Origin: Occultella glacieicola
GTDB lineage: Bacteria; Actinomycetota; Actinomycetes; Actinomycetales; Beutenbergiaceae
Length of the DNA: 64,000 nt
Direction of reading: 5' to 3'
Assembly: GCF_004353825.1 (NCBI RefSeq)
Contig: NZ_SMNA01000001.1
Location: 248,001 to 312,000 of the forward strand
Positions 1 to 64,000 of this stretch are shown one piece after another. Position numbers and translations under genes: made by a program. Positions within the stretch are counted from its first letter, which is position 1. Each line of letters begins with the position of its first letter. The notes under the pieces are model-generated. The model was not told the origin of the DNA and did no database searches. It saw nothing but the letters and a program-made list of their open reading frames with translations.

Positions 1-1
1 C

Positions 2-349
2 GACCCGGCGCCCGAGGCGTTCCTCGTCGAGGGCGACCGCCCCGGGCTGATCGACTGGACCGGAGCCACCGACGGCCCGGTGCTCTACGACGTGGCGTCC
101 GCCGTCATGTACCTCGGCGGGCGGCGCCGGGCGGACCCCTTCCTACGGTCCTACCACCTCCCCGCCGATGCGGACCTGACCCACCTGGACGCCATGCGCC
201 GGTACCGGTTCGCGGTCCAGGCTGCCTACTTCGCGGAGCGCCTGACAGGCTCCGATCGGACCGGCCTCACGGACCCCGCCGGCAACCACAAAGGCTTGGA
301 CGATGCGCGGCGCGGCCTGGTCGTGCTCGGGGTGATCGACGAGCCGTGA
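2..349 (+). CDS. Phosphotransferase (APH/choline kinase fold), 3' end only
   Basis: The gene enters from the left edge, so only the last 115 residues are visible. The segment GLIDWTGATDGPVLYDVAS near the start matches the metal-binding Asp region (I-D-W followed by G-x-x-x-Y-D) of the aminoglycoside phosphotransferase / choline kinase superfamily. The catalytic H-G-D loop would lie just upstream, outside the window. The rest is the helical C-terminal lobe. The substrate cannot be told from this fragment; members phosphorylate aminoglycosides, sugars, homoserine or choline. The family assignment rests on one motif plus the helical tail. Confidence 0.6.
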   Translation, partial: DPAPEAFLVEGDRPGLIDWTGATDGPVLYDVASAVMYLGGRRRADPFLRSYHLPADADLTHLDAMRRYRFAVQAAYFAERLTGSDRTGLTDPAGNHKGLDDARRGLVVLGVIDEP

Positions 350-392
350 CCCGGCGGCCAGGGGGAGCCGACCACGAAAGTGTGAGCGGATC

Positions 393-1500
393 ATGGACGG
401 CAAATCGTGCGTTTGGGTGGCACAACCGAGGGAGGCCGTCCAACGGGCGGTCGAAATGGACGGTGCCCGCGTGGCTCACGTGCCTGCGCCCGGAAACAGC
501 CCAGTCTCGACCCACCAGCCGACCCAGGAACCGGTCGCGACGTCGACCGAGAAGCTCTGGAGCCGCGAGTTCGTACTCGCGTGGATCGTGAACTTCTTCC
601 TGGCCTCGACCGCTGCCATGAAACTGGCCCAGTCCGTGATCCCGCGCGCACGGCAGGGTGAGGGGACCGGCTACTTCACGCTGAGCATGACACTGGCGAC
701 GGCGGTCGGCCCGCTGCTCGGCCTGCTACTGGTGCACCACGTCGGCTACGGTGCACTGTCCGCCGGGCTCGACCGTTGCATCGGTGCTGGCGCTCGTCAT
801 CGCCCTGTTCCTGCGCACGAGGAGCGTTGCGCCCGAGCGGGAGGCCCGGGCGCGGCTGCTGCGGTTCCGGCCCGCGGACATGCTGCACCCGGCCGTGCTG
901 CCGGTCGCGAGCTTCATGCTCGTCCTCGCGATCTGCTACTCCGGCGTACTCACCTACCTGCAGCCGTACGCCGCCAAGGCCGGGCCGGCCGGCGGTGCGA
1001 GCGTCTTCTTCCTCGTCTACGCGGTGTCGATGCTGCTCACCCCGACGATCATGGGACGGCTGCAGGATCGGCGCGGCGACAATGTCGTGATCGTCATAGC
1101 GGTGCTTGCGTTCGCCGTCGGGCTGGCGCTGCTGGGGCCGGCCGGCAGCGACGCACTCCTCATCGTCGCCGGAGTGGCGATGGGCCTGGGCTTCGGGTCG
1201 CTGCTAGGTGCGCTGCAGGCAGTCGCGGTCTCGAAGGTGCCGATGCGGCGGGTGGGTGTCGCGATCTCGACGCACTACTTCATGGTCGACCTGGGCATCG
1301 GGCTCGGGCCGGTGCTGCTCGGCCTCGGTCTGGGTGTGTTCGGGTTCGACACGATGTATCTCGCGCCGGCCGGCGTCGCCCTGGTCTCCCTCGGACTGTA
1401 CGAGCTCGTCCACGGGCGGCACGAGCGGGCCTGCCGTCGGGCGGGGTCCGAGGACAGCGAGGGTGTGGCAGCCGTGGAGGAACAGTTCGTCATGCGTTGA
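393..1500 (+). pseudogene. Decayed MFS transporter gene (internal deletion plus frameshift)
   Basis: Two overlapping reading frames together spell most of a major facilitator drug-efflux protein. The first frame, from an ATG at 393, gives the N-terminal LWSREFVLAWIVNFF. It then jumps within a few residues to AMKLAQSVIPRARQGEGTG, which in intact relatives lies after transmembrane helix 3-4. This implies an in-frame loss of about 90-100 codons. Near 765-772 the protein frame shifts: GYGALSAG ends in one frame and TVASVLALVIALFLR continues in the other. That second frame then runs with clear membrane helices to the stop at 1500. Neither frame encodes a 12-helix protein, so the gene is almost certainly dead. 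The exact original start is uncertain; 456 is an alternative ATG. Confidence 0.75.
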
Positions 1501-1546
1501 CCGCGCCGATGACGGCCGGTTCTTGAAGGCGAGGCGCGAGAGGCCC

Positions 1547-1552
1547 TAGGTT
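1547..1552 (+). promoter_or_regulatory. -10 box TAGGTT of a leaderless promoter
   Basis: TAGGTT fits the actinobacterial TAnnnT -10 pattern and is followed by only 6 nt before the ATG at 1559. No Shine-Dalgarno sequence is present, which is consistent with transcription starting at the start codon. Confidence 0.5.
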
Positions 1553-1558
1553 CACGAG

Positions 1559-2122
1559 ATGGGGCACTTCGAGTGGGGGCCGCCGGGCGATGACGACGCG
1601 CCGACTGCCGTCATGCTTCCTGGTGGCCTCTACTCCGTCCAGGGTCCGCTGCTCTACTGGTGCGCCGAGGTGCTGCTCCAACGAGGGTGGCGAGTGATCG
1701 GGGTCGTCTGGCCGCCGGAGGTCTCCTCGGCAGCGGACCCTCGTCACCACGTCGAGGCGGAACTCGACGCGGTCATTGCCGCAGTCGGCGGAACCCCGGA
1801 CCTCGTCGTCGCCAAATCGCTGGGAAGCCACGCGCTCCCGTGGTCGATCCGGGAAGGCGTCCCTGGAGTCTGGCTGACCCCGGTACTCACCGACCCCACC
1901 GTGATCGATGCCCTGGCCCGCGCCGGGCCGAGCCACCTCGCGATAGGAGGCACCGTCGATCCGATGTGGGCCCCCGCCGCCACCCTGACGACACGCGCCG
2001 TCCTCAAGACCATCGGCGACGCCGACCACAGCATCCTCGTCCCGTCCGACTGGGAGGAGTCCATGCGGGCCCAGCAGGAACTCATGGCCGTCATCGCGGA
2101 ACACGTCGACGGCACACGCTGA
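1559..2122 (+). CDS. Alpha/beta hydrolase-like protein
   Basis: This 187-residue protein has the outline of a small alpha/beta hydrolase. An early strand carries PTAVMLPGG (oxyanion-hole region). AKSLGSHAL about 100 residues in fits a nucleophile elbow (x-S-x-G-x). Later elements are IGGTVDPMW, where the acidic residue would be expected, and DADHSIL, whose His is in the right place to complete a triad. The protein is short for the superfamily and has no lid. The substrate is unknown. The ATG at 1559 follows a -10 box directly and no ribosome binding site is seen, suggesting a leaderless mRNA. It stands alone between a pseudogene and a convergent TetR gene. Confidence 0.55.
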   Translation: MGHFEWGPPGDDDAPTAVMLPGGLYSVQGPLLYWCAEVLLQRGWRVIGVVWPPEVSSAADPRHHVEAELDAVIAAVGGTPDLVVAKSLGSHALPWSIREGVPGVWLTPVLTDPTVIDALARAGPSHLAIGGTVDPMWAPAATLTTRAVLKTIGDADHSILVPSDWEESMRAQQELMAVIAEHVDGTR

Positions 2123-2214
2123 CGCGCCCCTGAAGAACCGGGCGGTTCAGGAACCTTGCCGGCCACGAACCCGAACGCCCGCAGTCCGTGGGTCTCTTCG
2201 AAGATCGACCGCCG

Positions 2215-2805
2215 TCAGGGGCTCGGCCGGCCCGCCCCCGGTGCGAACGCGTCCCCGAAGATCGTCAGGATGCGCCGGGCCACGGCGTCGCGCTGGTCCG
2301 GATCGGTGCGGGAGATCTCGCTGGCGAGCATGCCGGTCGCGAGCGTGATGTGCCCCGGGTCCACGTGGTCGCCGACGCGTCCCGCTGCCTGCTCGCGCTC
2401 GACCAGCCGTTGGACGACCTCGAAGAAGCGGGCGCCCAGGGCCTCGACGCGAGCGTCGTGGCGATGCCGGTCGATCAGCTCCAGGAACCCCACCGAGCTC
2501 GTCGCCTGCGCGATCACCCGGTCGAACAGGTCGTCGAGGGTGACGTCCGCAGGCTGGGCGAACGCCTCGAGCTCGGCGAGGTTCTCCTCGTAGACCGCCA
2601 CGGCCAGGGCCGTGCGGTCGGGGAAGTGCCGGTACAGACTGCCCTGTCCCACGCCCGCGCGCTTGGCGACGGCACTGAACGGGGCGTCCATGCCGGCGTC
2701 CGCGTAGATCTGCCGGGCCGCGGCGATCAGCGCCCGGCGGTTGTCAGGTCCCGCCGCCGGCCCGCGGTTGGCCCGGGGCGAGGCGGCCGACTGCTGCGTG
2801 GCCAC
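2215..2805 (-). CDS. TetR/AcrR family transcriptional regulator
   Basis: A 196-residue DNA-binding regulator. The N-terminal helix-turn-helix is plain: RRALIAAARQIYADAG followed by FSAVAKRAGVGQGSLYRHF and PDRTALAVAVYEE. The C-terminal two thirds is a helical ligand/dimerisation domain with no recognisable specificity. The GTG start at 2805 lies 6 nt after a TACACT box (2812-2817), so the mRNA is probably leaderless. No obvious divergent partner faces it. The sugar operon upstream ends with a hairpin before this promoter, so its targets are not evident from position. Confidence 0.85.
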   Translation of the reverse strand: MATQQSAASPRANRGPAAGPDNRRALIAAARQIYADAGMDAPFSAVAKRAGVGQGSLYRHFPDRTALAVAVYEENLAELEAFAQPADVTLDDLFDRVIAQATSSVGFLELIDRHRHDARVEALGARFFEVVQRLVEREQAAGRVGDHVDPGHITLATGMLASEISRTDPDQRDAVARRILTIFGDAFAPGAGRPSP

Positions 2806-2811
2806 AGGCGC

Positions 2812-2817
2812 AGTGTA
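2812..2817 (-). promoter_or_regulatory. -10 box TACACT for the TetR gene (leaderless)
   Basis: Read on the minus strand, TACACT is followed by GCGCCT and then the GTG start codon at 2805. This is the same 6-7 nt geometry as other leaderless starts in the window. Confidence 0.5.
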
Positions 2818-2869
2818 GGACCGCCCCCACCGCGGGGTGTCGGGTATCGGTCCAGTGGCTCTCAGGCCG

Positions 2870-2928
2870 CCGAACGCGCGGTTGCCCCCGGCGCCGGTCG
2901 CGTGGACCCGGGGGAACGGCGCGTTCGG
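2870..2928 (-). terminator. Long hairpin closing the sugar transport operon
   Basis: The arms at 2870-2889 and 2910-2928 are complementary over about 19 bp (core CCGAACGCGC / GCGCGTTCGG) with one mismatch and one bulge, and a 20 nt loop. The hairpin lies about 28 nt beyond the stop codon of the last gene of the minus-strand operon and before the TetR promoter. No U-tract follows, which is common for terminators in high-GC actinobacteria. Confidence 0.55.
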
Positions 2929-2955
2929 GCGGAGGCGGGGGCCGGGGGTCGGGGG

Positions 2956-3666
2956 TCAGACGGCGACGGTGGCTCCGCGGGGGAGCACCGGGGACAGCGT
3001 GTACCGCGAGTTCGCCCAGGCCGCGTACAACAGCGGGGTCGAGGCCAGGCCGAGCGCGACCGCGGGGTGCAGGGCGAACAGGGTGGCGAGCAGGCCGAGC
3101 ACGACCAGCGAGACGAGGGTGAGGTACCAGCGGCGCACGCCCAGGTACAGGCTCGCCTTCAGCACGTCCCGCAGCCGGGCGTCCGGCCGCTCGACGCTCG
3201 CCACCAGCGTGAGCAGCGCCGTGAGGGTGGCGAGCACGCACAACACCACCAGCAGCGGGGTCGCCACCGCGCCCAGGCGAGTGCCGGAGATGGCGACGAC
3301 GTCCACCCCGAGCACCACCGCCGTCGTGCACAGCAGCGTCCCGACGGCGAGCGAGCGCCGCAGGTGCCGCACCCACGCCCGACAGAACGTTCGCACCACC
3401 TCGACGCCCCGGGTCAGGGTGTACTGGCGGAAGACGGCGAACGCGGCCGTGACCGCGGGCGTCGCCGCGACCGCCGCGACCGCGAGCACCGGCCAGGAGG
3501 AGACCGGGTCGGTCGTGACCAGCAGGACCACCAGGGGCAGCGAGCCGAGGACGAGCGCCACGTTCGTCATGACGACCAGGTAGGCGACGCCGAAGACGGT
3601 CTCCCAGGTGTCCGCGGACAAGCGTGGGAGGCGGGTCCGGTGCTGTGGGCCGGGTGTCTGCGGCAT
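2956..3666 (-). CDS. YesL/DUF624 family membrane protein
   Basis: A 236-residue membrane protein with about six hydrophobic segments. It has the DUF624 (YesL) layout: an N-terminal ETVFGVAYLVVMTNVALVLG segment, the FRQYTLTRG loop, and two further pairs of helices. YesL proteins are usually encoded with carbohydrate ABC transporters, as here; their molecular role is not established. The ATG at 3666 lies 5 nt after the upstream permease stop, so the two are translated together. It is the last gene of the sugar operon and is followed by a strong hairpin. Confidence 0.75.
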   Translation of the reverse strand: MPQTPGPQHRTRLPRLSADTWETVFGVAYLVVMTNVALVLGSLPLVVLLVTTDPVSSWPVLAVAAVAATPAVTAAFAVFRQYTLTRGVEVVRTFCRAWVRHLRRSLAVGTLLCTTAVVLGVDVVAISGTRLGAVATPLLVVLCVLATLTALLTLVASVERPDARLRDVLKASLYLGVRRWYLTLVSLVVLGLLATLFALHPAVALGLASTPLLYAAWANSRYTLSPVLPRGATVAV

Positions 3667-3671
3667 GGTCC

Positions 3672-4559
3672 TCAGCCCTTCAGTCCGGCGGTGGCGATGC
3701 CCTGCACGAAGTAGCGCTGGCCGAGCATGAAGATGATCGCGATCGGCAGCACGGAGAGCACCGACCCGGTCATGATCAGCGCGTACTCGGCGTTGTACTG
3801 GGACACGAACGTCTTGAGCCCGATCTGGATCGTCCACAGGTCCCGGTCACGCAGGTAGATCAGTGGGCCGAGGTAGTCGTTCCAGGTGTTCACGAACGTC
3901 AGCAGGGTGAGCGTGGCGACGGCCGGCCCCGACAACGGCAACACGATCCGGCGCCAGATCGAGTACTCGGACAGGCCGTCGATCCGGGCCGCCTCGGAGA
4001 GCTCCTCGGGGATCGAGTCGTAGTACTGCTTCATCAGGAACACCCCGAACGCACCGAACGCCTGCAGCGCGATGATCGCCCAGAGCGTGTTCGAGAGCCC
4101 GAACCGCGACATCAGGATGAACTGCGGGATCATGTACGCCTGCCACGGCACCGCGATCGTGCCGATGTAGGCCAGGAACAGCACGTCGCGGCCGCGGAAG
4201 CGCATCTTCGAGAAGCCGTAGGCGGCGAAGCTGCCGGTGAACACCTGCAGGAACGTCACGGTCACGGACAGGATCAGGGTGTTCTTCAGCCACGTGGTCA
4301 TGTCCGACTTGGACCAGATGTCCACGTAGTTGCTCCAGACCACCGGGTCCGGGAACCACTGGATCGGGACGGTGAACACCTGGTTGTTCGACTTCAGCGA
4401 GGACGTGACCATCCAGAAGAACGGCAGCATGATCACGGCCGCGGCCGCGATCAGCACCGCGTACAGGACGACCTTGCCGACCAGGCTGCGGCGGTTGCGG
4501 GCGTCCCGCTCGGGCCGGGGGGTGGTCGCCTGCGGGCGGTCCAGGGTGAGCGTGGCCAT
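3672..4559 (-). CDS. Carbohydrate ABC transporter permease, MalG type
   Basis: The 295-residue inner-membrane permease has six predicted helices and the cytoplasmic coupling loop EAARIDGLSEYSIWRRIVLP, the EAA motif of binding-protein-dependent sugar importers. The C-terminal ending QRYFVQGIATAGLKG is characteristic of MalG/LacG-type subunits. It pairs with the MalF-type permease encoded just upstream: the stop of that gene and this ATG share one nucleotide (TGATG), indicating coupled translation. No ATPase gene is in the cluster, so a shared MsiK/UgpC-like ATPase from elsewhere in the genome is presumably used, as is usual for actinobacterial CUT1 systems. Confidence 0.9.
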   Translation of the reverse strand: MATLTLDRPQATTPRPERDARNRRSLVGKVVLYAVLIAAAAVIMLPFFWMVTSSLKSNNQVFTVPIQWFPDPVVWSNYVDIWSKSDMTTWLKNTLILSVTVTFLQVFTGSFAAYGFSKMRFRGRDVLFLAYIGTIAVPWQAYMIPQFILMSRFGLSNTLWAIIALQAFGAFGVFLMKQYYDSIPEELSEAARIDGLSEYSIWRRIVLPLSGPAVATLTLLTFVNTWNDYLGPLIYLRDRDLWTIQIGLKTFVSQYNAEYALIMTGSVLSVLPIAIIFMLGQRYFVQGIATAGLKG

Positions 4560-5488
4560 CAGGCGTTCCTCCGCTTGTTGACGAGGAACTGCACCACGGT
4601 GACGGTGATGCAGATCGCGAACAGGACGATCGCCACGGCGGAGGCGTAGCCGAACTGCTGCTCCTCGAAGCCCTTGCGGTAGATGTACTGGGACAGCACG
4701 AGCGTGGAGGTGCCGGGACCGCCGTCGGTCATCACCAGGATCAGGTCGAAGATCTTGAAACTGGCGATCGTCAGCATGACGGTGACGAAGAACGTGGTCG
4801 GCCGCAGGCTCGGGATCGTCACGTTCCAGAACCGTTGGAGCTTGTTCGCCCCGTCCACCCGCGCGGCCTCGTAGAGCTCGCCCGGGATCGCCTGCAGACC
4901 GGCGAGGAACAGCAGCATGTAGTAGCCCATGTCCCGCCAGGTGCTCACCAGTGCCACGGCGGGCATGGCCCAGGTGGTCGAGGTGGTCCAGCCGGGCGGG
5001 TTGTCGATACCGAGTGCCATCAGGATCTGGTTGACCGGGCCGGACTCGGGGGAGAACAGCATGTTCCAGACCACGGCGATCGCGACGATCGAGGTGATGT
5101 AGGGGAAGAACGCGACCGTGCGGAAGAACGCGACGCCGCGGAGCTTGGTGTTCAGCAGCATGGCCAGGCCGAGGGACACCGCGAGCGTCAGCGGGATGTG
5201 CATGAGCGCGTAGTAGCCGGTGTTCCGCAGGGCGGTGTGGAACGTGCGGTCGCCGAGCAGCTTCTCGAAGTTCTCCAGGCCCACCCATTCGGCGGCGCCG
5301 AACACGTTCCAGGACGTGAACGCCAGGTAGAACAGGATCAACACCGGCACCAGGGTCAGCACGGCGAAGCCGATGAAGTTCGGCAGGATGAACGTCCAGC
5401 CGATGAGCGAGTTCCGGAGCTTCAGCCGGCTGCCGGGTGGGCGCTGGCGTGGCGCCCGGGTGGGGGCCGGCACGGCGGTGGTCGCCAT
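4559..5488 (-). CDS. Carbohydrate ABC transporter permease, MalF type
   Basis: This 309-residue permease has six transmembrane segments starting with WTFILPNFIGFAVLTLVPV, the usual opening of MalF/UgpA-type subunits. The EAA loop is EAARVDGANKLQRFWNVTIP. It forms the translocation channel together with the adjacent MalG-type protein and accepts substrate from the lipoprotein encoded upstream. The gene lies 74 nt downstream of the binding-protein gene. The substrate cannot be read from sequence; the hydroxyacid dehydrogenase at the head of the operon hints at a sugar acid or an oligosaccharide that yields one. Confidence 0.9.
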   Translation of the reverse strand: MATTAVPAPTRAPRQRPPGSRLKLRNSLIGWTFILPNFIGFAVLTLVPVLILFYLAFTSWNVFGAAEWVGLENFEKLLGDRTFHTALRNTGYYALMHIPLTLAVSLGLAMLLNTKLRGVAFFRTVAFFPYITSIVAIAVVWNMLFSPESGPVNQILMALGIDNPPGWTTSTTWAMPAVALVSTWRDMGYYMLLFLAGLQAIPGELYEAARVDGANKLQRFWNVTIPSLRPTTFFVTVMLTIASFKIFDLILVMTDGGPGTSTLVLSQYIYRKGFEEQQFGYASAVAIVLFAICITVTVVQFLVNKRRNA

Positions 5489-5562
5489 GGGTTCTCCTCG
5501 TCGAAGTGAGCCCCGGTGCCGGCCGTGGCGGCCGGCACCGGGACGCAGGGTGCGGGTTCGGG

Positions 5563-6867
5563 TCAGCCGACCTCGGCGGCGGCGCGGTCCATCGCCTCGG
5601 CGATCCCGTCCGCCGGGGAGACGCTCCCGGACATGATCGCGGTGTGGGCGTCGCCGAGGATGTTCTGCAGCGCGACCGTGTTGACGTCGACCGGGTTCTC
5701 CGGGCGGACGTCGTGCGTGGAGAACGCGAACTGGGAGAGTTCGTCGGTGGGCACGCCCTCGATGCCGAAGAACGTCTCGGTCACGGCCTCGTTCGTGATG
5801 GCCGGCGTGATGCCGATCTCGGCCAGGGCCGAGGCGGCGTCCTCGCTGCCGACGAACGTCAGGAACTCCATGGCGGCCGCGGCCACGTCGTCATCGACGG
5901 CGGGGTTGATGCCGATCCCGGTCGGGTCCGCGAACGTGACCGGCTCGTCGGTCGTGGAGTCGTCGAACTGCGGTGCCGGGGCGAAGCCCCAGTTGAACGT
6001 CTCCGCCTCGCCCGAGGCCTGCTGTGCGAGCAGGGTCGCGACGTACCAGGAGCCCATCGGCATCATCGCGGCCTGCTGGGTGCCGAACTGCGACTGGTAG
6101 GTGAGCGAGTTCGTGGTCAGGGTCCCGAAGTCGACCTGCGCACCGGCGTCCTGCAGCGCGACCGCACGCTCGTAGTAGGGAACCAGGTACTCCCAGTCGC
6201 CGGAGAGCAGGTCGGCGCCGTCGGACTGGGCGTTCGCGAAGCCCTGCACCACGGACTGCCAGCCGTGCTGGTAGGTACCCTTGGCATCGCTGCCCGCCGT
6301 GGTCAGGCCGGCGGTCAAGTCCTCGGCGGCGGTGGCGTAGTCGTCCCAGGTCCAGGATCCGTCCGGGTAGGCGATGCCGGCCGCGTCGAACAGGTCCTTG
6401 TTGTAGTAGAGGTACCACGCGTCCTGGCGGTACGGGATCGCGTAGGTCACGCCGTCGACCGTGTAGGCGTCCACGCCGTCGACGTCGTCGCCGAGCTCCG
6501 CGGCGACGCTGGAGACGTCCAGGAGCTGGCCGCCGTCCTGGTACGTGACGAAGTTCTTGAGGTTCTTCTGCACGTACATGTCGGGTGCCGTGCCGGCGGC
6601 GAGGTCCGCGATCATCTGGGTGTCGTACTCGGTGGCGTCGTACTCCACCAGCTCGACGGTGACGTTCGGGCTCTGCTCGTGGAAGGCGTCCGCGAGGATC
6701 TGGAACTCCGGGGTGGTGCTCAGGCTCCACCCGGCGAGGGTGATCGTGACCTCGCCGGTGACCTCGCCGTCACCGCCGGGATCGGTGTCCGTGCCGCTGC
6801 TGCAGCCGGCCAGGACGAGCGTCGCGGCGGCCACGGCCGCCGCGCTCATCATAATGGTGCGCTTCAT
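5563..6867 (-). CDS. Extracellular sugar-binding lipoprotein of the ABC importer
   Basis: A 434-residue family 1 extracellular solute-binding protein. The signal peptide ends in a lipobox LVLAGC with the lipidated Cys at residue 22, so the protein is anchored outside the membrane. The mature part opens with the typical strand VTITLAGWS and contains FNWGFAPAPQF and GIGINPAVDDD segments of the CUT1 binding-protein fold. The ATG at 6867 is preceded by GGAGAA; an upstream in-frame start lacks support. Its product delivers the sugar to the two permeases encoded downstream. In such operons this gene is usually expressed most strongly. Confidence 0.9.
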   Translation of the reverse strand: MKRTIMMSAAAVAAATLVLAGCSSGTDTDPGGDGEVTGEVTITLAGWSLSTTPEFQILADAFHEQSPNVTVELVEYDATEYDTQMIADLAAGTAPDMYVQKNLKNFVTYQDGGQLLDVSSVAAELGDDVDGVDAYTVDGVTYAIPYRQDAWYLYYNKDLFDAAGIAYPDGSWTWDDYATAAEDLTAGLTTAGSDAKGTYQHGWQSVVQGFANAQSDGADLLSGDWEYLVPYYERAVALQDAGAQVDFGTLTTNSLTYQSQFGTQQAAMMPMGSWYVATLLAQQASGEAETFNWGFAPAPQFDDSTTDEPVTFADPTGIGINPAVDDDVAAAAMEFLTFVGSEDAASALAEIGITPAITNEAVTETFFGIEGVPTDELSQFAFSTHDVRPENPVDVNTVALQNILGDAHTAIMSGSVSPADGIAEAMDRAAAEVG

Positions 6868-6949
6868 TGCGTTCTCCCTCTCGAGGGTCGTGCCCAAAGG
6901 GCGGGTTTTCGGGTAATCGGGTCGGCCGCGGGGGGGCGACGGCGGAGGT

Positions 6950-7960
6950 TCAGGCGCTCAGTTCGCTCGCCTCCGGGTTCACGGCGCCCGGCAGCGGGCC
7001 GCCCGCGCGGTACGCGGCCAGTCCGTCGAGGGCGAAGTGGGACAGACGGCGCGTCTCGTTCCCGAGCGAGCCGGCCAGGTGGGGGGTGACCGTCACGTTG
7101 GACAGCGCCAGCAGGGGATGCCCGGCGGGCAGCGGCTCCGGGTCGGTGACGTCGAGGATCGCGTCCAGACGGCCGCTCCCGCACTCGGCCAGCAGCGCCT
7201 CGTGGTCGACGATCGCGCCGCGCGCGGTGTTGATCAGCGTCGCCCCGTCCCGCAGGTGCGCGAGCTCGGCGCGGCCGATCATGTGGTGGGTGCTGGGCAG
7301 CAGAGGCGCGTGCAGCGAGAGGATCTCGGCGCGGGCTAGCACCTCGGGCAGTGGGAGCAACTCACCGCCGGCGGCCCGCACCCGCTCGGGATCGGCGAAC
7401 GGGTCGGCCACGAGGATCGGGCCGGTCTCGAGGACCCGGAGCAGATCGAGCACCCGGCGACCGATCGTGGAGAACCCGACGATCCCGATGGTGCGCCCCA
7501 GGTTGGACAGGTTCCGGGTCGCGAACGAGTTCTGCCACCCGGCCGGCTGCGTCCGGCCGACGTGGGCGAGCGGCAGCGCGCGCTTGCCGGCGAGGATGAT
7601 CGCGGCGAGCGTGTACTCGGCGACCGGCACGGCGTTCATCTCCGCGGCCGAGGCGACCAGCACACCGCGGTCGTGGATGTCCGGCGGCACGAGGTGGCGC
7701 ACGCTCCCCGCGGCGTGCAGGAGCGCGCGCAGTCGCGGCGCCGCGTCCAGGTGGGCGGTGGTGATCGGGGGGCAGCCCCACGACGTGATGAGCACCTCGG
7801 TCTCGCCCAGCCGGTCGGGGTCGACGGCGTCCAGGCCGGTCACGACGACCGGGTCGCCGAGCGTGGCGAGTCCGGCGAGGCGGGCGAGCTCGTCGGGGCC
7901 GAACTGCAGCCCGAAGGTCGCCATGTCCATCGCCAGCAGCACGCGCGGCGTCGTCGTCAC
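6950..7960 (-). CDS. D-isomer-specific 2-hydroxyacid dehydrogenase family protein
   Basis: The 336-residue protein has the two-domain D-2-hydroxyacid dehydrogenase fold. The Rossmann segment is GIVGFSTIGRRVLDLL, in which the middle Gly of GxGxxG is Ser, as in a known subgroup. Further motifs are LHAPLLPSTHHMIG, the catalytic Arg region LINTARGAIVDHEAL, and a C-terminal TPHLAGS with the active-site His. It would oxidise or reduce a 2-hydroxy/2-keto acid with NAD(P). It is the first gene of the sugar-uptake operon (82 nt before the binding protein), so it probably acts on a product of the imported sugar. The GTG at 7960 was chosen because the longer frame runs into the divergent promoter region. 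Confidence 0.85.
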   Translation of the reverse strand: MTTTPRVLLAMDMATFGLQFGPDELARLAGLATLGDPVVVTGLDAVDPDRLGETEVLITSWGCPPITTAHLDAAPRLRALLHAAGSVRHLVPPDIHDRGVLVASAAEMNAVPVAEYTLAAIILAGKRALPLAHVGRTQPAGWQNSFATRNLSNLGRTIGIVGFSTIGRRVLDLLRVLETGPILVADPFADPERVRAAGGELLPLPEVLARAEILSLHAPLLPSTHHMIGRAELAHLRDGATLINTARGAIVDHEALLAECGSGRLDAILDVTDPEPLPAGHPLLALSNVTVTPHLAGSLGNETRRLSHFALDGLAAYRAGGPLPGAVNPEASELSA

Positions 7961-7993
7961 GGAGGCAACTCCCTTGTCGGAATGCTCGAGCAC

Positions 7994-8030
7994 TGATCGA
8001 TTCGTGATCGAAAGTGCGTTACGATCGAAA
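7994..8030. promoter_or_regulatory. Repeated putative operators, cluster 1
   Basis: GTGATCGAAA at 8004-8013 and ACGATCGAAA at 8021-8030 are direct repeats 17 nt apart. The first copy also forms an inverted repeat with an upstream half (TCGAT at 7997-8001, ATCGA at 8007-8011). They lie about 35-70 nt before the dehydrogenase start and are plausible binding sites for the divergently encoded DeoR-LacI regulator. A third copy is at 8117-8126. Confidence 0.5.
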
Positions 8031-8116
8031 ACAGTAAGTTCGGTTGGTGCGAATGTCAACACGCGGACGTCGTGGCAGGTCAGCCTCGCCAACACGGACG
8101 CGGCAGGGACGCGTGC

Positions 8117-8126
8117 GTGATCGAAA
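8117..8126. promoter_or_regulatory. Third GTGATCGAAA repeat, near the regulator gene
   Basis: This is an exact copy of the decamer at 8004-8013, placed about 40 nt before the regulator's ATG. It suggests that the regulator also controls its own promoter. Confidence 0.45.
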
Positions 8127-8166
8127 TGTGATCTACTCTGCTGACGCATCGAAGGGGATTCCACAC

Positions 8167-9291
8167 ATGGACGCAGTCGGGCAGCACGGCGGGCCGGTCC
8201 CCGGTTCACGCCGCGCCGAGGTCCTTGCGGCGGTGGCCGAACGCGGGATGATCCGCGTGACCGACCTCGCCCGCGAGCTCGGCGTCACCCCGGTCACCGT
8301 GCGCCGGGACGTCGCCGAGCTCGCCGAGGCCGGACTGGTCCGCCGCGTCCACGGCGGGGCAACGGCGATCGACGGCGGCTCGGCGGCCTCGTCGCGGCGC
8401 GCGTCCGCCTCGGCTCGACAGGCGTCGGCGGTCGGCGGCACGGTCGGCATGCTCGTGCCCTCGCTCGACTACTACTGGCCGGACGTCGCCCGCGGGGTCG
8501 AGGAGGAGGCCCGGGCGCTCGGTATGCGGATGACGTTGCGCGGCTCGGTCTACGAGGCCACGGACGAGCGCGCCGACGTGCAGCGGCTCATCGAGGCGGG
8601 CGCCTCCGGGCTGCTCCTCGCGCCGACGCTCACCGGGATGGGCGGGGAACTGATGCGGGCGTGGCTCGCCGAGACCGACGTGCCGGTCGTGCTCATGGAG
8701 CGCAACGCCGTCGTCGGCGACGAACGGCGAGCCGTGGAGTCCGTGATCACCGACCACCACGGCGGCATCGCGATGGCGGTGCACCACTTCACCAGCCTCG
8801 GTCACCGCCGGATCGGCGTGGCCCTCAGTCGGCACTCCCCGCACGCCGGTCAGCTCCACGCCGGCTGGCACGCCGCCTGCACCGAGCTCGGGCTCGGCAC
8901 CGCCGACGTGGTGGACGTGTCCATGCCGGACCGGCCCGATCCCGGCTTCGCCGCCGGCATCGAGGCCGTCGTGGACGCCGTGCTGGAGACCGGGACCACG
9001 GCGCTGATCGTGCACTCCGACCCCGAGGCGCTTCGGGTGGTACAGCGGGCCGCGGAGCGGGGCCTGCGCGTGCCCGGCGACCTCTCGGTGCTCGCCTATG
9101 ACGACCAGGTGGCGCCGCTGGCGACGCCGGCACTGTCGGCCGTACGCCCGCCGCGGCGGACGATCGGGCGCACCGCGATCGCGCTGCTGACGGCCCGGCT
9201 GGCCGACCCGGGCCGGCCGGTGCACCGGGTACAGGTCAGTCCGACCCTCAAGGTGCGCTCCTCCAGCGGCCCACCCCGCTCGGCGGCGTAG
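8167..9291 (+). CDS. Transcriptional regulator: DeoR-type HTH fused to LacI-type sugar-binding domain
   Basis: The 374-residue protein begins with a DeoR helix-turn-helix (MIRVTDLARELGVTPVTVRR followed by LAEAGLVRRVHGGA). After a short Ser/Ala-rich linker it continues with a periplasmic-binding-protein-like domain of the LacI/GalR kind: GTVGMLVPSLDYYWPDVARG, ITDHHGGIAMAVHHF, LGHRRIGV and LSVLAYDDQVAPLATP. DeoR proteins usually carry a sugar-phosphate sensor of a different fold, so this is a hybrid type that senses a free sugar. The ATG at 8167 follows GAAGGGG at good spacing. It faces the sugar operon across about 200 nt holding three repeats of a decamer, and probably represses that operon. 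Confidence 0.85.
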   Translation: MDAVGQHGGPVPGSRRAEVLAAVAERGMIRVTDLARELGVTPVTVRRDVAELAEAGLVRRVHGGATAIDGGSAASSRRASASARQASAVGGTVGMLVPSLDYYWPDVARGVEEEARALGMRMTLRGSVYEATDERADVQRLIEAGASGLLLAPTLTGMGGELMRAWLAETDVPVVLMERNAVVGDERRAVESVITDHHGGIAMAVHHFTSLGHRRIGVALSRHSPHAGQLHAGWHAACTELGLGTADVVDVSMPDRPDPGFAAGIEAVVDAVLETGTTALIVHSDPEALRVVQRAAERGLRVPGDLSVLAYDDQVAPLATPALSAVRPPRRTIGRTAIALLTARLADPGRPVHRVQVSPTLKVRSSSGPPRSAA

Positions 9292-9567
9292 CGGAGCCCG
9301 ACTGCCCCTGCCGGCCGAACCCGCGGGAACCCGCCCCTCCGGCCAGAACCGCCGTCGCCGAGGTCCATCCTCAAACGTTTCAACCGCGAGTTGAAGCATT
9401 TGAGAGTGGACGTCGGGCTCACGGAAGGGTGCGCACCGAGGCCCTGGACGACCTGTTCGCGAACCTGGGGTGAACAGCGATTGAACCCGGGATGACCGCT
9501 TGACCCCGGGGTCGCCGCAGGTGAGGCTCGGCCCGAGCGGCACCCGTCCGCTCGGTCTGGAGCGGTG
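9292..9567. other. Intergenic gap with one strong inverted repeat
   Basis: These 276 nt hold no credible gene. The only clear structure is the imperfect palindrome at 9370-9404, described separately. Confidence 0.6.
9370..9404. promoter_or_regulatory. 35-nt imperfect palindrome upstream of the APC permease
   Basis: Arms CTCAAACGTTTCAAC (9370-9384) and GTTGAAGCATTTGAG (9390-9404) match at 13 of 15 positions around a 5 nt centre CGCGA. It is AT-rich against the local background and lies about 165 nt before the permease ATG. It looks like an operator for a dimeric or tetrameric regulator; no cognate regulator gene is adjacent apart from the DeoR-LacI hybrid upstream. Confidence 0.45.
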
Positions 9568-10857
9568 ATGGGTACGGATTCCACGGGGGCCACGCCGCCC
9601 GCCCTCGAGCGCAGGCTCGGCACCGGTGACGCGATCCTGATCGGCCTGGCGTCGATGGTCGGCGCCGGCGTGTTCACCGTGTTCGCGCCGGCGGCGCAGG
9701 CCGCCGGGGCCGGGCTCCTCATCGGCCTGGGTATCGCGGCCGCCGTCGCGCTCGCGAACGCGACCTCCTCGGCCCAGCTGGCGGCGGTGTACCCGACCTC
9801 GGGCGGCACCTACGTCTACGGTCGCGAGCGGCTCGGGGCGTGGTGGGGCTTCGGTGCGGGCTGGGCGTTCGTGATCGGCAAGACCGCCAGTTGCGCCGCC
9901 ATGGCGCTCGCCGTCGCCGAGTACGCCGCGCCAGAGGCGTGGCGCAAGCCGGTCGCACTCGGGGCTGTGCTGGCGCTCGCAGCCCTCAACTACCGCGGGA
10001 TCACGAAGACCATGCGGGCCGCGCGGGTGATCGTCCTCGCGGTCCTCGCGGTGCTCGTCCTCATCCTGGCGGCCACGCTCGGCGCCGGCGACCCGGACCC
10101 GGCGCACCTCGACGGATGGGCGACGCCGTCCGCGGGCTGGTACGGCGTGCTCCAGTCCGCCGGCCTGCTGTTCTTCGCGTTCGCCGGCTACGCCCGGATC
10201 GCGACGCTCGGGGAGGAGGTCCGGGACCCCACCCACACCATCCCGCGGGCGATCCTCGGGGCGCTCGGGATCGCCGTCGGGTTGTATGCGCTCGTCGCGG
10301 TCGCGGTGTTGACCGTCCTGGGACCCGACGGCGTCGCCTCCTCGGTCGCGCCGCTCGCCGCCGCGGTGGGGGTCGGGCCGTGGGACTGGGCGGTGCCGCT
10401 CGTGCGCGCGGGCGCCGCCGTCGCGGCGCTCGGCGCCCTGCTGGCGCTGCTCACCGGGGTCGGCCGGACCACGCTGGCGATGGCCCGCCGCGACGACCTG
10501 CCCCGGTGGCTCGCCGCGGTCCATCCCGTCCACCGGGTGCCGCACCGCGCCGAGGCGGTACTTGCCGTCGTGGTGGGCGCGCTGGTGCTCACCGTGGACC
10601 TGCGGGAGGCGATCGGGTTCTCCTCGTTCGGGGTGCTGCTGTACTACCTGATCGCGAACCTGTCCGCCTGGACCCAGACCGGTGCCGACCGCCGCTACCC
10701 GCGATGGTTGCAGGGCCTGGGCATCGCCGGGTGCGCGGTCCTGGTGGCCACATTGCCGCCGGTCACGATCGCGGTCGGGGTGGGCGTGTTGGCCGTCGGC
10801 CTCGGCTACCGGCTGCTCCGGCGCCGGGTCCTCGGGCGATCACGGCGAGGCGCCTGA
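9568..10857 (+). CDS. APC family amino acid/amine permease
   Basis: This 429-residue integral membrane protein has about twelve helices and opens with the APC signature region GTGDAILIGLASMVGAGVF, where the G-x-G-x-F unwound helix 1 binds the substrate backbone. The segment TYVYGRERLGAWWGF also fits the superfamily. It should import an amino acid or amine by proton symport, or exchange it. The ATG at 9568 has GGAG five nt upstream; a GTG one codon earlier would leave too little space. The gene stands alone, so the substrate cannot be inferred. Confidence 0.85.
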   Translation: MGTDSTGATPPALERRLGTGDAILIGLASMVGAGVFTVFAPAAQAAGAGLLIGLGIAAAVALANATSSAQLAAVYPTSGGTYVYGRERLGAWWGFGAGWAFVIGKTASCAAMALAVAEYAAPEAWRKPVALGAVLALAALNYRGITKTMRAARVIVLAVLAVLVLILAATLGAGDPDPAHLDGWATPSAGWYGVLQSAGLLFFAFAGYARIATLGEEVRDPTHTIPRAILGALGIAVGLYALVAVAVLTVLGPDGVASSVAPLAAAVGVGPWDWAVPLVRAGAAVAALGALLALLTGVGRTTLAMARRDDLPRWLAAVHPVHRVPHRAEAVLAVVVGALVLTVDLREAIGFSSFGVLLYYLIANLSAWTQTGADRRYPRWLQGLGIAGCAVLVATLPPVTIAVGVGVLAVGLGYRLLRRRVLGRSRRGA

Positions 10858-11015
10858 CCCGGACCGCGTGCTCGTTCGGCCGGACCCAGCCCAGCGGCTC
10901 AGGCGCTCTGATGCGGCGCGGGGCGGCGAAGGTCCCTAGGGTGGGAGCCGAATGACCGGCTGACGGGACCCGCGGATCCTGGCAGTTGGGAGAGAACGAC
11001 CGCCGAGGAGCACCG

Positions 11016-12839
11016 ATGAGTTTCGACAACGTCCCGCCGCACCCCAGGGTGTCGGCGAGGATCGAGCCTGACGGTGCGGCCGAGGTGATCTTCGACGGTG
11101 TGCCCCACTACCTGCGCAGCGGCTCGCTGCCCGGAGCCCGTCGGGACATGACGGTCTACGTCGCGCAACGTGCCCGGGAGGTCCTCGGCCGGGCGGTGCT
11201 GGTGCACGTGAGCGAACCGGAGGGCCGCTTCGAGCTGGCTGTGCACCCGGACGGCAAGGTGGATGAGCGGCCGAGCCACGAGCCGGTGGGCGAGCCGGCG
11301 GCCGGTGCCGCCGACCCGGAGGCAACGGTGATGACCCGGTCCCGGCCGCCGGAAGTGCCGGCAGGGCAGGCGATGCCATCAGCGCCGGCGGGGCCGGAAG
11401 CGCCGTTCGTGCCCGAGCGTCCGTCGGAGCCGTCCGAGTCCGTGCGAGGGCCGGAGCAGCCGGCGGTCGACCCGGGCTCTGAGCCCGCGGTCGGACCGAG
11501 CGCGCCAGAGCCGCGTCCGGAGTCTGCGGTGGGACCGCAGGCGGCCGAGCCGCAGACGTTCTCGGCGCCGCAGGGGCAACCGGCCACGCCGGACCACTGG
11601 GCGCCGCCGCCGCGACCGGCTGCACCCGGGGTCGCGTCGCCCGGGGGTGCGGCGACGCTGCGTCCGGAGCAGGGGCCCGTCGCGCCGCAGTCGGTTCCCG
11701 TCGCGCACCGGACCCATCCCGGTCCGGCCGCCGGCCCGACGCACCCCACGACCGTGGTGCCGTTCCCTGCTCCGCAACAGCCGCCGTCGTCCATGCCGTC
11801 CTCCGTGCCATCTTCGGTGCCGCCACCGCCGCCGTCAGGGCCGCCGTTCTCACCGTCCCCGTCGGCGCCGAGCACCGCGGCGAATCCGGTGGGGCCAGGT
11901 GGTCCCGCGCCGACCCGGCGCGAACTGCGCGAGTCGTTCCTGACCCAGGAGCAGGTCGAGGCACCCGCCACCACCGGGCTGCGCGGAGTCCTCGCCCGCG
12001 CGGGCATCAAGACGGCGCCCAGCGCGTCCGAACGCTCCGAGCGGGCCGACCGCAACACCGTCTCCCAGCATTGGCCCGGAGTGCGCACGATCGCCGTCGT
12101 GAACGGCAAGGGCGGGGCGAACAAGACCCCCACCACGGCGTTGCTCGCCGCCGTGTTCGCCCGCAACTCGGGCGCGGCCACGCTCGCCTGGGACAACAAC
12201 GTCACCCGCGGCACGCTCGGCTGGCGCACGGATCAGGGCACTCACGAGGCGACCGTCCTGGACCTGCTGCCCGAGGTGGACAACCTGCTCTCCCCGGGCG
12301 CCAAGGCGGGGGACATCTCGCACTACGTGCACCACCAGGCCGCGGACAAGTACGACGTGCTCCGCTCGAACCCGAACCTGCTGTCCTCCGCGACCCGGAT
12401 CAGCGCCGCCGACGTGGACGCGATCCATGACGTGGCCGGGCGCTACTACCGGCTCGTGTTCGTCGACTCCGGGAACGACGAGTCGGCCGAGAACTGGCTC
12501 CGGATGATCGACAAGGCCGACCAGCTGGTGGTCGCCAGCATCGCCAAGCCCGAGCACGCCGAGGCCGGGGCGCTCCTGCTCGAGGAGCTCGTCGCCCGCG
12601 GGGGCCGGTCCGCCGACCTCGCCCGTGGCGCGGTGGTCGTGGTCTCCCAGGCCCGGGAGAAGGATCACAAACCCGCGGCCGTCGACATCGCGAAGGGCTT
12701 CGGCGGCTGGGTCCGCGAGACGGTCACGATCCCGTACGACCGGGCCATGGTGGAGTCGGTGCTGCGCTTCGACGCACTCGCGCCGGCCACCCAGCGCGCG
12801 TGGCTGCGCGCCGGGGCGGCCGTGGCGTCAGGCCTGTAG
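11016..12839 (+). CDS. ParA/MinD-like ATPase with Pro-rich N-terminal region and atypical Walker A
   Basis: The 607-residue protein has three parts. Residues 1 to about 85 form a compact acidic domain of unknown function. Residues about 85-300 are low-complexity Pro/Ala/Gly/Ser and probably disordered. The last 260 residues are a ParA/MinD/SRP-type deviant Walker ATPase. Its P-loop reads VVNGKGGANKTPTT, keeping the signature Lys and the P-loop Lys-Thr but with AN in place of the usual VG. A Walker B-like YRLVFVDSGND and the strand DQLVVASIAKPEH follow. Similar layouts occur in actinobacterial secretion- or septum-linked ATPases such as EspI, but no type VII genes are near. A GAGGAG sits 5 nt before the ATG. 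Confidence 0.7.
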   Translation: MSFDNVPPHPRVSARIEPDGAAEVIFDGVPHYLRSGSLPGARRDMTVYVAQRAREVLGRAVLVHVSEPEGRFELAVHPDGKVDERPSHEPVGEPAAGAADPEATVMTRSRPPEVPAGQAMPSAPAGPEAPFVPERPSEPSESVRGPEQPAVDPGSEPAVGPSAPEPRPESAVGPQAAEPQTFSAPQGQPATPDHWAPPPRPAAPGVASPGGAATLRPEQGPVAPQSVPVAHRTHPGPAAGPTHPTTVVPFPAPQQPPSSMPSSVPSSVPPPPPSGPPFSPSPSAPSTAANPVGPGGPAPTRRELRESFLTQEQVEAPATTGLRGVLARAGIKTAPSASERSERADRNTVSQHWPGVRTIAVVNGKGGANKTPTTALLAAVFARNSGAATLAWDNNVTRGTLGWRTDQGTHEATVLDLLPEVDNLLSPGAKAGDISHYVHHQAADKYDVLRSNPNLLSSATRISAADVDAIHDVAGRYYRLVFVDSGNDESAENWLRMIDKADQLVVASIAKPEHAEAGALLLEELVARGGRSADLARGAVVVVSQAREKDHKPAAVDIAKGFGGWVRETVTIPYDRAMVESVLRFDALAPATQRAWLRAGAAVASGL

Positions 12840-12863
12840 GCGGGCCCACCGTGCACGGCAACC

Positions 12864-12883
12864 ACCCGACGGCGGGGGTCGGG
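12864..12883. terminator. Possible bidirectional hairpin between convergent genes
   Basis: CCCGAC (12865-12870) pairs with GTCGGG (12878-12883) over a 7 nt loop. It sits in the 48 nt gap between the stops of two convergent genes. The stem is short and there is no U-tract, so this is a weak call. Confidence 0.3.
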
Positions 12884-12887
12884 CTCC

Positions 12888-13697
12888 TCAGGTGAGGTGG
12901 TCGTGGTCGCCGCGCACCCAGGCGATGTGCCGGTCCGCGCTGCGGCGCAGGACCGCCCGGGCGTCGGTGTCGATGCGGTTGTCGAAGTTGCCGATGAGCC
13001 GGTCGAACGTGAGCGCCTCCAGCGTGCTCGTGACCCGTTCCACGACCGCGCCCGAGAGTGGGATCTTGTTCGGATAGCTGCGCAGGAACCCGATCGAGGT
13101 GCGGTCCGGGTTCGGGAACACCGAGTCCCCGGTGAGCAGGACCCCGCGCCCGTCGGCGCCGTCGGACCAGAGGGCCACCGCGCTTCCGGCGAAGTGGCCG
13201 CCGACCTGGTGCAGCGCGAGCGCGTGCGTGATCGCATGCCGGCCGGACCAGAACTCGATCCGCTCGTCGGTGCGACCGAGCCACTGCGCGTCCGCCTCGT
13301 TGACCAGGACCGGAGCGTCCAGGGCCCGGGCCCACTCGACCTGCACCCCGAACATGTGCGGGTGGCTCGCCGCGACCGCCAGGACCGGGCCGCGCTCGCG
13401 GACCCGCGTCACCGTGGCCTCGTCCAGGTAGCCGGTGGGGTCCCAGAGCAGCGAGCCCTGGGGCGTGGTGACCAGTTGTGCGGTCTGCCCGATGCCCACG
13501 CTCGGGTCGGTCGTGACGCTGACCAGCCCGGGCTCGGTCTCGGTCCAGGTCAGGTGCTGGCCGGCGGCGGCCAGCTCGGCGAGGCTGGTCCAGTGCTGGC
13601 CGTCGGCCGGCACCCACTGGCGCTCGTCCGCGCAGATGGGGCAGACCTCGGGGGTCGGCTCGTCGTACTCGACCGCGCACGTCCCGCAGATCACCAT
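12888..13697 (-). CDS. MBL-fold metallohydrolase with N-terminal zinc ribbon
   Basis: The 269-residue protein starts with two C-x2-C pairs (CGTC and CPIC, about 16 residues apart), a small zinc ribbon. A metallo-beta-lactamase-like domain follows. The usual HxHxDH metal motif is reduced to SHPHMFG, while later ligands are recognisable: HQVGGHFAGSA and the bridging Asp in LTGDSVFP. The C-terminal WVRGDHDHLT adds further potential ligands. Proteins of this build are annotated as glyoxalase-II-like hydrolases, but the substrate is unknown and the incomplete first motif may mean a single metal site. The ATG at 13697 keeps the zinc ribbon. It is divergent from the LysE-type exporter gene, and both could share a regulatory region. 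Confidence 0.7.
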   Translation of the reverse strand: MVICGTCAVEYDEPTPEVCPICADERQWVPADGQHWTSLAELAAAGQHLTWTETEPGLVSVTTDPSVGIGQTAQLVTTPQGSLLWDPTGYLDEATVTRVRERGPVLAVAASHPHMFGVQVEWARALDAPVLVNEADAQWLGRTDERIEFWSGRHAITHALALHQVGGHFAGSAVALWSDGADGRGVLLTGDSVFPNPDRTSIGFLRSYPNKIPLSGAVVERVTSTLEALTFDRLIGNFDNRIDTDARAVLRRSADRHIAWVRGDHDHLT

Positions 13698-13748
13698 GGC
13701 GTTCCTCTTCCGATCGGGACCGGCCTTCCGCTCGTGATCGGGCCGATC

Positions 13749-13754
13749 TACTCT
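13749..13754 (+). promoter_or_regulatory. -10 box TACTCT of a leaderless promoter
   Basis: TACTCT is followed by TGCCCG and the GTG start codon at 13761. No ribosome binding site precedes the start. Confidence 0.45.
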
Positions 13755-13760
13755 TGCCCG

Positions 13761-14405
13761 GTGGTGACCACGACCGCGGTTCTCGGCATGGCCCTGGTGG
13801 CACTCGGCATGGTACTCACGCCGGGTCCGAACATGATCTACCTCGTCTCGCGCAGCGTCGGGCAGGGGTGGCGGGCCGGCATGGTGTCTCTCGCCGGGAC
13901 GATGGCCGGGTTCGTGGTCTACATGACGATGGCCAACGTGGGGCTGTCCGCGGTGTTCCTCCTGGTGCCCGGCCTGTTCGTCGCCGTGAAGGTGGTCGGC
14001 GCCGCATACCTGCTCCACCTGGCCTGGCGGACGCTGCGCCCGGGCGGGCGTACCCCGTTCGAGACGGTGGCACTGCCGAGGGACTCCCGGGCGAAGCTGT
14101 TCCGGATGGGTCTGGTCACGAACCTGCTGAACCCCAAGGCGGCGATCATGTACCTGGCGCTCATCCCGCAGTTCGTCGACCCCGCCCGTGGTGGCGCGAT
14201 GGCGCAGGGCTTCCTGCTGGGGGGCGTGCAGATCACGGTCAGCGCGCTCGTGAACGCCGGGATCGTGCTCGCAGCCGGCGGCATCGCGGCGTTCCTCGCC
14301 GGCCGGCCGCGGTGGATGGCGTGGCAGCGCCGGGTGACCGGCACCCTGCTGGGGGCGGTCGGGGTGAGGCTCGCCCTGGACGCACCGGCACCCGCGCACG
14401 CCTGA
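13761..14405 (+). CDS. LysE/RhtB family amino acid exporter
   Basis: The 214-residue membrane protein has about six helices and the family signature LTPGPNMIYLVSRSVGQGW near the N-terminus, where the T-P-G-P-N motif lies at the end of helix 1. A second conserved stretch, LVTNLLNPKAAIMYLALIPQ, is typical of RhtB/LysE proteins. These export amino acids or derivatives (Lys, homoserine, Thr, Leu) by proton antiport. The GTG at 13761 is supported by the leaderless promoter geometry and by the position of the first helix. A degenerate repeat begins right at its stop codon. Confidence 0.85.
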   Translation: MVTTTAVLGMALVALGMVLTPGPNMIYLVSRSVGQGWRAGMVSLAGTMAGFVVYMTMANVGLSAVFLLVPGLFVAVKVVGAAYLLHLAWRTLRPGGRTPFETVALPRDSRAKLFRMGLVTNLLNPKAAIMYLALIPQFVDPARGGAMAQGFLLGGVQITVSALVNAGIVLAAGGIAAFLAGRPRWMAWQRRVTGTLLGAVGVRLALDAPAPAHA

Positions 14406-14483
14406 ACCGGCCCGCCTGAACCGGCCAACACAGCCCTGAACCGCCCTGCACCGGCCAGAACCGGCCTGAAACGGTCCTGTACG
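14401..14483. repeat. Degenerate direct repeats of CCTGAACCGGCC
   Basis: About six imperfect copies of a 10-12 nt unit (CCTGAACCGGCC, CCTGAACCGCCC, CCAGAACCGGCC, CCTGAAACGGTC) begin at the stop codon of the LysE gene. The unit includes TGA, so early copies supply the stop itself. Confidence 0.55.
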
Positions 14484-14549
14484 CCGCGACCGGCGACGGG
14501 ACGTGCCCGACTCCTGAGACGCGAATGCTCACGGTCCGGCCATTGTGTG

Positions 14550-14555
14550 TAGCCT
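14550..14555 (+). promoter_or_regulatory. Putative -10 box TAGCCT for the ABC importer operon
   Basis: TGTG-TAGCCT lies 33 nt before the ATG of the binding-protein gene, leaving a short untranslated leader that contains GAAAGG as ribosome binding site. No good -35 is seen. Confidence 0.35.
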
Positions 14556-14588
14556 CGATGCGATCGTCGGTGGCGAAAGGATCCCCCC

Positions 14589-15581
14589 ATGAAGCGTTCA
14601 TCACACCTGGCGGCAGGCGCCACGCTCGCCGCCTCCGCGCTCGTCCTGGCCGCGTGCGGCAACGGTGACGGCGGTGGTGACGACGGCGGCGACGGGGCCC
14701 AGGACTCCTACTCCATCGGCATCACGCAGATCGTCTCGCACCCGTCCCTGGACGCCGCCCGGGAGGGCTTCAAGGCGGCCCTCGCCGACGCGGGTCTCGA
14801 GGTGACCTACGACGAGCAGAACGCGCAGGGCGACCAGGCCACCGCGACCTCGATCGCGACCACGTTCGCCAGCGCGGACCACGACCTGATCCTGGCCGTC
14901 GCCACACCCACCGCACAGGCGACCGCCCAGGCGATCACGGACGTGCCGATCCTGATCACGGCCGTCACCGACCCGCTCGAGGCAGGCCTCGTGGACAGCT
15001 GGGAGGCACCCGGCGGGAACCTCACCGGGACCAGCGACCTGAACCCGGTCGAGGAGCAGCTCGGCCTGATCCAGGACCTGGCGCCGGATGCGCAGAGCGT
15101 CGGCATCGTGTACAGCTCCGGCGAGGTGAACTCCGAGATCCAGGTGGCGCTCGCGCAGGAGGCGGCGGAGGCCCTGGGCCTGACCGTCGAGGTCGCGACG
15201 GTGACCAACTCCGGTGAGGTGCAGCAGGCGGCGGACTCCCTCGACGTGGACGCCTACTACGTGCCGACGGACAACACCGTCGTCTCCGCGCTGGAGTCGC
15301 TGCTGCAGGTCGCGGAGTCCCGCTCGGTCCCGGTGATCGCCGCGGAGGGCGACAGCGTGGAGCGCGGCGCGCTGGCCACCTACGGTCTCGACTACACCGA
15401 ACTCGGGTACCAGACCGGCGAGATGGCCGTGCAGATCCTCACCGAGGGCGCGGACCCGGCGCAGATGCCGATCGAGACCCAGACCGAGCTCTCCCTGGTG
15501 ATCAACACGGCCGCGGCGGAGCGGATGGGCGTGGAGGTCCCGGCCGAGCTCCTCGAGTCCGCGGACACCGTCGTCGAGTGA
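14589..15581 (+). CDS. ABC transporter substrate-binding lipoprotein, TrpX-like
   Basis: The 330-residue protein has a signal peptide with lipobox LVLAAC (Cys 23) followed by a Gly/Asp linker. The mature domain opens with SIGITQIVSHPSLDAAREGF and contains ITAVTDPLEAGLV, GIVYSSGEVNS, ADSLDVDAYYVPTDNTVVSA and ATYGLDYTELGYQTG. These are hallmarks of the ABC_sub_bind family (PF04392), which includes tryptophan-binding TrpX. It forms an operon with a permease and an ATPase, completing a three-gene importer. Ligands in this family include aromatic amino acids; the ligand here is not certain. Confidence 0.85.
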   Translation: MKRSSHLAAGATLAASALVLAACGNGDGGGDDGGDGAQDSYSIGITQIVSHPSLDAAREGFKAALADAGLEVTYDEQNAQGDQATATSIATTFASADHDLILAVATPTAQATAQAITDVPILITAVTDPLEAGLVDSWEAPGGNLTGTSDLNPVEEQLGLIQDLAPDAQSVGIVYSSGEVNSEIQVALAQEAAEALGLTVEVATVTNSGEVQQAADSLDVDAYYVPTDNTVVSALESLLQVAESRSVPVIAAEGDSVERGALATYGLDYTELGYQTGEMAVQILTEGADPAQMPIETQTELSLVINTAAAERMGVEVPAELLESADTVVE

Positions 15582-15591
15582 CGAACCCGTC

Positions 15592-16503
15592 ATGACCGGC
15601 GCGGTCGAACTGGGCCTCATCTACGCCGTGATGGCGCTGGGGGTGTACCTCACCTTCCGCATCCTCGACTTCCCCGACCTCACCGTCGACGGGAGCTTCA
15701 CGGCCGGCGGGGCGACGGCTGCGATCCTGATCGTCAACGGCGTGAACCCGTTCGCGGCGACCGCCGCCGGAGCCGCCGCCGGCCTGGTGGCGGGCACGAT
15801 CACGGGGCTGCTGCACACCAAGGGCGGCATCAACCCGCTGCTCGCCGGGATCCTGACCCAGATCGGGCTGTACTCGATCAACCTGCGGATCATGGACGGC
15901 GCGAACGTGCCGCTGCTGCGCCAGGAGACCCTGATCACGCCGCTGCGGGACGCCGAGGTGCTCGGCACCTGGGTCTCGATCCTGATCTTCGCGGCGCTCG
16001 CCCTGGTGATCAAGGTGGTGATGGACTGGTTCCTGAACACCGACCTCGGGCTCGCGATCCAGGCCACCGGGGACAACCCGGCGATGATCCGCAGCTTCGG
16101 GGTGAACACGCACCGCACGAAGATCCTCGGGCTGGCGCTGTCCAACGGACTCGTGGCCCTGTGCGGCGCGCTGATCGCCCAGTACCAGGGCTTCGCGGAC
16201 ATCTCGATGGGCATCGGACTCATCATCGCGGGGCTCGCGTCGGTGATCCTCGGGCAGGCGATCATCCCGCCCCGGATCATCGTGGTCGCCACCGCGGCCG
16301 TGATCGCGGGCTCGGTCCTGTACCGGGTCGCGATCCAGATCGCGCTGGAGGTCGGGCTCGACCCCAACGACATGAAGCTCGTCTCGGCCGTGCTCGTGGT
16401 GCTCGCGCTCGTGCTGCCGAAATGGTCCGTGCTGCGCCGGGTGCCCTCGATCCGGTCCATCCGCCGCTCCGCTGCGGTCGAGCCGACGGCGGGTGATCGG
16501 TGA
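15592..16503 (+). CDS. ABC transporter permease, TrpY-like
   Basis: The 303-residue permease belongs to the BPD_transp_2 type (branched-chain amino acid / ribose style) with about eight to nine helices. Typical stretches are [15 protein letters not shown] near the N-terminus, [20 protein letters not shown] in the middle and [20 protein letters not shown] as the cytoplasmic coupling region. It begins 10 nt after the binding-protein gene and its stop overlaps the ATPase start (TGATG). It forms the membrane channel of the importer. Confidence 0.85.
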
Positions 16504-17294
16504 TGCTGGACCTCACCTCGGTCTCCAAGACCTTCTTCCCCGGCACCGTCAACGAGCGCCGCGCGCTCACCGACGTGTCGCTCTCGCTGGCGCCTGCGGA
16601 GTTCACGACGGTGATCGGCTCCAACGGTGCGGGCAAGTCGACGCTGCTGAACCTCGTGGCCGGCTCGCTCACCCCGGACTCCGGGAGCATCGTGATCGAC
16701 GGCTCGGTCGTGACCCGGCTGCCCGACCACCGACGAGCGGCCTACATCGGCCGGGTGTTCCAGGACCCGATGGCCGGCACGGCGCCCACCATGACGATCG
16801 AGGAGAATCTCGCGATCGCGCTCTCCCGCGGGCGCAGCCGGGGTCTGCGGCTGGGGGTCACCCGGTCGAAGCGGGAGTTCTTCCAGGCCGAGCTCGCGTC
16901 CCTGGAGCTCGGACTGGAGGACCGGCTCAAGACGGTCGTCGGGCTGCTCTCGGGTGGCCAGCGGCAGGCCCTCTCGCTGCTCATGGCGACGTTCAGCGAG
17001 CCGAGGATCCTGCTCCTCGACGAGCACACCGCGGCCCTCGACCCGTCCCGGGCGGAACTGGTCACCCGGCTCACCGCGGACGCGGTCGAGCGGCATCACC
17101 TGACCACCCTGATGGTGACCCACAACATGGAGCAGGCGCTGCGGCTGGGTACCCGGCTGATCATGATGCACGAGGGCCGGATCGTCGTGGACGTCGCCGG
17201 CGAGCAGAAGCAGAGGGCGACCGTGGCGGACCTGCTCGGTGCGTTCGAGAAGGTCAAGGGCGCCGGGTTCGACGACCGCACCCTGCTGCAGTAG
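16503..17294 (+). CDS. ABC transporter ATP-binding protein, TrpZ-like
   Basis: A 263-residue ABC ATPase with all core motifs: Walker A GSNGAGKST, Q-loop in RVFQDPMAGTAPTMTIEEN, signature LLSGGQRQALSLL, Walker B ILLLDEHTAALDP (with DEH rather than DEP) and the switch His in MVTHNMEQALR. It powers the importer formed with the preceding permease and lipoprotein. The ATG at 16503 overlaps the permease stop by one nucleotide and is preferred over the GTG one codon earlier. The family (COG1101) matches the TrpX/TrpY-like partners, which supports a single three-gene system. Confidence 0.88.
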   Translation: MLDLTSVSKTFFPGTVNERRALTDVSLSLAPAEFTTVIGSNGAGKSTLLNLVAGSLTPDSGSIVIDGSVVTRLPDHRRAAYIGRVFQDPMAGTAPTMTIEENLAIALSRGRSRGLRLGVTRSKREFFQAELASLELGLEDRLKTVVGLLSGGQRQALSLLMATFSEPRILLLDEHTAALDPSRAELVTRLTADAVERHHLTTLMVTHNMEQALRLGTRLIMMHEGRIVVDVAGEQKQRATVADLLGAFEKVKGAGFDDRTLLQ

Positions 17295-17338
17295 GGCTGC
17301 GGGGAGGGCGACCCGCGCCCAGCACGGCGCCCGACAAG

Positions 17339-17344
17339 TAGGCT
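17339..17344 (+). promoter_or_regulatory. -10 box TAGGCT of a leaderless promoter
   Basis: TAGGCT followed by 7 nt and the GTG at 17352. No Shine-Dalgarno sequence is present. Confidence 0.5.
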
Positions 17345-17351
17345 TGAGCGG

Positions 17352-18332
17352 GTGGAACCGTTCTGGGACTTCATCGGCTCGTTCTGGTGGTTGGCCTTCC
17401 CCCTGGCCGGCATCGTGGGCGGCTGGGTCAAGGGTGCCCAGAAGTGGGACGAGAAGCGTCGCCACGACCGCTACCAGCAGGAACTCGAGCTCGAGCGGAT
17501 CCGCCACGGCCAGGTGGGACCGGGCGGGCAGAGCCGGTCCGGTCCGACTGTGCCGAACCAGACGAACCAGCCGGGTCAGGCGGGGCAGGGGCCGCACGGT
17601 CAGGGCCACGGCTTCCACGGACCGGGTGTCGCAGTGCCAGGTCAGCCGGGTCAGCCGGGTCAGCCGGGTCAGCACGGCACAGCGGCCGGCGCCGGCAAGG
17701 TCAACGCCGCCGCGCTGTTCCAGCGCGACGTGGGCCGGATCGTCGCGGCTCACGACGAGGTGAACCGGCGCTGGCTCGACTACGAGCTCGACGTCGCCAA
17801 GCTCATCGACTTCCCGCTCATCTCGGACATGCGTGAGCCGCTGACCGTCGACTTCCACAAGGCCAAGCGCGACGCGGACTTCCTCCGACCGGAGGACCCG
17901 AGCGCACCCGAGGAGCTCAGGGACCCGGCCCGGCTCGCGGAGTACCGCGAGGCCGTGCGCACGTTCGAGGTCGCCTTCGATGCTGCCGAACGGGAGGCCA
18001 AGCGCCGCCGTCGCTCCGACTTCACCGAGTCCGAGCGCTCGGCGCTCGCTCGGGCACGGAACCTGATCGCCATCGCGGACGACAACGGCGCTACCCATGC
18101 CGAGCGGCAGGTCGCCTACCGGCGCGCCAAGAGTGAGCTCGAGGGACTGATCGTGCTTCCGGACGCGGCCACGGACGCGATGGAGCTGCGGATCGCGGGA
18201 GCCCTCGACGCGGCACCCTCGGGTGGCGCGAGCAGCCCGCTCGACCTCGGGGATGTCACGCCCGGCCCGGCCGCGGACTCGCTCACCGATCCCGGCTCAC
18301 CGGACGAGCGCCGCCGACCCACGGCCGGGTAG
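17352..18332 (+). CDS. Membrane-anchored coiled-coil protein of unknown function
   Basis: I do not recognise a named family. The 326-residue product starts with a short hydrophobic segment (FIGSFWWLAFPLAGIVGGWV, residues about 9-28), then a basic/acidic helix. Next is a flexible Gly/Pro/Gln stretch (residues about 55-115) containing four P-G-Q tandem repeats. The remaining 200 residues are highly charged and helical, with heptad-like KAKRDADFL and REAVRTFEVAFDAAEREAKRRRR segments. A membrane-tethered cytoplasmic coiled coil is the likely architecture. The GTG start follows a leaderless -10 box. It lies 57 nt after the ABC importer genes but has its own promoter, so a joint function need not be assumed. 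Confidence 0.6.
   Translation: MEPFWDFIGSFWWLAFPLAGIVGGWVKGAQKWDEKRRHDRYQQELELERIRHGQVGPGGQSRSGPTVPNQTNQPGQAGQGPHGQGHGFHGPGVAVPGQPGQPGQPGQHGTAAGAGKVNAAALFQRDVGRIVAAHDEVNRRWLDYELDVAKLIDFPLISDMREPLTVDFHKAKRDADFLRPEDPSAPEELRDPARLAEYREAVRTFEVAFDAAEREAKRRRRSDFTESERSALARARNLIAIADDNGATHAERQVAYRRAKSELEGLIVLPDAATDAMELRIAGALDAAPSGGASSPLDLGDVTPGPAADSLTDPGSPDERRRPTAG
17637..17672 (+). repeat. In-frame 9-nt tandem repeat encoding Pro-Gly-Gln x4
   Basis: Four copies of CCGGGTCAG (first copy CCAGGTCAG) encode P-G-Q units in the linker of the coiled-coil membrane protein. Slippage would change linker length without breaking the frame. Confidence 0.8.
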
Positions 18333-18379
18333 CCGCCGGCCGGGCCCCCAGAACCGACACCCGCACGAGGAAGGACCCC

Positions 18380-18985
18380 ATGGCCACCGAACTCCCCGAC
18401 CTCCTGCTCCCCGACGCCGCGGCCTGGCACGACTGGTTGGCCGAGCACCACGGCTCCTCGCCCGGGGTCTGGTTGATCCTCGGGAAGAAGGGCGGCGACG
18501 TCACCTTGCTGACGTACGCCACCGCCGTCGAGGAGGCGTTGTGCTTCGGCTGGATCGACGGACAGGCGGCGCGACGTGACGAGGCCACCTCGGCACAGCG
18601 GATGACCCCGAGGACCTCGCGCAGCCGGTGGTCCGCGGTGAATGTGGCGCGGGTGGCCCGGCTCGAGGAGGAGGGCCGGATGCACCCAGCCGGCCGTGCC
18701 GCCGTCGAGGCCGCGAAGGCGGACGGTCGCTGGGAGGCCGCGTACGCCGGCCCCGCCACCGCGGAGGTCCCGGCCGACCTGGCCGCGGCCATCGCGGCGG
18801 ACCCGGACGCCCAAGCCATGTTCGACGTGCTCACCTCCGGCAACCGGTTCGCCCTGATCCACCGGCTCGGTGCGGTCAAGCGCGAGGAGACCAGGACCCG
18901 CAAGATCGGTGAGTTCGTGGCGATGCTCGCCCGCGGCGAGACCTTCTACCCGCAGAAGCGCCGCCCGCCCGAGCCGCTCGGGTGA
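18380..18985 (+). CDS. YdeI/OmpD-associated (bacteriocin-protection) family protein
   Basis: The 201-residue protein has the YdeI family pattern: WHDWLAEHHGSSPGVWLILG near the N-terminus, YATAVEEALCFGWIDGQ, FTPR-like MTPRTSRSRWSAVNVARVARL and a C-terminal REETRTRKIGEFVAMLARG. Family members have been linked to peptide-antibiotic or bacteriocin protection in enteric bacteria, but the biochemical activity is unknown and transfer of that role to an actinobacterium is inference. A GAAGGA precedes the ATG. It is convergent with the next gene, 25 nt apart. Confidence 0.75.
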   Translation: MATELPDLLLPDAAAWHDWLAEHHGSSPGVWLILGKKGGDVTLLTYATAVEEALCFGWIDGQAARRDEATSAQRMTPRTSRSRWSAVNVARVARLEEEGRMHPAGRAAVEAAKADGRWEAAYAGPATAEVPADLAAAIAADPDAQAMFDVLTSGNRFALIHRLGAVKREETRTRKIGEFVAMLARGETFYPQKRRPPEPLG

Positions 18986-19010
18986 GCCCGGGCGGCGGCG
19001 GACCCGAGGG

Positions 19011-20375
19011 TCAGGCCCGACGCCCGAACAGGTCCGGCACGCCGACCTCGACGACCCTCACCGACCCGTCCGGCGCAACCAGCACGAACGAGTCGGCGTA
19101 GTAGTCGGTGCCCGAGGCGACCAGGACGACCGTGCCGCCGGGCGCCGTCATCGCCCGCGTCACCGCGTCGCCCATCGGGGTGGTGCCGACCACCGTGCCC
19201 GTGGTGGCGTCGAGGACGTCCAGCCGGAAGTCGTCCCCGTTCGCCGTGATCGTGCTCTGCAGCAGCACGAGTCCGGACGCGGCGCCGGCGGGAGCCGCGC
19301 TCAGGTAGTACGCGTCGCCCGAGGTCGACCCCTGCGCTCGCTCCTCCGGGCTGAGGAGTCCGGGCGGGGTCTTCGTCACCTCCAGCAGGAACTCACCGTT
19401 GTAGACGGGGCCGGGCAGGTCCACGGTGCCCTCCGGGCCGGTCAGACGCACGGTGCCGCCGGGCACCCCGGGCGACAGCGGGCCGTAGTCGAACCGGCTC
19501 TCGCCCACGACCACGGCGTCGGTGGTCTCGTCCCAGCCCGAGTCCAGGTACATCCAGGCGCCGCTGGCGTCCGCGAACACCGACGACTGCCAGGCGTTGA
19601 TGGTCGGCACGTCGGACTCGGTTGCGGTGAGGCCGTCCACCGGCAGGGTGCGGTACTCGCCCAGGCTGGTGATCATCACGATCGCGTTGAGGTTCGGGTC
19701 GTAACCGTAGGCGGCGTACGCAGCCAGGTAGTCCGCCCCGAGTCCCTCGATGTCATCCGGACCGGCCACCCGGCGGCCGTCGGTCACGGACCGGATCTCC
19801 AGGCCGTAGTCGGTGACGACGTACAGGTACTGGGCGCCGGCGGCGAGAACGCCGGCGGCGCCGATCAGGTCGTCGTTCAGTTGGACGTCCCAGATCGGCT
19901 CGCCGGCGACCACGTCCACCGCCGCCAGGCGGATCTGGAACGTATCGTCCCAGAGCCAGACACCGTCGGCCTCGTACGGCATCAGGACCACGTCATCACC
20001 GTCGACCTGGGTGAAGGCGCCCACCGGCAGGAGTTCGGTCGAGCTGCCCTGGGACATGGCCAGCCGGGGCACGCCGAGCACCATGAAGCCGACGAACAGG
20101 ATCGGCAGCAGCGCGCCGAGCCAGCCGAACCGGAACCGACGCCGCCGGCGGGGCGGCACCGGCTCGCCGAAGCCGCCCAGCCCGGCGGCGGACGTCGGGA
20201 CCGACGTGGCCGGCGATGCGGCCGCACCGAAACTGCTCGACGGCGAGGGGTACCCGGCCGCACCGCTCGCCCCGGACCAGCCGCCCCGGGTGCCCGCGGT
20301 GTCCCAGCCGGGCATCGGCGCCTGCGGGCTCTGGTTGAGCGGGCTCTGGCTGACTCCGCCTACCTGGAACGACAT
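19011..20375 (-). CDS. Single-pass membrane protein with extracellular beta-propeller-like domain
   Basis: The 454-residue protein has a Ser/Gly/Pro-rich cytoplasmic tail (residues 1 to about 70), a basic stretch PPRRRRRFRFG, one transmembrane segment (WLGALLPILFVGFMVLGVP) and an outer part of about 350 residues. That part is built of repeated strand motifs such as AGAQYLYVVTDYGLEIRSV, AGEPIWDVQLNDD and DVLDATTGTVVGTTPMGD, resembling PQQ/WD-type propeller blades. No catalytic residues are evident, so a binding or sensing role is most likely. GAGGAG lies 5 nt before the ATG. Function unknown. Confidence 0.6.
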   Translation of the reverse strand: MSFQVGGVSQSPLNQSPQAPMPGWDTAGTRGGWSGASGAAGYPSPSSSFGAAASPATSVPTSAAGLGGFGEPVPPRRRRRFRFGWLGALLPILFVGFMVLGVPRLAMSQGSSTELLPVGAFTQVDGDDVVLMPYEADGVWLWDDTFQIRLAAVDVVAGEPIWDVQLNDDLIGAAGVLAAGAQYLYVVTDYGLEIRSVTDGRRVAGPDDIEGLGADYLAAYAAYGYDPNLNAIVMITSLGEYRTLPVDGLTATESDVPTINAWQSSVFADASGAWMYLDSGWDETTDAVVVGESRFDYGPLSPGVPGGTVRLTGPEGTVDLPGPVYNGEFLLEVTKTPPGLLSPEERAQGSTSGDAYYLSAAPAGAASGLVLLQSTITANGDDFRLDVLDATTGTVVGTTPMGDAVTRAMTAPGGTVVLVASGTDYYADSFVLVAPDGSVRVVEVGVPDLFGRRA

Positions 20376-20592
20376 CGTGCCTCCTCACGTCCCGCAGCGG
20401 CCGGGCCCGATGCCCGGCCGTCCACGAGGACGACCCAACCGCGTCGGGAGTCGCAACCGATCTCAGGTTGTCCCTCGTCCGTGGCCGACCTCGGACCAGC
20501 CGCGCTGACATTGGACCTGGCCGGGTCCGAGGTCAACGCGGCAGGTACTAGGTCAGCGCGGGCGGTGGTGGGGGAGCGTCAGGGGGACAACG

Positions 20593-22953
20593 TCAGGGGG
20601 TGGGGTCGGGTCCGGGCGCGGGGGATCGGAGTGGTAGGTCGGCGAGGACGTCCGGGACCGGCCCGAGGTGGATCATGCCGAGCCGGGTCGTCGGCCGGGT
20701 CATCGCCACGTACAGGGCGCCGAGCCCACGTGGACCCGAGGCGACCTCCTCCACGTCGGCCACCAGCACGCCGTCGAACTCCAGGCCCTTGGCCTGCTCC
20801 GGGGTGAGCACCACCACCTCGGCGGTCAGGTCGGGATCGACGCCGAACGAGACGCCGGTCCCACCGAGCGCGGCCGCGAGCGCACCGCCCAGCTCGGTGA
20901 CACGGCCGGCCGGTGCGATCACGGCGAGGTGTCCACCGTCGAGGGCGGCCACCTCCGTGCGCGCGAGGTCGACGACGTCCGCCGTCACCGTGCCCGGCGT
21001 CGAGGCCACCCGCCACGGCGCCTCCCCGCCCTCGCGCGCGGCGACCGGGGCGGGCGCCTGCGGATCCAGGGCGCGCAGGACCGGCGCCGCGGCGTCCAGC
21101 ACGGCCTGCGGGGTGCGGTAGCTGACGCTCAGGTCCACCCGCCGCCAGCGCCGTCGGGGATGGGCGGCCACCAGCGTGTCCCAGGAGGTGGTGCCGGCCG
21201 CGGCGGCCGTCTGGTGGACGTCGCCGACCACCGTCAGCGATCCCGAGGGCACCCGGCGCAACAGCATCCGCCACTGCATCGGGGACAGCTCCTGCGCCTC
21301 GTCGACGATCAGGTGCCCGTAGGCCCAGGTCCGGTCCGCCGAGGCCCGCTCGGCCAGCGAGCGGGAGTCCCGCTCGGCGAACCGCTGGGCCAGGTCCTCG
21401 GCCGAGACCCCCTGCACCCCGGATGCCGCGAGCACGCGCTGCGCGTACCGCAGCTCCTCGCGACGCCGGGCGTCCAGCCGGGCGTCGGCGAGGGTGTCGT
21501 CGACGCCGAGGAGCTCGGCGGCCTCGTCCAGGAGCGGCACGTCGGCTGCACTCCAGCCGGCGCCGGACGCGCGCGCCAGTGCCCGCCGGTCCGCCGCGCT
21601 CAGGTCCGGCGCGAGTTCGGGCCGGTCCGCGACCTGCCCGAACAGGTCCTCGAGCAGGCCCTCCGGCGTGAGCGCCGGCCAGAGCCCGTCCACGACGGCG
21701 GCCACGATCGGGTCCTGCTCGAGCTCGCGGCGCACGTGCGTCACCTCGTGCTCCCCGGCCGTGCCGGTGACTTCGGTCCCGCCACCCTCCACGGCGGACG
21801 GCAGCTGGTCGGCCTGCCTGGCGATCGCGGCGTCGGCGCTGCGCAGCTCCTTCTCGAAGCCCTTCTCGGTGTCCTCGAGCAGCTGCCGGTCCCGGTCGCG
21901 CACGAGCTCGGTCAGGTGCGACCAGAGGCCTTCGGCGAACACCCGCCTGGCAGGGTTGTGCGCGAGGCCGGTGCGCCGGGCGCGCTCGGCCGCGTCGACC
22001 AGCACGGGACCGGCCACCCGGAGCACGTCTCCGGCGAAGGTGACGTCGACGCCGTCGGGCATCTCCTGCCGTGCCCGTACGGCGGAGCCGAGCACCCCCG
22101 CCATCGTGATGTCGCCCTTCACGCGGGCCGCGTCCGGGGACTCGGCCCGGGTCACGGCAGTGCCCGGCAGCAGGGTGTCCGGGGTCGCGAGCACCACCTG
22201 GGTCTCGCCGAGCGAGGGCAGCACCTGCTCGATGTAGGCGAGGAACACGGGGCTCGGTCCGACCACGAGGACACCCTGCTCGGCGATCCGCGGGTAGGTA
22301 TAGAGCAGGTAGGCCGCCCGGTGCAGCGCGACCGCGGTCTTGCCGGTCCCCGGCCCGCCCTGGACCACGAGGATGCCGTCGGCGTCGGCGCGGATGACCT
22401 CGTCCTGCTCGCCCTGGAGGGTCGCGACGATCTCGCCCATGCGCCCGGTCCGGTGCGCGGTGAGGGCCTCCATGAGCGCCCCCTCGCCCACCAGGTCGTT
22501 GTCGGGGGCGCGGTCCAGATCGAGCAGCTCGTCGTTCACGCCGACCACGGTGCGACCCTGGGTGCGGATGTGCCGGCGTCGCTGGACGTCGGTGCCGGAG
22601 GCGGCGGTCGCCGTGTAGAAGTCGGAGGCGACCGGTGCGCGCCAGTCGACGAGCAGCGGGTTCAGGTCGGCGTCCCGCAGCCCCATCCGGCCGATGTAGG
22701 TCGCCGAGCCGTCCCGCCGGTCCAGACGCCCGAAGCACAGGCCGTGCTCGGCCCGGTCCAGATTCGCGCGACGCTCGCTCAGCCGGCTCGCCTGGGCGTC
22801 GCGGTCCACGAGACCGCGCGGGCCGTCAGCGCCGTCGGCACCGGCCCGGTTCGTGGCCGCCAGCGCGGCCTCGGTCTCCTCGCGCAACTCCTCCACTCGG
22901 GCGTAGAGCCCGTCCAGGTACTGCTGTTCGAGCCTGATCGCTGCGTCCGGCAC
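20593..22953 (-). CDS. helD: HelD/HelR-type RNA polymerase-recycling ATPase (UvrD-like helicase fold)
   Basis: The 786-residue protein has an N-terminal coiled coil (LEQQYLDGLYARVEELREE) and a superfamily 1 helicase core. Walker A is VVQGGPGTGKTAVALHRAAY, motif II is in LIVDEAQELSPMQWRMLLRR, motif III is LTVVGDVHQTAAAAGT, and a late motif VLTPEQAKGLEFDGVLV carries the K-G-L-E-F of UvrD-like proteins. FGRLDRRDGSATYIGRMGL and LLVDWRAPVASDFYTA are specific to HelD. HelD proteins release RNA polymerase from nucleic acid; actinobacterial HelR forms also protect it from rifampicin. The GTG at 22953 is preceded by AAGGGG. No rifamycin-associated palindrome was seen upstream. Confidence 0.85.
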   Translation of the reverse strand: MPDAAIRLEQQYLDGLYARVEELREETEAALAATNRAGADGADGPRGLVDRDAQASRLSERRANLDRAEHGLCFGRLDRRDGSATYIGRMGLRDADLNPLLVDWRAPVASDFYTATAASGTDVQRRRHIRTQGRTVVGVNDELLDLDRAPDNDLVGEGALMEALTAHRTGRMGEIVATLQGEQDEVIRADADGILVVQGGPGTGKTAVALHRAAYLLYTYPRIAEQGVLVVGPSPVFLAYIEQVLPSLGETQVVLATPDTLLPGTAVTRAESPDAARVKGDITMAGVLGSAVRARQEMPDGVDVTFAGDVLRVAGPVLVDAAERARRTGLAHNPARRVFAEGLWSHLTELVRDRDRQLLEDTEKGFEKELRSADAAIARQADQLPSAVEGGGTEVTGTAGEHEVTHVRRELEQDPIVAAVVDGLWPALTPEGLLEDLFGQVADRPELAPDLSAADRRALARASGAGWSAADVPLLDEAAELLGVDDTLADARLDARRREELRYAQRVLAASGVQGVSAEDLAQRFAERDSRSLAERASADRTWAYGHLIVDEAQELSPMQWRMLLRRVPSGSLTVVGDVHQTAAAAGTTSWDTLVAAHPRRRWRRVDLSVSYRTPQAVLDAAAPVLRALDPQAPAPVAAREGGEAPWRVASTPGTVTADVVDLARTEVAALDGGHLAVIAPAGRVTELGGALAAALGGTGVSFGVDPDLTAEVVVLTPEQAKGLEFDGVLVADVEEVASGPRGLGALYVAMTRPTTRLGMIHLGPVPDVLADLPLRSPAPGPDPTP

Positions 22954-23198
22954 GGATCCCCTTCGGGTCAGTCGGGTGGAACTCGTGGAGAACGACGGCG
23001 GGATGCGGTTTGTTCCCGACGGCGGCACCCGGGTGGTGGTGGCGGGCCTGGCGCGCTCGACGTCCTCCCGGGCCGGCGCCGAGCGGCGCCGATGAGTTCG
23101 GCCGAGGTGCCCGGTCTGTCCCCGGTGAGCGAACCCGCTCCTGCGCGCCGACGCCGTCGCGGCGGCGCGCTGCCGGCACCACAGTGAGGACGCCCGCC

Positions 23199-23672
23199 AT
23201 GCCCAGCATCACTGCGAACCTCTGGTTCGACACCCAGGCCGAGGAGGCGGCGACCCTGTACACGTCGATCTTCCCGAACTCGAGGATCGACCACCTGGAG
23301 CGTTACGGGCCCGGGGCGCCGCTGCCGGAGGGCACCGTGATGACGGTCGCGTTCTCCCTCGACGGCACGCCGTTCGTGGGTCTGAACGGGGGTCCGGCGT
23401 TCGCGTTCACCGAGGCGGTCTCGTTCATCATCGAGTGCGCCGACCAGGCGGAGGTGGACCACTACTGGGACGCGCTCACGGCCGACGGCGGCCAGGAGAG
23501 TCAGTGCGCGTGGCTCAAGGACCGGTTCGGGGTCTCCTGGCAGGTGGTGCCGCGGCGCCTGATGGAGTTGCTCGGCGACCCCGATCCCGAGCGGGCCGGC
23601 CGGGCCATGGAGGCCATGCTGCTGATGCGCAAGATCGACATCGCGGCCGTGGAGCGCGCGGCCGACGGCTGA
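23199..23672 (+). CDS. VOC superfamily protein (PhnB / 3-demethylubiquinone methyltransferase-like)
   Basis: The 157-residue protein opens with LWFDTQAEEAATLYTSIFPN and carries the family markers PEGTVMTVAFSLDG, FVGLNGGPAFAFTEAVSF and DGGQESQCAWLKDRFGVSWQ. These identify the glyoxalase-fold family PF06983. Despite its old name, the family lacks methyltransferase features and most members have no known substrate. The ATG at 23199 has GTGAGGA upstream; longer in-frame extensions run through the divergent helD promoter and lack family similarity. A tandem repeat lies just after its stop. Confidence 0.8.
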   Translation: MPSITANLWFDTQAEEAATLYTSIFPNSRIDHLERYGPGAPLPEGTVMTVAFSLDGTPFVGLNGGPAFAFTEAVSFIIECADQAEVDHYWDALTADGGQESQCAWLKDRFGVSWQVVPRRLMELLGDPDPERAGRAMEAMLLMRKIDIAAVERAADG

Positions 23673-23680
23673 GCCTCGAC

Positions 23681-23710
23681 CGGCTCGGTTCGGCTCGGTT
23701 CGGCTCAGTC
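23681..23710. repeat. Tandem 10-mer CGGCTCGGTT x3 between convergent genes
   Basis: Two perfect copies and one degenerate copy (CGGCTCAGTC). The third contains the stop codon of the convergent HxlR gene at 23705-23707. Confidence 0.7.
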
Positions 23711-24118
23711 CACCTTCGGTTGGGCTCGGTCGCGGCGGTCGTAGGCCCGTTGCGCCGCCGACACCTCGGGCACGGAGTCCTCGAGCACCTCGATGAGGCC
23801 GATCAGCCGGTCCGCCACGCGCTCGCCGAGCCCGCTGAGCCGGTACTCGACATGCGGCGGAAGCGTGGCCCTGGCCTCCCGGATCACGATCCCGTCGCGC
23901 TCGAGTGCCTGCAGCGTCTGGGCGAGCATCTTCTCGCTCACCCCGTCGATGCGGCGGCGCAGCGCGTTGAACCGGATCGCCCCGTCGCGCAGACCGGCGA
24001 CGGTCAGCACGCCCCAACGGCCGGTGACGGTCTCGAGCGCCTGACGGGAGGTGCAGCCACGCTGGAAGACGTCGGCGATGATCTCCGCGGACGGTCCGGA
24101 ATCGGGCTGGGTGGCCAT
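23705..24118 (-). CDS. HxlR family transcriptional regulator (QorR-like)
   Basis: The 137-residue winged-helix protein has the HxlR core: the CTSRQALETVTGRWGVLTVA opening, with a Cys of the kind that senses electrophiles in QorR/YodB proteins, then FNALRRRIDGVSEKMLAQTL and the wing RDGIVIREARATLPPHVEYR. It is divergent from a QorB-like NAD(P)H:quinone oxidoreductase gene, the classic qorR-qorB arrangement, so it probably represses that gene until it meets quinones or diamide-like stress. Two direct repeats and an inverted repeat lie in the shared intergenic region. Confidence 0.85.
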   Translation of the reverse strand: MATQPDSGPSAEIIADVFQRGCTSRQALETVTGRWGVLTVAGLRDGAIRFNALRRRIDGVSEKMLAQTLQALERDGIVIREARATLPPHVEYRLSGLGERVADRLIGLIEVLEDSVPEVSAAQRAYDRRDRAQPKVD

Positions 24119-24168
24119 GGGCGTCAAGCGTAGTCCGGCGCCGGTGACCCAGCACTGTGAAATACGCC

Positions 24169-24208
24169 GCACTATCGAATCCATTGCACTATCGAAAAGT
24201 AAGTGCAA
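24169..24208. promoter_or_regulatory. Operator-like repeats in the hxlR-qorB intergenic region
   Basis: GCACTATCGAA occurs at 24169-24179 and 24186-24196, 17 nt apart. The second copy starts a 25-nt inverted repeat, TTGCACT (24184-24190) with AGTGCAA (24202-24208). This is the best candidate for the binding site of the divergently encoded HxlR regulator. Confidence 0.5.
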
Positions 24209-24317
24209 GGATGCGGGTGCCCGATCGGTCCGACCGTCGAGTGCGCCGGGCCGAGACCCCGGCGCTGCCCCGATCCAGGTCAGGGCCACCACACCCGCGT
24301 CCCAGGAGGATTCCCAC

Positions 24318-25193
24318 ATGATCGCCGTCACCGGAGTCACTGGCCACCTCGGCCGGCTCATCGTCCAAGCACTGCTGCGCCGCGGCGTCGAGCCGTCCCA
24401 GGTGATCGCCGCCGTACGGACGCCGGCCAGGGCCGACGATCTGGCCGACCGCGGCGTGAACGTCCGGGAGGCCGACTACGACCGGCCGGAGACGCTGGCT
24501 CCCGCGTTCGCCGGAGTGGACGTGCTCGTTCTCGTCTCCGGGAATGCAGTGGGTGAGCGGGTCCGCCAGCACGGCGCAGCGATCGACGCCGCAAAGTCCG
24601 CGGGGGTGAAGCACCTGCTCTACACGAGTGTGCTGCACGCGGACACGACCCCGCTGCTGCTCGCCCCGGAGCACAGGGCGACCGAGGAACTGATCGCAGC
24701 CGCCGGGATCCCCGCCACGCTGCTGCGCAACGGTTGGTATACGGAGAACTATGTGGCCAACCTCGAGCAGGCGCGTGAGAGCAGCGAGATCCTGGGCAGC
24801 GTCGGCGCCGGGCGGGTTGCCGCGGCCAGCCGCGCGGACTTCGCCGAGGCCGCGGCAGTCGCCGCCATCAACGCCGCCGCGAACCCTGAGCAGGCCGGCG
24901 TGTACGAACTGAGTGGCGACGAGGCGTGGGACTACGCGACCCTCGCGGACGCCGTCGGGCAGGTCATCGGGCGACCCGTCGCCTACCGGGACGTGACCAC
25001 GGCCGAGCACGAGGCGATCCTGACCGGCGCGGGCCTGGACGAAGGGACCGCCGCGTTCGTCGCCGGCCTGGACGCGAACATCCGCGACGGCCTCCTCGCC
25101 GGGACCAGTGGCGACCTCGCCCGGCTGATTGGGCGCCCGACCACGCCGCTACGGGAGGGTCTGAGCGCGGCGCTCGCGACCTCGAGGGTCTGA
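24318..25193 (+). CDS. NmrA-like / QorB-type NAD(P)H:quinone oxidoreductase
   Basis: The 291-residue protein is an atypical short-chain dehydrogenase with an N-terminal nucleotide-binding motif MIAVTGVTGHLGRLIVQAL. Its other markers, LVLVSGNAVGERVRQHGAAI, HLLYTSVLHADTTPLLLAPE and LLRNGWYTENY, are those of QorB (YtfG) proteins. QorB reduces quinones with NADPH and relieves quinone or disulfide stress. An AGGAGGA sits just before the ATG. The divergent HxlR gene strengthens the assignment. Confidence 0.8.
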   Translation: MIAVTGVTGHLGRLIVQALLRRGVEPSQVIAAVRTPARADDLADRGVNVREADYDRPETLAPAFAGVDVLVLVSGNAVGERVRQHGAAIDAAKSAGVKHLLYTSVLHADTTPLLLAPEHRATEELIAAAGIPATLLRNGWYTENYVANLEQARESSEILGSVGAGRVAAASRADFAEAAAVAAINAAANPEQAGVYELSGDEAWDYATLADAVGQVIGRPVAYRDVTTAEHEAILTGAGLDEGTAAFVAGLDANIRDGLLAGTSGDLARLIGRPTTPLREGLSAALATSRV

Positions 25194-25252
25194 TCGAGCA
25201 CGGGCGCGCCACTGCGCGGCTCCCGATCGGAGCGGGCGGGCCTCAGTCCCTT

Positions 25253-25306
25253 TGCGGCCTCTGCGGCCCCTGCGGCCCTCGCGGCCTCTACGGCCCCTGC
25301 GGCCGA
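25253..25306. repeat. Tandem 9-mer TGCGGCCYC x6 spanning a stop codon
   Basis: Six units: TGCGGCCTC, TGCGGCCCC, TGCGGCCCT, CGCGGCCTC, TACGGCCCC, TGCGGCCGA. The stop codon of the minus-strand DUF1266 gene (25288-25290) lies inside the array, at the single TAC variant. Confidence 0.75.
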
Positions 25307-26274
25307 TGGTGCCCGCCGACTCCGGCGGAGCGGACCGCGCCCCACAGGCCGGACTGCCACGGCCGCGCCGGGGTCGGCGGGAGGTGCGGCAGCAGTCCTG
25401 CCGAACCGAGGTCGCCGACGAAGCCGAACGAGCTCTGGCGCAGCGGGGCGTCCCACGGCACCACGGACAGCGGCCCAGCAGGACCGTTCAGGACCGCAAG
25501 GAACTGCCGCGCCTGCTCGTCCGAGGCAGCCTCACCGGCGCCGTCGACACCCTCCCAGTACCAGCGCCCACGGGCGAAGTGGTCGTGGAGGTCGGCCCAG
25601 TCGCGGTAGGAGGCGCGCAGACCCGCGGCGGCGATCCATCCGGTGTCGATCGCCTCGGCCTCACTGAGGTACCCGGCGCCGACGCCCGCGCGGGCCAGCA
25701 TGATCGTGCGGACCAGGTCCCACGCCGTGAGGTCGACGGTGCGGGCGCCGCGGACGTCCTTGAGGACCCGGTGCAGGCGCAGTTCGGTCTGCGCGGCGGT
25801 GCCGGAGTGCTTCGCATCCCGGTGCAGCCCGGACGCGAGCGCGCGCTGGTCCGCGGGCGGCATCGCCAGCCACTGCGCGCGCTCGGCGCCGAAGTCGGTG
25901 CGGTGCCCGGACACGAGCAGGGACAGCAATTGCCGGTGCAGGTCCTCGCGGGAGCGCACCGCCCAGGCCTCCGCGAGGATGGCGAGGCTGTGCCGGGTGT
26001 CGGTGTAGCCGAAGGTGTCCAACGGCTCTCCGGCCGCGAGGGCGTACCAGGAGGAGGCGGCGAGCTGCCAGCCCGCCGGATGGGTGGCGACGGCGTGCGG
26101 GCCGACCAGGAACCGCGACTGATGGTGGGAGGCGACGTCCCTGCGTACCTCTCTGCGCGCGCGTTGCCGGTGCGCTCGTGCGTGTGCCCGGTCGAACAGG
26201 CGGTTCATGGCGAGCCGCCCGGCGATGATCACGACAACGACGACCAGGATTCCGGCGAGGTAGGCGGGCTCCAC
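25288..26274 (-). CDS. DUF1266 domain protein with N-terminal membrane anchor
   Basis: The 328-residue protein starts with one transmembrane helix (AYLAGILVVVVVIIAGRLAM), then a very basic stretch. The middle is DUF1266: TAWDLVRTIMLARAGVGAGY, LSEAEAIDTGW and SYRDWADLHDHFARGRWYW fit the conserved A-W-D-x-x-R, G-Y-x-x-x-x-E-A and G-x-x-x-W pattern of that family. The function of DUF1266 is not known. The last residues are encoded inside a 9-nt tandem repeat, so the C-terminus may vary between strains. It is convergent with the QorB gene. Confidence 0.7.
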   Translation of the reverse strand: MEPAYLAGILVVVVVIIAGRLAMNRLFDRAHARAHRQRARREVRRDVASHHQSRFLVGPHAVATHPAGWQLAASSWYALAAGEPLDTFGYTDTRHSLAILAEAWAVRSREDLHRQLLSLLVSGHRTDFGAERAQWLAMPPADQRALASGLHRDAKHSGTAAQTELRLHRVLKDVRGARTVDLTAWDLVRTIMLARAGVGAGYLSEAEAIDTGWIAAAGLRASYRDWADLHDHFARGRWYWEGVDGAGEAASDEQARQFLAVLNGPAGPLSVVPWDAPLRQSSFGFVGDLGSAGLLPHLPPTPARPWQSGLWGAVRSAGVGGHHRPQGP

Positions 26275-26343
26275 GCGACCATCTCAGCAGAACGGCCGGA
26301 CCGCGAGCAACCCGCCGGTGCGGCCGGGACCACGGGCGCGACC

Positions 26344-26450
26344 GGGAGCGTGGGCGACGTGGTTGTGGTCGGCGAACCGCTCGGTGCCGCGGCGATCTCA
26401 CCAGGAGGAGCCGAACGGCTCGTCGTCGCCGTCGAGCGCCTCGGTCGCCG
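26344..26450 (-). pseudogene. Remnant of a nucleoside deaminase gene
   Basis: On the minus strand this stretch reads ALDGDDEPFGSSW, stop, DRRGTERFADHNHV. It aligns without gaps to ALEAGDEPFGSILVGADGTELFADHNQV of the intact nucleoside deaminase encoded at 30889-31371. An in-frame TGA (26398-26400) interrupts it, and the flanks no longer match the family. Only about 30 codons remain, without the zinc-binding motifs. Confidence 0.6.
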
Positions 26451-26489
26451 GACTCACGCACCGGCCCAGCCGGGTCGGGTCCTGCGTGC

Positions 26490-27098
26490 TCACGGGACCA
26501 GGTGCCAGCAGAACAGCCCCAGCCAGCTCCAGCCCACGACGATCGTGGCGCGCTGGATGAGACCCACCCGCGGGTGGTCGGCCTCCCAGGCGTTGCCGAA
26601 GTACAGGAACAGCCCGCCGGAGGTGGCCGCCGTGACGCCGGAGTAGACGACCCAGACGGGATCGTCGAGCACCAGCGCGGCGACGACCGCGGCCACCGGC
26701 AGCGCGGAGAACACCACCATGCCGGCCCAGTCGTGCAGCCGGTGCCGCAGGCTCGTCGCCGCCGGCGTGGTGTCCGGCGTGCCCGGCGGGTAGCCACGCA
26801 TGGCGTCCATGGGGAACACCCCGGATGCCACGACGGCGAGCCCGAACACCGCGAGCAGCGCCGCCAGCCACCCGCTCCTCGTCGTCTGGTGGACGCCGAG
26901 CGCCGACACGGCGACGAGCAGGCCGCTGACGAGGAAGTTGCTCGTCTGCAGCCAGCCCCTCGGCCCGAGCGCGAGGGCGCTGACGGGCTGCCGGACGGGG
27001 CTGTAGCCAGGTCGGGTCGCCCCGTCGACGAGGAGGACGAGGATGAACAGCGCGGTCCCGGCGCTGCCCGCGAGGAGCAGGGCCGATGGGTCGGTCAC
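26490..27098 (-). CDS. DUF998 family membrane protein
   Basis: The 202-residue protein has about six helices and fits DUF998. The early YSPVRQPVSALALGPRGWLQ segment, VASGVFPMDAMRGYP and the TSLRHRLHDWAGMVVF His segment are typical. Function is unknown. The GTG at 27098 is preceded by GGAGGA at 8 nt; the longer frame overlaps the ABC permease gene. It lies 16 nt downstream of that permease, so it is likely co-transcribed with the ABC exporter as its third gene. Confidence 0.75.
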   Translation of the reverse strand: MTDPSALLLAGSAGTALFILVLLVDGATRPGYSPVRQPVSALALGPRGWLQTSNFLVSGLLVAVSALGVHQTTRSGWLAALLAVFGLAVVASGVFPMDAMRGYPPGTPDTTPAATSLRHRLHDWAGMVVFSALPVAAVVAALVLDDPVWVVYSGVTAATSGGLFLYFGNAWEADHPRVGLIQRATIVVGWSWLGLFCWHLVP

Positions 27099-27114
27099 GA
27101 TCGTGTCCTCCGCC

Positions 27115-27897
27115 TCAGGTCCAGCGGAAGAACTTGGCCGCCAGGCCGCCCGTGACGACGGCCCAGGCACCGAGCGCCAGGAGGTGTCGGGCCTCTGGCA
27201 CCGCGCCGACCCAGGCTGCCGACAGCGCGGCGTTGCCGGCGCCGAACGGCAGCGCTGCACCGATCGCCTGCAGCACGTCCGGCAGGGCGCTGACCTGTCC
27301 GAAGCCGCCGCCGAGGGCGAGCATCACGAAGAACGCGCCCAGGCCGATCGCCAGGGCGGCGTTCGTCGTCGGGGCGAGCGCAGCGATCAGGATGCCGACC
27401 CCGTACATCGCGGCGAGCAGGAGCCCTCCGGCGAGCAGCGCCCAGCCGAGACTCTGCGGCTGGGTCACCCCGAAGAACGCCGCAGCGACGCCCATCATCA
27501 GCGCGACGCCGAGGAGCACCTGCACCAGGCTCACGAGCATCTGCGCGACCAGGATCATCGCCGGCCGAGCCGGAGTGACCGCGAGCCGCTTCAGGATCCC
27601 GTACTTGCGGTAGGAGGCCAGGAACGAGGGCATGTTCACCACACCCACGAGGGTCACCACCATGGTGATGGTCAGCGGCATGAGGATCGCGTTCATCACC
27701 GTGGCACCGCCCGGCAGCACCACGTCACCGCCGTCCCCGATGCCGTTCATCACCATGAGCAGCAGCGGCAGGCCGATCGGGATCAGGAGACCCGAGGTGT
27801 CGCGGACGATCATCCGCGACTCGGCGAGGAACATCTGGCCCCAGGCAGCCGCCGGCAGGCGGCGCGCGGGAGGCAGGCTGGTGGTCGTGTCGGTCAT
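27115..27897 (-). CDS. ABC-2 type exporter permease
   Basis: The 260-residue membrane protein has six helices: a first near DTSGLLIPIGLPLLLMVMNG, a long LTITMVVTLVGVVNMPSFLA segment, then RKYGILKRLAVTPARPAMIL (the conserved cytoplasmic loop of ABC-2 permeases), and further C-terminal helices. It works with the ATPase encoded 12 nt upstream, in a daunorubicin/antibiotic-efflux style pair. The operon is divergent from a NarL-type two-component system that probably regulates it. Confidence 0.88.
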   Translation of the reverse strand: MTDTTTSLPPARRLPAAAWGQMFLAESRMIVRDTSGLLIPIGLPLLLMVMNGIGDGGDVVLPGGATVMNAILMPLTITMVVTLVGVVNMPSFLASYRKYGILKRLAVTPARPAMILVAQMLVSLVQVLLGVALMMGVAAAFFGVTQPQSLGWALLAGGLLLAAMYGVGILIAALAPTTNAALAIGLGAFFVMLALGGGFGQVSALPDVLQAIGAALPFGAGNAALSAAWVGAVPEARHLLALGAWAVVTGGLAAKFFRWT

Positions 27898-27909
27898 CGT
27901 CGGCTCCTG

Positions 27910-28842
27910 TCAGCTCAGGTCCCGCGTCGGCTCCGGCTCGCCGAGCTCGTGCCCGGTGAGCTGGAGGAACGCGTCGTCGAGCGTGGCGGTCGTGGTGCGG
28001 AAGTCGGTGGCGGGCACCGCGTGGCGGACCAGGGTGGTGGTGACCTGGGTGACGAGGTCGCCGCGACCGGAGACCCGCACCTGGTCGCCGTCGATGAGGA
28101 CGTCCTCGACGCCGGGCAGCCCGGCGAGCACGGACGGATCGAGCGGCGCATGGGCACGGAAGCTCACGCCGCCGACCCCGGACACCTGCCGGACGAGCCC
28201 GGCGGGGGTGTCCAGGGCGACCACCTTCCCGGCGTCGAGGACGGCCACCCGGTCGCAGAGCCGCTCGACCTCCTCCATGAAGTGGCTGACGAGCACGATC
28301 GTGATGCCGTCCGCACGCATCTCCTCGATGAGGCTCCACATGCTGCGCCGGGCCACGGAGTCCAGCCCGGTGGTCAGCTCGTCGAGCACGGCGAGCCGGG
28401 GCCGGCCGACGAGCGCGAGTGCGATGCTCAGCCGCTGCCCCTCGCCGCCGGAGAGCTGGTCGTAGCGGGAGTCGCGTACCGTGCCGAGTCCGAGCCGCTC
28501 GATGAGCTCACCCGGGTCGAGACCGTCGTGGTAGAAGGAGCGGTACATCCGGATCAGTTCGGTGACGGTCAGGCTCATGTGCAGGTGGGTGGCCTGCAAC
28601 TGCACCCCGACGGCCTGCTGCACCCGGGCCCGCTCCCTGCGGGGGTCGAGCCCGAACACCCGGACCCGCCCGCCGTCGGGCTCGCGTAGCCCGATCGCGG
28701 CCTCGACCGTGGTCGACTTCCCCGCGCCGTTGCGGCCCAGGAGGCCGAAGATCTCACCGCTCTCGACGGCAAGGCTGACGTCGTCGACGACCGCTCGGCC
28801 CCGGTAGACCTTGGTCAGGTGGTCGATCTCGACGACTGCCAT
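27910..28842 (-). CDS. ABC exporter ATP-binding protein (DrrA-like)
   Basis: The 310-residue ATPase has Walker A GLLGRNGAGKSTTVEA, signature LSGGEGQRLSIALAL, Walker B LAVLDELTTGLD (DEL in place of the usual DEP) and switch His VLVSHFMEEVERLCD. A C-terminal extension of about 80 residues, ending in the DDAFLQLTGHEL segment, is typical of DrrA-type drug exporters. It energises the permease encoded next. The gene is first in its operon and its start is about 105 nt from a -10 box at 28947-28952. Confidence 0.9.
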   Translation of the reverse strand: MAVVEIDHLTKVYRGRAVVDDVSLAVESGEIFGLLGRNGAGKSTTVEAAIGLREPDGGRVRVFGLDPRRERARVQQAVGVQLQATHLHMSLTVTELIRMYRSFYHDGLDPGELIERLGLGTVRDSRYDQLSGGEGQRLSIALALVGRPRLAVLDELTTGLDSVARRSMWSLIEEMRADGITIVLVSHFMEEVERLCDRVAVLDAGKVVALDTPAGLVRQVSGVGGVSFRAHAPLDPSVLAGLPGVEDVLIDGDQVRVSGRGDLVTQVTTTLVRHAVPATDFRTTTATLDDAFLQLTGHELGEPEPTRDLS

Positions 28843-28946
28843 CGGGCTCCTCCTCGGTTCTGGGTCCCGGTCGCCGCGCGCCGGTCACCCTCGGGGTGCC
28901 CGGCCGCCACGGCTCCGGACGCCGGCCCTCCGACCGGCGTGCCTCC

Positions 28947-28952
28947 ACGCTA
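28947..28952 (-). promoter_or_regulatory. -10 box TAGCGT for the ABC exporter operon
   Basis: On the minus strand TAGCGT sits within GGATTCCTAGCGT, a 13-mer that is identical at 51036-51048 in front of another operon facing a NarL-type kinase. Confidence 0.45.
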
Positions 28953-29010
28953 GGAATCCGGCAGGGTCCAGCACATCTGCCGGTCGTCACCGGTTCCGCG
29001 CATGACTTCC

Positions 29011-29032
29011 GGCACCTGCCCCCGGCGGTGCC
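29011..29032. promoter_or_regulatory. Inverted repeat in the -35 region of the sensor-kinase promoter
   Basis: GGCACC (29011-29016) and GGTGCC (29027-29032) form perfect 6 nt arms with a 10 nt spacer, 8 nt upstream of the -10 box at 29040. A response-regulator site is possible. Confidence 0.3.
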
Positions 29033-29039
29033 CGTTCCC

Positions 29040-29045
29040 TAGGGT
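29040..29045 (+). promoter_or_regulatory. -10 box TAGGGT of a leaderless promoter
   Basis: TAGGGT is followed by GGGGGC and the ATG at 29052. The surrounding CCTAGGnTGGGGG is nearly the same as at the kinase gene at 51185. Confidence 0.5.
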
Positions 29046-29051
29046 GGGGGC

Positions 29052-30206
29052 ATGGAACGCACGGGCCGGGTCCAGATCTGGGCGGGCGTGAGCATGCTCG
29101 TGCTGTGTGTGCTCGTCGGCGTGGTCGAGGGAGCCACGGTCCTGTCGGCCGGGTCGTGGCTTCTTTTCGCAGGGTGGCTGGTGGCGTTCGGCACCTTTCT
29201 GGTGGGGGAGATCGTCCTCGCCGTCCGGCCCCTGCCGGCGACGGCCGGTGCGCGGCTGCTGCTCGTGGCGGTCCCGGTGCTCGCCAGCACCGCGGTCGTG
29301 CTGCTCTCCCCCAACCGGGGCGGCCTCAACCTCATCCTGCTGGTGCTCACCGCCGCCACCGCCGCGATCCATCTGGAACTGCGGGGCATCGCCACCGTCA
29401 TCGGGTGGAACTCCGCAGTCGTGCTCGCCCAGGGCGCTGCTCTGGGGCCCCTGGTGACCGAGCCCAACCGGCCGGTGGACCTCCTCCTCACGACGTTGCT
29501 CTACGCCGTGTTGCAGGCGGCCAGCGCCGCCATGATGTGGAGCCAGCGGCGTGTCGAGGAGGCACTCCAGGACCTCACCGTGGCCCATGTGGAACTGCGC
29601 AGCACGGGCGCGCTGCTGGCCGAGTCCAGCCAGGCCCAGGAGCGGTTGCGGATCTCCCGCGAACTGCACGACGTCCTCGGCCACCAGCTCACGGTGCTGT
29701 CCGTCGAGCTGGAGGTGGCCTCCCACCAGGTCGCCGGCCCGGGCCGCGAGCATGTCCTGCGGGGCCGGGCGATCACCCGCGAGGTGCTCGCCGACGTGCG
29801 GTCGGTGGTCGGGACCGAACGCCGCCGCCGCTTCGATCTCCCGGCCGCGCTGGCGGACGTGACCGAGGAGGTCCCGCACCCGCGGGTACATCTGACGATC
29901 GAACCCGGGCTCGTGGTGGACGACGAGCGGGCCGCCGTCATCGTGCGCGTCGTCCAGGAGGTCGCCACCAACACCATCCGTCACTCCCGGGCGGACAACC
30001 TGTGGATCGACCTCACCGCGGCCGACGGCACGGTCCGCCTCGACGCCCTCGACGACGGCCAGGGCGCGCCGCGCGTCGTCGCCGGGCACGGCCTGAACGG
30101 GCTTCGCGAACGCGTCGAGTCGCTCGGAGGGCGGGTCTCGCTCGACGGGTCTGCGGGCTTCCGGGTGCTCGCGGAGCTTCCGGCCCGCCGGCGGGTGCCG
30201 GCATGA
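29052..30206 (+). CDS. NarL-type sensor histidine kinase
   Basis: A 384-residue kinase. The N-terminal half holds about five to six hydrophobic segments with little extracellular sequence, as in intramembrane-sensing kinases. The phosphoacceptor region is RISRELHDVLGHQLTVLSVE (HisKA_3 type), and the HATPase part ends with GHGLNGLRERVESLGGRVSL. It probably senses an envelope-active compound and phosphorylates the response regulator whose start overlaps its stop (ATGA). The pair is divergent from the ABC exporter and DUF998 operon, the usual layout for an efflux module controlled by its own sensor. Confidence 0.9.
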   Translation: MERTGRVQIWAGVSMLVLCVLVGVVEGATVLSAGSWLLFAGWLVAFGTFLVGEIVLAVRPLPATAGARLLLVAVPVLASTAVVLLSPNRGGLNLILLVLTAATAAIHLELRGIATVIGWNSAVVLAQGAALGPLVTEPNRPVDLLLTTLLYAVLQAASAAMMWSQRRVEEALQDLTVAHVELRSTGALLAESSQAQERLRISRELHDVLGHQLTVLSVELEVASHQVAGPGREHVLRGRAITREVLADVRSVVGTERRRRFDLPAALADVTEEVPHPRVHLTIEPGLVVDDERAAVIVRVVQEVATNTIRHSRADNLWIDLTAADGTVRLDALDDGQGAPRVVAGHGLNGLRERVESLGGRVSLDGSAGFRVLAELPARRRVPA

Positions 30207-30865
30207 TCCGGGTGGTCCTCACCGACGACCAGACCCTGATGCGCGAGGGGTTGGAGAGTCTGCTCGCGATCAGCGGCGAGGTGGAGGTGATCGGGCACGC
30301 GGCCGACGGGGACGAGGCGTTGACCCTGGTCGCGGACCTCGCCCCGGACGTGCTGCTGCTCGACCTGCGGATGCCGAACCGGGACGGGATCGCCACCCTC
30401 GAGGAGCTTCGCCGGCGTGGCCTTGAGGTGCCGGTGCTGGTCCTGACGACCTTCGACGACGACGAACTCGTCCTGCGCGCGCTTCGCGCCGGCGCCAAGG
30501 GCTACCTGCTCAAGGATGTGAGGCTCGAGGAACTGGTGGGTGCCATCCGGACCCTGGCCGACGGCGGCACGCTGGTCCAGCCCGCGCTCACCGAACGCTT
30601 GCTGCAGGGGCTGGGCTCACTGCCCGTGCCCGACGACTTCACCCACCTGCCCACCCCCGAGCCGCTGAGCCCGCGCGAGACCGAGATCCTCCGGCTGCTG
30701 GCCAGCGGCTTCAGCAACCGCGAGATCGCCGAGGCACTCTCCCTGGCGGAGGGCACCGTGAAGAACTACATCTCCACGGTCCTGGCGAAGTTCGGCGTCA
30801 AGGACCGCACCCGCGCCGTGCTGCGCGCCCTCCATCTCGGCGTGCTGAGCACCCCCGGCTCCTGA
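30203..30865 (+). CDS. NarL/LuxR-type response regulator
   Basis: The 220-residue protein has a receiver domain (acidic pocket VVLTDDQ, phosphoacceptor Asp in DVLLLDLRMPNRDG, Lys in AGAKGYLLKD) and a LuxR helix-turn-helix near the C-terminus (LSPRETEILRLLASGFSNRE and LSLAEGTVKNYISTVLAKFG). It overlaps the kinase gene by 4 nt. It is expected to bind the divergent promoter region between 28843 and 29051. Confidence 0.92.
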   Translation: MIRVVLTDDQTLMREGLESLLAISGEVEVIGHAADGDEALTLVADLAPDVLLLDLRMPNRDGIATLEELRRRGLEVPVLVLTTFDDDELVLRALRAGAKGYLLKDVRLEELVGAIRTLADGGTLVQPALTERLLQGLGSLPVPDDFTHLPTPEPLSPRETEILRLLASGFSNREIAEALSLAEGTVKNYISTVLAKFGVKDRTRAVLRALHLGVLSTPGS

Positions 30866-30888
30866 GGACCGGGCGGCGGTCGCGTGGC

Positions 30889-31371
30889 TCAGCGGGCCGG
30901 GCGGAACGCCCGCCGGTAGAGCGCCCGCATCTCCTCGGTGAGCTCGGGGGCGGGGCCGTCGACGGGCGCGCCGGGCACCACTGTCGTGATCGGCAGCGTG
31001 GCGACCGGTCCGGGCTCGACGCCCCATTCGGCGAGCCAGCCGGCGAGCTGGGCGGACGAGGCCGCGTAGACGATCCGGCCGAGCCCGACCCAGCCGTGGG
31101 CGGCGGCACACATCGGGCAGTGCTCGCCGGAGGTGTACACGACCGCCGTGCGGCGCTCGGCGGGTGCGAGGTTCGCCACCGCCCAGCGGGCGATCGCGAA
31201 CTCCGGATGGCGGGTGTGGTCGCCGCCGGAGACCTGGTTGTGGTCGGCGAACAACTCGGTGCCGTCCGCACCGACCAGGATCGAGCCGAACGGCTCGTCC
31301 CCGGCTTCGAGGGCGGTGCGGGCGAGCGCCACGCAGCGCCGGAGGCGGTCCAGGTCGACGGCGGAGATCAT
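30889..31371 (-). CDS. Nucleoside/nucleobase deaminase (cytidine deaminase fold)
   Basis: The 160-residue protein has the zinc-binding signature of the family: TRHPEFAIARW (His ligand and catalytic Glu) and SGEHCPMCAAA (two Cys ligands). The N-terminal ALEAGDEPFGSILVGADG is typical of guanine deaminase / nucleoside deaminase members such as GuaD. It would release ammonia from a purine or pyrimidine base or nucleoside; the substrate is uncertain. GGGAGG precedes the ATG. A dead fragment of a related gene is found at 26344-26450. Confidence 0.85.
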   Translation of the reverse strand: MISAVDLDRLRRCVALARTALEAGDEPFGSILVGADGTELFADHNQVSGGDHTRHPEFAIARWAVANLAPAERRTAVVYTSGEHCPMCAAAHGWVGLGRIVYAASSAQLAGWLAEWGVEPGPVATLPITTVVPGAPVDGPAPELTEEMRALYRRAFRPAR

Positions 31372-31462
31372 GCCTCCCAGGGTGGCAGCCCGGGAGGCCC
31401 GAGCCGCACCGCCGGACCGGACGCCCGCATCTCGCGGGCGTCCGGTGGTGTGCTGGGGCTGC

Positions 31463-32332
31463 TCAGGCGTCGCGGCGCCGCAGTGCGACAGCCGCGGCGA
31501 TCATCGGGAAAAGTGCCCAGGCCGCGACCACCGCGGCGCCCTGCCAGGGCGTGAAGCCACCGGACCCGCCGAACGCGTCACTGACGGTGACGAAGGCCGT
31601 CGCGGCCGGCAGCGGCAGGTACTCCACGAGGTTCTGCACCCAGTCCAGGGTGATGAACTGCAGGATGCCAGGCAACAGGAGCAGCACGGTGAGCGCGACG
31701 GTCACGGACGCGGCGGTGGAGCGCAGGAGGGTGCCGACGCCGAGGGCGAACAACGCCGCCGCGACGAGGAAGGCGGTGGCGCCACCGACGATCTGCCAGG
31801 TGGTCCCGTCGGTCAGGCTCGGCACCTGGTCGTGCTCGCGCAGGATCGGCAGCGTCGCAGCGTAGGAGGCCGCGAATCCGATGACGCTCGTGACCACCGT
31901 GACCCCGGCGAGCGCGATCGCCTTCGCCGCGAGCACGGGCAGCCGGGTAGGCACGGCGGCGAACGTGGAGCGGATCATGCCGGAGGAGTACTCGTTCGTG
32001 ATGAGCAGGGCGCCGAGCACTGCGATCGTGAGCATGCCGAACTGGTAGCCGCCGGTGACGAGCTCGGCGCCGTGCACGTCCGCGAATGCCGCGGCGCCCT
32101 CGGGCGAGCCGAGACTGTCCGCGATCGCGGCAGCCTGGCCGACGGCCATGAGCGCCAGCAGCGCGACGGTGAGGCCGAGCGTCCACCACGTGGAGCGGAG
32201 CGAGAAGAGCTTCCGGCCTTCGGCGCCCAGGACGCCGGCGAAGTCGAGCCGTGCCGGCACGAGCGGCCGCACGCGGGGAACGGACTGCGCCACCTGCGTG
32301 GCGGGTCGAGGGGTGCTGGTCATGGCGGTCAT
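31463..32332 (-). CDS. ABC-2 type exporter permease
   Basis: The 289-residue protein has a Pro-rich N-terminal tail and about six helices. Its features are LGAEGRKLFSLRSTWWTLGL (the amphipathic entry), LLITNEYSSGMIRSTFAAVP (the loop before helix 3 typical of bacitracin/lantibiotic-type exporters) and a C-terminal helix near WALFPMIAAAVALRRRDA. The ATG at 32332 overlaps the stop of the ATPase gene (ATGA). The longer open frame upstream is a shadow within the ATPase gene. Confidence 0.88.
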   Translation of the reverse strand: MTAMTSTPRPATQVAQSVPRVRPLVPARLDFAGVLGAEGRKLFSLRSTWWTLGLTVALLALMAVGQAAAIADSLGSPEGAAAFADVHGAELVTGGYQFGMLTIAVLGALLITNEYSSGMIRSTFAAVPTRLPVLAAKAIALAGVTVVTSVIGFAASYAATLPILREHDQVPSLTDGTTWQIVGGATAFLVAAALFALGVGTLLRSTAASVTVALTVLLLLPGILQFITLDWVQNLVEYLPLPAATAFVTVSDAFGGSGGFTPWQGAAVVAAWALFPMIAAAVALRRRDA

Positions 32333-33270
32333 CGGGTCGCTCCGGTGAGGATCGGTTCGGGTGCGGTGGTATCGGATCGGTACTCGACGGCGTCCTGCGT
32401 GAGCGCCATGTAGGCGGCTTCGAGCGACGCTTGCTGAGTGGCGAGTTCGTGCACGGCGATGCGGTGGGCCACCGCGGTGTCGCCGATGAGTTCCCCGCTC
32501 AGACCACGCACCTCCAGCGCGCCCGGCTCCGGTGAGGTGATCGTGCCACCGGCCGCGCGGAGCAGCGCTGCGAGATCCGTGGCCTGCGGCGACCGCACCC
32601 GGACCGTGCTGTCCAAGACCCCGTCGATGACCTCCTGCACCGGACCGGACGTGATGATCCGGCCCTTGCCGATCACGAGCAGCTGGTCGGCGGTCTGGGC
32701 CATCTCGCTCATCAGGTGCGAGGAGAGGAACACCGTGCGGCCCTGCGCGGCGAGCTGGCGCACGAGCGTACGGACCCACTGCACACCCTCGGGGTCGAGG
32801 CCGTTGACGGGCTCGTCGAGGATGAGGGTCTGCGGGTCGGCGAGCAGGGCGGAAGCGATACCGAGCCGCTGGCCCATGCCGAGGGAGAACCCGCCGACAC
32901 GCTTGTTCGCGACCGTGGCGAGGCCCGTCAGCTCGATGACGTCGTCCACGCGTTTCGGGCTGATGTGGTGGGTCGCCGCCATCACGGCGAGGTGGGCCCG
33001 GGCGGAGCGGCCCGGGTGCACGGCCTTCGCCTCGAGCAGGGCGCCGACCTCCCGCAGCGGGGTGCGGTGCTCGGCGTAGCGCTTGCCGTTGACCGTGACC
33101 CGGCCGGAGGTGGGTGCGTCGAGTCCGACGATCATGCGCATGGTGGTGGACTTGCCGGCGCCGTTCGGGCCGAGGAAGCCGGTGACGGTGCCCGGCCGGA
33201 CCGTGAAGCTGATGCCGTGGACGGCGGTCTTGTCGCCGTAGCGTTTGGTGAGCTCGTGTGCCTCGATCAT
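32329..33270 (-). CDS. ABC exporter ATP-binding protein (BcrA/lantibiotic type)
   Basis: The 313-residue ATPase has Walker A GFLGPNGAGKSTTMRMI, the H-P-G-R segment AVHPGRSARAHLAVMA, signature FSLGMGQRLGIASALL, Walker B TLILDEPVNGLDPEG and switch region VFLSSHLMSEMAQTADQL. This FSLGM/EPVNGLDP pattern is that of bacitracin/lantibiotic-style exporters. The start was set at 33270, where ATG follows GAAGAGA. The two-component genes at 33577-35492 lie upstream on the same strand, so they probably control this pair, the next exporter, or both. Confidence 0.9.
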   Translation of the reverse strand: MIEAHELTKRYGDKTAVHGISFTVRPGTVTGFLGPNGAGKSTTMRMIVGLDAPTSGRVTVNGKRYAEHRTPLREVGALLEAKAVHPGRSARAHLAVMAATHHISPKRVDDVIELTGLATVANKRVGGFSLGMGQRLGIASALLADPQTLILDEPVNGLDPEGVQWVRTLVRQLAAQGRTVFLSSHLMSEMAQTADQLLVIGKGRIITSGPVQEVIDGVLDSTVRVRSPQATDLAALLRAAGGTITSPEPGALEVRGLSGELIGDTAVAHRIAVHELATQQASLEAAYMALTQDAVEYRSDTTAPEPILTGATR

Positions 33271-33576
33271 GGGGATCTCTTCTCTCGTGGTCAGCGGTCG
33301 TGGCAGGCCCACGTGGGGTCCGCCCCCGACGGGCCGTCCGGACCTCGATGCGAGGGTTGTCGCGGGTCTCGGCTGCCGTCGACGCTACGGCTCAGGCCTT
33401 GCGGGCGGATCGCGCTCGAGACGGAAACGACAGAGCCGGACCATCGACCGAACGGATGAAGAATCGACCGCCCGGCCCGGGGTGAACCCTGACCCGCGTG
33501 TCGGCGCGAGTCAGGGTGCCGGTGGGTCGGAGCGCACAGGCGCAGGCTCATCGAGCCAGGGTTCACACTCCGCTGC
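33271..33576. other. Gap between exporter and response regulator genes
   Basis: About 300 nt without a credible gene. It contains a terminator-like hairpin at 33486-33517 and a TAGCGT sequence at 33382-33387 (minus strand) that could be the -10 of the exporter operon. Nothing else was recognised. Confidence 0.5.
33486..33517 (-). terminator. Hairpin downstream of the two-component operon
   Basis: ACCCTGAC (33486-33493) pairs with GTCAGGGT (33510-33517), and an inner CGCG/CGCG can extend the stem. It lies about 60 nt after the response regulator stop, in the right orientation to end that transcript before the exporter operon. Confidence 0.45.
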
Positions 33577-34233
33577 TCAGGTGGGTTCGGCGATGCCCCG
33601 CGCGTACGCCCAGACCACCAGCTGCACCCGGTCCCGGGTGTCGGTCTTCGTCATGATCCGAGACAGGTGCGTCTTCACGGTGCTCGCCTCCAGGTGCAGC
33701 GCGGCCGCGATCTCGGCGTTCGAGGAGCCCCGACAGAGCAGCCCGAGGATGTCGTGCTCGCGGGCCGTCAGCAGCCGGGCCGCGGCGACGTCACGCGGTG
33801 TCGCGGACCGGCGCGTGGCGAACTCCCGCAGCACCCGCCTGGTCAGGCTCTGGTCCACCAGGCCTTCGCCGGACGCGACCCGCCGGACGGCGTCGACCAG
33901 GACGTCGGGGTCGGCGTCCTTGAGCAGGAACCCGCTCGCGCCGGCCTCGAGTGCACCGAACACGTAGTCGTCCAGATCGAACGTGGTCACCACCAGCACC
34001 GGGATCGGATCGGCGACGTCCGGGCCGGCGAGCGCGCGGGTCGCCGTGATCCCGTCACCGCCGGGCATCCGCACGTCCATGCAGACCACATCCGGGCGTA
34101 GTTCCCGCGCGATCCGGACACCGTCGACACCCCCGGACGCCTGCCCGACCACCTCGATGCCCTCGGAGCGCAGGATCACCTCGAAGCCGGCCCGCACCAC
34201 GGCCTGGTCGTCGACGAGCACCACGGTGGTCAT
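33577..34233 (-). CDS. NarL/LuxR-type response regulator
   Basis: The 218-residue regulator shows a receiver domain (VVLVDDQ, phosphoacceptor Asp in DVVCMDVRMPGGDG, Lys in AGASGFLLKD) and a LuxR-type helix-turn-helix (LTAREHDILGLLCRGSSNAE and LHLEASTVKTHLSRIMTKTD). The ATG overlaps the stop of the kinase gene by 4 nt. Its neighbours are two ABC exporters, one upstream and one downstream on the same strand. Confidence 0.92.
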   Translation of the reverse strand: MTTVVLVDDQAVVRAGFEVILRSEGIEVVGQASGGVDGVRIARELRPDVVCMDVRMPGGDGITATRALAGPDVADPIPVLVVTTFDLDDYVFGALEAGASGFLLKDADPDVLVDAVRRVASGEGLVDQSLTRRVLREFATRRSATPRDVAAARLLTAREHDILGLLCRGSSNAEIAAALHLEASTVKTHLSRIMTKTDTRDRVQLVVWAYARGIAEPT

Positions 34234-35492
34234 GAGGTTCCTCCCGGTCGGGGGATGGTCAGCTGGACCTGCCAGGCTCCGCCGGCCACCGGGCCGGCGG
34301 AGAGGTCGCCGTGGAGCATCTGGGCGCGTTCGCGCATCCCGACCAGGCCGTGCCCCGTGGCGGCCGGCCGGCCGTCGGCGGGCGGTGGCGGAGTCGCCGG
34401 GTTGCGCACCGTGAGCACGCAGGCGGAGGGCGTGTACTCGCGGCGGATGTCGATGCCGCGGCCGGGTGCGTGGCGCCGCGCGTTGGAGAGGGCCTCCTGC
34501 AGCACCCGGTACAGGGTGAGCTCCGCCGTCGGGCCCAGGTCCCACGGCTCGCCGTCCACCCGGGCCGAGACCCGCGCGCCCGCGGCCCGGGCGCCGTCGA
34601 TCAGGTCGTCGACGTCCGCGAGGCCCGGCTGAGGGGTCTGTTCGGCACCACCCTCGCCGCGGAGCAGCCCGACGACGAGGCGCAGGTTGTCGAGGGTCTC
34701 GCGGCCCTGGGTCCGGATCCAGCGCATCGACTCGCGGGCCCGGGCCGGGTCGGCGCCGATCAGGCGTTCGGCCGCGGCCGCCTGCACCACGATCCCGGAG
34801 AGGTGGTGGGCGGCCACGTCGTGCAGTTCCCGGGCGATCCGGGACCGCTCGGCGGCCACGGCCTGCGCGGCCCGGCTCTGCTGCTCGGCCGCGGCCGCGT
34901 CCACCTGGGCCTGGAGCGAGGCGAGCAGCTGCCGACGGGTGCCGATGTACACGCCGACGAAGCACGCGATGCCGTACACGGCGAGCGCCGACGCGAGCGA
35001 GCCCAACAAGTTGACGACCGGGCCGCCGTCGGGAATCGCCTCCGGCCCGCCCAGGGTGACGTTCAGCAGGGCCTCGGCCACGGCAGCAGCGGCGACCGTG
35101 ACGGCGGCGGTGCGCCGGGGCGCATAGGCGCCGAGGGCGTAGGCGGCCACGGGGGTCGCGAGCCCCCGGAAGCTGACCAGGTCCGGCAGCAGCGGGGCCA
35201 TCAGGATCTGGGCGCCGACGGCGAGCCCGAAGCAGAGCACCGGCGCCCGGCGGCGCAGGATCAGGGCCGCGGACTGGGCCACCAGCAGGGCGTACACCAC
35301 GGCGCGAGGGGTGCCGGACAGGGCCTCGACGTCCAGGCCGAGCTCCTCGGCCATGCCGCCGGCGACCAGGACCTCGAGCCCGGCGAAGCCGATCACATTG
35401 AGGAGCGCGACCACACCGGCCACGACGGTGTCGCGGCCGGTGGTCGTGCGCGGGCGCAGGGTGGTGAGCCGGGCCCGCACCGGTTCGGTCAC
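34230..35492 (-). CDS. NarL-type sensor histidine kinase
   Basis: A 420-residue membrane kinase with about six to seven hydrophobic segments in the first 175 residues (for example DTVVAGVVALLNVIGFAGLE and FRGLATPVAAYALGAYAP). A coiled linker, the phosphoacceptor motif RIARELHDVAAHHLSGIVVQ and an HATPase domain ending in ATGHGLVGMRERAQMLHG follow. The GTG at 35492 has GAGGGG upstream. A TACGCT -10-like box lies at 35522-35527. It sits 45 nt downstream of the exporter operon at 35538-37120. Confidence 0.88.
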   Translation of the reverse strand: MTEPVRARLTTLRPRTTTGRDTVVAGVVALLNVIGFAGLEVLVAGGMAEELGLDVEALSGTPRAVVYALLVAQSAALILRRRAPVLCFGLAVGAQILMAPLLPDLVSFRGLATPVAAYALGAYAPRRTAAVTVAAAAVAEALLNVTLGGPEAIPDGGPVVNLLGSLASALAVYGIACFVGVYIGTRRQLLASLQAQVDAAAAEQQSRAAQAVAAERSRIARELHDVAAHHLSGIVVQAAAAERLIGADPARARESMRWIRTQGRETLDNLRLVVGLLRGEGGAEQTPQPGLADVDDLIDGARAAGARVSARVDGEPWDLGPTAELTLYRVLQEALSNARRHAPGRGIDIRREYTPSACVLTVRNPATPPPPADGRPAATGHGLVGMRERAQMLHGDLSAGPVAGGAWQVQLTIPRPGGTS

Positions 35493-35537
35493 CTCATCGC
35501 CCCTCGTTCATCGTTCGGCCCAGCGTAGTGAGCCGCG

Positions 35538-36407
35538 TCATGCGAGGTCGCGGCGCCGGAAGGTCTCCAGCGCTCCGAAGCCGAGCACCAGGACCCACGC
35601 GCCCAGCGCGACGAGCCCGCCGAGGGCTCCGAGACCGGCCGGGCCGGCGAGCATCCCGGCGCCCGGGCCCACCGAGGCGAGCGAGCCGAGCCCGAGCGGC
35701 AGCCAGTCGGTGACGGCAGGACCACCCCCGCCGATGAAGCTCACGATGCCGCGCAGGATCGGCTCGGCGACGATCAGGGCGCCGACGGTGATCAGGGTGG
35801 CGACCTGGCCGCGGATCAGGGTGCCGATCGCCTGCCCGAGCCAGGTGAACAGGACCAGGACGGCGAGCCCGCGGCCCCAGATCCCGAGGACCTCACCCGG
35901 GCTCAGCGCGAGTTCCGCACCGGGGGTGATGGTGACCGCGAGGAACAGCCCGAGCGCAGTCAGGACCACCAGCCCCACCCCGACGATGCCCGCGACCGTG
36001 GCGCCCGCGGCGGCCTTCGCGGCCAGGATCCGGGGGCGGGACGGGGTGATCAGCGCGGTCGGCACGATGCCGCCGGTGCGCAGGTCGGTGGTCGCGACGA
36101 GGGCGCCGAGGACCAGCACGGCCATCACGGTGAGCCCGACGCTCGAGCTGCCCGGGCCGAGCGCGAGCAGGTCCAGCAGGGAGCGCTGCAGGGCGGGGCT
36201 GCCGAGGTCGGTGAGCGTGGCCAGGTCCGGGACGAGTTCGGCCGCGACCTCCGGCGGCAGGTCGCTGGTTCCCGAGCCCAAGGAGGTGACCAGGCGCGGC
36301 AGGGCCAGGGTCAGGCCCTGGACCCCGATCATCCCGATCCAGGCGACGGCGGCGATGATCCAGGCGGCCCGGGTGGTCCGGAGCTTGAGCAGTTCGGAGC
36401 GGTACAT
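35538..36407 (-). CDS. ABC-2 type exporter permease
   Basis: The 289-residue protein starts with the entry helix MYRSELLKLRTTRAAWIIAA and has about six membrane segments, including a long loop with the TDLRTGGIVPTALITPSRPR segment common in ABC-2 permeases. The start shares one nucleotide with the ATPase stop (TGATG). It is the membrane half of an exporter whose substrate is unknown. Confidence 0.88.
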   Translation of the reverse strand: MYRSELLKLRTTRAAWIIAAVAWIGMIGVQGLTLALPRLVTSLGSGTSDLPPEVAAELVPDLATLTDLGSPALQRSLLDLLALGPGSSSVGLTVMAVLVLGALVATTDLRTGGIVPTALITPSRPRILAAKAAAGATVAGIVGVGLVVLTALGLFLAVTITPGAELALSPGEVLGIWGRGLAVLVLFTWLGQAIGTLIRGQVATLITVGALIVAEPILRGIVSFIGGGGPAVTDWLPLGLGSLASVGPGAGMLAGPAGLGALGGLVALGAWVLVLGFGALETFRRRDLA

Positions 36408-37120
36408 CAGAGCATCCCTTCGGAGGCGGCGGTCAGGTCGAGGTAGGCGTGCTCGAGGGTGTCGCCCGCCATGACGTCGGCGAGCGGCCCGTCGGCGAGC
36501 ACCCGCCCCTCACCGATGACCACGAGGTCGTCGGCCACCTGGGCGACCTCGGCGAGAACGTGAGAGGCGAGCAGGACGGTGCCTCCGCCGTCGGCGAACG
36601 AGCGCAGCATGCCGCGCAGCCAGGCCATGCCCGCGGGGTCGAGCCCGTTCGCGGGCTCGTCCAGGACGAGGATCCGCGGGTCGCCGAGCAGCGCGCCGGC
36701 GAGCCCGATGCGCTGGCGCATGCCGAGGGAGTAGGTGCCGACGCGGCGGTCCGCGGCGCGGGCCATCCCGACCTTCTCGAGGACGACGGCGACCGTCGCC
36801 TCGGGCAGTCGGGCGGCGGCGGCGAGGACCCGCAGGTGGTCGCGGCCGGTGCGGCCGGGGTGCAGGCCGCCGGTGTCGAGCAGGGCGCCGACGGTGCCGG
36901 CCGGGTGGTCCAGGTCTCCGTAGGCGCGGCCGTTGATCGCGGCGGTGCCCGACGTGGCCCGGGCGAGCCCGAGCAGGATGTTGACGCTCGTGGACTTGCC
37001 GGCCCCGTTCGGGCCGAGGAGCCCGACGACGCGCCCCTCCGCGGCCGTGAAGCTGACGCCGCGCAAGGCCTCGACGGGTCCGTACGACTTGTGGAGATCC
37101 GTGATCTCGATCGCGTGCAT
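36407..37120 (-). CDS. ABC exporter ATP-binding protein
   Basis: The 237-residue ATPase lacks the long C-terminal tail of the other exporters here. Motifs are Walker A GLLGPNGAGKSTSVNILLG, GGLHPGRTGRDHLRVLA, signature YSLGMRQRIGLAGALLG, Walker B ILVLDEPANGLDPAG and switch ASHVLAEVAQVADDL. The start at 37120 follows GGAGGAACCC. With the permease and the kinase/regulator downstream it forms a self-contained efflux-and-sensing module. Confidence 0.9.
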   Translation of the reverse strand: MHAIEITDLHKSYGPVEALRGVSFTAAEGRVVGLLGPNGAGKSTSVNILLGLARATSGTAAINGRAYGDLDHPAGTVGALLDTGGLHPGRTGRDHLRVLAAAARLPEATVAVVLEKVGMARAADRRVGTYSLGMRQRIGLAGALLGDPRILVLDEPANGLDPAGMAWLRGMLRSFADGGGTVLLASHVLAEVAQVADDLVVIGEGRVLADGPLADVMAGDTLEHAYLDLTAASEGML

Positions 37121-37537
37121 GGGTTCCTCCGGCGATGGGTGGGTTGACGTGTTCAGCCTGTCCGGATCCGCGCGCGGAATCGTCTGGCGCAGGGGGGAAC
37201 CTGGGCGCCAACCTTTGGCGGACACGCGGGCGGACACGGGCGGGTGGTGGACGCGGGACGACGCGGCTGCCGAGTGCGGGACACCGGGTCCGAGGCGGGT
37301 CGGGGCGGTGTCCGTTGCGGTCCCCGACCGGAGGGGGTGTGGTCAGCGGGCTGAACCGGAGGTCCCACCGTGACCCTCGACCGACCCGGAGGTATCACCG
37401 GATCCGCCGGATACCCGACCGGGTCGGTGAGGGCGTCGGGCGCGACCGCTGACCAGCATCCGGACACCGGTGTTCCGGCTCGGTCACCGGCGAGGGCCGG
37501 TGTCAGGATGGACACAACCCCGAGCAAGGAGACCACG
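37121..37537. other. Divergent intergenic region, exporter to sulfurtransferase
   Basis: About 417 nt with no credible gene on either strand. It must hold the promoters for the exporter operon (minus) and the sulfurtransferase gene (plus), but no convincing -10/-35 pair was seen. A short inverted repeat GTGTC-aggatg-GACAC is at 37500-37515. Confidence 0.5.
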
Positions 37538-38437
37538 ATGGCGCTGCCCCACGACGACGACCCGAAGTTCACGGCCTACGCCAACCCGGAGCGGCTGGTG
37601 AGCACGCAGTGGCTCGCCGACCACCTCGGCGACCCCGGGCTGGCCGTCGTGGAGAGCGACGAGGACGTGCTGCTGTACGAGACGGGCCACATCCCGGGTG
37701 CGGTGAAGGTGGACTGGCACCTCGACCTGAACGACCCGGTCACGCGCGACTACGTGGACGGCGAAGGCTTCGCGAGACTCCTCGGCGGCAAGGGCATCTC
37801 CCGGGACACCACCGTCGTGATCTACGGGGACAAGAACAACTGGTGGGCCGCCTACGCCCTGTGGGTGTTCACGCTGTTCGGACACCCGGACGTGCGCCTG
37901 CTCGACGGCGGCCGGGCCAAGTGGGTGGCCGAGGGTCGCGAGTTCACCACCGACGTGCCGAGCCCGGCGCCCGTCGACTACCCGGTGGTCCCGCGCGAGG
38001 ACGACGGCGTGCGTGCGTTCAAGGAGGACGTGCTCGGCTTCCTCGGTGGACAGCTCGTGGACGTCCGGTCGCTCCCGGAGTACACCGGCGAGCGCACCCA
38101 CATGCCCGACTACCCGGACGAGGGCACCGTGCGCGGCGGCCATATCCCCGGTGCGCAATCGGTGCCGTGGGCCCGGGCCGCGAACGAGGACGGCACGTTC
38201 CGCTCCCGCGCCGAGCTGGACGCGATCTACCGTCAGGAGAAGGGCCTCACCCCGACGGAGCCGGTGATCGCCTACTGCCGCATCGGGGAGCGTTCCGCGC
38301 ACTCCTGGTTCGTCCTGCAGCACCTGCTGGGCTTCCCGGACGTCCGCAACTACGACGGTTCCTGGACCGAGTGGGGCAACTCCGTGCGGGTGCCGATCGC
38401 GCGCGGCACCGAGCCCGGGGAGATCCACGCTCGATGA
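37538..38437 (+). CDS. sseA: Thiosulfate/3-mercaptopyruvate sulfurtransferase
   Basis: The 299-residue protein has two rhodanese domains. The first (residues about 15-140) is the inactive structural copy, with [20 protein letters not shown] and [11 protein letters not shown]. The second carries the catalytic loop [11 protein letters not shown], whose Cys takes the sulfane sulfur, after the [14 protein letters not shown] strand. It transfers sulfur from thiosulfate or mercaptopyruvate to acceptors such as cyanide or thiols. The ATG at 37538 has AAGGAG in front. The next gene encodes SufE, which handles protein-bound persulfide, so the two may act in one sulfur-trafficking path. Confidence 0.88.
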
Positions 38438-38485
38438 CGGCCCCCGCGGGGACCGGCGCCGGACGCGGCCCGATGGCCGCGATGG

Positions 38486-38491
38486 CAGACT
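38486..38491 (+). promoter_or_regulatory. Weak -10 box CAGACT before sufE
   Basis: CAGACT, one base off TAnnnT, is followed by 7 nt and the ATG at 38499. This fits the leaderless geometry, but the gene may also be read from the sulfurtransferase promoter 61 nt upstream. Confidence 0.3.
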
Positions 38492-38498
38492 TGGCTCC

Positions 38499-38951
38499 AT
38501 GATCGATACGTCCGACCTGCCCACGGCCCTGGCGGGCATCGTCGACGACTTCAACGCGCTCACGACGGCGGACCGGTTGCAGTTGCTGCTCGAGTTCTCC
38601 ACCGGTCTGCCCGAGCTGCCCGAACGGTACGCGGCGCACCCGGAGCTGCTCGAGGGCGTGCCGGAGTGCCAGTCGCCGATCTTCCTGATCGTCGAGGTCG
38701 ACGGCTCCGGCCCGGACGCGGTGGTGCACCTGTTCTTCTCGGCCCCGGCGGAAGCGCCGACGACCCGGGGCTTCGCCGGGATCCTGCACGAGGGCCTGGA
38801 CGGGCTCTCCGTCGCGGACGCCCTGGCGGTGCCGAACGACATCTCCGACCGGCTCGCACTCGCCGATGCCGTCAGCCCGCTGCGCCTGCGCGGCATGGCC
38901 GGCATGCTCGGCCGGATCAAGCGGCAGGTGCGGGAGAAGTCCGGGATCTGA
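38499..38951 (+). CDS. sufE: SufE family cysteine desulfuration protein
   Basis: The 150-residue protein matches SufE: LLLEFSTGLPELPERY near the N-terminus, the persulfide-carrying Cys in LLEGVPECQSPIFLIVEVDG, and the C-terminal LRLRGMAGMLGRIKRQVREK. SufE accepts sulfur from the SufS desulfurase and feeds it to iron-sulfur cluster assembly. Here it lies next to a thiosulfate sulfurtransferase and away from a suf operon, an arrangement common in Actinobacteria. Confidence 0.88.
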   Translation: MIDTSDLPTALAGIVDDFNALTTADRLQLLLEFSTGLPELPERYAAHPELLEGVPECQSPIFLIVEVDGSGPDAVVHLFFSAPAEAPTTRGFAGILHEGLDGLSVADALAVPNDISDRLALADAVSPLRLRGMAGMLGRIKRQVREKSGI

Positions 38952-39005
38952 CCTCGGCTGGTTCGGCGGATCGGGCCCGAGCAGTCCGCGGGCCCCTGAC
39001 CTCGA

Positions 39006-39845
39006 TCAGTCCGGGGTGTGGATCCGGTCGAGGATCGCGCGGGCCTGACGCAGGACCGGCTCGTCGACCATCCGGCCCCGGTGCCGGAACACTCCCGGTC
39101 GGGCCCCCGCGGCCGCGAGGACTTCCCTGGCCCACGCGACCTGATCCGGGCCGGGTCGATACGCCGCGCGGATCGTCTCGACCTGCCCGGGATGGATGCA
39201 GGCCGTCGCGCTGAACCCGCTCGCGTTGGCGTCCTCGGCCTCCCGGGCGAGCCCGTCGAGATCGGCGATGTCCAGATGGACCGTGTCGATCGCTGCCTTG
39301 CCATACGCGCCCGCGGCGAGCAGCACCGCGGAACGGGCCGTTCGAGCGACGTCCCGATACGCGCCGTCGGGGCCGCGACTCGTCGTGCCGCCCAGGGAGG
39401 CCAGCAGGTCCTCGGCGCCCCACATCAGGGCGTGCACGGCTGGGGCGGCCGCCAGCACTGGCGCGGCCAGCACCCCGAGCGCGGTCTCGCACAGGGCGAT
39501 CACGTCGAAGCCGTCGAGGCGGGCGACCTGCGCCGGCGATTCCGCCTTGGCCAGCATGACCGTGCGGTAGTCGGTGCCGGCGAGGGCCTCGAGGTCGGCC
39601 TCGAACTCCGGACCACCGGCGGGGTTGACCCGCACGATCGTGTCGGCCGGATCGAGTGGTTCGGCGCGAAGCGCTGCCCGGGCCTGGGTCTTGCGCTCCG
39701 GGGCGACGGCGTCCTCCAGGTCGAGGATGACGGCGTCCGCTCGCTCGGACGCCTTGGCGAACCGGTCCGGCCGGTCGGCCGGGCAGAACAACAGTGCCGG
39801 ACCCCAGTTCCGGTTCGCCCGGTTCGCCGGGGCTGCCGCACTCAC
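39006..39845 (-). CDS. HpcH/HpaI aldolase / CitE-like acyl-CoA lyase
   Basis: The 279-residue TIM-barrel lyase shows the CitE/MclA motifs AVILDLEDAVAPERK (metal-binding Glu-Asp), IVRVNPAGG, DVIALCETALGVL and HALMWGAEDLLASLGG. Such enzymes cleave or form citramalyl-, malyl- or hydroxymethylglutaryl-CoA type bonds. Its place at the end of an accD1-accA1-(BioY)-MaoC operon parallels mycobacterial CitE-like Rv2498c, which has been connected with leucine and itaconate breakdown. The GTG at 39845 overlaps the MaoC stop (GTGA) and fixes the start. Confidence 0.85.
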   Translation of the reverse strand: MSAAAPANRANRNWGPALLFCPADRPDRFAKASERADAVILDLEDAVAPERKTQARAALRAEPLDPADTIVRVNPAGGPEFEADLEALAGTDYRTVMLAKAESPAQVARLDGFDVIALCETALGVLAAPVLAAAPAVHALMWGAEDLLASLGGTTSRGPDGAYRDVARTARSAVLLAAGAYGKAAIDTVHLDIADLDGLAREAEDANASGFSATACIHPGQVETIRAAYRPGPDQVAWAREVLAAAGARPGVFRHRGRMVDEPVLRQARAILDRIHTPD

Positions 39846-40348
39846 CGGGAGCCCTCGCCGATCGCGTCCGCGCACCACACCAGGGTGGACCGGACGGCGG
39901 TGGCGACGATGGTGCCGTCCTGGTTCCGACCGGTGTGCTCGAGGGTCACGATGCCCTGACCGGGGCGTGAGGAGGAAAGCCTCTTGGAGCGCACACGCGT
40001 CTCCGAATAGAGCGTGTCACCGTGATAGAGCGGATGCGGAAACGTGACCGCCTCGAACCCGAGATTGGCCACGATGGTGCCCTGGGTCAACTGGGCGACC
40101 GAGGAACCCACGAGGGTGGCCAGTGTGAACATCGAGTTCACCAGCCGCTGTCCGAACGGCTGGCTCGCGGACCAGGCGGCGTCCAGGTGCAGCGACTGGG
40201 TGTTCATGGTGAGGGTCGTGAACAGCACGTTGTCCGCCTCGGTGACGGTGCGCCCCGGCCGGTGCTGGTAGAGCACGCCGGTGTCGAACTCCTCGTAGTA
40301 GAGACCCCGCTGTACCACGACGGCGCGCGGCTGTGACGGCTGTGTCAT
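39842..40348 (-). CDS. MaoC-like acyl-CoA hydratase/dehydratase
   Basis: The 168-residue hot-dog-fold protein begins with GLYYEEFDTGVLYQHRPGRT and has the catalytic region TLTMNTQSLHLD (Asn/His positions) followed by YHGDTLYSETRV, as in mesaconyl-CoA or itaconyl-CoA hydratases. It would add water to an unsaturated acyl-CoA that the neighbouring lyase then cleaves. The ATG at 40348 overlaps the BioY stop by 4 nt and is preferred over a GTG four codons earlier. Confidence 0.85.
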   Translation of the reverse strand: MTQPSQPRAVVVQRGLYYEEFDTGVLYQHRPGRTVTEADNVLFTTLTMNTQSLHLDAAWSASQPFGQRLVNSMFTLATLVGSSVAQLTQGTIVANLGFEAVTFPHPLYHGDTLYSETRVRSKRLSSSRPGQGIVTLEHTGRNQDGTIVATAVRSTLVWCADAIGEGSR

Positions 40349-40965
40349 GTCGAGTGCCACCCCTGCAGGGCCGGGTCGGCGGGGTCATCCGATCCGGTGC
40401 GGCTGCCCAGGAGTCGCCAGGTGCCGGGCAGGAGGAGGGCGACGGCGGCTGCCTTGAGCACGTCGCCGACCAGGAAGGGGAGCACGCCCAGCGCGATCGC
40501 CTCGGGCAGGCCAACTCCTAGGGCGACCATGAGCCACGGAACGCCGAACAGGTAGATCACCGCGCCGGCCGCCGCAAACATGGCGGCCGCTCGCCAGACG
40601 GAGCGGTCGGCGCCGCGGGCGGCCAGCCAGCCCGCGAGGGCGGCGGCCGGCAGGTAGCCGAGGGCGTAGCCGAAGGAGGCGGCCTCCCATCCGGAGCCCC
40701 AGCCCGCGAACACCGGTGCGCCGACGATCCCGGCGACCAGGAACAGGCCGAGGCTGAGCATGGCGCGGACGGGACCCAGCGCGGCTCCGACGGCGAGCGC
40801 GGCGAACGTGCCGAGCGTCAGCGGGACCGGAGTGAACGGCAGCGGGACCGAGATCTGGCCGACCAGAGCAACGGTGGTGGCGCCGCCGACCACGAGGGCG
40901 GCGTCGCGCACGCGGGTCCCGGGCAGCAGATCGCCGAGCACGGGTGGACTGAGAGTCATCGACAT
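40345..40965 (-). CDS. bioY: BioY biotin transporter S component
   Basis: The 206-residue membrane protein has six helices and the BioY fingerprint: SVPLPFTPVPLTLGTFAAL close to the N-terminus, GAPVFAGWGSG and the C-terminal IALGVLPFLVGDVLKAAAVA. BioY binds biotin for an ECF-type importer or works alone. It is embedded between the biotin-dependent carboxylase genes and the hydratase gene with overlaps, so cofactor uptake appears co-expressed with the enzyme that needs it. No bioMN genes are in the window. GGAGAA precedes the ATG at 40965. Confidence 0.88.
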   Translation of the reverse strand: MSMTLSPPVLGDLLPGTRVRDAALVVGGATTVALVGQISVPLPFTPVPLTLGTFAALAVGAALGPVRAMLSLGLFLVAGIVGAPVFAGWGSGWEAASFGYALGYLPAAALAGWLAARGADRSVWRAAAMFAAAGAVIYLFGVPWLMVALGVGLPEAIALGVLPFLVGDVLKAAAVALLLPGTWRLLGSRTGSDDPADPALQGWHST

Positions 40966-41009
40966 TCGGATTCTCCGATCGGGAGGGCGATACGCGTGGA
41001 CGTGGTCGA

Positions 41010-43070
41010 TCATGGCGCAGGCGCGCCCGTCGCCACAGTGGCCGCCCCGCCCGTCTCACTGTCGTGGCTGTCGGAGGTCACCGAGAACAGTTCCTGCCCG
41101 GCCGCGACCTGGTCGCCCGAGGCCACGGCGACGGTGCCGACGGTCCCGTCGTGCGGCGCCGTCAGGGTCACCTCCATCTTCATCGCCTCGAGCACGCCGA
41201 GGTGTTCTCCTTTGACCACGGTCTGTCCAGCCTGGACGACGACGCTCAGGACGAGGCCGGGCATGGGTGCGCGAACGACATCCTCGGTGGGCGCGGCGTG
41301 CTCGGCGGCCAGGCTGCTGGCGGGCCGGATCGTGTGGTTCTGGCCGTGCAGGCAGACGACGGCGGACCCCGCCTCGAACTCGTCGAGCTCGTGCGTCACC
41401 TCGTGCACGACGCCGTCGATCTCCAGCCGTGCTCGGCCGGGCAGGGCGAGCATCGGGTGCACGGTCGCGACCCGGTGACCGTCACCTCCGGCGTGCTCTG
41501 CGGAGCCCGGTCGACCGGCGCCTGGCGGGCGGCCGCCCTCCAGGCGCACCTCGTGCGCGCTCCGGTCGACCCGGACGATGCGCCGAACCTCGCCCACGGT
41601 GAGGGTTCGGACGATCGGGGCGGCAGGTCCGCCGTCGCGCCAGCCGTCCCGCGCCCGGAACGGGTGCGGGGGATCGCCGTCGTCGGCAAGCAGCCAGGCG
41701 GCGACGACGAGCGGAAGGTAGGGGAGATCGACCGGGAACGGTGTGTCGGCGCGGTCGAGCCACGCCGTGTCGATCCGTGCGGCAGTGAACTCGCGGCCGG
41801 CGAGCAGCCGGCGCAGGAACCCGAGGTTCGTGGTGAGTCCGATGATGGCGGAGTCGTCGATCGCCTCGACGAGCCGTTGCCGGGCGGCCTCCCGGGTGGG
41901 CGCGTGGCTGATGACCTTGGCGAGCATCGGGTCGTACCAGGTGCCGACCTCCTGACCGCCGACGAGTGCCTCGTCGACCCGGGCGCGCGGGGACCAGCGC
42001 ACCGTCCGTGCGACCCCGGCCTGCGGAAGGAACTGGGCGCCCGGGTCCTCGGCGTAGACCCGGGCCTCGATCGCGTGCCCGGTGACGGTGACCTGCTCCT
42101 GGGTGAAGGCGAGGGCCTCGCCCTGGGCGATGCGGAGCTGCTCGGCGACCAGATCGACGCCGGTGACGAGCTCGGTGACCGGGTGCTCCACCTGGAGCCG
42201 GGTGTTCATCTCCAGGAAGTACGCCTCCTCGCCCTGCACCAGGAACTCCACGGTGCCCGCGTTCACGTACCCGACCTGGCTCGCGAGCCGGACGGCGGCG
42301 CTCGTCACGGTGTCCCGCACGGCGGTGCTGATGGTGGGAGCGGGCGCCTCCTCGACGACCTTCTGGTGGCGCCGCTGGACTGAGCAGTCCCGGTCGTACA
42401 GGTGCAGCACGTTGCCGTGGGAGTCGGCGAGCACCTGGACCTCGATGTGGCGACCGTGCTCGACGTAGCGCTCGATGAGCATCGTGTCGTCACCGAAGGC
42501 CGCCTTGGCCTCGCGGCGAGCGGACGCGAGGGCCGCGGGCAGCGCGGCGTCCTCACGGACGATCCGCATGCCCTTGCCCCCGCCACCCGAGACGGCCTTC
42601 ACCAGGAGCGGGAAGCCGATCTCGACGCGCGCCGCGGTCATCAGCGCCGCGTCGTCGGCACCCTCGACGGCGGGCAGCATCGGCACGCCCGCCGCCGCAG
42701 CGATCCGGCGTGCCTCGTCCTTGCGGCCCATGAGCTCGATGACCTCGGGGGAGGGGCCAACGAACACCAGACCCGCCTCCCGGCACGCGCTCGCGAACTC
42801 CGCGCGTTCGGACAGGAACCCGTAGCCAGGGTGCACCGCGTCCGCACCCGACCGGGAGGCGGCGTCGATCAGCGCGGGGATCGACAGGTAGGAGTCGGCG
42901 GCCGGGGGCGGACCCAGCCTGACCGCGGTGTCGGCGACCCGCACGTGCGGGGCGTCGCGGTCGGCGTCGGAGTAGACGGCGACAGTTCGCAGGCCGGCGT
43001 CGCGGGCGGCCCGCAGCACCCGTACCGCGATCTCGCCACGGTTGGCGACCAGGAGTGTTCCGAAGGACAT
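41010..43070 (-). CDS. accA1: Acyl-CoA carboxylase alpha subunit (biotin carboxylase + BCCP), AccA1-like
   Basis: The 686-residue subunit has a full biotin carboxylase core: LLVANRGEIAVRVLRAARDA at the N-terminus, HPGYGFLSERAEFA, the ATP-grasp loop KAVSGGGGKGMRIV and EMNTRLQVEHPVTELVTGVD. A linker and a C-terminal biotinyl domain (EAMKM, biotinyl Lys about residue 631) follow. The beta subunit encoded 7 nt upstream is of the methylcrotonyl-CoA type, so the holoenzyme probably carboxylates 3-methylcrotonyl-CoA in leucine catabolism. The start at 43070 has GAGGAGCGC in front. BioY follows 44 nt downstream. Confidence 0.9.
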   Translation of the reverse strand: MSFGTLLVANRGEIAVRVLRAARDAGLRTVAVYSDADRDAPHVRVADTAVRLGPPPAADSYLSIPALIDAASRSGADAVHPGYGFLSERAEFASACREAGLVFVGPSPEVIELMGRKDEARRIAAAAGVPMLPAVEGADDAALMTAARVEIGFPLLVKAVSGGGGKGMRIVREDAALPAALASARREAKAAFGDDTMLIERYVEHGRHIEVQVLADSHGNVLHLYDRDCSVQRRHQKVVEEAPAPTISTAVRDTVTSAAVRLASQVGYVNAGTVEFLVQGEEAYFLEMNTRLQVEHPVTELVTGVDLVAEQLRIAQGEALAFTQEQVTVTGHAIEARVYAEDPGAQFLPQAGVARTVRWSPRARVDEALVGGQEVGTWYDPMLAKVISHAPTREAARQRLVEAIDDSAIIGLTTNLGFLRRLLAGREFTAARIDTAWLDRADTPFPVDLPYLPLVVAAWLLADDGDPPHPFRARDGWRDGGPAAPIVRTLTVGEVRRIVRVDRSAHEVRLEGGRPPGAGRPGSAEHAGGDGHRVATVHPMLALPGRARLEIDGVVHEVTHELDEFEAGSAVVCLHGQNHTIRPASSLAAEHAAPTEDVVRAPMPGLVLSVVVQAGQTVVKGEHLGVLEAMKMEVTLTAPHDGTVGTVAVASGDQVAAGQELFSVTSDSHDSETGGAATVATGAPAP

Positions 43071-43077
43071 GCGCTCC

Positions 43078-44646
43078 TCACATCCGGAAGACGCCATAGC
43101 CGGGCGCAGGGATCGGGGCGTTCGCGGCCGCGGCCAGCCCCATCCCGAGGACCCGGCGCGTGTCGAGCGGATCGATGATGCCGTCGTCCCAGAGTCGCGC
43201 GGTCGAGTAGTAGGGCGATCCCTGCCGCTCGTACTGCTCGCGGATCCCATCGACGAACTTCGTCTCCTGATCCGCCGGCCACTCGCCACCGCGGGCCTCG
43301 ATGCCGTCCCGGCGGACGGTGGCCAGCACCGCCGCCGCCTGCTCACCACCCATCACCGAGACACGGGCGTTCGGCCACATCCACAGGAACCGCGGGTCGA
43401 ACGCGCGCCCGGCCATGCCGTAGTTCCCGGCACCGAAGGAGCCGCCGATGACCACGGTGAACTTCGGCACCACGGAGCACGCGACGGCGGTGACCAGCTT
43501 CGCGCCGTCCTTGGCGATGCCACCACGCTCGTACTCGCGCCCCACCATGAAGCCGCTGATGTTCTGGAGGAAGACGAGGGGGATCCCGCGCTGGTTGCAC
43601 AACTCGATGAAGTGCGCGCCCTTGAGTGCTGACTCGCCGAACAGGATCCCGTTGTTGGCCACGACGCCGACGGGGAAGCCCCACACGTGCGCGAACCCGC
43701 AGACCAGGCTCTCCCCGTAGAGCGCCTTGAACTCGGCGAGCCGGGAGCCGTCGACGATCCGGGTGATCACCTCGTGCACGTCGTAGGGCACGCGGGGATC
43801 GGTCGGCACGAGGTCCAGCAGGGCCGCCGGGTCCTGGGCCGGCTCCTCGACGGTGACTTGTCGGATCGAGGGCTTGGTCGACCGCTCGATCGTGCCCACG
43901 ATCCGGCGCAGGATGCCGACGGCGTCCTCGTCGTCGGTAGCGAGGTGGTCGACGACCCCCGACAGTCGCGCGTGCACGTCGCCGCCGCCGAGTTCCTCGG
44001 CGGTGACCACCTCACCGGTCGCGGCCTTCACGAGCGGCGGCCCGCCCAGGAAGATCGTGCCCTGGTCCCTCACGATCACCGACTCGTCGGACATCGCGGG
44101 TACGTACGCGCCGCCGGCCGTGCACGAGCCCATCACGGCGGCGAGTTGGGGGATCCCGCTGGCCGACATCCTGGCCTGGTTGAAGAAGATCCGGCCGAAG
44201 TGGTCCCGGTCCGGGAACACCTCGTCCTGCAGGGGCAGGTAGGCGCCGCCGGAGTCCACGAGGTAGAGGCAGGGCAGTCTGTTCGCGGCCGCGATCTCCT
44301 GGGCCCGCAGATGCTTCTTGACCGTCATCGGGTAGTACGTACCGCCCTTGACGGTCGCGTCGTTGGCGACGACGACACAGGTCCGCCCGGCGACCTGCCC
44401 GAGGCCGGTGACGATCCCCGCGGCGGGGACGTCGCCGCCGTACATGTCGTAGGCGGCCAGTGGTGACAGTTCTAGGAACGGCGACCCCGGATCGAGCAGC
44501 CGGTCGATCCGGTCGCGGACCAGCAGTTTGCCGCGGGCGAGATGGCGCTCGCGGGAGGACTCACTGCCGCCCAGCCGGACCGTGATCAGCCGCTCACGCA
44601 ACTCGGCGGTGAGCGACGAGAGCGTCGTGACGGGATCGGTCTTCAC
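43078..44646 (-). CDS. accD1: Methylcrotonyl-CoA carboxylase-type beta subunit (carboxyltransferase), AccD1-like
   Basis: The 522-residue carboxyltransferase has the crotonase-type oxyanion loops [14 protein letters not shown] and [16 protein letters not shown], plus [35 protein letters not shown] and a C-terminal PWPN-like [16 protein letters not shown]. The [16 protein letters not shown] run and the ending are characteristic of methylcrotonyl-CoA (MccB/AccD1) rather than propionyl-CoA enzymes. It is the first gene of the operon; its GTG start lies just downstream of two near-identical palindromes that probably bind the divergent TetR regulator. Confidence 0.9.
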
Positions 44647-44667
44647 CGGGGCGACCCTCCTCTGCGA

Positions 44668-44683
44668 GTTAGCAGTCGATAAC
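44668..44683. promoter_or_regulatory. TetR operator copy 1 (GTTAGCAGTCGATAAC)
   Basis: Palindrome GTTAGC-agtc-GATAAC with one mismatch between the arms, 22 nt start-to-start from copy 2. It lies immediately upstream of the accD1-like gene and would block its promoter. Confidence 0.7.
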
Positions 44684-44689
44684 GACGAC

Positions 44690-44705
44690 GTTAGCAGTCG
44701 CTAAC
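44690..44705. promoter_or_regulatory. TetR operator copy 2 (GTTAGCAGTCGCTAAC)
   Basis: Perfect palindrome GTTAGC-agtc-GCTAAC differing from copy 1 at a single base. It covers the -35 region of the leaderless TetR promoter (-10 at 44715-44720), so the regulator probably controls itself and the divergent catabolic operon. Confidence 0.75.
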
Positions 44706-44714
44706 TGCAGCGTC

Positions 44715-44720
44715 TAGACT
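44715..44720 (+). promoter_or_regulatory. -10 box TAGACT of the leaderless TetR promoter
   Basis: TAGACT, then 7 nt, then the ATG at 44728. The perfect operator ends 9 nt upstream. Confidence 0.55.
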
Positions 44721-44727
44721 CCCTGGT

Positions 44728-45474
44728 ATGAGCGCATCCGCGACATCTGCCTCAGGGTCGGGAGTTGGGCCGGCGCGGGGAGCGGCTGCCGGGCCCCGAA
44801 CGGCGGCGGCCGGGTCGGGTTCTGCTACAAGCGCACGGGGTGCTGGTTCCGTGGCCGGACGGACTCGCACCGGACCCGTGGCTGCTGGGTCCCGACGCGA
44901 GGAGATCCTGGCAGCGGCGGCGGACCTCTTCGCGCGCCACGGCTACCGCGGGGTCTCCATCTATGACATCGGCGCAGCGGTCGGGATCTCCGGGCCCGCC
45001 CTCTATCGGCACTTCCGGAGCAAGGGCGCTCTCCTCAGCGAGATGCTGGTCTCCATCAGCGCGACTTTGCTGTCCGAGGGCCGGCGCCGCTCGGAGGCCG
45101 CCGAGGACCCTCCCGCCGCCCTCGCTGCCCTGGTCGATTGGCACATCGAGTTCGCGCTGGATCACCTCCCGCTGATCACCATCCAGTTCCGGGACCTGGA
45201 CAGCCTGGGCGAGCCCGACCGCGATGAGGTCCGCCGGCTACAGCGGGAGTATGTCGAGATCTGGGTCCGGCTGATCCGTGAGCTGCATCCCGAGGTCGGA
45301 GAGCCGACCGCTCGATCCGGGGCGCACGCCGTGTTCGGACTGATCAACTCCACCCCGCACAGCGCCAGGCTGGCCCGGTCTGAGATGGAGGTCCTGCTGC
45401 GCACCATGGCTCTCGCGGCACTGGCGAGCGTCGCGGCATCCGTCCGGGTCGCCGGGGACGCCTCATCCGTGTAG
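44728..45474 (+). CDS. TetR family regulator of the acyl-CoA carboxylase operon
   Basis: The 248-residue protein has an unusual low-complexity Ala/Ser/Gly N-terminal tail of about 50 residues. The TetR helix-turn-helix follows: RREEILAAAADLFARHGYRG, VSIYDIGAAVGISGPALYRH and FRSKGALLSEML. The C-terminal domain contains IEFALDHLPLITIQFRDLDS, as in regulators next to fatty or branched acyl-CoA catabolism genes (TetR_C_ FadR/SACE_7040-like). It is divergent from the carboxylase operon with two palindromes in between and probably responds to an acyl-CoA. Because the promoter is leaderless at 44728, the long tail seems to be translated. Confidence 0.88.
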   Translation: MSASATSASGSGVGPARGAAAGPRTAAAGSGSATSARGAGSVAGRTRTGPVAAGSRREEILAAAADLFARHGYRGVSIYDIGAAVGISGPALYRHFRSKGALLSEMLVSISATLLSEGRRRSEAAEDPPAALAALVDWHIEFALDHLPLITIQFRDLDSLGEPDRDEVRRLQREYVEIWVRLIRELHPEVGEPTARSGAHAVFGLINSTPHSARLARSEMEVLLRTMALAALASVAASVRVAGDASSV

Positions 45475-45493
45475 GTCGCCAGGATGTGACGCT

Positions 45494-45655
45494 CGTTGGG
45501 GCGTTGGGGCGTTGGGGCGTTGGGGCGTTGGGGCGTTGGGGCGTTGGGGCGTTGGGGCGCTGGGGCGCTGGGGCGCTGGGGCGCTGGGGCACTGGGTCGC
45601 CGGGGTCGCTGGGTCGCTGGGGCGCTGGGTCGCCGGGGTCGCTGGGTCGCTGCGG
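45494..45655. repeat. Octanucleotide minisatellite (CGTTGGGG / CGCTGGGG)
   Basis: Eight perfect copies of CGTTGGGG (45494-45557) are followed by four of CGCTGGGG (45558-45589), then a degenerate stretch with a 33-nt higher-order duplication (copies starting at 45594 and 45627). The array fills most of the gap between the TetR stop and the convergent HNH gene and is not part of either. The G-runs every 8 nt on the plus strand could form quadruplex structures. Confidence 0.9.
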
Positions 45656-45747
45656 CGATCCTCCACCGATTTGCGGCTTGCAATCTGGTGGTCTGAGGCC
45701 GATGCGCGGGCGCGCCCGAGGAGGGGGCCGGACCGGCCCGGCTCCCC

Positions 45748-47418
45748 TTACGGCCCGGGTCCGATGCGGTCACCGTCGGCGGTGTAGAACACCCACTGGT
45801 TGCCCTCCCAGACCATGGCGATCTGGCGGGTATCCACGAACCGGTGGTGATAGAAGCAGAGCAGGGCGCCGTTGGGCAGGTCGGTGTTCCCGCCGGCGGC
45901 CCAATGGACGTTTGCGTGGTGGCCCTCGCACAGGGCCGGCGGGGCCGTGCAACCGGGGTAGGTGCAGTGTCGGTCGCGGGCGATCATGGCGCGGCGTTGC
46001 GCGGAGGTGAAGCGGCGGTGGACCCGCCCGACGTTGATGACCTCGGAGTCCGGTCCGAAGATGATCCGGTAGATCTCGCCGCCGCAGGCGATCCGGCGCA
46101 GCACGGAGGGTGGGACGGGGCCGGTGCCATCGGCCCAGGTGGCCGGCGGTTGGGACAGGATCGCGTGCCAGTCCACGTTCTCGAGGGCCTTGAGGTTGGT
46201 CAGACCGCCGGTGCCGGGCCGCAGCGGCGGTAGGTCCCGACCGAACTCCGGGCGCGCGTCACAGGCGTCGGCTGCGCGGGCCCAGTCGGGAATGGCCGAG
46301 TCGCGCACGGATGTGGCGTCCCCGCCTCCCCAGCCGTGCCGGGCGCTGGTGGCGACGATGTGTTCGAACTCCGGCGCGCTGATGAGGACGCCCATATGGG
46401 GGCGCACGGACTGACCCTTACCGGCCAGGCCCTGGTTGAGAATCAACTGGGCGCCGTCGGCGAGAGCCTGGGCGCGGCGCTGGCTGGCGGTGCGGGTGTC
46501 GTCGGCTGCCGGGACGGGCGTCAGGGCGGCCAGTGCCTGCTTGACGAGTTGGCCATGTTCGTCCGTTAGGAATCCGGAGAGGTGGAAGCCGCCGGTGGTG
46601 GCGGCGAGGTCGAGGAACTCGCGCTCGCAGGCTTCCTTGTAGCCGCGTTCGTCGGACTCAGCGTCGGAGAGCGCGGCGAAGTACTTGCAGACCACGCGCA
46701 GGTCCTCGAAGGATCCGGTGCTCGCCAGGTGCAGGATCACCGACTCCGCGGTCGCATCGTCGTCGAAGGACGCCTCACCGGTGGCGCCGGCCGCACCGGC
46801 CTCGGTGCCTGTGCTCGTCGAGTCGGCTGCCTCGCCCGGCTGGCTCGGCTCGGCGTCACTTCCCTGGCTCAGGCCGCGGGCCGGCAGCCGGAGGGCGGCG
46901 CGGCGAGCGGCACTCGAGGCGGCGACGCTGGAGATCAGCGCGGCCTGCTCGACGCCGAGGTCGCCGCGTCGGATGGCCTCGCGGGCCTCGGGCAGATCGT
47001 TGCAGAGTCGCTCGGCGAGTCGGACCTCGCGCGAGGCCCGGGCGAAGGACATCTTGTGGGTGCGGGCCACGTGCTGGGTGTAGGTGCGCACGCGCCCGGA
47101 CAGGTCCCACATGCCCTCGGCCTTCTCCGCCGCGAGCCAGTCCAACCGCCGACCGGTGAGGATCTCGACGTCGCGGTGGGCCCGAACGCTGGCTTCGCCC
47201 AGCGCCCGCCCCGTGTGGTCGTGCTGTTCCTGGAGCCGGTCGACGTCGGCGAGCGCCGCCGTCACCGCGTCGAGGACGTAGAGCCGGTCGTCCAGGGACC
47301 CGGTCAGAAGGTCGGCCAGGGCGGCATCGCGGCGCGGGTCGGTGGCCAGGTCCGCGGGCTGCGCGCCGCCACCTTCCGGGCTGCCTTCGCCCGACGTGTG
47401 ACCGGTGGTCCAGTCCAT
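45748..47418 (-). CDS. DUF222/13E12-repeat HNH endonuclease-like protein
   Basis: The 556-residue protein has the actinobacterial 13E12/DUF222 layout. A long helical DUF222 region (residues about 40-370) includes LDWLAAEKAEGMWDLSGRVR and CEREFLDLAATTGGFHLSGF. The C-terminal HNH module has CTYPGC, then EGHHANVHW and LLCFYHHRFVD, giving the paired Cys and His ligands. These genes are multicopy in actinobacterial genomes; a DNA nuclease activity is assumed from the HNH motif, and the biological role is unsettled. The start at 47418 follows GAGGTGAGG. The gene lies in a patch of decayed genes and beside a minisatellite, consistent with an accessory or mobile character. Confidence 0.85.
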   Translation of the reverse strand: MDWTTGHTSGEGSPEGGGAQPADLATDPRRDAALADLLTGSLDDRLYVLDAVTAALADVDRLQEQHDHTGRALGEASVRAHRDVEILTGRRLDWLAAEKAEGMWDLSGRVRTYTQHVARTHKMSFARASREVRLAERLCNDLPEAREAIRRGDLGVEQAALISSVAASSAARRAALRLPARGLSQGSDAEPSQPGEAADSTSTGTEAGAAGATGEASFDDDATAESVILHLASTGSFEDLRVVCKYFAALSDAESDERGYKEACEREFLDLAATTGGFHLSGFLTDEHGQLVKQALAALTPVPAADDTRTASQRRAQALADGAQLILNQGLAGKGQSVRPHMGVLISAPEFEHIVATSARHGWGGGDATSVRDSAIPDWARAADACDARPEFGRDLPPLRPGTGGLTNLKALENVDWHAILSQPPATWADGTGPVPPSVLRRIACGGEIYRIIFGPDSEVINVGRVHRRFTSAQRRAMIARDRHCTYPGCTAPPALCEGHHANVHWAAGGNTDLPNGALLCFYHHRFVDTRQIAMVWEGNQWVFYTADGDRIGPGP

Positions 47419-47644
47419 GATCCTCACCTCCCCACCTCGAACGCGCGTACCAATGAGAACCACGTTACGCGGGTACGACCACAAGGCAATGAGGGTGTCA
47501 AGCCAATGTGGATAGCGGTGCATCGGGGGGCCCGACTTGGCCTGCCCCGGCGCCCGGTCAATCGAACTGCAACCGAGCATCAACCGCAGGCTCCTACGGT
47601 CCTCCGAGTGCCATCGACGTCGGTGGCTGGAGGAGGAGATCACG

Positions 47645-48290
47645 ATGGGACAGCCGTCGAGCACCGCACGCACACCGGTTCGCGGCCTACGCGTCACCGC
47701 CATCTGTCTCGCGATGCTGGTGGAGGGAATGAGCTCGTCCAGCATCAACGTCCAAGTGGCTGCACTCGACGAGGCGTTCGACCCGAACGGGCCGGAACTG
47801 GGTCTGGTGCGGCGGCATTCCTCGTCGCCTACGCCGGGCTGTTGCCTGGCGCCGGGCGACTCGTTGACGTCCGGGGCCGAGGTCCGGTGTTCCTCGCGGG
47901 CGTGATCGCCTTCGCCCCGGGATCCGTCGTGTGTGCGGCGGCCGGAACGATCTGGCTGATGATGCTCGGCCGGATCATCCAGGGCATCGGGGCCGCGCTG
48001 AGCGCCCCGGCGGCGCTCGCGCTGATCACCGAGGGATTGCCGGCGGGCGTGGCCCGAAACAAGGCCGTGGCCCTCTACGGCTCCATGGGCGCGGCAGGCT
48101 TCTCCGTCGGGCTGGTGGTGCCGGGAATCGTGGTGAGCCTGGTGGGGTGGCGGGCCAGTTTCCTCGTGGTGCTTCCTGTCGTGCTCGTCGTCGCCGTCGC
48201 GGCCTGGCCGCTTCGCGGGCTGCGGGGATCCCGGGACCGGGAACTTGACCTGGCCGGAACCACCTTGCTGACCGGTGCGATGATGCTCGC
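47645..48290 (+). pseudogene. Decayed MFS transporter gene (EmrB/QacA-like), frameshifted and truncated
   Basis: A good ribosome binding site (GGAGGAGGAG) and an ATG at 47645 open a protein with the MFS start LRVTAICLAMLVEGMSSSSI. Near 47805 the frame shifts: the remainder, FLVAYAGLLPGAGRLVDVRG, WLMMLGRIIQGIGAALSAPA and VALYGSMGAAGFSVGLVVPG, is read one frame over. This covers helices 1 to about 6 of a DHA2-type transporter. The homology stops near 48290 after TTLLTGAMMLAD, where antisense sequence of a broken SARP gene begins. The gene is neither in frame nor complete. Confidence 0.75.
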
Positions 48291-48909
48291 CGATTGTCCG
48301 GTCGAGGTCGTCCGTTCGCCTGGGATCTTCGCGTCCTGCGTGAGAGCGTCGATGGTGGCCAACTCGTCGGTGCGGCCGACGAACCCGTAGACGTCGACAG
48401 GCAACTGGTAGGGCGTCGGCCTCCGACCGGACTCCGTGGCCTGCCCCGGTCTCACTGTGCTGACCGGACCGCACGGGGCGTCGCCCTGCAGTGTCCGTTC
48501 GTGCAGTGATTTCAGTTCGGCTCCCGGCTCCAGGCCCAATTCCGTTCGTCACAGCCGCTCGCCCTCCCGGAACACGGTCATCGCCTCCGCCCGGCGCCCG
48601 GATCGCCACAGCACGTCCACGAGGAGGCAGCGCAGGCGCTCCCGCAGCGGGGCATCGGCGACCGCCGTGGACAACTCGCCGACGAGCCCGCGGGCCGCGT
48701 CCGTCCCGAGGGTCAGCCGGGCCAGATCCTCCAGCACGGCGAGCCGGGTGTCCTCCCACCGCTGGATCGATGGCTCTAACGCGATGCTGTCGAGGCCGGC
48801 GAGCACCGGTCCCTGCCACAAGGACGAGGCGTGCCCGAGGGCCCCCGCGCTCCAACTCCTCGTCCTCGCGCTTGACGGTCAACCGCCCCAGCACCCTGAG
48901 GGTGAGCAT
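48290..48909 (-). pseudogene. Decayed SARP/AfsR-type regulator gene (BTAD domain)
   Basis: Pieces of a SARP regulator are spread over this stretch on the minus strand. MLTLRVLGRLTVKREDEELE at 48909 is the usual N-terminus, then the frame is lost. In another frame, at 48549-48821, the BTAD helices read WQGPVLAGLDSIALEPSIQR through LLVDVLWRSGRRAEAMTVFR. An in-frame TGA follows (48549-48551). The same frame continues with LGLEPGAELKSLHERTLQGD and QLPVDVYGFVGRTDELATID, the start of the NB-ARC part, before ending at the MFS remnant. Much of the DNA-binding domain is deleted. An intact parent would have been about 900-1000 residues. Confidence 0.7.
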
Positions 48910-48956
48910 CGAGCCAGACTACGACCGCAACGATCGCGGGCCCGGCCGCGTCGGCG

Positions 48957-50492
48957 TCAGTGTTCGTGCCCGCCCGATCCACCTCCTGAGGACGCCCCCG
49001 CCGGTGGCTGCGCCACCTCACCCGGCGCGAGCACGACGAACTGCCCCATCAGCCCCTCGTCCTCGTGCCGGAGCAGGTGGCAGTGGTACATGTAGGGCAT
49101 CGCGGGGTCGCTGTAGTCCTCGAACCGCATCAGCAGCCGGTAGGTCCGTTGTGGCTCGGTGTAGACGGTGTCCTTGCGTCCGGCGAGCTCGGGCGGCGGG
49201 GCGTCGCCGTCGATGTCGAGCACCTCGAACTGCACGTCGTGCACGTGGAAGTTGTGCGGCGAGAGGTCCTGGTTGCGGACCTCCCAGATCTCGGTGGTGT
49301 CCACCTGCACGGACTCGTCGATCCGCCCCATGTCCATCCGCTGCCCGTTGATCTCCCGCCCCTGGAGCTGGAACGTCCGGGTGGTCGCGACGGCCGCGGC
49401 ATCGAGCCCGAACTCGGAGAACGCCCCGGCCGGCTCCGAGGACGGGGCGAGCGAGTCCGCGGCCCGCAGTCTCAGCACGTCGAACTCGTCGTTCCCGCCG
49501 ACCGCGAACGGCACGGCGACCCGCCCGAGTTCCGGCTTGAACGAGTGCAGCATCGCCTCGGTGCCCGGCTCCATCCGGACCAGGATCTCCGCGCGTTCGG
49601 CGGGCGAGAGCCGGATCCGATCGAGCTCGACGGGCGAGCGCAGCAGCCCGCCGTCGCTCGCCACGAGCGTGAACGAGCGGTCGGCGAAGCCGAACGAGTA
49701 CGTGCGCGCCGTCGAGCCGTTCAGGATCCGCAACCGGACGATCTCGGTGGTGACGTCGAGAACCGCCCCGATCGTCCCGTTCACCATGATCGTCGACCCG
49801 AGCAGCCCCACCTCGTTGCCGCCGTCGTCGATGGTGAGTTCGCCGTCGTCGAAGCTCTTGTCCTGCACGATCACCGGGATGTCGTCCACCCCGTACTCGT
49901 CCGGCAGGGCGGCGGCCTCGGTCTCGCCGTCGTCGATCAGGAACAGGCCGGCCAGGCCCTGGTAGACGTGCTGCTCGGTGGTGCCGTGCGGGTGCGGGTG
50001 GTACCAGAGCGTGGCGCCGGCCTGGTCGATCGTCCACTCCGGGCGCCAGGTCTGGCCGGGCTCGACGCTCTGGTGCGGCCCGCCGTCCATCGCGGCCGGC
50101 AGGTGCATGCCGTGCCAGTGCACGCTCGTGGTCTCCGGCAGGGAGTTCGTGACCTCGACGGCGACCCGCTCGCCGCGCTCGGCGCGCAGGGTGGGGCCGA
50201 GGAAGTCGCCGTTGAAGCCCCAGGTGGACGTGGTCGCGTCGTCGAGGAACCGGGACGTCCCGGCGCGCGCCTCGAGGGTGAACACACGGGTGCCGTCGGC
50301 GGCCACGCTGGACTCGGCCAACGGCGGGATCAGAAGCGGACGGTCGAACGCGTCCGGCTCGGTGACCGGGCTGACGCTCGCCCCGCACGCGGCCAGGCTC
50401 CCCGCGGCGACGACCGCCGGTGCCCCGGCGGCAAGCAGCAACAACGTCCGACGGCGCAGGCTCGCTCGGTCCGGTGTCCTCGCCCCGGTCAT
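48957..50492 (-). CDS. Multicopper oxidase, Tat-exported lipoprotein
   Basis: The 511-residue oxidase has all four copper-ligand motifs: HWHGMHLPAAMDGG and WYHPHPHGTTEQH in the first domain, HNFHVHDVQFEV and YHCHLLRHEDEGLMGQF at the C-terminus (type 1, 2 and 3 sites complete). The N-terminus combines a twin-arginine stretch (SLRRRTLLLLAAGAP) with a lipobox SLAAC (Cys 36), so it is probably folded first, exported by Tat and lipid-anchored. The tail ends in a Gly/Ser/His segment SGGGSGGHEH. It resembles CueO/bilirubin-oxidase-like enzymes that oxidise Cu(I) or phenols. The ATG overlaps the stop of a small membrane protein gene (ATGA), forming a two-gene operon. Confidence 0.9.
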   Translation of the reverse strand: MTGARTPDRASLRRRTLLLLAAGAPAVVAAGSLAACGASVSPVTEPDAFDRPLLIPPLAESSVAADGTRVFTLEARAGTSRFLDDATTSTWGFNGDFLGPTLRAERGERVAVEVTNSLPETTSVHWHGMHLPAAMDGGPHQSVEPGQTWRPEWTIDQAGATLWYHPHPHGTTEQHVYQGLAGLFLIDDGETEAAALPDEYGVDDIPVIVQDKSFDDGELTIDDGGNEVGLLGSTIMVNGTIGAVLDVTTEIVRLRILNGSTARTYSFGFADRSFTLVASDGGLLRSPVELDRIRLSPAERAEILVRMEPGTEAMLHSFKPELGRVAVPFAVGGNDEFDVLRLRAADSLAPSSEPAGAFSEFGLDAAAVATTRTFQLQGREINGQRMDMGRIDESVQVDTTEIWEVRNQDLSPHNFHVHDVQFEVLDIDGDAPPPELAGRKDTVYTEPQRTYRLLMRFEDYSDPAMPYMYHCHLLRHEDEGLMGQFVVLAPGEVAQPPAGASSGGGSGGHEH

Positions 50493-51028
50493 CGCAACAG
50501 CCTCTGCAGGCCGAGCGCGATCAGGCCGGTCACGGCACCGAACAGGGTCTGGACGGCGAGGATCGGGATCGCCGCGAACGGCAGCGCGATCAGCCCCTCA
50601 CCGAGCCCGGCGGGCGCCAGGATGACGTCGACCAGCAGGGTGATCACCCCGGAGGCGAGCCCGGCCAGCGTCAGGGTCGCCAGCGGGCGGGCGACCCTGG
50701 CGAGCAGGACCACGGCGATCCAGGCGATCGCGATCACCGAGCGCAGCACGAGGGCGCGCTCGGGGCCGCCGAACTCGTCGGCGATCGGGCTGGCCGCGGT
50801 GAGCGGCCAGAGCAGGGTGAGGGCGCCGAGGCCGACGATCAGCACCCAGGACAGGGGCGCCGGGGTCGGCTTCGTGGCGGGGGCGGGTGGGCCGGGACGG
50901 CCCTGGTAAGGGGCCGGGCCCGCATTGCCGGACGCCGAGGCGTGGTGCTGCTCGAAGTGCCGGGACGTGACCTCGGCCGGCAGCGCGCGCCGGGGGTCGG
51001 GGTTGCCTCGTTCGGGTTGTGTGCTCAT
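50489..51028 (-). CDS. Small membrane protein co-encoded with the multicopper oxidase
   Basis: I do not recognise a family. The 179-residue product has a Pro/Ala-rich cytoplasmic N-terminus (about 60 residues) and four hydrophobic segments: LSWVLIVGLGALTLLWPLTA, ALVLRSVIAIAWIAVVLLAR, LATLTLAGLASGVITLLVDV and FAAIPILAVQTLFGAVTGLI. It overlaps the oxidase gene by 4 nt and is first in the operon, so the two products probably act together or are needed at the same time. A TAGCGT box lies 7 nt before the ATG; GAGGAC in between could also serve as ribosome binding site. Confidence 0.65.
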   Translation of the reverse strand: MSTQPERGNPDPRRALPAEVTSRHFEQHHASASGNAGPAPYQGRPGPPAPATKPTPAPLSWVLIVGLGALTLLWPLTAASPIADEFGGPERALVLRSVIAIAWIAVVLLARVARPLATLTLAGLASGVITLLVDVILAPAGLGEGLIALPFAAIPILAVQTLFGAVTGLIALGLQRLLR

Positions 51029-51035
51029 GTCCTCG

Positions 51036-51041
51036 ACGCTA
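51036..51041 (-). promoter_or_regulatory. -10 box TAGCGT of the oxidase operon
   Basis: On the minus strand TAGCGT is followed by CGAGGAC and the ATG at 51028. The 13-mer GGATTCCTAGCGT is shared with the promoter at 28947-28959. Confidence 0.5.
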
Positions 51042-51136
51042 GGAATCCACGCCCGCGCACACATCGGCCCGGAGGTGCGTCCGGCCGTCGCAGGTTGTCG
51101 GTACCCGATGTCGCTCCCAGGCGACTGCGATCCCCG

Positions 51137-51162
51137 ACCCCTGCGGGATGTCCCCCAGGGGT
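51137..51162. promoter_or_regulatory. Nested palindrome at the kinase promoter
   Basis: Outer arms ACCCCTG (51137-51143) and CAGGGGT (51156-51162) enclose an inner GGGA-tg-TCCC (51145-51154). It covers the expected -35 of the leaderless promoter with -10 at 51172, and is a good candidate for an autoregulatory response-regulator site. Confidence 0.45.
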
Positions 51163-51171
51163 GGTTCTTCC

Positions 51172-51177
51172 TAGGCT
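51172..51177 (+). promoter_or_regulatory. -10 box TAGGCT of a leaderless promoter
   Basis: TAGGCT, then GGGGGAC, then ATG at 51185. Confidence 0.5.
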
Positions 51178-51184
51178 GGGGGAC

Positions 51185-52342
51185 ATGCGAGCCGGCGAGG
51201 TGGACCCGAGGGTGCTCGACGCGCTCCTCGGCGTCGGCATCGCCATGAGCGTCGCGCTGTTGATCCTCGCCGACCCGGGCCGGGTCGATCCCGAGCCCGC
51301 ACCCGCGGTCGCGTACCTGTTCGCCGTCGGGTTCGGGCTGCTGATGGCGATCCGACGGCGGTTCTCGCGGCTGGTGCTGGTGCTCACCGTCGCGGGGGTG
51401 TTCGTGTACTACGCGCTCGGGTTCCCGCCGATCGGGATCGCGCTGCCCGGGGTCGCGGCGCTGTACTCCGCGTCGGAGCAGGGGCACCCCTGGTGGTCCG
51501 CCGCCTGGAGCGCCCTGCTCATCGGCGTCGCGGCCTACTTCCGGATCGCCGAGGGTCAGCCGACGGCGTACCTGCTCGGGTACGAGCTGCTCACCAATGT
51601 GGCGCTCGCCGCCGCCGCCATCGCCCTCGGGGTGAGCGTGCGGACCCGCAGGCGGGCTCGCGCCCAGGCCGAGCGGATCGCCGCCCTGACCAGTGCCGAG
51701 CAGCAGTATCTCGCCGACCAGCGGCTGCAGACCGAACGGGTCCAGATCGCCCGGGACGTCCACGACGTCGTCGGTCACACGCTGTCGGTGGTCGCCGTGC
51801 ACGCGAACGTCGCGGACGAGGCGATCGGGCACGACGACGAGGCCGCACACCACGCCGTCGCCCAGATCCGGGCGACGACCGCCGAGACCATGGGGGAGCT
51901 GCGGGCCACGGTCCGGCTGCTCCGCGACCCCGGCACCGTCGCCCCCGGCCTGGCCGGGCTGGCGCGGCTCACCGACCCCGCGCGCGAGGCCGGCCTCGAG
52001 GTCGGCACCGAGGTCGACGTCCCCGAGGGGGCACTCTCGGGGGCGATCGACGCCGCCGCCTACCGGATCGTCCAGGAGTCACTGACGAACGTGCTCCGGC
52101 ACGCGCGGGCGCACCGGGTCGAGATCTCGGCGGAGGTCGCCGACGGTCGCCTGCACCTCAGCGTGGTGGACGACGGGGTCGGTGCCGGACGGGATGCCGG
52201 GAGTGCCGCGGGCGCCGGAGGTCACGGCATCGCCGGGATGTCCGAGCGAGCCAACCTGCTCGGCGGCACCCTGACCGCGCGACCCCGGCAGGGCGGCGGC
52301 TTCGCGGTGCACGCGCATCTGCCGGCGAGGCTGGACAGATGA
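51185..52342 (+). CDS. NarL-type sensor histidine kinase
   Basis: A 385-residue kinase with about five to six membrane segments in the first 150 residues (for example LDALLGVGIAMSVALLILAD and LVLVLTVAGVFVYYALGFPP). A coiled linker QAERIAALTSAEQQYLADQR, phosphoacceptor region VQIARDVHDVVGHTLSVVAV and an HATPase domain with GGHGIAGMSERANLLGGTL follow. It is divergent from the multicopper oxidase operon. A 43-codon open frame overlaps its stop and leads directly into the response regulator gene. Confidence 0.9.
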   Translation: MRAGEVDPRVLDALLGVGIAMSVALLILADPGRVDPEPAPAVAYLFAVGFGLLMAIRRRFSRLVLVLTVAGVFVYYALGFPPIGIALPGVAALYSASEQGHPWWSAAWSALLIGVAAYFRIAEGQPTAYLLGYELLTNVALAAAAIALGVSVRTRRRARAQAERIAALTSAEQQYLADQRLQTERVQIARDVHDVVGHTLSVVAVHANVADEAIGHDDEAAHHAVAQIRATTAETMGELRATVRLLRDPGTVAPGLAGLARLTDPAREAGLEVGTEVDVPEGALSGAIDAAAYRIVQESLTNVLRHARAHRVEISAEVADGRLHLSVVDDGVGAGRDAGSAAGAGGHGIAGMSERANLLGGTLTARPRQGGGFAVHAHLPARLDR

Positions 52343-52470
52343 CGAACGCAGCCGCGCTCGGATCCACGACGACCGCGCCCGGACCGAACACGGTGGCGAC
52401 CGGGCTGACCGATGGTGCGCGCGACGACCGAGACCCGACCGATCACCGACCGATGAGGCACCCGCGATGA
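52339..52470 (+). CDS. Possible 43-residue protein bridging kinase and regulator genes
   Basis: An ATG at 52339 overlaps the kinase stop (ATGA). The frame ends in a TGA that overlaps the response regulator ATG at 52467 in the same way. The product would be a Thr/Asp/Pro-rich, disordered 43-residue peptide (MTNAAALGSTTTAPG... to HRPMRHPR) with no similarity I recognise. It may be a real small protein, or it may exist so that ribosomes cross the 124-nt gap and keep kinase and regulator coupled. Confidence 0.4.
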   Translation: MTNAAALGSTTTAPGPNTVATGLTDGARDDRDPTDHRPMRHPR

Positions 52471-53150
52471 CCCCGGACCCACCCGCCCCGATCCGCGTCG
52501 TCATGGCCGACGACTCCACCCTGGTCCGCGCGGGCCTGCTCGCGCTCGCCACCCATGAGGGGGACATCGAGGTCGTCGCCCAGGCCGGCACCGGCAGGGA
52601 GGCGATCGCTCAGGCGCGGCGGACCCACCCCGACGTCGTCCTGATGGATCTGCGGATGCCGGAGCTGGACGGGATCGAGGCGACCGCCGCCATCGGCGCC
52701 GACCCCGACCTCGCCGACGTCCGTGTGCTGGTGCTGACCACGTTCGACGAGGACTCCGACATCCTCGAGGCGATCCGTGCCGGAGCCAGCGGCTACCTGC
52801 TCAAGGACGTGGCGCCGTCGGACCTGCGGAACGCGATCCGCACGGTCGCCGCGGGGGAGGCGACGCTGTCGCCGGCCGTCGCCCGGACCCTGATGCGGCA
52901 GGTCGCGGATGCCCCGGTGCCGCGCACCGTCTCCGGCGTGCTCGACTCCCTCACCGAACGCGAGCGCGAGGTGCTCACGCTGATCGGCCGCGGCCGCTCC
53001 AACCAGGAGGTGGCGGCCGAGCTGTTCCTCAGCCCGGCCACCGCCCGCACCTACGCCAGCCGGCTGCTGAGCAAGCTGAACGCTCGCGACCGGGCCCAGC
53101 TCGTGGTGCTCGCCTACGAGTCCGGCCTGGTCAGCCCGGGTCGGGACTGA
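52467..53150 (+). CDS. NarL/LuxR-type response regulator
   Basis: The 227-residue regulator has a receiver domain (VVMADDSTLVRAGLLALATH, phosphoacceptor Asp in DVVLMDLRMPELDG, Lys in AGASGYLLKD) and a C-terminal LuxR helix-turn-helix (LTEREREVLTLIGRGRSNQE and LFLSPATARTYASRLLSKLN). It is the partner of the kinase upstream. Candidate targets are the divergent promoters between 51029 and 51184, that is the kinase itself and the multicopper oxidase operon. Confidence 0.92.
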   Translation: MTPDPPAPIRVVMADDSTLVRAGLLALATHEGDIEVVAQAGTGREAIAQARRTHPDVVLMDLRMPELDGIEATAAIGADPDLADVRVLVLTTFDEDSDILEAIRAGASGYLLKDVAPSDLRNAIRTVAAGEATLSPAVARTLMRQVADAPVPRTVSGVLDSLTEREREVLTLIGRGRSNQEVAAELFLSPATARTYASRLLSKLNARDRAQLVVLAYESGLVSPGRD

Positions 53151-53215
53151 CCTCGGACGGGGACTGATCTCGAAGGTGGCGGGACGCGATCGGCCGCCTC
53201 GCTGGGAGGACCGAG

Positions 53216-53605
53216 TCACGGGTAGATGTCACCGTCGACGTACACCCAGCGACCGGCGCGCCGCGTGAATGAGCTCCGTTCGTGCAGCTCGCCCGGGCCC
53301 GCGGCGGTCCGGAATCCGGCACGGAACTCCACCACGCCGTCGGTGTCGTCGGGTCCGCCGGCTTCGGTGCCCAGGATGGTCAGGCCGAGCCAGGTCAGCC
53401 CGGGCGTGGCTTCGATCTCGTCGGGCCGGGTGCGCGGGTGCCAGGTCCGGAACACATGGTCCAACGCCCCGACGGCGTAGCCGCAGTACCGGGACCGCAT
53501 CAGTTCCGCCGCGGTACTCGCGCACCTCTCCTGCCGGTGCAGGGGGCCGCAACAGGCGTCGTAGGTCGCGCCGCCACCGCACGCGCAGGCACGTTCGAGG
53601 CTCAC
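53216..53605 (-). CDS. YchJ family protein (SEC-C type zinc motif)
   Basis: The 129-residue protein is a YchJ/UPF0225 member. The N-terminal CACGGGATYDACCGPL is the C-x-C-x7-CC zinc motif, followed by AAELMRSRYCGYAVGALDHV, TWHPRTRPDEI and the strand-rich NTF2-like half ending GRWVYVDGDIYP. Function is unknown, though the fold suggests a small-molecule or protein-binding role. The GTG start overlaps the upstream gene's stop (GTGA), so the two are translated together. Confidence 0.85.
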   Translation of the reverse strand: MSLERACACGGGATYDACCGPLHRQERCASTAAELMRSRYCGYAVGALDHVFRTWHPRTRPDEIEATPGLTWLGLTILGTEAGGPDDTDGVVEFRAGFRTAAGPGELHERSSFTRRAGRWVYVDGDIYP

Positions 53606-54243
53606 CCGCTCGTGGCCTTACCGCGTGGGTCGGCGCTCTCGAACCCCTCGCGCAGGAACGTGACCACGGCTTCCGGCAGCCCGACCAGGGCGGCCCCGGC
53701 GGAGTCGACGTGCACCGAGACCGGGCCGTTCCAGTCGCTCATCCGGACCCGCCCGTCGACCACCCAGTGCGTCCCGATCTGCTCGCGGTCGACGACGACG
53801 CCGTATCGCTGCGCCTCGACCGGCGTGCCGCCGGGCGGGGTGACACGCTCGGGCCGCTGCCGTTCCAGCGTGGCCCGGTCGGCGCCGTCGACCGGGTCGG
53901 AGTCCTCGAGCCGGATGTAGCGGACGGCGGGCTCACCGGAGGCGATCAGGTCCGCGAGCAGCAGGAACTCCCCGTAGCTCGGCATCGTGTCGGTGTCGAG
54001 GCCCGCGCTCACCCGGTCCACCTGCGCCCGCACGGCCTCCGGCTCGGCCCGGTAGGTCGAGGTCTCCCAGGTGCGGGCCCCGTGGGCGAACCGGACCACC
54101 GACTCGGCGCGGAGGTACTCGGCGCCCGCGATCGGGAACGCGATCCGGGTCCGCAGGACGAGGTCGTCGAAGAGGCGGTGCACAGCCCCGTCGTGCTCCA
54201 GCGTGCCCGAGCGCCCCGAGTGGAAGGTCTCCCAACGGTCCAT
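53602..54243 (-). CDS. Hypothetical protein co-translated with YchJ
   Basis: The 213-residue soluble protein has no family I recognise. It looks like a mixed alpha/beta protein with several strand-rich pieces (AVHRLFDDLVLRTRIAFPIA, ESVVRFAHGARTWETSTYRA, YGVVVDREQIGTHWVVDGRV) and no signal peptide or membrane segment. The start at 54243 was chosen because an earlier in-frame ATG would overlap the convergent-reading regulator gene. A CAGGTT box 6 nt upstream (54250-54255) suggests a weak leaderless promoter. It overlaps the YchJ gene by 4 nt. Confidence 0.6.
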   Translation of the reverse strand: MDRWETFHSGRSGTLEHDGAVHRLFDDLVLRTRIAFPIAGAEYLRAESVVRFAHGARTWETSTYRAEPEAVRAQVDRVSAGLDTDTMPSYGEFLLLADLIASGEPAVRYIRLEDSDPVDGADRATLERQRPERVTPPGGTPVEAQRYGVVVDREQIGTHWVVDGRVRMSDWNGPVSVHVDSAGAALVGLPEAVVTFLREGFESADPRGKATSG

Positions 54244-54263
54244 GCTCCCAACCTGCCAGACCG

Positions 54264-54983
54264 CTACCCGCTCAGCCACCCGCCGTCGTGCACGAGCAGC
54301 GCGATCTGGGTGCGGTTGCCCACCTCAAGCTTGGTCAGCACGGTCGAGACGTACGCCTTCACCGTCGCCACCGACAGGAACAGCGCGACCGCGATCTCGG
54401 CGTTCGTGGCGCCCCGGCCGATCTCACGGGCCACCTCCGCCTCCCGCTCGCTGAGCCGGTCGAGACGGCGTCGAGCGGCCTCCCGGGGGCCGACCTCGCC
54501 GACCGTCCGCGAGATGAGGTGCCGGGTGACCTCCGGGGAGAGCACCGCGTCGCCGTCGGCCACCCGCGCGAGCGCGGCCACGATCTCCTGCGGCGGCGTG
54601 TCCTTGAGCAGGTACCCGCTCGCACCGGCCCGCAACGCACCGACGATCTCGGCGTCCGTGTGGAACGTGGTCAGCACCACCACCTCGGGCGCTCCCGGGG
54701 TGGCGCGCAGCCGCTCGGTGGCGGCGATCCCGTCCACCCGGGGCATCCGCAGGTCCATCAGCACCACGTCACTGGGGTGGGCCGCGAGGGCGTCCGGGAC
54801 CTCGTCGCCGTCGCCCGCCTCGCCGACCACGCGGATCGTGGTGGCGTCGGTGCCGGCTCCGTCGAGCATCATGGTCAGCCCGGCCCGTACCAGCGCGTCG
54901 TCGTCGACGATCAGGACCCGGAGGGTGCGCTCGGGGCCTGGTTCCTGCGTCACTGCGTCGGTGTTCCGGGTCACCGTGGCCAT
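54264..54983 (-). CDS. NarL/LuxR-type response regulator
   Basis: The 239-residue regulator carries an N-terminal tail of about 20 residues, a receiver domain (VLIVDDDALVRAGLTMML, phosphoacceptor Asp in DVVLMDLRMPRVDG, Lys in AGASGYLLKD) and the LuxR helix-turn-helix (LSEREAEVAREIGRGATNAE and LFLSVATVKAYVSTVLTKLE). It overlaps its kinase by 13 nt. It ends 20 nt before the start of the YchJ pair on the same strand. Confidence 0.92.
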   Translation of the reverse strand: MATVTRNTDAVTQEPGPERTLRVLIVDDDALVRAGLTMMLDGAGTDATTIRVVGEAGDGDEVPDALAAHPSDVVLMDLRMPRVDGIAATERLRATPGAPEVVVLTTFHTDAEIVGALRAGASGYLLKDTPPQEIVAALARVADGDAVLSPEVTRHLISRTVGEVGPREAARRRLDRLSEREAEVAREIGRGATNAEIAVALFLSVATVKAYVSTVLTKLEVGNRTQIALLVHDGGWLSG

Positions 54984-56185
54984 GGTAGCCAGGCGGCGAC
55001 CCGGAACCCTGAGCCGTCCGGGCCGTCCGGGCCGTGGGTGATCCGGCCGCCGGCCAGGTCGACCCGCTCGGCCAACCCGATCAGACCCGCCGAGGACCCG
55101 GCGAGGGCGGGGTCCCTCGGCGCGGAGGCGGCGTCGTTGACGACCTCGACGGTCAGTCCCTCGCCCGGCTCGCCGTCCACGCGGACCCGCACCGGCGCAC
55201 CCGGGGCGTGCTTGCGGGCGTTCGTCAGCGCCTCCTGCACGATCCGGTACCCGGTTCGCGCGGACAGCCCCGGCAGGGTGGCCGGATCGGCGTAGTGGTG
55301 GGCGTAGGTGATCTCGGTGCCCGCGGCCCGGGTGGTGGCGACCAGTGCGGCGATCTCGGGCACGTCCGGCTGCGGCCGGGGCCGGTCGTGTGGGTCCCGC
55401 AGGTCCTGGCCGGCCGGCCGGTCGGACCCGTCGCCCTCGGGTAGCCGAAGCACCCCGATCACCTCGCGGAGGTCTTCGAGCGCCTCGTGGGTGCCGGTGC
55501 GCAACACCGCCGCCGCCCGTGCCACCTGGTCGGCCGGTGCGTCCGGCCGGTACTCCAGCGCCCCGGCATACGTGGCCAGCAACGACAGCCGGTGGGCGAG
55601 CACGTCGTGCATCTCCCGGGCGATCCGGGCACGTTCGGCGAGCCGGGCCCTCTCGGCCTGCCGGTCCCGGTCGGCCTCGGCCCGAGCGGCGCGTTCGCGC
55701 AGGGACATGACGAGCTCCGCGCGGGACCGGGCCAGGGCCCCGACGCCGAGCAGTGCGGCGTGCGCGGCGGCGTCCAGCAACACGAACCAGAAGGTGTCGA
55801 TCCCGGGTATCGGCCGCCACAGGTACTGCACCAGGTGCGCCCCGAACCCGATCACGGCGATCCCGACGGCGTCCGGGAGCGGCGCGTTGCGGGCCACGTA
55901 GTAGGTGCCCATGGTCGACCCCGGCGTCGCCAGCGGCGACAACGTCGCCAGCACCGCGAGTGCGGCGGCGCCCGGCACCGGACGGCGCACCAGCAGCGGC
56001 ACAGACGCGACCGAGACCAGGGCGACGCCGATGTCCAGAGCGAGCTCCGCCGTCGTGCTCTCGTCCTGGATCGGGCCGATGAGGCTGACGCCGGCGAGCG
56101 CGGCCAGCCCGAGCATCATCACGGCCGTGACCCGCGGAGGCGGGCGCCGCCGGTCCTCGGCGCAGATCTCCTGGAGGGTCCTCAC
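54971..56185 (-). CDS. NarL-type sensor histidine kinase
   Basis: The 404-residue kinase has about four to five membrane segments (VTAVMMLGLAALAGVSLIGP, ALDIGVALVSVASVPLLVRR, FWFVLLDAAAHAALLGVGAL) and a long coiled linker rich in Arg/Glu. The phosphoacceptor region is RIAREMHDVLAHRLSLLATY and the HATPase end is GLIGLAERVDLAGGRI. The GTG at 56185 is preceded at 7 nt by TACGCT, so the gene is leaderless. A much longer upstream open frame is a shadow. Confidence 0.9.
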   Translation of the reverse strand: MRTLQEICAEDRRRPPPRVTAVMMLGLAALAGVSLIGPIQDESTTAELALDIGVALVSVASVPLLVRRPVPGAAALAVLATLSPLATPGSTMGTYYVARNAPLPDAVGIAVIGFGAHLVQYLWRPIPGIDTFWFVLLDAAAHAALLGVGALARSRAELVMSLRERAARAEADRDRQAERARLAERARIAREMHDVLAHRLSLLATYAGALEYRPDAPADQVARAAAVLRTGTHEALEDLREVIGVLRLPEGDGSDRPAGQDLRDPHDRPRPQPDVPEIAALVATTRAAGTEITYAHHYADPATLPGLSARTGYRIVQEALTNARKHAPGAPVRVRVDGEPGEGLTVEVVNDAASAPRDPALAGSSAGLIGLAERVDLAGGRITHGPDGPDGSGFRVAAWLPWPR

Positions 56186-56192
56186 GCCGTTC

Positions 56193-56198
56193 AGCGTA
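56193..56198 (-). promoter_or_regulatory. -10 box TACGCT of a leaderless promoter
   Basis: On the minus strand TACGCT is followed by GAACGGC and the GTG at 56185. Confidence 0.5.
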
Positions 56199-56360
56199 CG
56201 AATCGCGGGGCCCACCCCGATACGGCCGAAGGTCGGTACCGCTCGCGCCGCACGGCCGGTGCGTCCTGGCCCCCCGGCCGATACCGGTGCGCGGCGCCGA
56301 TCGCGACGGTGGAACCGGTGACCGCACGGTGCGGCACCCCCCTCACCGAAGGAGCAGATG

Positions 56361-56828
56361 ATGACGACGACCTCGACCCCCGGCACCCCGACCCCCCGGA
56401 CCGGCGCGCCCACGGCGACCCGCGCACGCCGCCTGCGCCGGCTTCTCGCCGTGGGCGTGGCCACCGCCGTCGGCATCGGCATCTGGCTGATCGCGGTGCC
56501 CGTCCTCGGTGCCGAACTGTCGGTGACCACGCCCGACGGCGCCATGGCGGTCGGACCGGCGTCCGTGCTGGTGGCCGGCGTGGTCGCGGGCCTGGCCGGG
56601 TGGGGCTCACTGGCCGTGCTCGAGCGGCTGACCACCGGCGCCGCGAAGGTCTGGACCGTGCTCGCGCTCGCCCTCACCGTGGTCTCCCTGCTGGGGCCGG
56701 TCGGGCAGGCGCAGTCGCTGGAGGCCACGCTCGCCCTCGGCGCGATGCACCTGGGCGTCGGCGCGGCGCTGATCGGGCTGCTTCCGGCCCGCGGCACCGG
56801 CCCGACCCCCTCGGCAGGTGACCGGTGA
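56361..56828 (+). CDS. DUF6069-like membrane protein
   Basis: The 155-residue product has a basic N-terminus and four membrane segments: LLAVGVATAVGIGIWLIAVP, AVGPASVLVAGVVAGLAGWG, VWTVLALALTVVSLLGPVG and ALGAMHLGVGAALIGLLP. The sequence order fits DUF6069, a family of unknown function common in Actinobacteria. GGAG at 56351-56354 gives 6 nt spacing to the ATG at 56361; an adjacent ATG at 56358 is the alternative. The next gene overlaps its stop (GTGA). Confidence 0.65.
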   Translation: MTTTSTPGTPTPRTGAPTATRARRLRRLLAVGVATAVGIGIWLIAVPVLGAELSVTTPDGAMAVGPASVLVAGVVAGLAGWGSLAVLERLTTGAAKVWTVLALALTVVSLLGPVGQAQSLEATLALGAMHLGVGAALIGLLPARGTGPTPSAGDR

Positions 56829-57385
56829 GGCCCGCCCACGTGGACGCTCCGTCCCGGACCGCGCTGCTGGCGCCGCTGACCGGTGCCGTACTGGAGATCG
56901 GGGCCGGGGACGGAGCGAATCTGGCCAGCTTCGGCCCGGACGTCTCCTGGTGCGGCATCGAGCCGGACCGTCGGCGCCGCAACCGGCTGCTCGCCCGGGC
57001 GGACGGCCTCGGCATGGACGTGCAGGTCGACGACGGCTTCGCCGAGCATCTCGAGGCGCCCGATGCCTCGGTCGACGCGGTCGTGAGCACCACGGTGCTG
57101 TGCACCGTCCAGGATCCGACGGCGGCGCTCGCCGAGGTCCGGCGGGTGCTGGTCCCGGGTGGCCGGTTCGTGTTCTGGGAGCACGTCGCCGCGCCGGCCT
57201 GGACACCGGTGCGGGTGGCTCAGGAGCTCTGGAGCTGGCGAGCGCCCGACGGGTGCCGTGCGAACCGCGACACCCTGACCTCCATCCGCGCCGCGGGCTT
57301 CGCGGACGTGCAGGTCTCCACCTTCACCCAGCCTGGCCCCCTCGGCCTGGCGATCCCGTTCATCGCCGGACACGCGACCACGTAG
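56825..57385 (+). CDS. SAM-dependent methyltransferase
   Basis: The 186-residue class I methyltransferase shows motif I GAVLEIGAGDGANLASFG, the acidic end of strand 2 in WCGIEPDRRRRNRL, motif II-like SVDAVVSTTVLCTVQDP and the post-II VLVPGGRFVFWEHV. It resembles the METTL7/phospholipid-methyltransferase type. The substrate is unknown. The GTG overlaps the stop of the preceding membrane protein gene, so the two form an operon. Confidence 0.82.
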   Translation: MRPAHVDAPSRTALLAPLTGAVLEIGAGDGANLASFGPDVSWCGIEPDRRRRNRLLARADGLGMDVQVDDGFAEHLEAPDASVDAVVSTTVLCTVQDPTAALAEVRRVLVPGGRFVFWEHVAAPAWTPVRVAQELWSWRAPDGCRANRDTLTSIRAAGFADVQVSTFTQPGPLGLAIPFIAGHATT

Positions 57386-57496
57386 GCCGGCCGAGCGCGT
57401 GGTTCCCACGGGTCCGACGGCGCGCAACCGGCGGCAACCGCGCGCTCGGCGGCACGTCATCCGGACTGCGGCCTCGACGGCGGCTGAATGCGTGTG

Positions 57497-57502
57497 TAGG
57501 AT
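57497..57502 (+). promoter_or_regulatory. -10 box TAGGAT of the leaderless TetR promoter
   Basis: TAGGAT, then GCTGAAC, then the GTG at 57510. Confidence 0.5.
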
Positions 57503-57504
57503 GC

Positions 57505-57518
57505 TGAACGTGCGTTCA
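57505..57518. promoter_or_regulatory. TetR operator TGAACG-TG-CGTTCA over the start codon
   Basis: A perfect 6+6 palindrome with a 2 nt centre that covers the predicted transcription start and the GTG start codon. It is a likely autoregulatory site for the TetR protein encoded here. Confidence 0.6.
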
Positions 57519-58208
57519 ACACCGACCGGTCCAGAGCGGTCCGCAGACGACCTGACCGCCCGCGCTCGCATCCGCGACGCGGCGGTCAGGCGGTTCGCGA
57601 CCGACGGCCTCGCCGCACCGTTGCGGACCATCGCCGCCGACGCCGGCGTCAGCCCGGGCCTGATCCTGCATCACTTCGGCTCCCGGGACGGGCTGCGCGA
57701 TGAGTGCGACCAGTTCGTGCTGGACGAGATGTTCCGAGCCGATGACGAACTCCTTCGCGACAGTGGCGCGAGCACGGCAGCGGCCTGGCTCGCCGGCCTC
57801 GGCCAGCACAGTGCCATGGTCGGCTACATGCTGCGCCTGCTGCAGCACGGCGGGCCGGTGCTGACCGCGTTCGTGGACCGGATGGTCGCCGCCACCGTGG
57901 ACTACCTCGAGGCCGGGGTCGCGGACGGGTCGATCCGACCGAGCCTGGCGCCCAGGGCCCGGGCGCGGTACATCGTCGAGTCGAGTCTCGGGGCCCTGCT
58001 GCTGCGCATGCCGGCGGCCCGGGACCGGCTCGACCTGGATGCGCTCGCGGACGTCCTGCAGGCCTACACCGAGGAGGTCACGGTGCCGACCCTCGAGCTC
58101 TACACGGAGGGCCTGCTCGTCGACCGCAGCCTGCTGGAGGCGTTCGCCGCGAACCTGCCGGGCGAGTCCCCGGGCACCGAACCGGAACAGGAAGGGCATC
58201 ACACATGA
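57510..58208 (+). CDS. TetR family regulator of an ABC exporter
   Basis: The 232-residue regulator has the helix-turn-helix ARIRDAAVRRFATDGLAA, LRTIAADAGVSPGLILHHFG and SRDGLRDECDQFVLDEM. The C-terminal helical domain is of the type found beside ABC-2 drug exporters. It is the first gene of an operon with the ATPase and permease; its stop overlaps the ATPase ATG (ATGA). The start was set at GTG 57510 by the -10 geometry; ATG 57501 is the alternative. A palindrome lies on the start codon, so it probably represses its own operon until a drug binds. Confidence 0.88.
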   Translation: MRSTPTGPERSADDLTARARIRDAAVRRFATDGLAAPLRTIAADAGVSPGLILHHFGSRDGLRDECDQFVLDEMFRADDELLRDSGASTAAAWLAGLGQHSAMVGYMLRLLQHGGPVLTAFVDRMVAATVDYLEAGVADGSIRPSLAPRARARYIVESSLGALLLRMPAARDRLDLDALADVLQAYTEEVTVPTLELYTEGLLVDRSLLEAFAANLPGESPGTEPEQEGHHT

Positions 58209-59110
58209 CTGCGATCCGCACCGAGAACCTCGTCAAGACGTTCGGCACCACCCGGGCGCTCGACGGGTTCGACCTGACCGTCGAGACCGGCCAGGTGGCC
58301 GGCTTCCTGGGCCCGAACGGCGCCGGTAAGTCCACCACCATCCGGGTCCTGCTCGGGATGCTGCGCGCCGACTCCGGCAGCGCGAGCGTGCTCGGAATGG
58401 ACCCCTTCCGCGACGCCGTCGCGGTGCACCGCCGCCTCGCCTACGTGGCCGGCGACGTGAGCCTGTGGCCGAACCTGACCGGCGGTGAGATCGTCGACCT
58501 GCTCACCCGCATCCACGGCGGCACGCCGCGGCGGGACGCCCGCCGGGCCGACCTCCTCGACCGGTTCGAGCTGGACCCGACGAAGAAGGCGCGCACCTAC
58601 TCCAAGGGCAACCGGCAGAAGGTCGCACTCGTGGCGGCGCTGTGCACCGACGCCGAGCTGTACCTGTTCGACGAGCCGACCTCGGGTCTTGACCCGCTGA
58701 TGGAGGCCGTGTTCACCGACGAGGTCAGGGCCCTGCGCGACGCCGGGCACACCGTGCTGCTGTCCAGCCACATCCTGGCCGAGGTCGAGAAGCTCTGCGA
58801 CACGGTCACGATCATCCGCTCCGGCCGGGCGGTGGAGACCGGCACGCTCGGCGACCTGCGCCACCTCACTCGGTCCTCGGTGACCGCCACCACCGCGGCC
58901 GATCCCGCTCGACTGGCCGCGCTGCCGGGCGTGCACGACCTGGTGGCCGAGGACGCCCGGGTGCGGTTCGACGTCGACGACGCCGAGATCAGCGGCGTTC
59001 TGGCGGCCCTGAACGAGGCCGGCGTGTCCCACCTGACCGTGGCGCCGCCGTCGCTCGAGGAGCTCTTCATGCGGCACTACGGCGACGAGACCGTCGCGGC
59101 GGGGGCCTGA
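58205..59110 (+). CDS. ABC exporter ATP-binding protein
   Basis: The 301-residue ATPase has Walker A GFLGPNGAGKSTTIRVLLG, signature YSKGNRQKVALVAALC, Walker B LYLFDEPTSGLDP and switch LLSSHILAEVEKLCD. The C-terminal extension ends with the LEELFMRHYGDE segment typical of antibiotic exporters. The YSKGNRQK form of the signature matches the TetAB(46)/polyketide-exporter type ATPases that pair with large two-unit permeases, as is the case here. Confidence 0.9.
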   Translation: MTAIRTENLVKTFGTTRALDGFDLTVETGQVAGFLGPNGAGKSTTIRVLLGMLRADSGSASVLGMDPFRDAVAVHRRLAYVAGDVSLWPNLTGGEIVDLLTRIHGGTPRRDARRADLLDRFELDPTKKARTYSKGNRQKVALVAALCTDAELYLFDEPTSGLDPLMEAVFTDEVRALRDAGHTVLLSSHILAEVEKLCDTVTIIRSGRAVETGTLGDLRHLTRSSVTATTAADPARLAALPGVHDLVAEDARVRFDVDDAEISGVLAALNEAGVSHLTVAPPSLEELFMRHYGDETVAAGA

Positions 59111-59113
59111 GCC

Positions 59114-60790
59114 ATGACCGCGACCACGCAGACCCACCACGCCGCGCACCGCGCACCCGCGGATCGGCAGCGACGCAGCGGGACATCGGTGCGCGAACCC
59201 TGGGCCGGGACCGGGCAGCTGCTCCGGCTGGCGCTGCGGCGGGACCGGATCCGGATCCTGATCTGGTTCGTCGCGATCGTCGGGACCGTCGCGGCCACCG
59301 TCCCCGCCCTCGAGGTCGCCTATCCGGACGCCGCGGCCCGGCAGGCCCGTGCCGCGATCCTGACGAACCCGTCCGCGGTCATGATGACCGGGCCCGCGTT
59401 CGGCCTCGACGACTACACGCTCGGCGCGATGGTCGCCAACGAGCTGAGCCTGAGCCTGTTCGTCACGGTCGCCGTGATGAGCGTCCTGCTGACCGTCCGG
59501 CACACCCGATCGGAGGAGGAGGCAGGCCGGACCGAGCTCCTGCGCGGGCTGCCGGTTGGTCACTACGCGCCGGCGACGGCGGCCCTCGTCCATGTCGCGG
59601 GCGTGAACCTCGTGATCGGGGCCGGCACGGCGCTGGCGCTGCTCGGCGGTGGCCTGGAGGTCGCCGGCAGCGCCGCGATGGGGTTGGCGACGGCGGTGAC
59701 CGGACTCGTGTTCGGCGCCGTCGCCGCGGTCACGACGCAGGTGACGGCGCACGCGCGCGCCGCGACCGGGATGGCCATGGTGGTCCTCGCCGCCGCGTTC
59801 GTGGCCCGCGGGGTCGGCGACGTGATCGACTCGCAGGGATCCTGGCTGTCCTGGCTCTCCCCGCTCGCGTGGGCGCAGCAGACCCGGCTCTTCGTGGACC
59901 TGCGGTGGTGGCCGCTGGCCCTCTCGCTCGCGCTGACCGTCGTCCTGCTCGCGGTCTCCGTGCGGCTGGCCCGGCGGCGCGACCTCGGCGCGGGCCTGCG
60001 CCCGGAGCGCGGCGGACGGGCGGCCGCGAACCCGATCCTGCTGAGCGGACAGGGCTTGGCCCTGCGGCTGCTGCGGGGCACGATCATCGGATGGTCGGTC
60101 GGCCTGGTGCTGATGGCGATCACGTTCGGCAGCCTCGCGAACTCGCTCGAGGACATGCTCGCCGAGGTCCCGGACCTCGGCGCCTGGATCGGGATGGGCG
60201 GCGGCGACCTGATCGACGCGTTCGCGGGCGCGATGCTGTCCTTCCTGGTGTTCGGCGTCGGGGCGTTCGCGGTCGGGGCGGTGCTGCGGCTCAAGACCGA
60301 GGAGGAGGGCGGGCGCGGCGAGGCCGTACTGGCCACCGGTGCCTCCCGCCTCGGCTGGGTCGCGAACTGGTTCGCCGTGGTGGTCGTGGCGTCGATCGTG
60401 ATGCTGGTGCTGTCCGGGCTCGGGCTTGGGCTCGGCGTGCAGGCGGCGACCGGGTCCGCGGACGCGATCGGACGGCTCGCCGTGTCGTCGCTGGCCTACC
60501 TGCCCGCGGTGCTGGTGATGGCCGCGCTCGCGCTCGCGCTGTTCGGGCTCGTGCCGCCGCTGGCGGGACTCGCCTGGGTGCTGGTCGCCTGGGTCGTCTT
60601 CGTCGGCTGGGTGGGTGCCCTGCTGGACCTGCCGGCGGGACTGATGGGTATCTCGCCCGTGGACCGCACCCCGACGGTGCCGGTCGAGGCGGCCGACCCC
60701 GGCCCGCTCCTGGTGCTCACGGCGATCGCCGCGGTCCTGACCATCGGTGGCCTGCTCGGGATCCGCCGTCGGGACATCCGCTCCAGCTAG
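59114..60790 (+). CDS. Large ABC exporter permease (polyketide-antibiotic exporter type)
   Basis: The 558-residue permease has about twelve membrane segments, arranged as two six-helix halves. The first half contains RIRILIWFVAIVGTVAATVP, VRHTRSEEEAGRTELLRGLP and LSWLSPLAWAQQTRLF. The second half contains RLKTEEEGGRGEAVLATGAS, an internal repeat of the R-x-E-E-E-G-R-x-E motif. COG3559-type exporters have this layout. The N-terminal 30 residues are polar and probably disordered. It starts 3 nt after the ATPase gene and completes a TetR-controlled efflux operon. The substrate is unknown. Confidence 0.88.
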   Translation: MTATTQTHHAAHRAPADRQRRSGTSVREPWAGTGQLLRLALRRDRIRILIWFVAIVGTVAATVPALEVAYPDAAARQARAAILTNPSAVMMTGPAFGLDDYTLGAMVANELSLSLFVTVAVMSVLLTVRHTRSEEEAGRTELLRGLPVGHYAPATAALVHVAGVNLVIGAGTALALLGGGLEVAGSAAMGLATAVTGLVFGAVAAVTTQVTAHARAATGMAMVVLAAAFVARGVGDVIDSQGSWLSWLSPLAWAQQTRLFVDLRWWPLALSLALTVVLLAVSVRLARRRDLGAGLRPERGGRAAANPILLSGQGLALRLLRGTIIGWSVGLVLMAITFGSLANSLEDMLAEVPDLGAWIGMGGGDLIDAFAGAMLSFLVFGVGAFAVGAVLRLKTEEEGGRGEAVLATGASRLGWVANWFAVVVVASIVMLVLSGLGLGLGVQAATGSADAIGRLAVSSLAYLPAVLVMAALALALFGLVPPLAGLAWVLVAWVVFVGWVGALLDLPAGLMGISPVDRTPTVPVEAADPGPLLVLTAIAAVLTIGGLLGIRRRDIRSS

Positions 60791-61066
60791 CCGGGCGGAA
60801 TCAGGCCGGGGGGCGCGTGGCCCGTCCGCCTGCCACCTCCCGCGACCCGCGCGGCGAGGACGTTGCCAAGCCCTCGAATCAGCCGGGCCCGCCGACCATC
60901 TCGAGGGAGCGGCGGCTGAATCGCTGGGTCGCCGGTCCGGGACGCGGGTGGCGAATGCTCGCCCGCGGGCCGGCCGCGCCCTACGGTGGGACCGGGCGCC
61001 GCGAACTCCGGCGCCGTGGCCGGCGCCGACGCCGGGCACCGCATCGGAGAGCGAGGGTCGCCGGCG
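60791..61066. other. Intergenic gap after the exporter operon
   Basis: 276 nt with no credible gene. A TACGGT sequence at 60982-60987 could be the -10 of the membrane protein gene at 61067, leaving a leader of about 70 nt. Nothing else was recognised. Confidence 0.4.
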
Positions 61067-63693
<2,627 letters not shown>

Positions 63694-63801
63694 TTACCCC
63701 GAGCATGCCGTCCAGGGCACCGGTCGGGGTTCGCCGGACGGTGCAGCCGGAGAGTGGCGTCCGGGTGAGGCAACGCACGTCAGTCGCCGGTCAGTCGTGG
63801 G

Positions 63802-63999
63802 TCAGCCGCCGGTCAGCGTCAGGAGGATCAGGCCCAGGTTCAGGGCGACCACCGCGACCACGATGCCGGTCAGGACCCACCGGATCACGGGGCCGTTCGC
63901 GGACTCGCCCATCAGGGTGCGATCCGACGTCAGGCGGAGCAGCGGCACCAGGGCGAACGGGATCCCGAAGCTCAGCACCACCTGCGAGATCACCAGGGC
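63802..63999 (-). CDS. mntH: Nramp family metal ion transporter (MntH-like), C-terminal end only
   Basis: The gene enters from the right edge and only the last 65 residues are seen. ALVISQVVLSFGIPFALVPL followed by LRLTSDRTLMG is the conserved helix 10-11 stretch of Nramp/MntH proteins, which import Mn(II) and Fe(II) with protons. A final helix (VLTGIVVAVVALNLGLILLT) ends the protein. The body of the gene lies outside the window. Confidence 0.75.
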   Translation of the reverse strand, partial: ALVISQVVLSFGIPFALVPLLRLTSDRTLMGESANGPVIRWVLTGIVVAVVALNLGLILLTLTGG

Positions 64000-64000
64000 C

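Follow-up and report, generated by a model that had tools for sequence, protein, structure and literature searches.

The window, that is, the whole 64,000-nt stretch of DNA analyzed here, encodes a sensor histidine kinase followed on the same strand by a NarL/LuxR-type response regulator, with a small open frame lying between the two (Table 1). The kinase end reads ATGA at 52339-52342, its stop codon TGA occupying 52340-52342, and the regulator start reads ATGA at 52467-52470, leaving the two genes separated by 124 nt. The ATG at 52467 was the sole in-frame ATG, GTG, or TTG upstream of the regulator domain. The original prediction that a small frame fills this gap and joins both neighbors by ATGA overlaps was borne out by the coordinates (52339-52470, plus strand, open over 43 codons). 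The 4-nt stop/start overlap thus occurs twice in series by way of the small frame, and a direct overlap between kinase and regulator is absent.

Table 1. Features at the kinase-regulator junction, in positions of the window
Feature	Positions	Strand	Evidence or remark
Sensor histidine kinase (HisKA_3 + HATPase_c), 385 aa	51185..52342	+	Pfam HisKA_3 7.4e-16, HATPase_c 6.2e-11
NarL/LuxR-type response regulator, 227 aa, from present start	52467..53150	+	Response_reg 1.7e-24, GerE 1.3e-17
Bridging frame, 43 codons	52339..52470	+	ATG is the ancestral response-regulator start; TGA overlaps the present one
Lineage-specific insert, ~122 nt	52345..52466	+	Absent from G001, G002, and G003; boundaries uncertain by a few bases
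GAGG, 8 nt before ancestral regulator start	52327..52330	+	Also in the three congeners
GAGG, 8 nt before present regulator start	52455..52458	+	Window sequence
Internal direct repeat copy 1, 25 nt	52367..52391	+	84% identical to copy 2, spacing 55
Internal direct repeat copy 2	52422..52446	+	84% identical to copy 1
11-nt tandem repeat, 2.6 copies	52425..52453	+	Inside the insert

The separation of kinase and regulator had also been called unusual, and it proved to be the sole gap among the 20 kinase-regulator pairs of the genome. A whole-genome search with HisKA_3 identified 25 kinases, of which 20 had a regulator directly downstream on the same strand; the overlap is NTGA in 18 pairs and 8 nt long in one (L165), which leaves the present locus as the one with a gap. 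For the other 5 of the 25 kinases, no regulator was found downstream within the stretch fetched. The three other HisKA_3 pairs inside the window (near 29640, 34656, and 55436) all had NTGA overlaps. Several response regulators (L170 of the same genome, L109, L137, and L142) carry an N-terminal stretch of ~19 to 30 residues behind the NTGA overlap, and the length of the N-terminal linker at NTGA-coupled regulator starts seems free to vary.

Relatives were compared through a protein search with the kinase (E <= 1e-60), with matches in 15 of 24 family genomes including that of the window. A direct ATGA overlap with no gap was found at every one of the 15 other loci, which come from 14 genomes and include an extra paralogue in G003. 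The second kinase copy of G003 (L198; G003:C15:198776-199924) was 52% identical and likewise had a regulator and an ATGA overlap. The three congeners, G001, G002, and G003, shared 83-85% identity in the kinase and 92-94% in the regulator, and in all three the alignment to the window is close as far as ATGACG and resumes at the new regulator start. The junction sequence was GAGGCTGGACCGATGACG in G001 and G003 and GAGGCTGGTCCGATGACG in G002; in the window it was GAGGCTGGACAGATGACG, then ~122 extra bases, then the regulator. Because the congener junctions align on either side of the insert, the first ATGA in the window is, as judged from these alignments, the old regulator start, and by the same comparison ~122 nt were inserted directly behind the ancestral ATGACG in the lineage of the window. 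A single insertion is far simpler than many deletions, since all the other compared genomes are without the gap. The insert was carried by one genome only among those compared. A wider set of 80 kinase loci, mostly distant, comprised 61 NTGA overlaps, 4 otherwise close junctions, 1 gap, 4 loci without an adjacent regulator, and 10 unclear cases. Among 30 loci, three more distant kinase-regulator pairs that are not close orthologues (L020, L022, and L024) had gaps of 80-120 nt; no ATGA-to-ATGA frame at the kinase stop bridged any of these three gaps.

The small frame had been proposed to encode an accessory protein of the two-component system, as its open frame, its start motif, and its location inside the operon might suggest. 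Its codon use was not gene-like: third-position G+C was 0.81 (versus 0.935 for the kinase and 0.952 for the regulator), a CAI-like score was 0.50 (versus 0.79 +- 0.09 for neighboring genes), and the log-likelihood per codon was -0.12 (versus 0.78 +- 0.23 for neighboring genes). The best Pfam hit, YadA_head at 18.7 bits, fell below the cut-off of 25 and is probably a low-complexity match, and NCBIfam yielded no match to the frame. When the small-frame protein was compared with the three congeners, the best match (E 0.008) was partial and lay within a longer frame. Spaced by 55 nt, a distance not divisible by three, the two copies of the internal repeat fall in different reading frames, a further argument against a peptide repeat. 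The original prediction had named as contrary evidence a frame broken in relatives whose flanking genes are intact; the relatives go further, the frame being missing altogether from each of the 14 other family genomes in which kinase and regulator are present. A functional accessory protein is therefore not supported and, in our judgment, extremely improbable; the small frame probably yields no useful protein.

The 124-nt gap is 73% G+C, similar to its neighbors, and the score of its 25-nt internal repeat was reached by 10 of 1000 dinucleotide shuffles. These internal repeats suggest that the insert may have grown by tandem duplication. The region's predicted RNA fold was no better than that of shuffles (z-score 0.03), no Rfam family matched at values up to E 1, searches for promoter- or terminator-like sites found none, and no relative was found among viral contigs. 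Matches to the insert at E <= 0.001 were absent from the three congeners; across the order they occurred in 48 of 297 genomes, its own included, all of the others being partial (the best covering 63 of 121 bases at 79%, E 2.7e-8, in one genome), and these were read as probably composition-driven.

Several candidate sources of the insert were rejected. A copy from elsewhere in the same genome was discarded, as no second copy was found there (the next-best match covered 25 nt, E 0.0135). An origin by tandem duplication of the junction itself was rejected too, for local alignments of the insert to its own flanks and to the three congener junctions scored about as shuffles did (92 of 500 reached the score in the best case), and a likeness to the kinase end noticed by eye was dropped. 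The 63-nt array of the neighboring oxidase gene in G001 gave scores reached by 447 of 1000 shuffles on the forward strand and by 31 of 1000 on the reverse strand. A leader-like match between the 3' end of the insert and the start of one gene on C18 of the same genome shared GACCGA-GAGG-ATGA and was taken as an ordinary leader.

Coupled junctions elsewhere in the genus were examined over 400 kb of G001, which held 42 gene-like NTGA junctions, and for 34 of these both partners could be placed together on the syntenic 400 kb of the window's genome. Exact overlap was kept at 28 of the 34, 4 were shifted by <=15 nt, and 2 by >40 nt, namely, the present junction and an ABC-type ATPase gene (120 nt, in frame). 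In the opposite direction, 35 of 46 junctions mapped (28 unchanged, 4 within 15 nt, one shifted by 21 nt, and two by >40 nt), and the two largest changes were at the same ABC-type ATPase gene and at a multicopper oxidase gene of G001. The ATPase gene, which was named by eye from its sequence, has a Pro/Ala-rich N-terminal extension of 120 nt in frame behind a GTGA overlap (window genome, G000 contig C11:357539; L215); the G001 gene lacks the extension, and its overlap reads ATGA. This extension was not similar to the insert (128 of 500 shuffles reached the score). The multicopper oxidase (CueO-like) gene of G001 (L238:1622-1853) has a 63-nt tandem array of 3.7 copies right behind its ATGA-coupled start, which adds 189 nt, or 63 residues in frame, at the N-terminus; its homologue in the window, starting at 50492 on the minus strand, is 189 nt shorter. 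These length changes at the ATPase and oxidase genes indicate that sequence growth right behind coupled starts occurs in the genus. The insert may have grown likewise, but these two changes, being in frame and at other genes, are analogies.

Such in-frame growth bears on one alternative origin, in which the insert began as an N-terminal linker of the regulator that a later small indel split off, the small frame being the detached linker. Regulator linkers behind NTGA do vary in length (30 residues at L170), the 120-nt extension at C11:357539 lies in frame behind GTGA, and the regulator frame is open through the entire insert. No forward frame of the insert had gene-like codon use, however, and no intermediate was found; we regard this origin as unlikely.

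The best explanation, and one in which we have high confidence, is an insertion in one lineage behind the old regulator start, with a frame that bridges by chance, a probably functionless peptide, and a presumed passive relay of ribosomes. The ancestor had kinase and regulator overlapping by ATGA, presumably translationally coupled. Low-complexity DNA of ~122 nt then arose or landed immediately behind the regulator's ATGACG, and since this length is not divisible by three, translation from the old start is out of frame with the regulator. The regulator start has moved to 52467, and the frame opening at the old start by chance runs to a TGA overlapping the new one. Ribosomes finishing the kinase would begin again at the old start, pass along the small frame as they translate it, and so reach the new start, and some might load directly at the regulator's own GAGG.

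That two such overlaps were unlikely to arise by chance, as originally argued, did not hold, since the first ATGA was inherited. Bridging then required only the right length class, the lack of a stop, and an A following the new ATG. Given two ATGA sites, the chance was 1/3 (length class) x 0.375 (no stop at the given composition) = 0.125, while a chain trained only on the insert gave 0.17; at 12-17%, the bridging pattern is mildly unlikely, not remarkable. The window contained 9 ATGA-to-ATGA frames of 20-100 codons, the small frame included, three of them nested at one stop. The presence of the frame in spite of these odds is a mild point for selection.

How the regulator is supplied with ribosomes depends on how far coupling reaches. 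In work on E. coli and Haloferax (PMC10666635), stop-start coupling drops to near zero at gaps of ~20-40 nt; a 124-nt gap should accordingly abolish coupling, unless the small frame is translated and re-initiation follows at its end. A translational relay via the small frame is possible and would fit the ancestral coupling, and the regulator's own GAGG may provide an alternative supply. Predicted anti-Shine-Dalgarno pairing was -7.4 kcal/mol at the upstream GAGG (52327-52330) and -5.6 kcal/mol at the downstream one (52455-52458), and because 19% and 37% of random positions reach these values, neither GAGG is strong evidence; a GAGG with a 5-10 nt spacer occurs at 4.65% of random positions. A combination of passive relay and direct loading appears most likely.

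A stronger version would have the relay selected: only insertions that keep stop-start coupling would be tolerated, and the frame and both of its overlaps would be maintained, whatever the peptide. The coupled overlap is indeed the rule, both in this genome (18 of 20 pairs, as NTGA) and at the 15 other orthologous or paralogous loci, and most of the mapped NTGA junctions (28 of 34) are unchanged between G001 and this genome; re-initiation is abolished by short gaps in other organisms (20-40 nt; PMC10666635), and a review (PMC12548453) describes short ribosome-delivering frames, with mycobacterial interspersed repetitive units (MIRUs) as one case. Yet the frame had a 12-17% chance of arising without selection, a GAGG 8 nt ahead of the regulator could serve it directly, and maintenance is judged on one genome only; we entertain a selected relay tentatively, at less than an even chance. 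Were the relay real, operons could absorb insertions at translationally coupled junctions with the balance of the partners kept, and the locus would offer a simple natural test system for serial re-initiation; were it not, the locus would be an example of a designed-looking small frame arising as a by-product of insertion.

Among known arrangements, termination-reinitiation coupling at ATGA shares its architecture with the ancestral junction and with 18 of the 20 pairs of this genome (as NTGA); here, in contrast, the direct overlap has been lost, and two overlaps stand in series instead. The small frame also resembles upstream open reading frames and bicistronic designs, as sketched in PMC12548453, in that it ends in ATGA at the downstream start and holds a GAGG inside, but it differs in lying between two operon genes and in being itself linked to the upstream gene, and its function is putative. 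Our literature search found no report of an insertion-born bridging frame at this kinase-regulator junction.

MIRUs were reportedly first described in the senX3-regX3 two-component operon, by Supply et al. in 1997. According to the 2025 review (PMC12548453), they appear to insert at start codons, with an internal frame coupled to the gene at a -4 spacing, and their insertion probably has minimal effect on expression; according to a second source (PMC4213456), they sit between senX3 and regX3 in units of 77 and 53 bp. The present locus is alike in three respects: an insertion between kinase and regulator at the start/stop overlap (here directly behind the ancestral ATGACG), an internal small frame that shares 4 nt with the downstream start, and the proposed role of maintaining ribosome supply to the downstream gene. 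It differs in that the insert is single-copy, with neither dispersed copies nor a multi-copy array of the whole unit, measures 122 nt versus 77 and 53 bp, and resides in a host that, judging by its named relatives, is a high-G+C actinobacterium but not a mycobacterium. Membership among MIRUs fails because dispersed copies are absent, while the architecture, compared by published description, is the same. A mobile repeat that spreads into ATGA junctions with a bridging frame would share the target (the ATGA of a two-component operon) and the internal frame with 4-nt overlaps given in that review (PMC12548453), but with no second copy in the genome, no match in the congeners, and no other insertion of this sequence at the 34 mapped junctions, we consider it very unlikely. 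It is conceivable, if doubtful, that this one-off insertion survived because its frame relays ribosomes between two ATGA overlaps; coupled genes would then tolerate an insertion that brings a bridging frame with it, and the locus would illustrate this MIRU principle outside the mycobacteria and without a repeat element.
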